DNA from: a virus
IMG/VR virus record: IMGVR_UViG_3300015371_000119
Coordinates: 1 to 31,927 of that record
Length of the DNA stretch: 31,927 nt
Reading direction: 5' to 3' (one strand)
This document shows positions 1 to 31,927 of this stretch, in pieces. Each line of letters starts with the position of its first letter. The first letter of the stretch is position 1. Both the position numbers and the translations under genes were made by a program. A model generated the notes under the pieces. It did not search any database. It worked only from the letters and a program-made list of their open reading frames with translations, and was not told the DNA's origin.

Positions 1-183
1 GATGCGTCCAATACAATCATCGCACAGATCCTCAGCGTAGCTTGTGTCTCCATTTCGTGTACGTTGTACCCATTCTCTAGTATCGTGCGCGTGTACAGTC
101 AGAGTGACAAGATGTAGATTACTGCCCTTCACCTTATCTGATTCAACTGTTGCTCCGCAACCTCTACAGATTGTTCTTCGCAT
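1..183 (-). CDS. Small Cys-rich (Zn-ribbon-like) protein, C-terminus beyond window edge
   Basis: This partial gene reads off the left edge; 61 codons are visible without a stop. The ATG at 183-181 follows a GGAGG about six bases upstream, and the gene overlaps the 3' end of the next gene upstream by 20 bases, which is typical of this operon. The protein starts MRRTICRGCGATVESDK and later has CDDCIG, so two CxxC pairs about 47 residues apart could bind one zinc ion. The central part looks like a short beta-rich linker. The function is not recognised; small zinc-ribbon proteins are common in phage early regions, some as transcription modulators. Seen: reading frame, SD and Cys pairs. Inferred: metal binding. 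Confidence 0.6.
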   Translation of the reverse strand, partial: MRRTICRGCGATVESDKVKGSNLHLVTLTVHAHDTREWVQRTRNGDTSYAEDLCDDCIGRI

Positions 184-781
184 ACGGTTCCTCCGCAATC
201 TCGTTGATGCACTGGATTAGATCCTTGTGCTGAATATCATCGACTCGACTGACTGAGTAATTGTCGAAGAGTTTGCGCGCTACCTTTTCCTCTAGATCAT
301 CCGGAGGATCAGCGTCATCGCGCTGTCTGTCCCATTCGGAGTAAACCTCATTATGCAGATACTCCATCAATTCTTCGTGTTCTAGCCTAGAGAAGTGTTC
401 CTCGTCAGCAACCGGATAATCTGCAAGCTTCTCAGCCCATTCGATACAAGCCTTGAATGCCTCAGTTAGATCCTCTTCCTCAAGGTCTGTGAAATTCCCG
501 TCAAGCTCAGCAGCTACCTCTTCCTTGATAACTCTGACTCTCAACTCTTCCGTCCAACCCACAGCCCAATGATTGTAGGACTCTGCTTGGAAGTCATCAG
601 GAAACCGCTCTAGCAGGTCTTTGGAGATAACCTCCCAATTGCTGCGAGTCAACTCATCTGCATCACGGTGCTGTCCTAGTCCCGTTCTGCCCCAACCATC
701 AGCTTCATGCAAATCACCGTAGTATGCGAAATACTCCGGCCTCTCAAGTGCTCTCTTTGCTTTGTCTACTAGGTCTGTCAT
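164..781 (-). CDS. Acidic hypothetical early protein (205 aa)
   Basis: This 205-aa acidic protein is rich in Glu and Asp and predicted mostly helical, with no signal peptide or membrane segment. I chose the ATG at 781 (MTDLVDKAKRALERPEYFAY...) instead of the TTG at 832. The ATG overlaps the stop of a 19-aa ORF just upstream in a TAATG arrangement, which indicates translational coupling, and the 17 extra residues of the TTG version are the same DNA as that peptide in another frame. It includes repeated short acidic helices such as DLEEEDLTEAFKACIEWAEK. I do not recognise a family. As an early operon member it could be a host-takeover or DNA-mimic protein, but acidity is the only hint. Confidence 0.75.
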   Translation of the reverse strand: MTDLVDKAKRALERPEYFAYYGDLHEADGWGRTGLGQHRDADELTRSNWEVISKDLLERFPDDFQAESYNHWAVGWTEELRVRVIKEEVAAELDGNFTDLEEEDLTEAFKACIEWAEKLADYPVADEEHFSRLEHEELMEYLHNEVYSEWDRQRDDADPPDDLEEKVARKLFDNYSVSRVDDIQHKDLIQCINEIAEEPYAKNNL

Positions 782-840
782 TAGTGAGTCCCAAAAATTA
801 GCAGGATTACGATATAGGCTACTACTAGCCAACCTAGCAT
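781..840 (-). CDS. 19-aa hydrophobic membrane micropeptide
   Basis: This tiny reading frame encodes MLGWLVVAYIVILLIFGTH. Residues 2-16 form one continuous hydrophobic stretch long enough to cross a membrane. Its ATG is preceded by GTGGAGGGATA, one of the better Shine-Dalgarno sequences in this operon. Its start overlaps the upstream stop as TAATG, and its own stop overlaps the next start as TAATG. Coupling at both ends plus the strong SD is hard to explain unless the ORF is translated. The function is unknown; it might be a membrane effector or simply a leader that couples translation of the 205-aa gene. Confidence 0.55.
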   Translation of the reverse strand: MLGWLVVAYIVILLIFGTH

Positions 841-1148
841 TATCCCTCCACTTGGATTACTCTGGACTCCTCATCCTCTTCCCACAACTCACTCAATGGA
901 TACAAGTCTTGATTAGGTGAGCATCGGTCGAGAAATAGTATTGGGTCAAACTCTGGATTATCTGATACAAACCTCCTAGCTAGTCGAAGTGCCATGTTAC
1001 ACAAAGCTGTCATTGCAGACATAGCCTGATCCCTCGCTGCCTTTTCAGATACTCCTGATCTAGCGCGCAGAATCTCAACTGTCTTTGCCATTTCTTCACG
1101 AATGTCTTTGGCAATCGCGTTGTAGTGTTGTGATGAGAACTTACTCAT
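840..1148 (-). CDS. Helical hypothetical protein (102 aa)
   Basis: The frame stays open further upstream, but that extension is the antisense-free shadow of the neighbouring 110-aa gene. The likely start is the ATG at 1148 (MSKFSSQHYNAIAKDIREEM), which overlaps the upstream stop as ATGAGTAA. The 102-aa product looks helical (AIAKDIREEMAKTVEILRAR), with a DNPEFDPILFLDRCSP segment near residues 63-78 and an acidic C-terminus (ELWEEDEESRV). Similar small proteins with an 'FD...F...C' tail are frequent among actinophage early genes, by recollection only. The function is unknown. The next gene in the operon is the 19-aa membrane peptide, coupled through TAATG. Confidence 0.7.
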   Translation of the reverse strand: MSKFSSQHYNAIAKDIREEMAKTVEILRARSGVSEKAARDQAMSAMTALCNMALRLARRFVSDNPEFDPILFLDRCSPNQDLYPLSELWEEDEESRVIQVEG

Positions 1149-1473
1149 CGAAGTACACCGCTTCCTCGCTATCGCGCAAGTCTCGCTTCTCTGCCCACTC
1201 ATGCAACTTGTCATCGAACCATCCATCATCACTCGTCGGATAGAGTCCGATGCTAGCGGCACTAGAAACTGTAATCTCTGGCTTAGTCTCATCGGGGTAG
1301 TGATTGTCTCTAAGCGCCATTGCTGCGTGTACTGCCTCAGTAGCAGTATCGTACTCTCCCTCTTCGTCATAGTTCGGAACGAGCATGCCAGGACTAATCT
1401 CATCGCGCCCTGTGGCGATTTCGATTCTTAGCTCCGTGTCATAGAACCCGTTTTGCCTACTCACAATGAACAT
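1141..1473 (-). CDS. Hypothetical early protein (110 aa)
   Basis: Two adjacent ATG codons (1476 and 1473) follow an AAGGAGGG SD. The second gives a more normal spacing, so I start there; the other choice adds one Met. The protein MFIVSRQNGFYDTELRIEIA begins with a beta hairpin-like segment. Residues near 35-50 (YDEEGEYDTATEAVHAAMAL) resemble a short helix of the type seen in proteins carrying a 'DPREAVEAA' motif. The C-terminus is helical and charged (WFDDKLHEWAEKRDL). No catalytic motif is visible and the family is unknown. It overlaps the next gene by eight bases. Confidence 0.72.
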   Translation of the reverse strand: MFIVSRQNGFYDTELRIEIATGRDEISPGMLVPNYDEEGEYDTATEAVHAAMALRDNHYPDETKPEITVSSAASIGLYPTSDDGWFDDKLHEWAEKRDLRDSEEAVYFDE

Positions 1474-1482
1474 CATCCCTCC

Positions 1483-1815
1483 TTACTTCATTGTCCTGTA
1501 TGCATGGAGAATATCGCCGGCCTCGAAATCTAGTGTCTCTCCGTTTTCGTTGATTAGGAATGAATGATCGCGCTTGAGAGTCTGAACACCCTTCTCAATC
1601 AAGATTGGTGCCGGACTCATGTAGTAGATAGGAAACCATGAGAAGTCTACAAACTTTCCTGTTCCCTCAAGTCCGCCGTAAGTCTTACCATCGTTGTACT
1701 CTACTCCTGGTAGAGACTCGATGCATGCTGCTGTCATCATACAACTCAGTGTAGTGTAATCCCACCTGAGTTGCAGAGCTTCACCGTCTCTAACGATTTC
1801 AGTATTCAGCGGCAT
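1483..1815 (-). CDS. Hypothetical early protein (110 aa)
   Basis: The protein MPLNTEIVRDGEALQLRWDY has no recognised domain. It appears mixed alpha/beta, with three Cys or Met-rich positions around residues 25-31 (CMMTAACI) and an aromatic segment DFSWFPIYYMSP. It ends in a short helix (DILHAYRTMK). The start overlaps the upstream 60-aa gene by ten bases. The SD is weak (GAG), which fits coupling to upstream translation. No metal-binding pattern, signal peptide or transmembrane segment is evident. The ORF is supported by length, by its place in a tightly packed operon and by the absence of a competing frame. Function unknown. Confidence 0.7.
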   Translation of the reverse strand: MPLNTEIVRDGEALQLRWDYTTLSCMMTAACIESLPGVEYNDGKTYGGLEGTGKFVDFSWFPIYYMSPAPILIEKGVQTLKRDHSFLINENGETLDFEAGDILHAYRTMK

Positions 1816-1988
1816 AGCTGCTCAATCTCCCTATATGCCCGATCATCCTCATCACTCGTCTCATCGAGAGACATTGCTAGATCCTCAGCAAGTGCAGGAA
1901 TCGTGACAGGAATATCAGGCCAGAACTCTTCACAGTATCTATGCAGAAGATGAAGCATCTGCCTACTATCACTATCTGTGAAATCCAT
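1806..1988 (-). CDS. Small acidic hypothetical protein (60 aa)
   Basis: This 60-aa protein (MDFTDSDSRQMLHLLHRYCE...) is acidic and helical. The middle (PVTIPALAEDLAMSLDETSD) ends in a run of Asp and Glu. Its ATG overlaps the stop of the preceding gene as TAATG, and a GGAGG lies ten bases upstream inside the end of that gene. It has no recognisable domain. It could be a small adaptor or inhibitor, but nothing in the sequence decides this. Coupling on both sides argues that it is translated. Confidence 0.65.
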   Translation of the reverse strand: MDFTDSDSRQMLHLLHRYCEEFWPDIPVTIPALAEDLAMSLDETSDEDDRAYREIEQLCR

Positions 1989-2281
1989 TAGCTGTAGTAC
2001 CTCCCCATGACTACCTCTTCGTAGTCAGTATCAGGAACGTATCTGAACAACACACCTGAGAAGAACGTCTCTGAGAAGTAACCATGCCAGTCATTGAAAT
2101 GCTCAATATTCCCGACTGGCTCACAATCGTCCACGTCATAGAACTCACCCTTGTATGGTGCTAGACGTGCAGTATACCTGTCATTCTCTTCGATGTAGTC
2201 GAAGTCACTTCTCTTTTCCTTCGGTACATCGAAGTAACAGACTAGCTCACGCGGTTGATTATTTGTCAGGATAGTAAGCAC
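1988..2281 (-). CDS. Hypothetical early protein (97 aa), GTG start
   Basis: The start is GTG at 2281 behind AAGGAGG with six bases spacing. An ATG four bases further upstream belongs to the overlapping 57-aa gene in another frame. The protein (MLTILTNNQPRELVCYFDVP) looks like a compact beta-rich domain with many aromatic and acidic residues, for example RYTARLAPYKGEFYDVDDCEP and HFNDWHGYFSETFFSGVLFRY. Domains of this sort are frequent as small phage proteins of unknown role. Its stop overlaps the next ATG. No catalytic residues can be assigned. Confidence 0.7.
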   Translation of the reverse strand: MLTILTNNQPRELVCYFDVPKEKRSDFDYIEENDRYTARLAPYKGEFYDVDDCEPVGNIEHFNDWHGYFSETFFSGVLFRYVPDTDYEEVVMGRYYS

Positions 2282-2432
2282 TCATATCCTCCTTATCGCA
2301 TGCAATAGGAGGACCCCACATATCATCGGGATGCTCTCTTACTGCAACATGAATGCGGTCAATCTGATCCGGCCAATCTTCAACCTTGACCGTTCTTTCC
2401 TCATTCACATACAAAGTGTACGGCGGTGTCAT
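2259..2432 (-). CDS. Small hypothetical protein (57 aa)
   Basis: This short gene encodes MTPPYTLYVNEERTVKVEDW and ends ...KEDMSAYYPDK. It has an excellent SD (AAAGGAGGCGAGA then ATG, about six bases spacing), and its last 23 bases overlap the start of the 97-aa gene. The protein has a beta-strand-like N-terminus and a helix-like WPDQIDRIHVAVREHPDDMW segment. It is the first gene after the structured noncoding stretch at 2433-2739, so its mRNA leader may carry that structure. The family is not recognised. Confidence 0.6.
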   Translation of the reverse strand: MTPPYTLYVNEERTVKVEDWPDQIDRIHVAVREHPDDMWGPPIACDKEDMSAYYPDK

Positions 2433-2464
2433 TCTCGCCTCCTTTCCTCACTCCCGTATTTATT

Positions 2465-2516
2465 CCTCATAGAATGGAATCTTGGGACTAAGACTATGAG
2501 GTAAGTGTCCCCTTAC
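2465..2516. promoter_or_regulatory. Two adjacent stem-loops upstream of the 57-aa gene
   Basis: CCTCATAG at 2465-2472 pairs with CTATGAGG at 2494-2501, and inside it TCTT (2480-2483) pairs with AAGA (2490-2493) around GGGACT, leaving a seven-base bulge. Directly next, GTAAG (2501-2505) pairs with CTTAC (2512-2516) around TGTCCC. These hairpins sit between the large structured element at 2529-2661 and the 57-aa gene. They lack a U-tract, so a leader or processing role is likelier than termination. Pairing is seen directly; function is inferred. Confidence 0.45.
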
Positions 2517-2528
2517 AAAACTAGCCTC

Positions 2529-2661
2529 CCGCAGATACTCTCCGACCGCGCCTCTTTGGGCATTTGCGGGTTCCCCACTGACCGGGGCGAATGATTTGAG
2601 TATAGAAGGGCCAGCTTCTATACTTTGTCATTCTTTTTTATATCTAAGAGAGTATCTGCGG
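2529..2661 (+). ncRNA. Candidate structured RNA, copy A (multi-branched, 14-bp closing helix)
   Basis: CCGCAGATACTCTC (2529-2542) is perfectly complementary to GAGAGTATCTGCGG (2648-2661). Inside are three stems with short linkers: CCGC-GCC/GGC-GCGG at 2546-2569; CCCC/GGGG at 2573-2576 and 2584-2587; and a long hairpin GAATGA...AGTATAGAAG/CTTCTATACT...TCATTC at 2589-2633. G-U pairs (2598-2625 and 2553-2558) form only if the plus strand is the RNA, which is opposite to the surrounding genes. The flanks CCTCCC before and CAAGCTAG after recur in copy B at 4766-4916, as do the AGAT/ATCT pairs of the closing helix. The 307-base gap 2433-2739 holds this element and no convincing gene. It could instead act in the minus-strand mRNA or as DNA. 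Confidence 0.55.
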
Positions 2662-2739
2662 CAAGCTAGCCATTGCTAAATTTCGATTCGCTACCTCCGC
2701 GCCGATTCCATCGGAGTCTATCAGATTGCGCCTCTCTTG

Positions 2740-2958
2740 TCAAGCTAGCCACTTGTACCAAACCGAGTTCTTTGCACAAACCCCGCCGGCCTCGTAAGCC
2801 ACGAGAACCATGCGCCACTCGATATCTGTCAGTTCTCGCCCGATGCAATCACTGACCAAATCGAACAGTTCGTGATTCTTGAGGTCAGGGAATCTATCCT
2901 CAGTTTCAACTGCAACGTCGATGATCTGATCTTTAGTCACGTCTCTGAGAGTCGTCAT
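2740..2958 (-). CDS. Hypothetical early protein (72 aa)
   Basis: I start at the ATG at 2958 (MTTLRDVTKDQIIDVAVETE), which shares a base with the upstream stop (TAATG). The longer version would add 14 residues that lie inside the upstream gene. The protein is helical with ELFDLVSDCIGRELTDIEWR in the middle and a C-terminus GVCAKNSVWYKWLA. Its alternating helices and length could suit a small DNA- or protein-binding domain, but no helix-turn-helix signature is clear. It is the last gene before the structured noncoding region, and a small hairpin CCGAT-TCC-ATCGG (2702-2714) lies 26 bases past its stop. Function unknown. Confidence 0.65.
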   Translation of the reverse strand: MTTLRDVTKDQIIDVAVETEDRFPDLKNHELFDLVSDCIGRELTDIEWRMVLVAYEAGGVCAKNSVWYKWLA

Positions 2959-3236
2959 TATTCCAGTCCTTTCACGATTAGTTCCTTGACGTGTGCCCAC
3001 CTGACTTTCGCATGATTCACGACACTTGCATGAATGTGCAATCCATACTCAGTGCATTCCTTGTTGGCAACCTCGTGTCCCTCGATGATCGCAGTAATCG
3101 GATGTGTCCAAAGAGCCATTGCATTCTTCTCGATGTAGTGACTCGGAGGATAGTCCACACTTGCATTGTAGTAGAAGAGTCCGTACTTTCCGGTATCTTC
3201 ACACTGACACAGGATGTATCCGTTATCCGCGCTCAT
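2958..3236 (-). CDS. MSADNGYI-type actinophage early protein (92 aa)
   Basis: The start is ATG at 3236 with a purine-rich GAGAGGGAAG SD, overlapping the upstream gene by 14 bases. A 22-residue longer version is possible but lies inside that gene. The N-terminus MSADNGYILCQCEDTGKYGL is distinctive: from memory, 'MSADNGIYI'-type proteins are widespread in phages of actinobacteria and have no assigned function. The rest has a beta-rich half (FYYNASVDYPPSHYIEKNAM) and a His-rich stretch HIHASVVNHAKVRWAH, where several histidines might bind metal. Family membership is recollection; metal binding is inference. Confidence 0.75.
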   Translation of the reverse strand: MSADNGYILCQCEDTGKYGLFYYNASVDYPPSHYIEKNAMALWTHPITAIIEGHEVANKECTEYGLHIHASVVNHAKVRWAHVKELIVKGLE

Positions 3237-3504
3237 CTTCCCTCTCCATTCTTTCGAGGTCAGCCTCAAGCTTGCCCTCATTGAATCCTCGATGGTACGC
3301 AAGCTCCCGAATCTCTAGTGCAATGTCAATAAACATTTGTTCGTGCGTTTCCCACAACTCATCAATCTTTCCAGCAGACTCAGGATGCTTCTCCCTCATC
3401 CTTACATCGAGAGCCTCCCAAAATGCATCTTCCTCTACATCCTCGGGACGATTGCCTGGAATGTCATTTACACTAACTCCGGGCGGCATGTTGAAATCAC
3501 CCAT
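3223..3504 (-). CDS. PPGVSVNDIPGNRPED-type early protein (93 aa)
   Basis: Residues 7-22 read PPGVSVNDIPGNRPED, a motif I recall as highly conserved in a small actinophage protein family of unknown function. It is usually followed, as here, by an acidic EDAFWEALDVR segment. The rest is a long charged helix (HEQMFIDIALEIRELAYHRG), ending in EADLERMEREDERG. The ATG at 3504 follows GGAGGGAACA. The ORF overlaps both neighbours by a few bases. This is one of the best host-group markers in the window; function cannot be given. Confidence 0.78.
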   Translation of the reverse strand: MGDFNMPPGVSVNDIPGNRPEDVEEDAFWEALDVRMREKHPESAGKIDELWETHEQMFIDIALEIRELAYHRGFNEGKLEADLERMEREDERG

Positions 3505-3709
3505 TGTTCCCTCCTAGTGGGAATAGCTTGGTAAACTCACTATTTACCTCATTCATCAGAGTCTCAAGCTTCTGACGGTACTGGAAACTTGGATCACTCT
3601 CCGTAACCATGTAGTGCAACGTGCAGAATCCAGTGAGATATGAAATCTTGCTCCTCAAAAATTCAATCTCACTTGAGAACTCGTACTCTTCACCCAACCC
3701 CACAGGCAT
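3497..3709 (-). CDS. Hypothetical early protein (70 aa)
   Basis: I start at ATG 3709 (MPVGLGEEYEFSSEIEFLRS), which has a strong AGGGAGGGAATC SD. The start eight codons upstream lies in the neighbour's coding region and lacks one. The protein looks mostly helical with an SEIEFLRSKISYLTGFCTLH segment and a YRQKLETLMNEVNSEFTKLF helix, so two antiparallel helices are likely. It ends LFPLGGNNG. No known domain is seen. It overlaps the 93-aa gene by eight bases. Confidence 0.68.
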   Translation of the reverse strand: MPVGLGEEYEFSSEIEFLRSKISYLTGFCTLHYMVTESDPSFQYRQKLETLMNEVNSEFTKLFPLGGNNG

Positions 3710-3722
3710 GATTCCCTCCCTG

Positions 3723-3920
3723 TTAGACGACAATCTCGTGAATCAAGTTTTCCGGTACATGGATGAGTTTGTCCATACTCTCACCGATCGTACCTTTCAC
3801 GATCACATAGACTTGACCGCGTTCGTGAAGTTGTGTTGTTCCCTCGTACTCTCCAATCACTGAGTACGGTGGCTGCTTCACGTCTCTCAGTTGAATCTTG
3901 ACGTTAGTACCCCGGATCAT
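3723..3920 (-). CDS. Small beta-rich hypothetical protein (65 aa)
   Basis: The preferred start is ATG 3920 (MIRGTNVKIQLRDVKQPPYS) with a GGTGGGACGAAG leader; the longer frame extends back 18 codons into the preceding gene. The protein alternates polar and hydrophobic residues (VKIQLRD, SVIGEYEGTT, RGQVYVIVKG), which suggests a single small beta-barrel similar in outline to SH3-like or OB-like folds. No ligand-binding residues can be named. It ends IHVPENLIHEIVV, 14 bases before the next start. Confidence 0.65.
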   Translation of the reverse strand: MIRGTNVKIQLRDVKQPPYSVIGEYEGTTQLHERGQVYVIVKGTIGESMDKLIHVPENLIHEIVV

Positions 3921-4137
3921 CTTCGTCCCACCTTTCTCCCGCGTATGACGGATCAAACCAACTAGGTCGAGCATCGCTCAGTAGTTCCATTGTCTTTTCT
4001 GCGCTTTCCAGTCTCTTTGACTGATGGTACTCACATCGCGGGAATGCCTTGAAATCATCCCTATCCGGATTGATGTGGTATTCTACCTCACCTACGCAAT
4101 CCGGTCCCTCTTCCAAACAACGAACGGGCTCATCCAT
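3904..4137 (-). CDS. CxxxGPDC...CEYH Zn-binding-like actinophage protein (77 aa)
   Basis: The pattern RCLEEGPDCVGEVEYH, then FPRCEYHQSKRLE and the C-terminal PSWFDPSYAGERWDEDDPGY matches, from memory, a very common small protein of actinobacteriophages whose function is unknown. Cys7, Cys14, Cys35 and His38 with nearby His22 could coordinate zinc. The usual family length is close to this 77 aa. The ATG follows GGAGGGAG about ten bases upstream. The motif pattern is seen directly; family assignment is recollection; zinc binding is inferred. Confidence 0.8.
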   Translation of the reverse strand: MDEPVRCLEEGPDCVGEVEYHINPDRDDFKAFPRCEYHQSKRLESAEKTMELLSDARPSWFDPSYAGERWDEDDPGY

Positions 4138-4138
4138 C

Positions 4139-4336
4139 TTATACCAACTCCCTCCACGTTACGAATACCTCTTCCTTGTGTTCCTCCATCCACTTGCAAC
4201 AGTCACACGCTACTGTATGTGAGGGATGTGCTTTCTTGCAATCTTGCTTGCAGTCTGCACACTGACCCATCACTTTGTCGATGAGGTACTCTAGCCTCTC
4301 TTCACTCTGTAGAAAGTCAATGGTGCGCGACAGCAT
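4139..4336 (-). CDS. Cys/His-rich small protein (65 aa)
   Basis: The second half carries CADCKQDCKKAHPSHTVACD followed by CC, so six cysteines and two histidines occur within 24 residues, enough for one or two zinc sites. The N-terminal half (LQSEERLEYLIDKVMG) is a helix. The ATG at 4336 lies inside the end of the SprT-like gene (46-base overlap) behind a GGGAGGGAGTG SD. Cys clusters of this sort are known from small nucleic-acid or protein-binding modules. No exact family is recognised. Confidence 0.68.
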   Translation of the reverse strand: MLSRTIDFLQSEERLEYLIDKVMGQCADCKQDCKKAHPSHTVACDCCKWMEEHKEEVFVTWRELV

Positions 4337-4752
4337 GACGACTTCACTCCCTCCCGTCTTAGTTCCTTTCGCAATCTAAATCTTTCCCATCGTTTCTTAC
4401 AATTGGAGCACTCGATGATGTAGTTAGGTTGTGCTGCCGATTGAACGTGATCCGGCGCGCAACTCTGAGGTCTTGCACCTAGCTGAATAGCTGCACGTTT
4501 CCAGACGTAATCGTGTCCGTGTCCGGAACCTACAACTGCGTGAGCTATTTCGTGTCTCACAGTATCCTCTAGTTCCTCGTCTGATGTGGAACCTACATAC
4601 CATAGCGATACCTCGATTGTCTTTTCCTTAAATGAACACATCCCTAGCCTGCGTTTCGAGTTACCCCACTTGAATCTCCAACCCTCTAGGTTGTGATCCT
4701 TTAGCAGAGTATTAGCTAGGTTCGTGATCTTGTCAAGTGTCTCAACATCCAT
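4291..4752 (-). CDS. SprT-like zinc metallopeptidase
   Basis: The protein belongs to the SprT/Spartan-like family of zinc metallopeptidases. The active-site motif is HEIAH at residues 67-71, with a downstream HGHDYVWK (78-85) that should supply the third zinc ligand. A C-terminal zinc ribbon is built from C115, C118, C140 and C141, as in bacterial SprT. Eukaryotic Spartan degrades DNA-protein crosslinks; phage versions are common in early regions and their substrate is unknown. The ATG at 4752 has a GGGAGG SD nine bases upstream; an upstream ATG at 4797 would add 15 residues and runs through the closing helix of the structured element at 4766-4916. That helix partly covers the SD, so translation may depend on it. 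Confidence 0.85.
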   Translation of the reverse strand: MDVETLDKITNLANTLLKDHNLEGWRFKWGNSKRRLGMCSFKEKTIEVSLWYVGSTSDEELEDTVRHEIAHAVVGSGHGHDYVWKRAAIQLGARPQSCAPDHVQSAAQPNYIIECSNCKKRWERFRLRKELRREGVKSSCCRAPLTFYRVKRG

Positions 4753-4765
4753 TTTCTCAAACCTC

Positions 4766-4916
4766 CCTGAGATTACAGGACGGCACAATTCAGGCAAATC
4801 CGTACACTCTCTGTACGGCTCCCATCACTAGGGTTTGAAAGTGCCCTGTATCGTACCGGGCGCGGTGATGTTCCTTCACGCTCCACCTATTATGCAATTG
4901 CTCCTGTAATCTCAGG
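4766..4916 (+). ncRNA. Candidate structured RNA, copy B (15-bp closing helix)
   Basis: CCTGAGATTACAGGA (4766-4780) pairs perfectly with TCCTGTAATCTCAGG (4902-4916). Inner stems are CAATT/AATTG (4786-4790 with 4896-4900), CCGTACA/TGTACGG (4800-4806 with 4812-4818), CATCACT/GGTGATG (4823-4829 with 4864-4870) and GTGCCC/GGGCGC (4841-4846 with 4858-4863). The last two stack end to end on the 3' side. Their U-G pairs (4829-4864 and 4842-4862) need plus-strand RNA. Flanks CCTCCC and CAAGCTAG equal those of copy A. On the minus strand the same flank supplies the GGGAGG SD of the SprT-like gene, so a cis-regulatory leader for that gene is the main alternative. Confidence 0.55.
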
Positions 4917-4920
4917 CAAG

Positions 4921-5094
4921 CTAGAGATATACATACGGATGTTCGTATGCCTCAAGTGCCTGATCTTTCGGAATCTCCTGGAACTGATAACCCTGCGGAT
5001 CTGTCACATACAGTGTTACGGTATCGTTCTGATCGTTCCAGTAAATCGCAATCTCTGTGTCACCATCTTCTCTTAGTGCAAGTTGCCTTTCCAT
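4921..5094 (-). CDS. Small beta-rich hypothetical protein (57 aa)
   Basis: This gene encodes MERQLALREDGDTEIAIYWN and ends in QALEAYEHPYVYL. It fills the space between the 73-aa gene and structured element B, and its stop lies four bases from that element. The ATG is preceded by AAGGACTGAGTGAAG, a moderate SD, and starts two bases after the upstream stop. The sequence alternates in a way typical of three or four beta strands (TEIAIYW, TVTLYVT, YQFQEIP). No family is recognised. Confidence 0.65.
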   Translation of the reverse strand: MERQLALREDGDTEIAIYWNDQNDTVTLYVTDPQGYQFQEIPKDQALEAYEHPYVYL

Positions 5095-5096
5095 CT

Positions 5097-5318
5097 TCAC
5101 TCAGTCCTTCCGTGAAAGAATTGGTAGTAACTCCCACCCTTCGGATTTACTAGATCAACCGTCCATTGCGCGGTATCCCCGTAAACCTTATCGAGTGCTT
5201 TTGCTTCACCACTCGCAACTTGACCCGCGAGTAGGTAATCCTCTAGCGTCAGTTCGATTTCTTCCACGTTCCACGTTTCATCGAACCAACGCTTTCTGAC
5301 GATAAACTTGGTTTCCAT
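5097..5318 (-). CDS. Hypothetical early protein (73 aa)
   Basis: The ATG at 5318 follows AAGGAG with six bases spacing; a GTG one codon earlier is a poorer choice. The leader contains ACCGAAAGGAG, which also precedes the 54-aa gene at 5933. The protein (METKFIVRKRWFDETWNVEE) appears to have an N-terminal beta segment, a helix (LEDYLLAGQVASGEAKALDK) and a beta-rich C-terminus (AQWTVDLVNPKGGSYYQFFH). It is the first gene after the terminator at 5337-5387, so it either depends on read-through or has a promoter I cannot see. Function unknown. Confidence 0.68.
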   Translation of the reverse strand: METKFIVRKRWFDETWNVEEIELTLEDYLLAGQVASGEAKALDKVYGDTAQWTVDLVNPKGGSYYQFFHGRTE

Positions 5319-5336
5319 CACTCACTCCTTTCGGTT

Positions 5337-5387
5337 AAAACTCAGGGCGGGGATTCGTGTTGCTGTTTTCTCCCCACCCTCAGTTTT
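5337..5387 (-). terminator. Intrinsic terminator after the 101-aa gene
   Basis: AAAACT-C-AGGG-C-GGGGA (5337-5353) opposes TCCCC-A-CCCT-C-AGTTTT (5371-5387) around a 17-base loop. Read on the minus strand, the 5376/5348 position becomes a U-G pair, so the minus RNA is the more stable form, and the stem ends in AGTTTT then AA. It begins within the stop codon of the 101-aa gene. A U-tract of only four T suggests moderate efficiency with some read-through into the operon. Confidence 0.6.
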
Positions 5388-5691
5388 AGGCCGAGACTGC
5401 ACCATCCTGAGACAGCACGACAAAGCCCTTCACGACCTCACCCTTGTCATTCTTGTGCTCACGCGCGGTGACGGTAATGTCAAGCTTCATCTTGCTAGCG
5501 TTCTGGAGAAAACTCTGCCGAACCGTGGCAGCAGTCTTACCCTTGAAAACGCCCTCAGTCAGAGAAATGACGGCATTCTGCCGACCGGACTCCGAAAACT
5601 CGCGGAGCGCAGCAGCGTACACACCAGTCAGCTTTCCCTCGGACATGATCTCAGTAATCTCATCCGGCTCAAGCTCGATGAAATACGACAT
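5386..5691 (-). CDS. Hypothetical protein with its own promoter/operator and terminator (101 aa)
   Basis: The protein MSYFIELEPDEITEIMSEGK has no recognised family. The N-terminal half looks helical (GVYAAALREFSESGRQNAVI) and the C-terminal half beta-rich (KLDITVTAREHKNDKGEVVK, then GFVVLSQDGAVSA). The ATG sits behind AAGGAGGTG. The gene is flanked upstream by a TTGACA promoter covered by a large palindrome and downstream by an intrinsic terminator. It therefore looks like a single-gene transcription unit inside the early block, unlike its operon-packed neighbours. Such an arrangement often marks an abundant or tightly regulated product. A nucleic-acid-binding role is possible, but no motif proves it. 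Confidence 0.75.
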   Translation of the reverse strand: MSYFIELEPDEITEIMSEGKLTGVYAAALREFSESGRQNAVISLTEGVFKGKTAATVRQSFLQNASKMKLDITVTAREHKNDKGEVVKGFVVLSQDGAVSA

Positions 5692-5723
5692 TGTGGATTA
5701 CACCTCCTTTCGCTGGTTTCGAT

Positions 5724-5766
5724 GACTTGGTAGGAGCTTACCGAATTGATAAGCTCGTGTCAAGTC
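5724..5766 (-). promoter_or_regulatory. Promoter overlapped by a hyphenated palindrome (operator)
   Basis: On the minus strand a perfect -35 TTGACA (5763-5758) is followed after exactly 17 bases by TAAGCT (5740-5735) as a weak -10. The same DNA forms GACTTG-(4)-GAGCTTA-(9)-TAAGCTC-(4)-CAAGTC, a two-part inverted repeat spanning 5724-5766. The inner arms cover the spacer and the -10, so a dimeric repressor bound here would block the promoter. The alternative is a hairpin in an RNA from farther upstream. It drives the 101-aa gene. Confidence 0.5.
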
Positions 5767-5768
5767 AG

Positions 5769-5933
5769 CTAACCGTAGATTCTCTCGCATTCGGCATCTG
5801 ACAGAAGTTCGGCGTGTTGGTCTGAGTCGATTTCGCCCATATCAACTAGCATATGTGCAGCTTCGTCGGGGTTGCTTGCCATACCCTCGTCTACCAGACC
5901 TTTCTGCAATTCCCGCGCTTCTCGAAGTGTCAT
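5769..5933 (-). CDS. Small helical acidic protein (54 aa)
   Basis: This gene encodes MTLREARELQKGLVDEGMAS and ends AECERIYG. It is acidic and entirely helical by appearance, with NPDEAAHMLVDMGEIDSDQH in the middle. The ATG follows GAAAGGAG eight bases upstream and is the first gene after the TTGACT/TAGGAT promoter at 5969-5997. Its stop is three bases from the palindrome that controls the next gene. No family is recognised; it could be a small regulator because it is the first product of the promoter. Confidence 0.68.
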   Translation of the reverse strand: MTLREARELQKGLVDEGMASNPDEAAHMLVDMGEIDSDQHAELLSDAECERIYG

Positions 5934-5968
5934 TGTCTTTGCTCCTTTCGGTTGATTGGGTTGATTAC

Positions 5969-5997
5969 ATCCTACAGGAGAACCTACAGAAAGTCAA
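5969..5997 (-). promoter_or_regulatory. Sigma70-type early promoter
   Basis: The minus strand shows TTGACT (5997-5992), a 17-base spacer (5991-5975) and TAGGAT (5974-5969), a good match to host vegetative promoters. CTGTAGG occurs twice as a direct repeat within the spacer and -10 (complement of CCTACAG at 5971-5977 and 5983-5989). The -35 context GACTTGAC is identical to that of the second promoter at 5758-5766, so both may be read by the same factor. It should transcribe the left early block, beginning with the 54-aa gene. Confidence 0.65.
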
Positions 5998-6004
5998 GTC
6001 GTTT

Positions 6005-6062
6005 TTCTCAGAAAGTCGCTGCTTTTGATGATTTATCGAATTTTAGTTATTTTTTCTGAGAA
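6005..6062. promoter_or_regulatory. Pair of palindromic TTCTSAGAA sites (possible operators)
   Basis: TTCTCAGAA (6005-6013) and TTCTGAGAA (6054-6062) are 9-bp palindromes 49 bases apart, both embedded in T-rich sequence (TTTTTCTCAGAAAG and TTTTTTCTGAGAAC). The first lies eight bases upstream of the -35 of the early promoter. A spacing near five helical turns would suit two dimers on one DNA face. The DNA between them is AT-rich. Binding by a repressor is inference. Confidence 0.45.
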
Positions 6063-6213
6063 CTTGTTACACTTACCCTTTCTTAGGTTGTATTATACAC
6101 TTTTTTAGTATTCTACAGTCCTGGGTTGTATTTTCCAACATACCTTAGGGCATGTGGTGTAACGTCATTTGCATCTTAGTCCGATGTTTACAGTAGGATT
6201 GTAGGTCGAGTTT
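6063..6213. other. AT-rich intergenic segment with GGTTGTATT direct repeats
   Basis: No gene is seen here. GGTTGTATT occurs at 6086-6094 and 6124-6132. The first copy continues as GGTTGTATTATACAC, which contains TATAAT on the minus strand (6097-6092) without a convincing -35. ATACACTTTT at 6095-6104 recurs in inverted orientation at 6928-6937 in the divergent intergenic region. Together with the operators and promoter to its left, this is the most regulator-dense noncoding stretch in the early block. A replication origin cannot be excluded. Confidence 0.35.
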
Positions 6214-6336
6214 CTATCTGTAGCTCCGATTCTGCGATTTCGCCGAATACAGCGCCAGCAGGACAAACAGTCCGACCCACACAATTAGCAGGACTGCGAT
6301 CAAGTCGCCGATCAGATGTGCAATGGGTAGATTCAT
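6214..6336 (-). CDS. 40-aa single-pass membrane peptide
   Basis: The gene encodes MNLPIAHLIGDLIAVLLIVW and continues VGLFVLLALYSAKSQNRSYR. Residues 9-30 form one strong transmembrane helix and the C-terminus is basic, predicting the tail inside the cytoplasm. The ATG follows GAGGAGGAAGT and overlaps the upstream stop as ATGA. Because it is short and membrane-embedded it could be a host-membrane effector or an antiholin-like peptide. It is encoded far from any recognised lysis gene, so that is only a possibility. Confidence 0.65.
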   Translation of the reverse strand: MNLPIAHLIGDLIAVLLIVWVGLFVLLALYSAKSQNRSYR

Positions 6337-6494
6337 ACTTCCTCCTCTCTTACCTCGATTGTGATGACGTTGCCAGGATCAATCAATTCGTGATCGTTCA
6401 GCCAGTCGATGATTGTTCGACCGAACCCAACTTTTACGGTAGTCGCTCCGAGTGGGATTTCGTCCGAGTCTCGCACTGTGACGATGTAGTACAC
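6333..6494 (-). CDS. Small hypothetical protein (53 aa), GTG start
   Basis: The coding frame stays open upstream, but that part overlaps the 95-aa gene and looks like its shadow. I start at GTG 6494 behind AAAGGGG (MYYIVTVRDSDEIPLGATTV); a GTG two codons earlier would overlap the SD. The protein looks like a small beta-rich domain with VGFGRTIIDWLNDHELIDPG, ending in acidic VREEEV. It is coupled to the 40-aa membrane peptide by an ATGA overlap. Function unknown. Confidence 0.62.
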   Translation of the reverse strand: MYYIVTVRDSDEIPLGATTVKVGFGRTIIDWLNDHELIDPGNVITIEVREEEV

Positions 6495-6518
6495 AGTCAC
6501 CCCTTTCTGAGGGAGGGT

Positions 6519-6538
6519 GAGGGGCTTTACAGCCCCTC
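6519..6538 (-). other. Perfect hairpin with the stop codon in a GNRA loop
   Basis: On the minus strand GAGGGGCT pairs with AGCCCCTC around GTAA. The UAA stop of the 95-aa gene occupies the last three bases of the GUAA tetraloop, a GNRA loop. No U-tract follows, so ordinary termination is unlikely. It may protect mRNA 3' ends or limit read-through of ribosomes into the 53-aa gene. Pairing is seen directly; the role is inferred. Confidence 0.6.
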
Positions 6539-6814
6539 CTCCTGATGGATTGTCCCGATCTTCGCGGCCAGTGCCCGATCCCTCTGAATCCTCGTGTCCC
6601 TGACTTCTACGATGCGGGCCGATCGTTGCTTGCGACCGCGCTTCGCGTGGAAGATGCTCACATTGTCGGGATCGTTGACATTGTAGGAGATGCAATCTGA
6701 CAGTGCCTTAGTGCGTGTTCGGGGCTTTCGTGTCCCACCGATCCGAGTACCGTTGACTGCTGGAATTGCGCGCAGTGTCTCGGGATCAGTTGCGTGACTT
6801 CGTTTGTCGGCCAT
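6527..6814 (-). CDS. Basic Arg-rich hypothetical protein (95 aa)
   Basis: The protein MADKRSHATDPETLRAIPAV is highly basic, with runs such as GTRKPRTRTK, KRGRKQRSARIVEVRDTRIQ and RDRALAAKIG. This charge suggests nucleic-acid binding, but no known DNA-binding fold is evident. A GGGG-based SD lies about ten bases before the ATG. It is the most upstream gene of the leftward block, facing the rightward operon across 190 bases. Its stop lies in the hairpin described above. It could be a structural or regulatory DNA-associated protein. Confidence 0.65.
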   Translation of the reverse strand: MADKRSHATDPETLRAIPAVNGTRIGGTRKPRTRTKALSDCISYNVNDPDNVSIFHAKRGRKQRSARIVEVRDTRIQRDRALAAKIGTIHQEEGL

Positions 6815-7004
6815 ATCGGGCGAACCCCTTTCCTATCGAACTTCCATATCACTTGCACTAGGAACTCTATCGCAGGCAACCCGCCGCAACGACGACTATC
6901 GAGCATATGGACCGATTCTGAAATTTGAAAAGTGTATTATGTACTAGTAACAACCTCCGTGTCGTTTACTCTCTCGCGCGTGTACCTAGACAGGGGGTTT
7001 ACAG
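6815..7004. other. Divergent intergenic region between early and late blocks
   Basis: This 190-base region separates the leftward block from the rightward late operon, so it should contain promoters for both. TTTGAAAAGTGTATTATGTA at 6924-6943 is AT-rich and resembles a -10 region (TATTAT at 6935-6940), but I find no matching -35 at normal spacing. AAAAGTGTAT (6928-6937) is the inverted copy of the sequence at 6095-6104. A GGGGG SD sits eight bases before the GTG at 7005. Late promoters that need a phage activator often look weak, so the missing -35 is not surprising. Confidence 0.4.
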
Positions 7005-7301
7005 GTGGCTAGCGACTTCATCGAAAGACTGAAAAGCTACGAAGATGCAATTGGCGAGGAATTCGCCAAGGATGTAACTGACAAGGAACACATCAAGGAA
7101 TTGACGACTAAGCTGTTTGTCGAAGAAATGCCAGCTTTGGCAAAGCAGCTAAACTACATCGCTAAACATGCTGAAAAGGAAAGCGATCAGCTTGCAGCGA
7201 TTAAGTTTGCATTTGAATTTATCTTCGGTCGGTCAGCGCCGGCGAAAAATGCAGGTACGACTCTTGATGATCTGATTGGTCAGCTAACTGCGAATGATTA
7301 G
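7005..7301 (+). CDS. Possible small terminase subunit (98 aa)
   Basis: The GTG start follows a CAGGGGG SD. The protein (MASDFIERLKSYEDAIGEEF) is helical, with LAKQLNYIAKHAEKESDQLA then AIKFAFEFIFGRSAPAKNAG near the C-terminus. The 'AIKFAF..IFGRSAP' segment resembles the 'AI..LLDR..GKP' helix common at the end of small terminase subunits. Its place as first gene of the late operon also fits. However, it lacks an obvious N-terminal helix-turn-helix, and the large terminase lies about 7.6 kb downstream. If it is TerS it would recognise the packaging site. Confidence 0.45.
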   Translation: MASDFIERLKSYEDAIGEEFAKDVTDKEHIKELTTKLFVEEMPALAKQLNYIAKHAEKESDQLAAIKFAFEFIFGRSAPAKNAGTTLDDLIGQLTAND

Positions 7302-7656
7302 TTCAGGATTTGCAGTAGGGCTTCAAAGCTTAGAAGGCTTAAACTTTGAACCGGATAAGCCTTTTCGGGCTTGCCTAATTTGCGGAAGGGTCTTTCAGAG
7401 CGAATTGGACCGCTCAGGTTTGAACGAATTGTGGGCACTTGAAAACCGAGAGGCATGGGCCGCAAAGCATGCCAAAGCCCACAGTGACAGGGAACACCAT
7501 ATGTTGCGAATTAGTGGCCTCTCCATGACCCCGGAGGCTGCTAAGAAACTGGCGGCATATGGTGTTATCCCTGTTTTGGATGCAGTTACCAATAATGAGA
7601 CAGAGCAAGCGTTGTTTGAGAGTTCACCGATCCCACAAGATGACGCTGAATGCTGA
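7294..7656 (+). CDS. Zinc-finger-like hypothetical protein (120 aa)
   Basis: The ATG overlaps the stop of the preceding gene by eight bases. Residues 27-30 read CLIC, followed by GRVFQSELDRSG and then WAAKHAKAHSDREHHM. The CxxC with spaced histidines resembles a long C2H2 zinc finger. The rest contains a PEAAKKLAAYGVIPVLDAVT helix and a polar tail ending DDAEC. Proteins with a CxxC...H...H near the terminase are common in actinophages, from memory, and remain unassigned. DNA binding is inferred from the motif only. Confidence 0.6.
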   Translation: MISSGFAVGLQSLEGLNFEPDKPFRACLICGRVFQSELDRSGLNELWALENREAWAAKHAKAHSDREHHMLRISGLSMTPEAAKKLAAYGVIPVLDAVTNNETEQALFESSPIPQDDAEC

Positions 7657-7883
7657 GACAGATATTTGGCTCTCACGGACAGATGTTCATGGGAGTCCTG
7701 ATGCTCCTGCTGACGATTTTGCAAACGATCTATTGGTTAGCTATATCCAAGCCGGACTCAACTGCGATCTTCATTGTCTCGATGGAAGCACTAGCTTTTG
7801 CGGCTTATGGTGTCATAGCAACTGCGCTAGGCTATCGAGCTACGGAAAGAGTAGAGCAGTACGTCATTGATGAGGACGCATGA
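7650..7883 (+). CDS. Two-helix membrane protein (77 aa)
   Basis: The protein MLRQIFGSHGQMFMGVLMLL continues with a hydrophobic helix (residues about 11-32, LMLLLTILQTIYWLAI), a short polar turn (SKPDS), a second helix (about 38-62, AIFIVSMEALAFAAYGVIAT) and a charged tail RATERVEQYVIDEDA. Two transmembrane segments with a cytoplasmic charged tail are compatible with a holin, but no lysin is present nearby. Start and stop overlap neighbours (ATGCTGA and ATGA). Confidence 0.65.
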   Translation: MLRQIFGSHGQMFMGVLMLLLTILQTIYWLAISKPDSTAIFIVSMEALAFAAYGVIATALGYRATERVEQYVIDEDA

Positions 7884-8056
7884 GATTGACAGTCGTTAGT
7901 GTGTGCATGAGAGAAGAGGATGAAGAACAGGCCATAGTGTTGGGTAAGGCGATTGAGACTTTGTGTAATCGAAGCGACATAATTGCAGCGGTAGAGATTT
8001 CGAGTATAAACGTACCTGACCATTACATAAATGCGGAAGGAGGTTCTCAAAATTAG
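7880..8056 (+). CDS. Small hypothetical protein (58 aa)
   Basis: This short gene begins MRLTVVSVCMREEDEEQAIV and ends NVPDHYINAEGGSQN. It starts with a beta strand, followed by a helix rich in Glu. The ATG overlaps the previous stop (ATGA) and its 3' end overlaps the next ORF by 26 bases in another frame. Its frame is supported mainly by the tight coupling; no domain is seen. Confidence 0.55.
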   Translation: MRLTVVSVCMREEDEEQAIVLGKAIETLCNRSDIIAAVEISSINVPDHYINAEGGSQN

Positions 8057-8177
8057 CGTGTTACTGGCCGTCTTGTTGGTACTCGCGGTGGCTTGGCTGA
8101 TTATCGTGCTAGCCGCACATTTGCCCCTGTGGTTGTTGGTGCTTTGCTTGATCTTCGTTGTTGCGTTCTTCGTATAG
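8031..8177 (+). CDS. Hydrophobic 48-aa membrane peptide
   Basis: The ORF reads MRKEVLKISVLLAVLLVLAV followed by AWLIIVLAAHLPLWLLVLCL and IFVVAFFV. It is almost wholly hydrophobic with a basic N-terminus, which predicts one hairpin of two membrane helices broken at HLPLW. The start is uncertain: the ATG at 8031 has no good SD; the AAGGAGG at 8037-8043 fits a non-standard ATT at 8052 or, more loosely, a GTG at 8058. All choices keep the hydrophobic core. A small holin or membrane modulator is possible. Confidence 0.5.
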   Translation: MRKEVLKISVLLAVLLVLAVAWLIIVLAAHLPLWLLVLCLIFVVAFFV

Positions 8178-8187
8178 GGAGGAAGCT

Positions 8188-8577
8188 TTGCCGTTTTATG
8201 AGGTAATTTACGAGACTGGTAGTAAGTCGGTTGCTGAGTACCCTGATGATGAGGCAGCAATTGCTGCTGTGACGGCTCAGCATCAAAAGGCTACGACTGG
8301 TCAGCCAGGTGGACCTACTGGACACCCGGCAGAAAGAGTAGTTAAGGTGCTTGCTTACGATCAGCACCCTGGGGATTATGGTCAGGATATGACCATGAGC
8401 AAGGATGTTGCAAAGAAGGCGCTTGATGAGATTATGAAGGGCCAGGGAGAAGTAGTGAACGTGATGGATTTGGCGGCCAGGGTTCGTGAACTTGCCAATC
8501 CACACGCTGATGATGTTGGTGTGCATGATTCGCAGTACAAGATGAAGGAAGAGAGGGAGTTGGCGCTCGATCTATAA
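8188..8577 (+). CDS. PFYEVIYETG-type hypothetical protein (129 aa)
   Basis: The TTG at 8188 follows GGGAGGAAGC and gives MPFYEVIYETGSKSVAEYPD. An upstream TTG would add ten residues without an SD. From memory, small actinophage proteins start with almost the same residues and continue through a 'GGP.G..AERV.KVL.Y..HPG.Y' stretch, as seen here (GGPTGHPAERVVKVLAYDQH). They often lie near terminase or capsid genes and have no firm function. The C-terminus is helical and charged (HDSQYKMKEERELALDL). Confidence 0.7.
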   Translation: MPFYEVIYETGSKSVAEYPDDEAAIAAVTAQHQKATTGQPGGPTGHPAERVVKVLAYDQHPGDYGQDMTMSKDVAKKALDEIMKGQGEVVNVMDLAARVRELANPHADDVGVHDSQYKMKEERELALDL

Positions 8578-8587
8578 AGGGGGGTAG

Positions 8588-8941
8588 TTGGCCGCCGAGC
8601 AACATGACCCAGAGTGGTACTACGATAGGGAGGTTCCTCAAAGACTCTTGAACAATTTGGCAGAGTTGCCGATTGTTCCAGAACAACTGTTAGATGGACG
8701 GATTCCAGATGCGGGTCGGATTGAAATGTTTGAAAGGCGGCGAACAGGAAGTCTGACTCCGAGAGAGGCACAGTGTCTAGCACTAATGAGTCATGGAATG
8801 ACGACTGAGATGGTAGCTCAGACATTGGGAATTGCGTTCTACACCGTGATGACGTATTTGAAGAAAGCGCGGTTTGCGTTGAGGGCAAAGAACACAGCAC
8901 ATGCAATCGCTATTGCACTGAGAGAAGGGATCATCGAATAA
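8588..8941 (+). CDS. LuxR-type helix-turn-helix protein (117 aa)
   Basis: Residues 56-115 form a LuxR/GerE-type DNA-binding domain: LTPREAQCLALMSHGMTTEM, then VAQTLGIAFYTVMTYLKKAR. The LTPRE start, the G before the turn and the TV..Y/H recognition helix are the usual positions. The first 55 residues carry no sensory domain. The TTG start lies behind AAAGGGGGGTAG. Located in the late operon just before virion genes, it may act as a late activator, or as a terminase-like DNA-recognition subunit. Two other genes nearby (98 aa and 120 aa) also look nucleic-acid related. Confidence 0.8.
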   Translation: MAAEQHDPEWYYDREVPQRLLNNLAELPIVPEQLLDGRIPDAGRIEMFERRRTGSLTPREAQCLALMSHGMTTEMVAQTLGIAFYTVMTYLKKARFALRAKNTAHAIAIALREGIIE

Positions 8942-9432
8942 TGTGTGCAGTTTTGGCATTTCAGCAGATGAGCAAGCTCGTAACGGATTACGTTATGGGC
9001 AACTCAGGATCGGTTACGCCTCCATCGTCTTGGACGATTGGACTTAGTACCATTGCAGTTAGCTCTATGGCTCGAAACAGTGTTTGGTCGGCGACGGTAT
9101 CGGGGACGAATATCAATGAAATCGGAGCATCAACTGCAAATGGATATGCCCGACAGACTATCGCTAAGTCTATCAACCAGGCTGGAATTGACTGGGGAAC
9201 TTCAACGTTTGATAACACGACAAGCACTGGAGGACAGACCACAACTGCCGATCAGGTCACGTTTGGTGCATTCTCGGGCGCACCCTCACCAAATGGAGCT
9301 AACTCCTGGGTGCTGACAGATGGTTCTACCCTGAATGCAGGAAATCCGTACTTCGCAGGAGATACGGCTGCAACTAGAACGTTTGCAAACGGCGATACTG
9401 AGAAGGTTACACCTGCTATCAAGGCTGGCTGA
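8941..9432 (+). CDS. Virion surface/fiber-like protein (163 aa)
   Basis: The ATG overlaps the HTH gene's stop as TAATG. The protein has SWTIGLSTIAV, then a GYARQTI segment and TADQVTFGAFSGAP. This order recalls a widespread phage virion domain ('YLGLSTTAP...GYARQ...F....G.W') found in fiber or capsid-decoration proteins. The rest is Ser, Thr, Asn and Gly rich and beta-predicted, with no coiled coil. A role as decoration or receptor-contact protein is likely. The first gene of the surface-protein block. Confidence 0.6.
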   Translation: MCAVLAFQQMSKLVTDYVMGNSGSVTPPSSWTIGLSTIAVSSMARNSVWSATVSGTNINEIGASTANGYARQTIAKSINQAGIDWGTSTFDNTTSTGGQTTTADQVTFGAFSGAPSPNGANSWVLTDGSTLNAGNPYFAGDTAATRTFANGDTEKVTPAIKAG

Positions 9433-9437
9433 GCTAA

Positions 9438-9785
9438 ATGTCAGTTTCAGCGTTTGGTAGCGGTACTCAGACTGCTACAGTAACAACTGAACATACACTT
9501 AGCGACGTAAACGTTGCTGGATCGTTTCTGCTTGAAGTAGATACGGTCAATATGGTCGATGGTGACGTTTTGGAATTGCGGGTGTATGCGATGGTTCTCA
9601 CGGGAGGTACGCGAAGGGTTGCGTACTTCAAGAGATACATGAATGCACAGAATGCGGATGATCTAATCAAGATCAGCGTTCCAATCTCAAACGAGCTAAC
9701 CGATTCTGGCGCACTCAGGTTTACCCTAAAACAGACAAAGGGTACAAGCCGGAACTTCCCTTGGAAGGTTCTCCAAATTGGGTGA
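9438..9785 (+). CDS. Beta-rich virion protein (115 aa)
   Basis: The protein MSVSAFGSGTQTATVTTEHT contains GSFLLEVDTVNMVDGDVLEL followed by RVYAMVLTGGTRRVAYFKRY and a C-terminal LKQTKGTSRNFPWKVLQIG. Small proteins with a TEHTL....G.F.L.VD...M..GD..ELR pattern occur widely in phage virion gene clusters, from memory, without firm function. The alternation predicts a single beta-sandwich. It overlaps the next gene by eight bases. A head- or tail-decoration role is inferred from the neighbourhood. Confidence 0.6.
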   Translation: MSVSAFGSGTQTATVTTEHTLSDVNVAGSFLLEVDTVNMVDGDVLELRVYAMVLTGGTRRVAYFKRYMNAQNADDLIKISVPISNELTDSGALRFTLKQTKGTSRNFPWKVLQIG

Positions 9786-10329
9786 TTATCCTGAGACGCT
9801 AGATTCAGGAGTCATGGCCGGTATTTTGGGGAGCTATACAGATACGGCTATTGGAGATTGGATCACAGGCGTAAGCGGTACAATGGCCGGTGTTGCACCC
9901 GGTCAGAATATCGCTTATTACATGCCTATCGAGGTTACTCGAAGAGTTACGATCTATCAAGCAGTCGTTCGTAATGGTGCAACAGTTGCAGGAAACTTCG
10001 ATGTTGGTCTTTACGACGAGTGGCTGAATAGGCTGGTATCGAGTGGAAGTACAGCACAATCAGGAACCAACTCTTCGCAGTCGGTCAACATTACCGACAC
10101 TGTTCTAGATCGTGGGACTTACTATGCTGGATTTGCTTCCGATAGCACAACTGCGACATACCGAATTCAGTCATCACCAGGGTTAAACGGTGCGACTGCT
10201 CAGGCTTGTGGATGTATGAGCCAAGCGAGTGCATTTCCACTTCCTGACCCTGCTGTATTCGCTGGTGGTGTTCCCGCAAATCTCAACTTCCCGCACGTCT
10301 GCTTCCTATTCTGGAGTACACTGGAATGA
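9778..10329 (+). CDS. Beta-sandwich virion protein, paralog 1 (183 aa)
   Basis: The start is TTG at 9778 behind GGAAGG. The protein contains a core of GATVAGNFDVGLYDEWLNRL, then TVLDRGTYYAGFASDSTTAT and ASAFPLPDPAVFAG. The following gene has the same length and the same order of motifs (GNWSIGLYYW, YMLGLSHS, ASAVPLPTDA), so the two are tandem paralogs. GxxxVGLY within a beta-rich protein suits a carbohydrate-binding or fiber-tip domain. No enzyme motif is seen. It overlaps the next gene by four bases (ATGA). Confidence 0.65.
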   Translation: MGDYPETLDSGVMAGILGSYTDTAIGDWITGVSGTMAGVAPGQNIAYYMPIEVTRRVTIYQAVVRNGATVAGNFDVGLYDEWLNRLVSSGSTAQSGTNSSQSVNITDTVLDRGTYYAGFASDSTTATYRIQSSPGLNGATAQACGCMSQASAFPLPDPAVFAGGVPANLNFPHVCFLFWSTLE

Positions 10330-10877
10330 CAGACTTTCCGTCTACTGAGTATCCAGGGCCAACTCATATTCACACATGGGGCAAGTATTTCCTAGGTGGA
10401 GTAGATAATCACCTAGTTTCAGGTTATGGCAATCCGGCTAGTGCTGCATGGCCTTCTGCCAATCTTGCCCTCTACTGGCCTTTCTCGGTTCCATTCCACT
10501 ATGTAGTAAAGCGGCTGTTCTGGACTAATGGTTCAGCCGCCGGCGGGAACTGGTCAATTGGCCTATACTACTGGAACGGTACAGGAATCTACGCATCGGG
10601 ATCTACAGCCGGATCGGGCAATTCACAGTTGCAGTACGTTACACCGGGAACAGAGATTCTACTAGAACCAAATGTCCAGTACATGCTTGGTCTTTCTCAT
10701 TCTGCTGCAACTGCAAACCAGGCATTCGGAAATCTAGTCTCTGTGGCGGCTGAGAAGCAGTCGGGAGTTTATCAGGAAGCATCGGCTGTACCACTTCCGA
10801 CAGATGCTACCTATGCAGCAGTTTCTAACACTGGCGTATATCTCGCAGGAATTACCAGGACGGCTAGTGGCTTCTAG
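10326..10877 (+). CDS. Beta-sandwich virion protein, paralog 2 (183 aa)
   Basis: This is the second copy of the pair: after a divergent N-terminus (MTDFPSTEYPGPTHIHTWGK) it shows AAGGNWSIGLYYWNGTGIYA, PGTEILLEPNVQYMLGLSHS and ASAVPLPTDATYAAV in the same positions as the first. Identity is low by eye but the spacing is conserved, so the duplication is old. The product is likely a beta-sandwich exposed on the virion. Trp and Tyr are frequent on predicted loops, as in sugar-binding sites. The C-terminus (LAGITRTASGF) overlaps the following GTG. Confidence 0.65.
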   Translation: MTDFPSTEYPGPTHIHTWGKYFLGGVDNHLVSGYGNPASAAWPSANLALYWPFSVPFHYVVKRLFWTNGSAAGGNWSIGLYYWNGTGIYASGSTAGSGNSQLQYVTPGTEILLEPNVQYMLGLSHSAATANQAFGNLVSVAAEKQSGVYQEASAVPLPTDATYAAVSNTGVYLAGITRTASGF

Positions 10878-11364
10878 CACTCGACACTTTGCACAATTTG
10901 TAGCTCCCCCAACAGGGACTGTTACAAGTGATTCAGCTACAGAAACGCTAACGCTGACTCCGAGTGCCGCCGAGACTGCTCAGTTTGTTGATGCATTTAC
11001 TGAGGACTTTCATCTTACTCCCTCTGGCACAGAAACTCTCGGTGCTTCCACAGATGCAGGAACTGAGCTATTTCACATAACTCCGAGTGGCACAGATATT
11101 CTAGTCAGGGAGTACACAGATACGAATACGGAAGTCCTAGCACTCGTAGCAAGTGGTGAGGACTTTCGAGAGTCAATTGACAGTGGCACTACGCGAGTAG
11201 TCTTGTCTCCTAGTGCCACAGACCACTACTGTCCCGAAAAGGTAGAGTTTGAGGGATTCCTTGATTCACGATGGGAAGGTGAGTACCGAAATAGATGGAG
11301 TGGATTTAATCAAGGCCGATGGGAAGGTCTATTCCTCGGAGTCGGAGAAGGGTTTGCATGTTAA
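10867..11364 (+). CDS. Short TPSGT-repeat protein (165 aa)
   Basis: I start at GTG 10867 (MASSTRHFAQFVAPPTGTVT); an upstream ATG would overlap the previous gene by 74 bases. Residues about 21-120 contain five degenerate repeats of about 20 aa, for example DSATETLTLTPSAAETAQFV and DAGTELFHITPSGTDI. They match those of the 993-aa protein two genes downstream. The C-terminus is different: an aromatic and charged segment with RWEGEYRNRW and GRWEGLF, which may be an attachment domain. The repeat gene plus the small Ig-like gene that follows forms a cassette repeated downstream. Confidence 0.65.
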   Translation: MASSTRHFAQFVAPPTGTVTSDSATETLTLTPSAAETAQFVDAFTEDFHLTPSGTETLGASTDAGTELFHITPSGTDILVREYTDTNTEVLALVASGEDFRESIDSGTTRVVLSPSATDHYCPEKVEFEGFLDSRWEGEYRNRWSGFNQGRWEGLFLGVGEGFAC

Positions 11365-11673
11365 ATGCCTGATCTTGTAGGAGGAAACCAAATTGCGAGA
11401 GGTACAAAGCAGTACCTCCTGATTGAAGTAACAGACGTGGCTGCTCAGATTACGGATCTTTCGACTCACTCACCAAAGTACACGGTGAAGGATTCGACTC
11501 TGACAGATACGATGTACAACCTCGTATCTGGGCTTGCTGTCGATATGACCCTTTACTGCCTAGTTGACACAACGGTCGGGACTTGGGCATTTAGCCATTA
11601 CCTGCTGTGGGGGCAGTTCACGATTAGTCCCGAAATTCCTCTAATTGGACCGTTTGACTTCTATCTGATCTAG
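11365..11673 (+). CDS. Small Ig-like/beta protein, copy 1 (102 aa)
   Basis: The ATG directly follows the previous stop. The protein has ARGTKQYLLIEVTDVAAQIT, a central YTVKDST and DMTLYCLVDTTVGTWAFSHY. The 98-aa protein at 14651 has the same plan (GTKENIVVDITDR, RAYCLVDTDTWEVGTYELFI, VGPLEFEV), so the two are paralogs. The alternation predicts an Ig-like beta-sandwich; such small domains often serve as accessory or connector proteins of the virion. It overlaps the long repeat protein by one base, suggesting that each copy goes with its repeat partner. Confidence 0.6.
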   Translation: MPDLVGGNQIARGTKQYLLIEVTDVAAQITDLSTHSPKYTVKDSTLTDTMYNLVSGLAVDMTLYCLVDTTVGTWAFSHYLLWGQFTISPEIPLIGPFDFYLI

Positions 11674-14654
11674 TGGCAGCAGCTTTCCAATCAGACGGTG
11701 GAACTGTATTTTGCAATGCGAACAATAACAACGCAATTTCAGTTCCTCTGCCTGCGACACGACCAGTTGGATCGGTACTGTTCTGTATTATCTTCAACCA
11801 GCTAATCACAGCAACAGTAACGACTGCCCCATCTGGCTATACACTTCTTTCAGAATTTCCTAAGACTTCCGGTACTGCCAGTGGTGGCAGAATTTGGGTG
11901 TACTATCGAATTGTCGATGGTACTGAGTCTGCACCTAGCGTAGCCTGCTCAGGTACAACTGGAACATCTGGAGATTTGTGGGGTGCCTACATCACTTGCT
12001 ATTCAGGCATCACTGTAACTGCCGGCGCTCCGGTTGAAGATGGTACGACTACAGTAAATGATGCCTCTGGCACGACGACCTGCACATACCCTGCAATCAC
12101 TACTGGAACGCAGGGTGCTCTGATTCTGAGATTCCTTGCAAGATTTAGAGACGCAGTAGATACGTTCACTCCGACAGGAGGATGGAACGAAAGGGAAGAT
12201 GCGGGGTCTACTACTCGACTTGGTGGACAGTTACACGTTCAGGACAATTTCGGTGGTGCTGCTGGATCACAAGCAAGCGTAACAGTTGCACCATCGAATA
12301 CGACTGCCGCGAGATACCTTGCTATCTCTATGGCGTTCCAAAATGCTCCTGTCACTGATTCTAATACACTGAGTTTGGCGCTAACTCCTAGTGCAACCGA
12401 AGCTGCACAGTTTGCAGATAGTGGTACTGAGGGGCTTGCACTCACTCCGAGTGGAACCGATCTAAAGGCAAAAGAGTACACAGATGCAGATACGGAGATA
12501 TTTGCGCTAACTCCTAGTGGCTCTGATACCTATACCGCAAGTACGAATATCGAGCTAGATGTTGCAAATCTTGGAAAGAATGGTGGTGATGCAGGAGGTA
12601 CGTCTCCTGACATTACTATTACAACACTAGTCGATACGGCTGATGGTGCTAGAGTCTTTGCTTCATTTGCGACAGCAGAAGGAGGAGGTACAGATTCGGC
12701 TGGTGCTTGTAGTGACAATTCAGGCTTAGGTCTGACTTGGACTAAGTGGGCCGAACGTGAGCATGGAAACAATATCTATGCTGCTTGCTTCTATGCTGAT
12801 CTTCCGCCAGGAAATCATCTTCCTGCTGGTACAGTTATCACCTGTGCGATAACTGGTGGATTCTACGATTGGTGCGGAGTCGCATCCTCCTATACATCCG
12901 TGAATGGTTGGAGTACTCAGCTAGGCTCAACTGATATTCAAGCCGCATTCCCATTCGGATCTACTGGAACCTGGGCTTCTGGATCAATGACAAAGCCCTC
13001 ATCCGGTGAGTCACTTCTATTCTCTGTTGCTATTGCTGAGAATGGTGGCTCGTCACTAGCTAGTGCTCCGAGTGGAGGTACTGTCGAGGATAATGAGCAA
13101 ACTAGAACTGGTACATTTAACTTTACAGTCTCAAATAACCGCAAGCTTGAGAATACTTCTGGAACTGATACCAACTCAGGAACATGGGCAGTCAATCCAG
13201 ATGTGACGCTAATTGCAACTGGCGTCTTTCCTGAGAGTACGGGAACAATCTACACAGACTCCGCAACTGAGAGTCTTAGCCTAACTCCATCGGCTACTGA
13301 GAATGCCCAGTTTGTTGATGCTTCGACAGAGGCACTAGCTCTGACTGCTTCTGCAACTGAATCTGCTCAGTTTGTAGATACAGGAACAGAGGTATTTGCG
13401 CTAACTCCGTCGGCAACGGAGACTGCACAATTTGTCGATGCTTCAACCGAAACTTTTGCGCTTACTCCAAGTGCAGCAGAGGTTGCGGCGTTTGCAGATG
13501 CCGCCACTGAAACGTTGTCGCTTGTTCCTTCGGGAACAGACGTTTCAGAATATGTAGACGCCGCAACACAATCTCTAGTTTTGACTCCTAGTGCAACTGA
13601 GGAACATACTACATTTGATGCGGCAACTGAATCACTTGCACTAACTCCGGATTCAACAGAAGTCTACACTCCGGGTGGTTCTGGATACACTGATGCCGAA
13701 ACTGAGCTATTTGCACTTACACCATCAGGAGATGAAAATGTCCAAGGGACAGATACCGAAACAGAAAGACTTAGCCTTGAAGCATCTGGAACAGATATTC
13801 AATCAGGAGTTGACTCTGCGACAGAGACTCTTCTCCTTCAACCAATTAGTGACGATACTGCGACGCTATCTGATTCGGGAAGAACAGACCTCCAAATTAC
13901 ACCGTCAGGAACAGAGGCGCAAGCGGCGCAAGACGTAGGAGTTGAGACATTTGGACTCGTCCCATCCGGAACCGACGTCTATTCAGTCGTCTACACAGAT
14001 TCAGACACTACAGGACTCAGCCTTGTACCATCTGGATCAGACACTCAACAGACAATTGACGCATCCACAGAGGTACTTGCACTTACGCCTTCTGATACAG
14101 ACATTGCAGACCTTGTTGATTCAGGAAGAGAAGATTTTAGACTCACTCCATCAGCCGATGAATCCCTCTCAGGGCAAACATTCGACTCTGCCACCGAGTC
14201 GCTTCTATTGGTGCCTTCCACTGACGAGACGATACAAGCTACAGATTCGGATATCGAGGACTTCCGACTAACTCCGAACAGTACAGACTACATAGCACAT
14301 GAGTACAGTGATGCAGATACGGTAGCTCTCACATACACGCCGTCCGGAACGGATACTCTAACAACCGAGGATACCGATGTTGAGTACATCATTCTTACTC
14401 CGTCGATTTCTGAGGAACTTGAGTATGCGGATACTGATACAGAGTACCTAACTCTCGAGCCGCGAACAGATTTCGAGGGTCCGCCACTTGTTGATCTTGT
14501 CTACCTATCACTGACTCCTGGTGGAATCGAATTCAAGTACATCGTTGCACTCCAGGGGAATTCATACAGACGCTACACAGCTAAGATGGTGGAGAATAGG
14601 CTGTCAACTTCAAAGAGTTACAGACGTTGGTTGGCAAAGGAGGGAAGAGTATGA
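11673..14654 (+). CDS. Large TPSGT-repeat virion protein (993 aa)
   Basis: The GTG overlaps the previous stop. Residues 1-225 form a beta-rich domain (GTVFCNANNNNAISVPLPAT, GTLL and SGDLWGAYITCYSG-like strands), typical of phage fiber modules. Residues about 226-290 hold three TPS repeats, residues 291-522 a second similar beta domain, and residues about 527-955 about 21 further repeats. The last 38 residues are basic (NSYRRYTAKMVENRLSTSKS). The consensus repeat is F/Y-x-D-x-x-T-E-x-L-x-L-T-P-S-x-T-D/E, with acidic charges at fixed spacing and few Lys or Arg. No catalytic motif is visible. It probably forms a long flexible or beta-stacked stalk on the head or tail, perhaps a host-binding decoration. 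Confidence 0.7.
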   Translation: MAAAFQSDGGTVFCNANNNNAISVPLPATRPVGSVLFCIIFNQLITATVTTAPSGYTLLSEFPKTSGTASGGRIWVYYRIVDGTESAPSVACSGTTGTSGDLWGAYITCYSGITVTAGAPVEDGTTTVNDASGTTTCTYPAITTGTQGALILRFLARFRDAVDTFTPTGGWNEREDAGSTTRLGGQLHVQDNFGGAAGSQASVTVAPSNTTAARYLAISMAFQNAPVTDSNTLSLALTPSATEAAQFADSGTEGLALTPSGTDLKAKEYTDADTEIFALTPSGSDTYTASTNIELDVANLGKNGGDAGGTSPDITITTLVDTADGARVFASFATAEGGGTDSAGACSDNSGLGLTWTKWAEREHGNNIYAACFYADLPPGNHLPAGTVITCAITGGFYDWCGVASSYTSVNGWSTQLGSTDIQAAFPFGSTGTWASGSMTKPSSGESLLFSVAIAENGGSSLASAPSGGTVEDNEQTRTGTFNFTVSNNRKLENTSGTDTNSGTWAVNPDVTLIATGVFPESTGTIYTDSATESLSLTPSATENAQFVDASTEALALTASATESAQFVDTGTEVFALTPSATETAQFVDASTETFALTPSAAEVAAFADAATETLSLVPSGTDVSEYVDAATQSLVLTPSATEEHTTFDAATESLALTPDSTEVYTPGGSGYTDAETELFALTPSGDENVQGTDTETERLSLEASGTDIQSGVDSATETLLLQPISDDTATLSDSGRTDLQITPSGTEAQAAQDVGVETFGLVPSGTDVYSVVYTDSDTTGLSLVPSGSDTQQTIDASTEVLALTPSDTDIADLVDSGREDFRLTPSADESLSGQTFDSATESLLLVPSTDETIQATDSDIEDFRLTPNSTDYIAHEYSDADTVALTYTPSGTDTLTTEDTDVEYIILTPSISEELEYADTDTEYLTLEPRTDFEGPPLVDLVYLSLTPGGIEFKYIVALQGNSYRRYTAKMVENRLSTSKSYRRWLAKEGRV
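13251..14537 (+). repeat. Approx. 60-bp coding tandem repeat array (about 21 units)
   Basis: The stretch encodes about 21 consecutive units of 20-22 codons in the 993-aa protein. The DNA copies differ strongly at third positions while the amino-acid pattern T-E-x-L-x-L-T-P-S-x-T-D/E persists, so the array is old and held by selection on the protein. Adjacent early units (for example FVDASTEALALTASATESAQ and FVDTGTEVFALTPSATETAQ) are most alike; later ones drift, some to TPN, EAS or QPI. Confidence 0.7.
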
Positions 14655-14947
14655 CAACGGTGCTTCCAGTAGGAACGAAGGAGAACATCGTAGTTGACAT
14701 TACCGACCGCATTGGTAGTATCTCGACACTCGATGGATCGAATCCCACTTTCGATGTTCGTAAGAGAGGCGCAGGTAGCACTTGGAAACTGCAAGCTCAG
14801 CCTGTGACGAATATCGGAATGCGGGCATACTGCCTAGTCGATACAGATACATGGGAAGTTGGGACTTACGAGCTATTCATCAACTTCCAGGCTTTACCGG
14901 AAGAACCAAGAGTCGGTCCGCTAGAGTTTGAAGTAGCACATGCGTAA
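14651..14947 (+). CDS. Small Ig-like/beta protein, copy 2 (98 aa)
   Basis: I start at ATG 14651, which overlaps the stop of the repeat protein (ATGA) and has an AAAGGAGGG SD. An earlier ATG would add eight residues within the upstream gene. The protein MTTVLPVGTKENIVVDITDR shares its layout and the YCLVDT core with the 102-aa protein at 11365. It ends RVGPLEFEVAHA, close to IGPFDFYLI of the first copy. A single beta-sandwich is likely. It lies directly before the large terminase; an accessory virion role is inferred. Confidence 0.65.
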   Translation: MTTVLPVGTKENIVVDITDRIGSISTLDGSNPTFDVRKRGAGSTWKLQAQPVTNIGMRAYCLVDTDTWEVGTYELFINFQALPEEPRVGPLEFEVAHA

Positions 14948-16316
14948 GACTGCGGCTATCTCAAAGTCCAAGCTTTGGGAGAAAATCAAGTATAAGCCTC
15001 ATTCTGAGGAACAGCGGGCTATCCATGAATCCGAGGCTCGCTTCCGTATCCCCTGCTGTGGGAGGCGTTTCGGAAAGAGCATTTTCTCAGGCGTTGAGAT
15101 GACCGAGGCATGCTTCATTCCTGAGAGCTACTACTGGATTTGCGGACCTACCTACAAGTTGGCAGAAAAGGAGTTCCGTGTCGTCCATCACAACTTCACA
15201 CGCAAACTTGGATTGCAGAAGGAACTCAAGATCAGCTATAATGTTAAGCAAGGAGACATGCGGATCGAATTTCCTTGGGACACGATTCTTGAGTGTGTTT
15301 CAGCAACTAATCCTGACTCTCTATTGGGTGAGGGACTTGACGGAGTAATTATGTCCGAGGCTGCTCGGCATTCTATGCAAACGTGGGAACAGTATGTCGA
15401 GCCAGCGTTGTCAGACAAACGTGGATGGGCAATTTTTCCATCGACTCCAAAGGGATACAACTGGTATAAGGGACTGTTTGATCTTGGTCAAAGTCCTGAC
15501 GAGCCCGACTATGCGTCATGGAGACTTCCAACATGGGTGAATACATACAGATTCCCTGGTGGCTTCGATGATCCAGAATTGCAGCGGATTAGACGTGTTG
15601 CATCAGAGGCATATTGGCGACAAGAGTATGGTGCTGAATTTACAGCGATGGTGGGTAAAATCTACGATGAGTGGAATGAACAGTACCATGTTACTAACAT
15701 CGAGTACAACCCGAGTTGGAGAAACTATTGGGCCGTTGACTTCGGGTTCTCTGCACCTTTTGTATGTCTAGACATTATGGTTGATCCTGAGGAGAATGTG
15801 TACGTTTGGAGAGAGTATCAGGTTACACATATGACTACATGGGATCATGCCATTGCTTTGAAGGCACGTCGCAGTCCTGATGGTTTCCACATGGATGGAA
15901 TTTTCGCTGATCCTCGCGGAGCAGATGGTGTCGAGACGCTAAAGCAGCATTTTCGCGGAGTTGCTGCAAATCCAGTCGGATGGGATTTGGGCATCGAGGC
16001 TGTCAAGCGTTGGCTCAAATTGCAGCCTAATGGAAAGCCCAAACTTCTCATCGACCACTCCTGTACTGACCTTATTCGACAAATGGAGAGTTTGAGAAAA
16101 CCCGACCCGAAGGAAGGAAAGAACCCTTCTGAAAGACAGCACGATTATGACGATCATGGACCTGACGCTCTAAGATACTTCTTTAATGAGTATTTCATCC
16201 TGGGTGCGAACTCTAACCTCAGTGACGTGTACAGTCCGGGCGCGCGTAATGAAGCAGAGGGCTTCCTGACTTATCACTCCGGCATAAAATTGGACTCTCC
16301 GATAACTTATGGCTAA
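14940..16316 (+). CDS. terL: Terminase large subunit
   Basis: This 458-aa protein is the packaging ATPase and nuclease. Walker A is GRRFGKS (residues 41-47). The Walker B region is LDGVIMSEAA (133-142), with Glu140 as the catalytic carboxylate and Ser in place of the usual Asp. The coupling motif is FPSTPKG (166-172). The C-terminal RNase H-like nuclease has D267 (AVDFGF), D324 (FADPR) and HDYDDHGPDALRY (401-413), giving the acidic triad. The length fits the family. It overlaps its neighbours by eight bases and precedes the portal gene. Small and large subunits are normally adjacent, but no clear small subunit precedes it here. Confidence 0.93.
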   Translation: MRKTAAISKSKLWEKIKYKPHSEEQRAIHESEARFRIPCCGRRFGKSIFSGVEMTEACFIPESYYWICGPTYKLAEKEFRVVHHNFTRKLGLQKELKISYNVKQGDMRIEFPWDTILECVSATNPDSLLGEGLDGVIMSEAARHSMQTWEQYVEPALSDKRGWAIFPSTPKGYNWYKGLFDLGQSPDEPDYASWRLPTWVNTYRFPGGFDDPELQRIRRVASEAYWRQEYGAEFTAMVGKIYDEWNEQYHVTNIEYNPSWRNYWAVDFGFSAPFVCLDIMVDPEENVYVWREYQVTHMTTWDHAIALKARRSPDGFHMDGIFADPRGADGVETLKQHFRGVAANPVGWDLGIEAVKRWLKLQPNGKPKLLIDHSCTDLIRQMESLRKPDPKEGKNPSERQHDYDDHGPDALRYFFNEYFILGANSNLSDVYSPGARNEAEGFLTYHSGIKLDSPITYG

Positions 16317-17697
16317 ACTCAAAGTTCCTAGTTTTCGGAGAGATTCCGGTTCCTCGCTAACTGCGACCGGACACGTCGAGCCTCCCAAACTTGATAGTGA
16401 GCTAGGTTCTTCACAGCCTGTCAAGATTCAAGAGGTTGTTCCTGAGCTAGCTTCAAAGCAACAGGCTCGCACAACGTACAACAGAATGCTCAATGGCGAT
16501 GCCGCTGTTGATACTTCTGTGCGTATGTGGAAAACGCCTGTTCTTGGGGCTACCTACTTCATGGAGGCTGCAAGCGAGAATCAGGATGATGTAGATATTG
16601 CAGAGTTTTGCGACTTCAACATCTTCGGGAACTTCGGTTCTCCCTGGCTTCAAACGCTACAGCACATTCTTCATATGTGCGAAGATGGGTACTCAGTTCT
16701 CAATCCCATTCCGACTACCGCAGAATGGGCACCGAGACGAGAAAAGGCAAATCGCAAGAAGTACACGATGTTGCGAAAGCTCGCCCCACGCCCAGCTTCT
16801 ACGATCCGAGAGATTGAATACGACGACAATGGTGGTCCCGTAGGAATCAAGCATAACGCCATTCGTGCGGATAAGAAGGTTGAGGAGGTCGAAATTCCAA
16901 TCGACCAACTTATCATCTTCACCCTAAACGGGGATGGTGGGGACCTTGAGGGTAAGTCGGTACTTAGAACGGCTTACCCTCATTGGTACTACAAGACGCA
17001 TCTTTACAAGATTGATGCGATCCAGAAGGAACGTCATGGAATTGGCGTACCTGAGGTAAAGCTACCTTCCAACTTCACTCCACAGGATACGGCAGCAGCG
17101 TGGGTTCTCGTACAGAATTTGAGAACCAATGAAAAGGCAGGGATCGTTGCGCCTCCTGGGTTTGAGATTGGGTTCAAGGAACTTTCTGGCAATGCAGTAG
17201 ATGCTCTGAAATCAGCAGATCATCACAATGCGATGATTATGCTGAACGTCATGGCACAGTTTCTACTTCTCGGAATGTCGGAAGGTGGTGGTAGAGCAAC
17301 CTCACAGTCGCAGCAGGACGTATTTATGAAGTCGCTTAGATACGTCGCTGATCTGATTTGCTCATACTTCAATCTGTATATGATTCCAAAGCTCGTTGCA
17401 TGGAATTTCGATACAGACCGATATCCGCAGATGAAGGCTCGTAACATTGGCGAGACTAAGGACTTGCAGCAATGGGGAGCCGCACTTGCGAATATCGTAG
17501 ATAAGGAGATTGTTACTCCTGATCTCAATTTGGAGCAATGGGCAAGGGATCAGTTGGGTGCCCCACGAAAGACCGAAGCTAGGCCAGCACCGAAAGTGAG
17601 TGGTCAGAATGGTGCAACTGGTATTTCGGGAGTGGGAGACAACAGTAATAAGAGCACTGTTGGTAACAACGGTGGTCAGGGGAATATGGGAGCATGA
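16309..17697 (+). CDS. Portal protein (Mu gp29/DUF935-like)
   Basis: The 462-aa protein follows the terminase with an eight-base overlap. The middle contains IIFTLNGDGGDLEGKSVLRT and AYPHWYYKTHLYKIDAIQKE, then RHGIGVPEVKLP, the signature pattern of Mu gp29-like (DUF935) portals. Length and position fit. The product forms the dodecameric ring at the capsid vertex through which DNA enters. The C-terminus is a Gly, Asn and Ser rich tail without predicted structure. The N-terminal 50 residues are also polar and probably flexible. Confidence 0.88.
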   Translation: MAKLKVPSFRRDSGSSLTATGHVEPPKLDSELGSSQPVKIQEVVPELASKQQARTTYNRMLNGDAAVDTSVRMWKTPVLGATYFMEAASENQDDVDIAEFCDFNIFGNFGSPWLQTLQHILHMCEDGYSVLNPIPTTAEWAPRREKANRKKYTMLRKLAPRPASTIREIEYDDNGGPVGIKHNAIRADKKVEEVEIPIDQLIIFTLNGDGGDLEGKSVLRTAYPHWYYKTHLYKIDAIQKERHGIGVPEVKLPSNFTPQDTAAAWVLVQNLRTNEKAGIVAPPGFEIGFKELSGNAVDALKSADHHNAMIMLNVMAQFLLLGMSEGGGRATSQSQQDVFMKSLRYVADLICSYFNLYMIPKLVAWNFDTDRYPQMKARNIGETKDLQQWGAALANIVDKEIVTPDLNLEQWARDQLGAPRKTEARPAPKVSGQNGATGISGVGDNSNKSTVGNNGGQGNMGA

Positions 17698-17700
17698 ACT

Positions 17701-17904
17701 ATGAACGGCTTAGTAGGCTGTTTCGTAGTGACTCCCCGAGGTAAGTTGTACAGAGTAGTAGACATTTGGAACGGAGACGACAAAGCATCGCCTGAGGTTC
17801 TACTTGAGGCTCTGAATGATCCTAAGTCAGCAGATTTCAAGTGGACGACTCAGACAGTGTTGAAGCAAATGGAGGTAGTTGGTAAGAGTGCCTTGGAAGG
17901 TTGA
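17701..17904 (+). CDS. Small hypothetical head-region protein (67 aa)
   Basis: The gene encodes MNGLVGCFVVTPRGKLYRVV followed by DIWNGDDKASPEVLLEALND and a final helix. An N-terminal SH3-like pair of strands (GCFVVTPRGKLYRVVDIWNG) is plausible. It begins three bases after the portal stop with a GGGAG SD and ends inside the protease gene. No family is recognised. A small head-associated or regulatory function is inferred only from position. Confidence 0.6.
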   Translation: MNGLVGCFVVTPRGKLYRVVDIWNGDDKASPEVLLEALNDPKSADFKWTTQTVLKQMEVVGKSALEG

Positions 17905-19306
17905 AAAGGACACGAATGCTTGTCCAGCAGATAAGCCTTGGGCAGTCAAGAATTCCAACACTGGTTCAGTAAATGGTAGGTGTCACGCATCTAAGGGCTC
18001 AGCAGAGTCTCAGCAGAGAGCTTTGTACGCGAAGCTGAATCGAGGTCAGATGAATCACGAACACAATTTCCTCATTCCCACGAAGGGATTTGCCGAGGCT
18101 CTAGAAGGTGATATTGTTTGGGTTCAGGCATTTCCCTTCGATACGTGGGATCATCCAATTTTTGGGGAAACAACGGTCGATCAGGATATCGCTGCTCGAT
18201 ACAAGCGCAATTTCGACAACAAGGTACGCGGTCAGGAAATTGCAACTGATTACGAGCATGGACTTGATCCAGCAAAGGGCGGTAAGGCATCCGGCTGGAT
18301 TCGAGAAGTCGATATTCGTGAAGATGGTCTGTGGTTCGGTGTAAACTTCACCGAGACTGCAAAGGAAGAAATCGAGAAAGGCGAGTGGAAGTATTTTTCC
18401 ACCGAGATTTCCGATGAATGGGAGCATCCCCACACAAAGGAGGTTCACAAGGACGTAATCATTGGTGGTGGCCTCACCAATCGCCCCTGGGTTAAGGGGA
18501 TGGTTCCAATCAACTTCTCGGAACTCTTTGAAGAGAAGGGAGGTAATGTGGGAGACGAGAATAAGAACGAGAGTAGGGAATTGGAGCATTCGGAGCCGGG
18601 TACTGGTTCTCCACCTGCTCCACGAACTGACGAAGATGGAAGTGATGACAAAGCAATTACAAGTGGAAGTCGTAGAGACACTCCACCTGTAGACGATCCG
18701 GAGGCTAAGGTGAAGGAACTTGATGCTAAGCTCCGTGAGACTCTTGGCCTTGATCCAGATGCAGATATTGTCAAGGCTATCACGGAAATGAAGGATGAGG
18801 TTCAGCCTCTTCGGGATGCTGCAAAGGCTCACTCTGAGAAGAAGGCTTTTGCTGAGGCATATCCTGATGAGTTTGCACGTTTGCAGCGTCTTGAGAAGGT
18901 TGATCGTGAGAATACCGCTAAGGCATTCGCTGAGAATTACGAGCGGTTTTCAAAGAAGGATGGAGACGCTGTTGTAAAGACGACTCGTGGCTTTTCGCAG
19001 TTGGTTGTTGACAAGATTGAGGCATTGGTTCTCAAGTCGTTCAGTGAGAAGATCACTCCGACTGACGTTGCTGATGTTCTCGATACGATTGCAGATGGTG
19101 GAATTGTCGAGTTTGGTGAGAAGGGTTCTTCTCGCACTCGCTCGACATTCTCTGCTGAGTCTGACAATCCCCGCAAGGCTTTCGCTGAGCTTGTCACCAC
19201 GATTCAGAATGAGGATAAGCTTAGTTACGCTGACGCAGTTACGGAAGCTGCAAAGCGTGAGCCTGCAATGTTTGATGCGTACCGTGTCGCAAGGCCAGTG
19301 GAATAG
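17879..19306 (+). CDS. Mu gpI-like prohead protease fused to scaffold (475 aa)
   Basis: Residues 1-55 carry a CPADKPWAVKNSNTGSVNGR segment, then CHASKGSAESQQRALYAK, a motif common at the start of phage protease proteins. The protease domain (about 60-230) contains IATDYEHGLDP with H127, YFSTEIS with S174 and GGGLTNRPWV (197-206), which match the catalytic and family motifs of Mu gpI-like proteases. The remainder is acidic and helical (coiled-coil pattern about 270-380), as in scaffolds fused behind the protease. The start is uncertain: TTG 17879 lies only three bases from GGAGG, GTG 17888 lies 12 away. It should mature the prohead together with the capsid genes that follow. Confidence 0.82.
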   Translation: MVRVPWKVEKDTNACPADKPWAVKNSNTGSVNGRCHASKGSAESQQRALYAKLNRGQMNHEHNFLIPTKGFAEALEGDIVWVQAFPFDTWDHPIFGETTVDQDIAARYKRNFDNKVRGQEIATDYEHGLDPAKGGKASGWIREVDIREDGLWFGVNFTETAKEEIEKGEWKYFSTEISDEWEHPHTKEVHKDVIIGGGLTNRPWVKGMVPINFSELFEEKGGNVGDENKNESRELEHSEPGTGSPPAPRTDEDGSDDKAITSGSRRDTPPVDDPEAKVKELDAKLRETLGLDPDADIVKAITEMKDEVQPLRDAAKAHSEKKAFAEAYPDEFARLQRLEKVDRENTAKAFAENYERFSKKDGDAVVKTTRGFSQLVVDKIEALVLKSFSEKITPTDVADVLDTIADGGIVEFGEKGSSRTRSTFSAESDNPRKAFAELVTTIQNEDKLSYADAVTEAAKREPAMFDAYRVARPVE

Positions 19307-19323
19307 GAAGGAGGTATATATAA

Positions 19324-19707
19324 ATGGCCTACGGTAATTTCGTTCTCGATAAGGGCTACGATCTAGCAGCCGCTTGCGAGAAGTTTCGCGTTGTGAAGGC
19401 TACTTCCAATGCGGAAGAGGTTACGAAGGTATCTGCCGCTACTGACTATCCACTTGGCGTTATTCAGTTCGGAGTTATCACTTCGGAACTAACTCGCGGT
19501 AAGGGTGCTTCTGTTCGTGAGCAGGGAATCTCAGAAGTCGCTGCTGGTGCTGCAATCACCAAGGGCGTTGAAGTTGAGATTGATGCAAACGGTCGTGTAA
19601 TTACGGCTAGTGGTACTGCTGGTCGTTGGGTGCTTGGAATTGCACTTGCTGCCGCAGGTGCGCTTGACGACTACATTCCTGTAATGATCGCACGTCGCAA
19701 GCAGTAA
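19324..19707 (+). CDS. Capsid decoration protein (DUF2190-like)
   Basis: This 127-aa protein has the layout of capsid-decorating or stabilising proteins of the DUF2190 type: FVLDKGYDLAAACEKFRVVK, then VSAATDYPLGVIQFGVITSE, a GAAITKGVEVEIDANGRVIT core and GRWVLGIALAAAGALDDYIP. Beta strands alternate with small glycines. It lies between the protease and the major capsid gene, the usual place. The SD GAGG is nine bases upstream of the ATG. The protein probably trimerises at capsid three-fold positions. Confidence 0.82.
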   Translation: MAYGNFVLDKGYDLAAACEKFRVVKATSNAEEVTKVSAATDYPLGVIQFGVITSELTRGKGASVREQGISEVAAGAAITKGVEVEIDANGRVITASGTAGRWVLGIALAAAGALDDYIPVMIARRKQ

Positions 19708-19725
19708 GGAGGTGAAATAACCTAA

Positions 19726-20733
19726 ATGTATGATCCTGGTACTCTTTACAGTGATCCTATTCTAACTGGCTTTTCAGTTGGATACGAGGATCAGACGCTC
19801 TATGGTACTCGGATTTTTCCGATTACCCCTGTTCGTACTCAGTCCGGTCGCTATCGTGTATTCGATAGGTCGAATTGGCTGATTTTCGAGGATCGCCGTG
19901 AGCCGGGTACTGTGGCGAATGAAGTCAAGGGTGGAAAGTGGAGTGAGGATACTTTCCAGACCCATGAGCATTCGTTGCAGGCTCCAATTCACGATGAGGA
20001 AAGGCAGGAGCTTACTTCTCAGGGTGGTCTTGCTGATGCCGTGTTCGGTGGAGCTTTGCAGCTTGATCCAGAGAGGGATGCAACTGAGCTAGTGACTAGA
20101 GCAATTCTGCTTGGTCACGAAAAGAAGGCGTCGGATGCTGCTCGCAATACTGCTAACTACGCAGTTGGTAACACTGTTACCCTTGCGGGTGCCCAACAGT
20201 GGGATGATTACACTGGTGGTACTGCTTCTACGTCTGATCCTGTTGGTGCAATTCAGGCTGGTATTCGGAAGGTTTGGAGTCTTACTAGGCGTCGTCCGAA
20301 TCTGCTTGCAATTCCTGCAATGGGAGTTCCGTACATCGAGAACCATCCTCGCATTGTTGATCGGTTCAAGAACTTCTCGCTCGCACAGCCGGATGCATTT
20401 CGCATTCTGACTGGATTCGAGGGTGAGATCATTCTTACCGATTCGGTATACAATGCAGCTAACAACATCGACGCAACTGAGTCCATCACGGACTTTTGGG
20501 GTAAGGATGTTTGGCTTGGTCTTTCTGATGCTACTCCTGGTCAGCGGACTAAGACATTCGGTAAGACCTTTGCTCAGGTGTATCCGGATGGAACAATTCG
20601 GCCGACTGATCGTTGGCGTGAGGAACCGCGCAAGAGCGATATCGTTCGCACTTCAATGAAGTACGATTTGAAGATCGTCTCTAACGTTGCGGGCTACCTC
20701 ATCAAGACGGCATTTTCATCGGGCGCTTTCTAA
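19726..20733 (+). CDS. Major capsid protein
   Basis: The 335-aa protein follows the decoration protein. It has a typical major-capsid layout: an N-terminal strand and turn region (DPILTGFSVGYEDQTLYGTR), an E-loop-like segment (YRVFDRSNWLIFEDRREPGT), a helical spine (ERDATELVTRAILLGHEKKA), and P-domain strands (PNLLAIPAMGVPYIENHPRI, FEGEIILTDSVYNAANNIDA). It ends MKYDLKIVSNVAGYLIKTAF. Lack of a long N-terminal delta domain agrees with the separate scaffold in the protease gene. It should form the HK97-fold shell. Confidence 0.9.
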   Translation: MYDPGTLYSDPILTGFSVGYEDQTLYGTRIFPITPVRTQSGRYRVFDRSNWLIFEDRREPGTVANEVKGGKWSEDTFQTHEHSLQAPIHDEERQELTSQGGLADAVFGGALQLDPERDATELVTRAILLGHEKKASDAARNTANYAVGNTVTLAGAQQWDDYTGGTASTSDPVGAIQAGIRKVWSLTRRRPNLLAIPAMGVPYIENHPRIVDRFKNFSLAQPDAFRILTGFEGEIILTDSVYNAANNIDATESITDFWGKDVWLGLSDATPGQRTKTFGKTFAQVYPDGTIRPTDRWREEPRKSDIVRTSMKYDLKIVSNVAGYLIKTAFSSGAF

Positions 20734-20755
20734 ACTGAGGGGGTGACATAATTTC

Positions 20756-21103
20756 ATGGCTTACTACGCTTGGAGTGAAATTCGCTACGACGCCGAGGTA
20801 ACGGAGGATGGTGTCTACGCTCACCCTGTCTCCGTTATGCCGGGAGAGGAAGTTTCAGCTTCTAAGTTGAAGCTTTCAAAGGAGCAGTTTCAGGAGCTAG
20901 TTGATGCTGGTGCTGTTCGTGAAGAGAAGTTCCCGGTGCCCGAAGGTGACACTCGTTCTCCGCGTGAGTGGTATTTGGATAAGGCGCGGGAAATGGAGGA
21001 TGCGCCAATGGCAACTGGCGGATCTACATTCGCACCTACTACTGAAAGCTCTCTTGCTGATGTAGTGGATTCTGGATCGGGAAAGAAGAGTGGCTCTAGC
21101 TGA
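20756..21103 (+). CDS. Hypothetical head protein (115 aa)
   Basis: The protein MAYYAWSEIRYDAEVTEDGV has an aromatic N-terminus, a middle KEQFQELVDAGAVREEKFPV and a Ser, Thr and Gly rich disordered tail (SSLADVVDSGSGKKSGSS). Its position between capsid and connector suits a minor head protein. Similar short proteins with an 'L...QF..LV..GAVR' segment appear in many head clusters, from memory. It overlaps the connector gene by 14 bases. Confidence 0.65.
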   Translation: MAYYAWSEIRYDAEVTEDGVYAHPVSVMPGEEVSASKLKLSKEQFQELVDAGAVREEKFPVPEGDTRSPREWYLDKAREMEDAPMATGGSTFAPTTESSLADVVDSGSGKKSGSS

Positions 21104-21515
21104 TCTAGAGGATGTAAACGTTCATCTGCCCACCGATAAATTGGAGGTAGATGATGCGATCGACCCTGCACTTGAAAGAGACGCAGAAAGGATCGTCAAG
21201 GGATATCTGAGTGGTGTCTACGAACCTGTAGTTCTTGCAGGATGGGATACACCTACCAATACGCCTGAGCTAATCAGAGCTATTGCGGGTCGCCTCATTG
21301 CTGCATTTTACTACAGACAGAGATACAGCGAAGATTCCCTTGACGATCCACAGTATGCACAAGTCAAGTACAATGAAGCAATGGCTCTCATCATGGAGCT
21401 AAGGGCTGGAACAATCGACTTGGTAGAAGTACCAGGAGACGATGCTTCCATCCTAAAGTTCTGGCCTGACGATACGACTGATGGGCCATACTTCACAATG
21501 GCAATGGAGAAGTAG
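21090..21515 (+). CDS. Head-tail connector (Mu gp36/DUF1320-like)
   Basis: The GTG start follows GGGAAAGAAGA. The helical protein MALADLEDVNVHLPTDKLEV contains ALERDAERIVKGYLSGVYEP, PELIRAIAGRLIAAFYYRQR and YNEAMALIMELRAGTIDLVE. This arrangement (A...I..YL......P..L...A..IA.YY..R; Y..A...I..L..G) is typical of the gp6/gp36 head-completion family. It should sit as a ring under the portal. Its last bases are shared with the GTG of the next gene. Confidence 0.82.
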   Translation: MALADLEDVNVHLPTDKLEVDDAIDPALERDAERIVKGYLSGVYEPVVLAGWDTPTNTPELIRAIAGRLIAAFYYRQRYSEDSLDDPQYAQVKYNEAMALIMELRAGTIDLVEVPGDDASILKFWPDDTTDGPYFTMAMEK

Positions 21516-22165
21516 TGCCAATTTCCGTCCGGACACAATGGCGTCCTGATCCGATCGTAATTGCAGAAGAGTTGAATACTGCTGCTGATGCACTTACATC
21601 GTTTGCTCCCGCACTTGCAGGAGCTAGGGAAGTTGTGCTTCGTGATATCCGGAGTAACTTTGAAGGAAAGCACGATCCAGGCGGAAGCCCTTGGCGCAGG
21701 TGGTCTTGGAATTACCGAGACGTAGGAGAAAGAACAAACGTAGGCGGATTGCTCGTACAGACTGGTAACATGATGAGAGCGGTACTTAACCGACTCTCAT
21801 GGCAAGTCACTGGTCACGAGCTTTTTGCAAATACAGCAGAATGGCGTGTCCCGAATAGACGCGGTGATTCAAATGATCGCTGGCTGTGGCATCAAGAGGG
21901 ACTCGACAATCGAATGCTCGCTGGAACTGAGGGACTCAAGGCTACACTAGGAGCAGAAGGAATTACTGATCTAGAAGGTGTAGGCGAGAATCCTCTGCCA
22001 AGGCGTTCATTCATTGGAGTCAGCGAAGATGCAGAGTTTGTGATCTTCGATATCATGGACGAATTCGTGGACAATGCCTTTGAAGTCGTCATCAATCCGA
22101 AAACCGGATTCGCTCAGCGTTTGTTCAGAACGCCGAGAGGTCCAAGATTCGGGCCTGGATTCTAA
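21515..22165 (+). CDS. Virion morphogenesis/neck protein (Mu gpG-like)
   Basis: The 216-aa protein starts at GTG overlapping the connector stop. FEGKHDPGGSPWRRWSWNYR followed by GGLLVQTGNMMRAVLNRLSW is the 'F....dP.G..W..L......G.L...G.L..A' motif of the virion morphogenesis family that includes Mu gpG and tail-completion proteins. NPLPRRSFIGVSED is the usual C-terminal motif. It should join tail to head or activate the connector. The C-terminal extension (EVVINPKTGFAQRLFRTPRG) is longer than in short homologs. Confidence 0.8.
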   Translation: MPISVRTQWRPDPIVIAEELNTAADALTSFAPALAGAREVVLRDIRSNFEGKHDPGGSPWRRWSWNYRDVGERTNVGGLLVQTGNMMRAVLNRLSWQVTGHELFANTAEWRVPNRRGDSNDRWLWHQEGLDNRMLAGTEGLKATLGAEGITDLEGVGENPLPRRSFIGVSEDAEFVIFDIMDEFVDNAFEVVINPKTGFAQRLFRTPRGPRFGPGF

Positions 22166-22620
22166 TGCCAACAATCGCAGAAGGCACACTCTTCACAACT
22201 CAGCAGGATTTAGCTCAATACGTCAAAGACTTCCTCGATGAAGAAGCAGGCGTATTGGGACTAGCCACTGTGGAGTTTGGAAGCGAGCGATTGATTAAGG
22301 AGTATCCGGCAGTTTTGGTATCTCCCGAAGGTATTAGTCGAGTAATCCACGGAACTCATACGTTCAATCTCACGCTGGTTCTGAACCTATGGGTGTATCA
22401 TGCGAAACTCACCATTCGTCACACTCAGAGGACTCAAGAGGATCTAGAGCTAACCTCTGCGATTACTGACAAACTGCACGAAAGCATGACATTAGGAGGT
22501 CGCCTCATCTTCGGTTACGTTTCAGACGAGAATCAGGGTTTCTTTAACAGGCCGAAAGGCGAGGCTGTAGTCGGAACACGTATGGTCTACGAAGGGCTAA
22601 GCCAGGAGCGATTTAAATGA
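22165..22620 (+). CDS. Tail terminator protein
   Basis: The protein MPTIAEGTLFTTQQDLAQYV has VEFGSERLIKEYPAVLVSPE, then FNLTLVLNLWVYHAKLTIRH and a C-terminal MVYEGLSQERFK. The alternating alpha/beta layout and its place after the gpG-like gene match tail terminator proteins (gpU-like). The product caps the growing tail tube and joins it to the neck. The ATG overlaps the previous stop as TAATG. Length 151 aa is in the normal range. Confidence 0.72.
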   Translation: MPTIAEGTLFTTQQDLAQYVKDFLDEEAGVLGLATVEFGSERLIKEYPAVLVSPEGISRVIHGTHTFNLTLVLNLWVYHAKLTIRHTQRTQEDLELTSAITDKLHESMTLGGRLIFGYVSDENQGFFNRPKGEAVVGTRMVYEGLSQERFK

Positions 22621-22844
22621 GCTACTCGATTAAGGTAGATCATCCCGGTTTTCCGAAAGACTACGAGTTTGCCATTGATCCTCTTGGAGTGTTCAAGAAT
22701 GGCAGTTCTCGCAAGGTTTCGGAGGAAGAGGAACAGGCATATCTCGATTCCACAGGGATGAAGTTGAAGGATGGGTTGAAGGATTCAGCTCATATCGAAG
22801 TGAGTGGTACTACTGACTTGAAGGGAGGGGGTGACAACTCCTAA
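22617..22844 (+). CDS. Small hypothetical tail-region protein (75 aa)
   Basis: The gene encodes MSYSIKVDHPGFPKDYEFAI, then DPLGVFKNGSSRKVSEEEEQ and a charged helix LKDGLKDSAHIEVSG. It overlaps both neighbours (ATGA at the start, shared bases at the end). Small genes between tail terminator and tail tube often have no known function. The 'G.V.NGS...V..EEE..YL..TG' pattern resembles short proteins found next to tail tube genes, from memory. Confidence 0.62.
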   Translation: MSYSIKVDHPGFPKDYEFAIDPLGVFKNGSSRKVSEEEEQAYLDSTGMKLKDGLKDSAHIEVSGTTDLKGGGDNS

Positions 22845-23842
22845 TGTCGATTGGACTCGGTGGTGGTGGTGCAGTATTCATTGCACATGAGACTACTGTA
22901 GGCACCTACCTTGATACCTCAACTGTTGGAGGGGTTTGGGTTCCGATTCTAAGCGAGAGCTTTCGCTACAATGAGGATCGGTACTACTCTCCGCAGCTTC
23001 GTCAGCAGGTGATGGTAAGCGATGTAAAGCAGGGGTATTACCACATCGAGGGTGATATCACAATGGAGGTAGATACCAACTTCCTCCCATACTTCCTGCA
23101 TTGCTCGCGTCATACGATTACCAAGACTGGCACAGGGCCATACACTTACAAGTATGTGCCGAATAAGACGGCTTCCATCGTTCCGGGCAGCGGTGCTAGA
23201 ACTGCATCTATCACTATTGTTCGTAACGGTCTTGGATTCGGCTATGCCGGTTGCGTTGTGACTGGCTACGAATTTACGATTGAGGATGCTGTTCTCCGTG
23301 TTACGCTCAACATGATCGGTTTGAGCGATCAGGATGATCCGGTTGCAATCGGTACACCTACTTGGACTAGTCCGGACTTGCTTGGTGCCGATGCACATGC
23401 GATCTTTGTTGCTGCTGCTGGAACGACTCCAACGTTCGGTGCTGCATCGACTAACTTCAACGGATTCACGTTCCGCGCGAATCATAACGGCAATGCTCAG
23501 AATCGTATCCGCAAGGATCGCTCTGCTTCTTACGTCTCGATGGGTGAGACTGAGGCAAGCTACGAAACTGAGTTGGACTTCGAGGATAAGACCGAGTACG
23601 TCAACTTCAAGAACACTACGCAGAAGGCGATTAAGCTTGAATCCACTCAGGGAGTCGGCGACTTTACGGCGGCTACTGATGGTGTCAAGATTCAGGCTAA
23701 CCGCTCTAACTACGATACGTATGAGGTTGATCTACCTGGGATGGGAGATATCATCATGGCTCGCGTTACTGGACGAGTCATTGGTATTGCAGGTGGCGAC
23801 GCATACGAGATTCACGTCAAGTCCGCAGCGAATCTAACCTAG
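22844..23842 (+). CDS. Major tail tube protein
   Basis: The 332-aa protein starts MSIGLGGGGAVFIAHETTVG and contains QVMVSDVKQGYYHIEGDITM and FLPYFLHCSRHTITKTGTGP, a pattern usual in tail tube proteins ('..G.I......P.....L....'). The middle third has alternating beta strands, and the C-terminus has ATDGVKIQANRSNYDTYEVD. It lies directly before the tail assembly chaperones and tape measure, the normal tail tube position. The fold is expected to be a hexamer-forming beta-barrel. No sheath gene follows, so the tail is non-contractile. Confidence 0.85.
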   Translation: MSIGLGGGGAVFIAHETTVGTYLDTSTVGGVWVPILSESFRYNEDRYYSPQLRQQVMVSDVKQGYYHIEGDITMEVDTNFLPYFLHCSRHTITKTGTGPYTYKYVPNKTASIVPGSGARTASITIVRNGLGFGYAGCVVTGYEFTIEDAVLRVTLNMIGLSDQDDPVAIGTPTWTSPDLLGADAHAIFVAAAGTTPTFGAASTNFNGFTFRANHNGNAQNRIRKDRSASYVSMGETEASYETELDFEDKTEYVNFKNTTQKAIKLESTQGVGDFTAATDGVKIQANRSNYDTYEVDLPGMGDIIMARVTGRVIGIAGGDAYEIHVKSAANLT

Positions 23843-23861
23843 CAAGAGAAAGAGGAGAGAA

Positions 23862-24317
23862 ATGCCAAAGGCAACTGTCAGTCAGGAGACTACTAGGAAG
23901 AATCTCCGCTCTGTGGAGGGTGGGTACGTCGATCTAAAACCACTCTCATACTCTCAGATGTTGGAGAGACGGGACAATGCATTCAGAACCTCTCAGACTA
24001 TTCCGACTGGAAAGAATCAGCGGAACGTTGCACAGAAGTTCGATTTGGAGTCTGCTCAGCGTTGGACGAGAGAGTTTGAATTCAAGCATTGCATTGTCGA
24101 TCACAACTTGACTGACGATCAGGATAATAAGCTGGACTTCGGAAATCCGATGACGTTCAGTATTCTTGATCCGAAGGTTGCTCAGGAAATCGAGACGTAC
24201 ATTGATGAAATGAATCAGGAGGATGATGAAGCACTTGAGGATTTTCCGCATGCTGCTACATCATCCTCTCACAGTCGCCGGAATGGGCAGAACGAAGAGG
24301 TTACTCCGGAGAGTTAA
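23862..24317 (+). CDS. Tail assembly chaperone (G-type)
   Basis: The protein MPKATVSQETTRKNLRSVEG has ERRDNAFRTS and ESAQRWTREFEFKHCIVDHN, followed by MTFSILDPKVAQEIETYIDE. It is of the usual size for the lambda gpG-type chaperone and lies between tail tube and tape measure. Near its C-terminus the reading frame probably slips -1 at TTTT (24242-24245) to give a longer G-T form. The SD AAGAGAGGAGAGA precedes the ATG. The acidic end EDDEALEDFPHAATSSS is likely linker. The product binds the tape measure during tail assembly. Confidence 0.85.
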   Translation: MPKATVSQETTRKNLRSVEGGYVDLKPLSYSQMLERRDNAFRTSQTIPTGKNQRNVAQKFDLESAQRWTREFEFKHCIVDHNLTDDQDNKLDFGNPMTFSILDPKVAQEIETYIDEMNQEDDEALEDFPHAATSSSHSRRNGQNEEVTPES

Positions 24318-24499
24318 TCAAGGAAGTAATCTACTGGATTCGTATAGTCTCCCTGTGTACGGAATTGCATTGTTTGCCATACGCAGGGGGACTATGCGAA
24401 CAACCCGGCCCTGCAATAGTCAGAATGGAGAGAGTCTTGGACGTTCGAGCCTCGATGGAAAAGGCCGAAATGGAAAAGACTGAGACGAGTGGCACTTAG
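24239..24499 (+). CDS. T-type extension of the tail chaperone, -1 frame (no own start)
   Basis: In the frame one base back from the chaperone, reading is open from 24239 to a TAG at 24497. It contains LSQSPEWAERRGYSGELIKE, VIYWIRIVSLCTELHCLPYA and GGLCEQPGPAIVRMERV. The 'PYAGGL.EQP' pattern is the hallmark of gpT-type extensions. There is no start codon with an SD, so it should be made only by -1 frameshifting. The best slip site is T TTT at 24242-24245, where tRNA-Phe can re-pair; it is not a classical X XXY YYZ heptamer. The end overlaps the tape-measure GTG. Confidence 0.75.
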   Translation, partial: GFSACCYIILSQSPEWAERRGYSGELIKEVIYWIRIVSLCTELHCLPYAGGLCEQPGPAIVRMERVLDVRASMEKAEMEKTETSGT

Positions 24500-27400
24500 C
24501 GCGAGAGAAATTGTCTACTTTGTACGAGTAAGCGATCAGGCTACTCGTACACTTAGACATATTGGTCGTGACTTTGCGACACTTTCTCGTGCTGGTCACG
24601 ATTACGAGGCTGCACAGGCTCAGCTAGCTGGTCAACGTATGGGTCTGATGAGGAGACTTGCTCAACAGCAGCAATCTCTCGAAAGTATGCAAACAGGCAC
24701 CAGGGCACTACGAATTGACCAACAGCGAAATGGGATTCAAAGAGCCAGAAATCAGCTTGCCGCGCGGGAGGCTACGATTCGTCGCTCAATTACGGCTGCG
24801 AGCGATGCTGCATTCGCCGCAGAAACTAGACAGTTGAGACTGCAACGACGAATGCGTCCTTCCGCTAGGCAAGCTGCCGCAGATGTAGCAGCAGGTGGAC
24901 CAATTCCTGCAAGATTCACTCTCAAGCAAAGAGAGTTAGTTTCACAGTTACAAACACAACAGCGGCAACTCAAAATTATGGCAGATCAGGAAGTTGCGCT
25001 GCGAAATCTCACAGCAGAAAAAGCGCGTCTAGCCACTATGGATGCAACGCTATCTGCGCGAGAAAGAGAACTAAGTCTACAGATTGCGAATCAGCGACGA
25101 GTCATCAATGAGACGACTGCGGCGCTAGAACGTAATGCAATGGCTTTGCGCCATTTGAATGAACAGCAGAGACTTGCGAAGTGGGATAGAGTTGCAGCAG
25201 GCTCGAGAGTTGCAACTGACTTAGGACGATCCATCCAAATCGCCGGCGGTGCAACTGGTGTAGCACTTGGCATCATGGCTCATGCTAATGCACAGTTTGC
25301 ACAGTCCGCAACTCTCGCAGCAACTCAGGTCGGCAACACTGTTGCCGAAACTCAGCGAGCCTCAAGGCAGATTCAAACTGGCATTCTTCGGACAATGGGT
25401 CAGTTTACTGCATCTGCTCAGGAAATGACTACATCAGCGTATGATATCTACTCATCGCTAACGTTCGTTGGGAATCAGGCAAAGCAAACCGCCACAGGGC
25501 TGAATTTCCTAAAGCTTGCAAATCAGGCAGCAGTCGCAGGAATGACTCCACTTGAAGATGTGACTCATGCAGCAGTCACGGTCTTTAACGATTTCGGCAA
25601 GACAACTCGATTTACGGGCCAGAGCATGAACGATATGCGACAGATGATGAATCGCGCATTCGCAGCAGTTCGCTTCGGTCGCATGACTTTCCAAGAATTC
25701 GTACAGAGTCTAGCAACGACCGCTCCCGCAGCTAAGGCAGCGAATCAGACATTCGATACAATGTCTGGTACTATGGCATTTCTCACTAGGCGTATTCCAA
25801 ATGTGAGAATGGCCGGTACTTCATTCGCACGACTACTTGAGACATTCCAGCGCCCTGAGTTTATTGCGGGACTCAAGACGTTCGGCGTCAATATCACAGA
25901 CGCGCATAATCGAATGAAGCCTCTGCCTGATATCATTGATGCGATCGTAAAGCGGTTTCCTGCACTTGCTAGGGGTACAAAGAATCCGCTCGAATTCTTC
26001 AAGCAGATTACGGCTGCCGGCGGTGCTGGTGGAAGTAGGGGATTGACAGGAACAATCCAGGCTCGTAGAGCATTCACATTCCTGACTAGAGACGTACAGG
26101 GATATCGTGACTTGCTTGGTCAGACAATTAATGACAACAACGAGTTTACGAAGTCGCTTGCTGCAATGCGAGATACGCCAGGTGTTCGCTGGCAGATGTT
26201 CGTTCGCTCAATGCAAGCACTTGCACTACAAATTGGTGCTGCTGTCACTCCCGTACTTCTACGAATGCTTGAGCCTTTGCGCCAAGCAGTTGAATGGTTC
26301 AATAGACTGCCTCCTGCAAGACGTAACGAAATCGCAAAGTGGATCGCCTATGCTGCTGGAATTGGGCTTGTAGCAGGTACGTTCCTAACGCTGATTGGTG
26401 CGCTAGGTAGGGCTACTGCTACATGGATGGGAATGAGCAGAGTTACAAGAATGCTTATGATCGGTCCAGTGGGCCTAATTGCTATGGCTGCAATCGTAAT
26501 CTCGACAGGCCACGGATTTGATGTTCTAGGCGAAGCAGTCAACTTTGCGACTGACTCTTGGAAGGGCTTTCTCGTTACAGCAGGATTGGTCGTTGCGATG
26601 CTTCTTCGCACTCGTAACGCAATCGTAGCTGTTCAAGCTGCTGGTGGACTTAGCGGACTTGCAGGGGCAGGAGGAATTGCAGGTAGTCTGCGCGGTGCAG
26701 GTAGATCAGCAAGTCTGATGAATACCGCATTCCGCGTAGAGAGAATGACTGCTCTAGAAAATGGAGCTAAGGGATTTGCTGCTAGCATGGCTGGTGCTGG
26801 TGCAGCAATGAGTGTAATGCCTCCAACACTTGCAATCATCGCAGGAGGTATCGCAGCTACAGCCGCCGGTGCATTCCTCTGGAAAAAGCACATGGACGAC
26901 GTTGAGAAGCATACGCAGAGAGTCGAGAACTACATGAACAACATCAAGACTCTCACCGATCAGACTTCTCAGAATGCTCAGCGATTTGGCGGACTCGCTC
27001 TAGATGTACGAAACATCATTCGGTCGAGGGATGCAGTTGCTTCGGTTCGTGATGAAATCAAGCAACTGAATCAACAGCTTAGAACTGCTGCTCCCGGTGA
27101 TAGACCAGGAATACTGAGACAGCGCAGAGCAGCCTATGCAGATTTGGCAGATGCGATTGAGAATCTACGAAAGGCTAACTACCGCGCTCAGTCCAGTTTC
27201 CGCGCACTCACAGCAGGATTTAGGAATCAGGGTGCAACGCTACAAGCAATCGGATTGCAGAGTACACGACTGAATACGGTTCGCAAGTACGTTCGCCTTG
27301 CATCGACTGATTTCACAACCCTGACAGACTCTCAGCGCAAATGGCTACTTGCGATGGATGACACGCAAGGCTTGCATGGATTGAACGAAGCTGAGGATAC

Positions 27401-29165
27401 GCTAAAGAATCTACAAGCTGGAATCGCGCAGCTAACGACTGGTGCAAATCGGAATGCCCGAGAACTACAGCAAAACTTCTTCAAGGTCATTCGACAGCTT
27501 GCAGATCAGCGACTAATTCCTCAAGTCAATCGGAATCTGCAAAGGCAGCTATTTGGTACGGCTGCGAATCTTGGACGAATGCTGACACTTCCCGAGATTC
27601 GGCTAATCGTTAAGGCTCAGCACGATCGCGCAGCTTTGAGGCAGCTTCCAATTCAAGTACGCCGCGCACTAAATAGAGCGCGATATCAGATTCGCGTAGA
27701 TATTCGAGAGCGCGAGCTAAATCAGAAGATCGCAAGAGCATCAGGTAGAGCACTCCGCAACCTTACGGGTACTGCGGCGGTTGCTGCGGGAATTCCATTT
27801 CATCCTGATCCAGCAGCAGCGAGGAATGTTGCAAGAGGCGCACAAGTATTCCAGCGCACGATTACTCGCATGGTTCGCAGTAGCGGCATTTCAAAGGATG
27901 CTGCTCAGATCGGTGCAGACATTTCGGCTGGTGTTGCAAGGGGTATCAAATACAACGCATACCTCATCAATACAGCAATTGCCAACTCAATGACATTTAG
28001 CGTTAGAGTTGCTAGGACTGCGATTGGCGCTCAGTCTCCTGCTACAAAGCTCATGCCTGTGGGTGCTGATTACGTCAAGGGTCTTGAAGTCGGTATCAAG
28101 TCTCGATTCCCATTCCTTCGTGATCTAGCTCAGAATCTTACGCTCCAACTAATTCCGGAAACTAAGCAGGGTGTTGGAGTTACGCTACAAATGTTGCAGC
28201 AGAACATCAATCAGCAGCTTACAACCTTCCAACATTTCAACCAGGGACTTGCAATTCTTCATGCTCGCAACGTTCCTGGCAAGTTGCTGAATCAGCTAGC
28301 ACAACTCGGAGCCGAGGGTACTCCTGCAATTACGGCACTTGCTACTGCTTCTGACAAACAGCTAAAGCGGTACGTTGCTGCATGGCAGAAGGCAATGGCA
28401 CAAGTTGGAGACGCTTCCAAGTCGGGAGAACAGAAAGCTGCCGAAAATGCTCAGCGTTTGCAGCAGAACATGAAGGAAGCAGTTGACAACATGACGCAGA
28501 TTTTCGAGGAATTGCGTCAGTCGAATGAACAGGCAATGGGTGAGCTATTCCAAGGCCCGCACATTACTGGAGAAGCGGTGCAGGCTAAGCTCGATTGGGG
28601 AGAGAAGCTAAATACCAAAGACCTGATGATTGATCTGCGTCAGCAGGTCGCTGCATTTGAGCGTTGGCAGCGACAACTCGCTAGACTTGGCAGACGCGGT
28701 ATTCCTGCTGGATTGCTAGCTTCTCTGCAAGCACTAGGCCCAGGCGCAACTCAGCAGCTTATGTTGCTAAATCGAATGACTCCAAAGCAGCTTGCTAGAT
28801 ACGTTGCTATTTGGCGTCGGGGTCAGGCAGATATTGACAAGGCCACGAAAGTTGACTTCAATCGCAAGTTGATGGAGTGGCGCAGATACGGTCGCAATGC
28901 CGCACTTCGCATGATGCGCGGAATGAATGACGAGTCCAGTGTTATCCGTAAGCAAATGGAACGGCTGTGGCTTTCGTGGCTTCATGGACAAACTGGCGCT
29001 CAGCTTGGAAACAATCCAAGGCATCGTCGTCGTGGAGACGGTAGCAAGACCACGAATAACTACAACGATACGACTCACATTCATACGCAGCCAGGAGAGA
29101 CAGTTGGTACGGCTTTGGCAAGAGATAGATTCCGCAAGAAGCATCGGCATAGGAGACGTCGATGA
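24489..29165 (+). CDS. Tape measure protein (1558 aa)
   Basis: The GTG start is coupled to the chaperone extension. Residues about 60-225 are a Gln, Arg and Ala rich coiled coil. Residues about 260-500 match the phage tail tape measure domain (GMTPLEDVTHAAVTVFNDFG, then QSLATTAPAAKAANQTFDTM). Hydrophobic segments lie near residues 616-645, 655-675, 694-708 and 767-798, as expected for a protein that enters the host membrane. A late SVRVARTAIGAQSPATKLMP then GADYVKGLEVGI motif is also common in tape measures. The C-terminus is His and Arg rich (KKHRHRRRR). At about 1.5 Angstrom per residue the tail would be near 230 nm. Confidence 0.92.
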   Translation: MALSAREIVYFVRVSDQATRTLRHIGRDFATLSRAGHDYEAAQAQLAGQRMGLMRRLAQQQQSLESMQTGTRALRIDQQRNGIQRARNQLAAREATIRRSITAASDAAFAAETRQLRLQRRMRPSARQAAADVAAGGPIPARFTLKQRELVSQLQTQQRQLKIMADQEVALRNLTAEKARLATMDATLSARERELSLQIANQRRVINETTAALERNAMALRHLNEQQRLAKWDRVAAGSRVATDLGRSIQIAGGATGVALGIMAHANAQFAQSATLAATQVGNTVAETQRASRQIQTGILRTMGQFTASAQEMTTSAYDIYSSLTFVGNQAKQTATGLNFLKLANQAAVAGMTPLEDVTHAAVTVFNDFGKTTRFTGQSMNDMRQMMNRAFAAVRFGRMTFQEFVQSLATTAPAAKAANQTFDTMSGTMAFLTRRIPNVRMAGTSFARLLETFQRPEFIAGLKTFGVNITDAHNRMKPLPDIIDAIVKRFPALARGTKNPLEFFKQITAAGGAGGSRGLTGTIQARRAFTFLTRDVQGYRDLLGQTINDNNEFTKSLAAMRDTPGVRWQMFVRSMQALALQIGAAVTPVLLRMLEPLRQAVEWFNRLPPARRNEIAKWIAYAAGIGLVAGTFLTLIGALGRATATWMGMSRVTRMLMIGPVGLIAMAAIVISTGHGFDVLGEAVNFATDSWKGFLVTAGLVVAMLLRTRNAIVAVQAAGGLSGLAGAGGIAGSLRGAGRSASLMNTAFRVERMTALENGAKGFAASMAGAGAAMSVMPPTLAIIAGGIAATAAGAFLWKKHMDDVEKHTQRVENYMNNIKTLTDQTSQNAQRFGGLALDVRNIIRSRDAVASVRDEIKQLNQQLRTAAPGDRPGILRQRRAAYADLADAIENLRKANYRAQSSFRALTAGFRNQGATLQAIGLQSTRLNTVRKYVRLASTDFTTLTDSQRKWLLAMDDTQGLHGLNEAEDTLKNLQAGIAQLTTGANRNARELQQNFFKVIRQLADQRLIPQVNRNLQRQLFGTAANLGRMLTLPEIRLIVKAQHDRAALRQLPIQVRRALNRARYQIRVDIRERELNQKIARASGRALRNLTGTAAVAAGIPFHPDPAAARNVARGAQVFQRTITRMVRSSGISKDAAQIGADISAGVARGIKYNAYLINTAIANSMTFSVRVARTAIGAQSPATKLMPVGADYVKGLEVGIKSRFPFLRDLAQNLTLQLIPETKQGVGVTLQMLQQNINQQLTTFQHFNQGLAILHARNVPGKLLNQLAQLGAEGTPAITALATASDKQLKRYVAAWQKAMAQVGDASKSGEQKAAENAQRLQQNMKEAVDNMTQIFEELRQSNEQAMGELFQGPHITGEAVQAKLDWGEKLNTKDLMIDLRQQVAAFERWQRQLARLGRRGIPAGLLASLQALGPGATQQLMLLNRMTPKQLARYVAIWRRGQADIDKATKVDFNRKLMEWRRYGRNAALRMMRGMNDESSVIRKQMERLWLSWLHGQTGAQLGNNPRHRRRGDGSKTTNNYNDTTHIHTQPGETVGTALARDRFRKKHRHRRRR

Positions 29166-29629
29166 TTGAGACTTGCAGATTCACAAACCTGAGAAGTCAG
29201 TCGCTCAGCTTCAATACTGACAATCTGCCCCTTCACGACTATCATATCGACGGAGAGACAAGAGGCGCAGATCGTCCACATATGCAGGATCATGGAGATT
29301 GGCAGTCTTACGGATACATGGGTCCGGTGACTGTACATTTGGAGGGAGATATCGTTTACGACACAACTGAGAACTACATCACGGCTCGGTTGAATATGCT
29401 AGATATTCTAGTCCCTCCCCCCGGACGCCAACGCTTGAGACGTTGGGGAACACTCTATATCAAGTATACGGGGCAGACGTATGAATTTGCCGGAGACTGT
29501 CGATTGGACGGATATCCGGAGATTCCTCTGCAAGCACTGTATCCGAGTGTTTCCCCATTCCAGGTTTCATTCCACGTCTTTGAGCCGCACTTCACTGAAA
29601 TTGGTACGGGGCGGAGGGTTCTAGTTTAG
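29162..29629 (+). CDS. Distal tail (Dit-like) protein
   Basis: The ATG overlaps the tape measure stop (ATGA). The protein MIETCRFTNLRSQSLSFNTD has GDWQSYGYMGPVTVHLEGDI followed by ITARLNMLDILVPPPGRQRL and RRWGTLYIKYTGQTYEFAGD. The order is that of Dit-type baseplate proteins: an N-terminal strand, a belt with 'G......Y.G......G', and a C-terminal PFQVSFHVFEPHFTEIG. At 155 aa it is a short form lacking an added sugar-binding module. It probably forms the hexameric hub below the tube. Confidence 0.72.
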   Translation: MIETCRFTNLRSQSLSFNTDNLPLHDYHIDGETRGADRPHMQDHGDWQSYGYMGPVTVHLEGDIVYDTTENYITARLNMLDILVPPPGRQRLRRWGTLYIKYTGQTYEFAGDCRLDGYPEIPLQALYPSVSPFQVSFHVFEPHFTEIGTGRRVLV

Positions 29630-30762
29630 TGGCTAACTGGCAAATTCGACACCGCACACATAACGGGGATCTGCTCCATACGATTGATCCTGAGAATCTC
29701 AACTTCACGATCAATCTTGACGATCCGCATGATATCTCGTATGAGGTATCTACGGACAATCCTGTAATCGAGGAAGAGAATACAGCCGAGGGTGACTGGC
29801 TCGGCGCATATCAGCATGATTGGGAGTTGCTGAGAGACGGAGAGATTATTACTGGCATGGCAGGGATGGTTACGTCTATCAATATTCCATCAGGCCAGGA
29901 AGTAGTCAAGGTAACGGGCAAGAGTTGGCTGCACTATCTAGAGCGCCGACACTATCCATTCGATCCTCACAATCCGCTAACTTGGCGACTTCGGATGCAC
30001 AACGAGGATGTATGCGATATTATCCATGAAATGCTGACTGCAACACTCTCGAGAGATTACAGCCTGAATATCGACTTGCTCGATTTGGTAGCTCGCACAA
30101 CTTTCGATAGTAGCTTGCGAATCGAGTTTGGCGATACTGAGGATATGCTCTCGAAGATCAAGACTCTTGCAGAAGGCAAGCCTGGATTTGATTTCGAGAT
30201 TCTTGAGAACAAGGAATTTCGACTATACTATCCAGAGTACAGCGATCCGACTATTCTTGCATTTATGATGATTACTGGATCGCCCGAGACAGTCGTTCAT
30301 ACAGACTCAGCACTTGAGACTGAGTGGACTGACAACGGCCCGGAAGGTACTCATCTACTTGCATTCGGGGCAGGCTCATCGTACAAGATGGGCAGAAACT
30401 ACGGCTCCACAGAGGGACAGCAAACTTTCAGGCGTCTCGATCATTCGATGGATTTCGGGGATCAGCCGAATTTCGATGCTCTTGAGAAATTGGCGAAAGG
30501 CGCATTGAGAGCGGCAGTCAGACCTCAGCGAGAAGTGCCAATTAAGGTAGCTCCTGAGAACATTAACGATTTTTGGAATGTTGTGCGTCCCGGTGTCTAT
30601 TTCGAGTCTCGCACGAATATCTATGGTCATCAGGTAACAGGCACAAAGAAGCTAGTTTCGATTGATGCCGAGATTACAAACGAAGGCGAAGAACTCGTAG
30701 AGCTACATTCCACCCTGTGGAAGGCTTGGTATGATGTAGACGGAGTGGTGGAGCAGATTTAG
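29629..30762 (+). CDS. Tail hub/tip protein (Gp37-like)
   Basis: The 377-aa protein starts at GTG overlapping the Dit gene stop, behind GGAGGG. It contains GAYQHDWELLRDGEIITGMA, GKSWLHYLERRHYPFDPHNP and a C-terminal NVVRPGVYFESRTNIYGHQV segment. This arrangement is characteristic of the siphovirus ReqiPepy6 Gp37-like family of tail hub proteins found in actinophages and in many Gram-positive phages. It has no visible catalytic domain. The product likely trimerises at the tail tip, below the Dit ring, and holds receptor-binding proteins. Confidence 0.78.
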   Translation: MANWQIRHRTHNGDLLHTIDPENLNFTINLDDPHDISYEVSTDNPVIEEENTAEGDWLGAYQHDWELLRDGEIITGMAGMVTSINIPSGQEVVKVTGKSWLHYLERRHYPFDPHNPLTWRLRMHNEDVCDIIHEMLTATLSRDYSLNIDLLDLVARTTFDSSLRIEFGDTEDMLSKIKTLAEGKPGFDFEILENKEFRLYYPEYSDPTILAFMMITGSPETVVHTDSALETEWTDNGPEGTHLLAFGAGSSYKMGRNYGSTEGQQTFRRLDHSMDFGDQPNFDALEKLAKGALRAAVRPQREVPIKVAPENINDFWNVVRPGVYFESRTNIYGHQVTGTKKLVSIDAEITNEGEELVELHSTLWKAWYDVDGVVEQI

Positions 30763-31277
30763 TGGCCGGCAAAGATTTCCTAGGTAGAGGCAAAGACCTC
30801 ATTGATGATATCTTCCATGAATTGTCTGTACTTGAGGACAAAGTTGTCGGATTGGCGAATATCAAGCAGCCAACACATCCTCTGTATCTCTTCTACGATT
30901 GGAAGAATCCCAATCCTGGCGACCTTCCAGACGATCCGGTAGAAGCGCAACATGCAGGAGGATTCGATGATGACACATTCTGGCAGTATACGAACGGTGG
31001 ATGGGTTTTCGTCGGTGGTGGCCGTTGGTACGATCTTACGCTAGAACCTCCCTGGGTTTCAGTTGGTGGCCCTTACCATGATCCTCAGTTTAGTAAGGCA
31101 TCTCCGATGCACCTGAAATTCAGGGGAGCTATCGACGGTGGAGGACCTGGAGATATCATCGCTTTCTTGCCCGTACAGTTTTGGCCCGATGCTGTTGAGC
31201 ACTATGTCATTTCGTTTGGTAACACTCCGACAGTAATTGAAGTCTCTGCTACAGACGGATCAGTAACGCCACTCTAA
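30762..31277 (+). CDS. Minor tail/baseplate protein (171 aa)
   Basis: The GTG overlaps the previous stop. The N-terminal 30 residues (MAGKDFLGRGKDLIDDIFHE) form a helix that could attach to the hub, followed by a beta-rich region FYDWKNPNPGDLPDDPVEAQ, then WQYTNGGWVFVGGGRWYDLT. The Trp and Gly rich motifs suggest a beta-propeller or sugar-binding fold. It sits between hub and a putative receptor-binding gene. A tail-tip accessory role is inferred from order. Confidence 0.6.
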   Translation: MAGKDFLGRGKDLIDDIFHELSVLEDKVVGLANIKQPTHPLYLFYDWKNPNPGDLPDDPVEAQHAGGFDDDTFWQYTNGGWVFVGGGRWYDLTLEPPWVSVGGPYHDPQFSKASPMHLKFRGAIDGGGPGDIIAFLPVQFWPDAVEHYVISFGNTPTVIEVSATDGSVTPL

Positions 31278-31927
31278 TGGCACAAGATATTCTCACCCTT
31301 CCGCCAATCGAAGTTGCAACCATGCCGAATGCGCCTGGTGATAGTTACCAGCAGGCAATTCATATTGGTGATGAGTTCTGGGTTGTTGGTGCTAATGGTA
31401 CTAGCACCAAAGTTTGGCGAGGATCAGGAACAACGTGGGAGCAGATCGGTGGTATCGAGGGTAGTGGATCAAGCCAGTTTGCACAATCTGGAATGCTTGC
31501 TACTGATGGGACTATTAATGGGATCTTCCTAGCTCATATCATCCGAATGGCAAATGGAGAACCTCTACCATCTAGTGATGGTTGTCCACCATTCACGAAT
31601 CTCGGTGCCGGTGTACGAATTTACCATTATGATCCAGTTGATAATGTATTCAAGAGAATCAATAGAGCCATCCAACCACCCTTTCCTGCTCCTCCAATTG
31701 ATGATAGTCTTATGGGTCTTACCCATGCTAATAACTCCACGCTTGCAACCTTCCCGAAGATTATTGCCGATCCATTCCGTTCCGGTATTTGTCATGTGAT
31801 TTGGGGCGGTCTTGGACAGCGTAAAGTTCGTGTTGCTGCAAGCAGTGGATGTACACTCACTACTCACGCGCAGAGTGTACATTACTGGACTGGTGGAGAA
31901 CCAGGAACTTGGGATGCTCCAACTGGA
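31277..31927 (+). CDS. Minor tail/receptor-binding protein, N-terminal part only
   Basis: The ATG overlaps the previous stop by one base and the frame stays open through the right edge (217 codons visible). The start reads MAQDILTLPPIEVATMPNAP and the visible part is beta-rich with repeated W, G and T positions (FWVVGANGTSTKVWRGSGTT and CHVIWGGLGQRKVRVAASSG). The pattern 'WVVG.NG......G..W..IGG' resembles one blade of a propeller-like module. After Dit and hub genes, receptor-binding proteins are expected. The rest of the gene would be needed for a firm call. Confidence 0.6.
   Translation, partial: MAQDILTLPPIEVATMPNAPGDSYQQAIHIGDEFWVVGANGTSTKVWRGSGTTWEQIGGIEGSGSSQFAQSGMLATDGTINGIFLAHIIRMANGEPLPSSDGCPPFTNLGAGVRIYHYDPVDNVFKRINRAIQPPFPAPPIDDSLMGLTHANNSTLATFPKIIADPFRSGICHVIWGGLGQRKVRVAASSGCTLTTHAQSVHYWTGGEPGTWDAPTG

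Follow-up and report, generated by a model that had tools for sequence, protein, structure and literature searches.

The early region of bacteriophage T7 contains RNase III sites (R0.3 to R1.3 and others), which are hairpins on the transcript strand located between early genes and shortly before the next ribosome-binding site (RBS); their cut sites lie 22–35 nt before the starts of the following genes, as positioned on the T7 CDS coordinates. When folded here, these sites were compact with small loops, and several shared arm sequence such as AAGGTC. In rRNA processing stalks, likewise cut by RNase III, a long stem encloses a structured insert. In Cluster K mycobacteriophages, inverted repeats recur before the RBSs of non-structural genes; these extended start-associated sequences (ESAS) are imperfect, 17 bp in length, follow a consensus and mostly have spacers of 4–13 bp, and little support was found for mRNA hairpins (PMC3203893). 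Microbacterium Cluster EG phages carry 18-bp inverted repeats, with 8–10 copies in short gaps, typically 14–22 bp before start codons (PMC7302621).

Analysis of a viral window of 31,927 nt (IMG/VR record IMGVR_UViG_3300015371_000119) and of related contigs revealed intercistronic stems, referred to here as stalks, that resemble each of these systems in part. Like the T7 sites, the stalks are found on the transcript between cistrons with a stem some 20 bp long or longer, but they differ in their longer stem, usually with one 1x1 mismatch, and in their 20–135 nt insert of unconserved sequence, and their cleavage is putative. They share the long stem and structured insert of the rRNA processing stalks, although the phage insert is no conserved RNA. 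Both ESAS and the stalks are repeated before RBSs of non-structural genes, but the stalks are perfect, covarying and without a consensus; their arms differ in sequence and their inserts are longer, so we do not assign them to ESAS. The Cluster EG repeats are also unlike the stalks in having a fixed sequence, GATCAACCNNGGTTGATC, and no insert.

Two stalks in the early region of the window

A first-pass annotation had proposed two elements, A (2529–2661) and B (4766–4916), closed by perfect helices of 14 bp and 15 bp, respectively, and both were present as claimed, each within an intergenic gap. The arms (2529–2542/2648–2661 in A, inverted repeat I2; 4766–4780/4902–4916 in B, inverted repeat I1) contain no mismatches, and the window holds three inverted repeats of at least 14 bp versus 0.01 expected in Markov-1 sequence of the same composition. 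The conserved ends were also confirmed, with CCTC before and CAAGCTAG after each element and CCNNAGAT/ATCTNNGG common to both, as were the two covarying inner columns within these shared arms. What had been overlooked is that both helices continue outward of a single mismatch, to 2521/2669 in A (7 bp, one wobble) and to 4755/4927 in B.

Read on the minus strand, the whole of stalk A (2521–2669) comprises an inner helix with its 5′ arm at 2648–2661 and its 3′ arm at 2529–2542, a G at 2662 facing a G at 2528, an outer helix formed by CUAGCUU (5′ arm, 2663–2669) and AGGCUAG (3′ arm, 2521–2527) with one U.G among its 7 bp, and a structured insert of 105 nt (2543–2647) with a loop z of about −3.8, computed on the identical sequence of contig G001 (26894–27026). 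Stalk B (4755–4927), on the same strand, has its inner 5′ arm at 4902–4916 and inner 3′ arm at 4766–4780, a G at 4917 facing a G at 4765, outer arms at 4918–4927 (5′) and 4755–4764 (3′), and an insert of 121 nt. Compared with dinucleotide shuffles, the minus-strand folds gave z values of −8.3 (A) and −6.2 (B). The 5′ outer arm of B holds the UAG stop codon (4921–4923) of the upstream ORF (4921–5094, minus strand), and its 3′ outer arm overlaps the GGGAGG Shine-Dalgarno (SD) sequence (4762–4767) of the gene starting at 4752, which is predicted to be mostly paired (unpaired probability 0.20). This gene (4291–4752, minus strand), directly downstream of B, encodes a SprT-like metalloprotease family protein (PF10263, E 1e-10). 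The next start after stalk A is 96 nt away.

Several other features surround element A. A third CAAGCTAG (2741–2748) overlaps a promoter-like TTGACA-17-TAGACT sequence with a TG extension on the minus strand (2715–2748), a transcript from which would bear element A as its leader. On the plus strand, A contains a terminator-like hairpin with a T-rich tail behind it (2598–2640), which might act as an antisense transcription stop. Positions 1–6324 of the window match the end of contig G001 (24366–30689) at 99.97% identity, indicating that the same phage extends left of the window.

Equivalent stalks in related phages

A scan with the capsid protein turned up 80 related loci in contigs of uncultured phages, and examination of whole contigs revealed dozens of equivalents in the non-structural regions of several related phages. 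The two copies originally reported are real but understate the case: in this phage group, the early operon carries many such elements between its cistrons. Inverted repeats within the coding repeats of tail-fibre-like genes (loci L149, L143 and L175) were classed as coding and T-tailed repeats as terminators. In total, 39 intergenic inverted repeats with arms of at least 13 bp were observed versus 0.5 expected, and 31 versus 0.0 with arms of at least 14 bp, in contigs that are all uncultured and many of them fragments, the elements of one genome being non-independent. Strict two-tier stems numbered 24 in intergenic and 3 in coding sequence, all 3 of the latter within repetitive tail-fibre-like genes, and a Markov draw produced zero two-tier stems with an inner arm longer than 9 bp.

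The shared plan is an inner helix of 12–20 bp, usually a 1x1 mismatch, an outer helix of 5–10 bp, and an insert that is frequently structured itself and whose sequence is free to vary. The mismatch is G.G in 18 of 28 two-tier stalks, and the total helix is mainly 18–28 bp, roughly two helical turns. Apart from the stalks, arrays of ~62-nt inverted-repeat units occupy the long coding repeats of the tail-fibre-like gene (L149 1–2100, L143 3486–4175, L175 3159–4197), and L150 2019–2921 is full of CACGTGGACGCC-type repeats and overlapping palindromes.

Searches of known families and of cultured phages gave no counterpart. Rfam 15 covariance models yielded no matches above the gathering score in the window or in relatives L208, L223, L235, L215 and L211, and the best match to 2400–5050 at a relaxed threshold was at chance level (E 3.9) and outside both elements, leaving A and B undescribed in Rfam. 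Comparable stalk abundance in noncoding DNA was absent from eight cultured phages, each covered whole or in large part (T7, TM4, Petra, LiSara, Wollypog, Triscuit, Shrew and Sparcetus), four of which are terminase relatives. The nearest cultured terminases, from actinobacteriophages, are ~35–37% identical. A distant blastn search of cultured phages with this region gave no match; the exact motif ATCTNNGGCAAGCTAG gave, among the matches listed across viral contigs, only chance ones lacking the partner arm; and a search of bacterial genomes for relatives of the terminase and capsid, intended to trace the host, found none. The proposal that A and B represent a structured-RNA family, undescribed and conserved in its fold, is upheld by the lack of an Rfam match, the many members in relatives, helices that vary in sequence yet remain paired, and one orthologue-like pair with double compensatory changes: the stalks are a real, undescribed RNA structure family of an uncultured soil-phage group.

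Conservation of pairing rather than sequence

Because the outer helix was unused in detection, its presence provides an independent test of pairing. Among the 76 intergenic repeats whose arms are 12 bp or longer, 16 had at least 4 Watson-Crick pairs past one mismatch, versus ~0.3 expected by chance ((1/4)^4); in coding sequence, 2 of 99 repeats did. In a gapless alignment of 18 G.G members, each of the 17 pairs varied at both of its positions, and pairing held in 98.7% of cells versus 28–44% with the partner slid; this set was picked for pairing of its inner and outer arms and so describes pair variability rather than providing a fresh test of pairing. One orthologue-like pair of stalks could be aligned (G003 6458 and G004 25166); apart from a single break, it showed four double compensatory changes, three of them in internal helices unused in detection. 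In sum, selection maintains the pairing, length and position of the stalks rather than their sequence. The view that A and B are not mobile repeats holds as well, since the helices vary in sequence while staying paired; MITE or REP elements were rejected because A and B are similar over only 16 nt and their arms differ yet remain paired.

The RNA strand

The first-pass annotation had placed the RNA on the plus strand, opposite the early genes, a reading not supported by the energies of the whole elements, the outer helices or the statistics of the family. Fold energies favored the minus strand for both A (−78.1 versus −71.1 kcal/mol) and B (−77.7 versus −62.7 kcal/mol), and the outer helices of A and B have a G.G mismatch and U.G pairs on the minus strand versus C.C and C.A on the plus strand, which favors the early-gene strand. 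The cleanest strand test is a count that treats G-T and A-C symmetrically. Inner helices read on the gene strand extended by G-U in 22 cases and by A-C in 0, and therefore the stalk RNA is most likely the gene strand, the minus strand in the window; outward extensions were neutral (21:19). Of 59 repeats between co-directional genes, a few entries of which overlap, 45 folded more stably on the gene strand than on the complement; the strand energy difference exceeded that of loop shuffles (Stouffer z −6.05). The corresponding energy excess in a curated set of 52 was 32:19 (Wilcoxon p 0.001), a bias that ordinary intergenic DNA also shows more weakly. The plus-strand G-U extension reported at 2598–2625 exists locally but is outweighed as strand evidence, a warning against assigning the strand of an RNA from a handful of G-U pairs in no more than two copies.

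Position in the early operon

The stalks are mainly confined to the early operon. Non-terminator repeats numbered 56 among genes opposite the capsid-gene strand (128.5 kb of intergenic sequence) versus 5 on the capsid strand (72.2 kb), an unfiltered count that is preferable to the 52:0 of a curated list, which was chosen partly by eye. Many stalks occupy the gap from the upstream stop codon to the next RBS, and a start codon lies 13–36 nt past the inner helix in 20 of the 39 stalks that have an SD-bearing start within 200 nt, as assigned with a home-made gene caller that overlooks small genes. In most stalks the SD sequence is outside the helix, and over 29 stalks mean SD accessibility was 0.39 with the stalk, compared with 0.41 without it and 0.43 for control genes.

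No common class was apparent among the genes downstream of the stalks. Their ORFs vary widely in length, and the SprT homologue in the relative G002 has no stalk directly upstream, indicating that stalks do not merely travel with a gene. On these ORF lengths and this one homologue, a riboswitch-like regulator of one gene class was judged unlikely. Intrinsic terminators were also rejected, since only 4 of 60 early-strand repeats have a T-tail and the inserts of A and B are long.

Alternative partners for the outer arms

At about one third of stalks an outer arm can pair with a competing local hairpin. In 13 of 52 stalks, versus 0.7 expected, the sequence just upstream can form an alternative helix of at least 7 bp with the 5′ outer arm, and in 6 of 52, versus 0.8 expected, the 3′ outer arm has a competing downstream partner. 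In several members the mismatched base of the stalk is paired inside the competing hairpin. No strong competing hairpin was found at A or B of the window. At locus L148 (1380–1440, minus strand), a 12-codon ORF, MQNHKMLNLHKI, comes after the stalk 3′ arm GGGAGGTTAGG and contains CTTAACCTCC, a near-complement of that arm, in an attenuator-like layout.

Discussion

We tentatively propose that the stalks are intercistronic stems on a polycistronic early message that serve as RNase III-type processing or insulation sites, a reading that we favor while judging it somewhat short of probable. The stalk, with its stem of about 18–28 bp, would be the target of a host double-strand-specific ribonuclease of the RNase III type, which would cleave the long early message in its intergenic gaps, shortly before the following RBS, in the manner of the T7 R sites; cleavage would separate and insulate the cistrons. 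Since no RNase III or dsRNA-binding domains encoded by the phages were found, the enzyme would be supplied by the host, in which it is presumed to be present. Double-strand-specific processing is the best fit to the combination of an intercistronic position, a constrained stem length and a free sequence. Nevertheless, several features argue against this reading: neither the preference for G.G nor the competing hairpins can be accounted for by RNase III, the T7 R sites are small-looped whereas many stalks have inserts of 50–135 nt, and within the window A is far from the next start while B occludes its SD.

The occluded SD of B, together with the upstream UAG in the opposite outer arm and the many stalks that run from stop codon to RBS, would also suit translational control or coupling, in which the stalk juxtaposes the upstream stop and the downstream RBS or hides the RBS until a terminating ribosome melts the outer helix. 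General sequestration of the RBS was rejected, as mean SD accessibility is unchanged by the stalk, a result that favors insulation or processing over RBS control. With the SD beyond the helix in most members and the G002 SprT homologue arguing against gene-specific control, we regard coupling as unlikely.

The excess of competing hairpins raises a further alternative, an RNA switch or attenuator in which the outer arm pairs exclusively with the stalk or with the local hairpin and this exchange governs elongation or translation. Pairing of the mismatched base within the competing hairpin of several members would account for retention of the mismatch, but the competitor is absent or weak at A and B, the scarcity of T-tails leaves no terminator, and neither a common ligand pocket nor a common downstream gene class is apparent, making such a switch doubtful. 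A bolder and still speculative version, which we rate slightly higher, is a sequence-free intercistronic switch with a G.G-preferring two-tier stalk, whose outer-arm exchange with a local hairpin would be read by a host or phage protein and would set expression cistron by cistron along the early operon, clade-wide.

Uncut stalks could instead guard cistron ends from exonucleases, as do REP or 3′ stabilising hairpins. Great stability, intercistronic position and freedom of sequence are all consistent with such transcript protection, but large inserts, a two-tier plan and a position before the RBS are unnecessary at a 3′ end, and we consider this explanation improbable.

The length and hairpin plan of the elements recall integron attC sites, and G003 and G005 contain chains of palindromic repeats, bringing to mind a feature of the DNA itself, whether a folded single-strand recombination site, a cruciform or a relic of template switching. 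Such an origin is very improbable given that the G-U:A-C ratio and the energy asymmetry point to RNA of one strand and that double compensatory changes occur in the G003/G004 stalks; by inspection, the conserved GTT/AAC R-box triplets are missing from the stem ends of A and B, and attC was rejected as a class. Least credible of all is a noncoding RNA from the plus strand that would be antisense to the early operon, for which a gain of plus-strand G-U pairs in some inner hairpins (2598–2625) and the terminator-like hairpin within A can be cited but against which the whole-element energies, outer helices and family statistics all support the gene strand.

The stalks represent a multi-copy RNA architecture kept in shape rather than sequence, which is missed by sequence-motif searches and Rfam and is widespread in the early operons of this uncultured phage group. 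The G.G mismatch and the competing hairpins give directly testable predictions. If the stalks are indeed processing or insulation sites, they would reveal how these phages adjust the output of many tiny genes carried on a single transcript.
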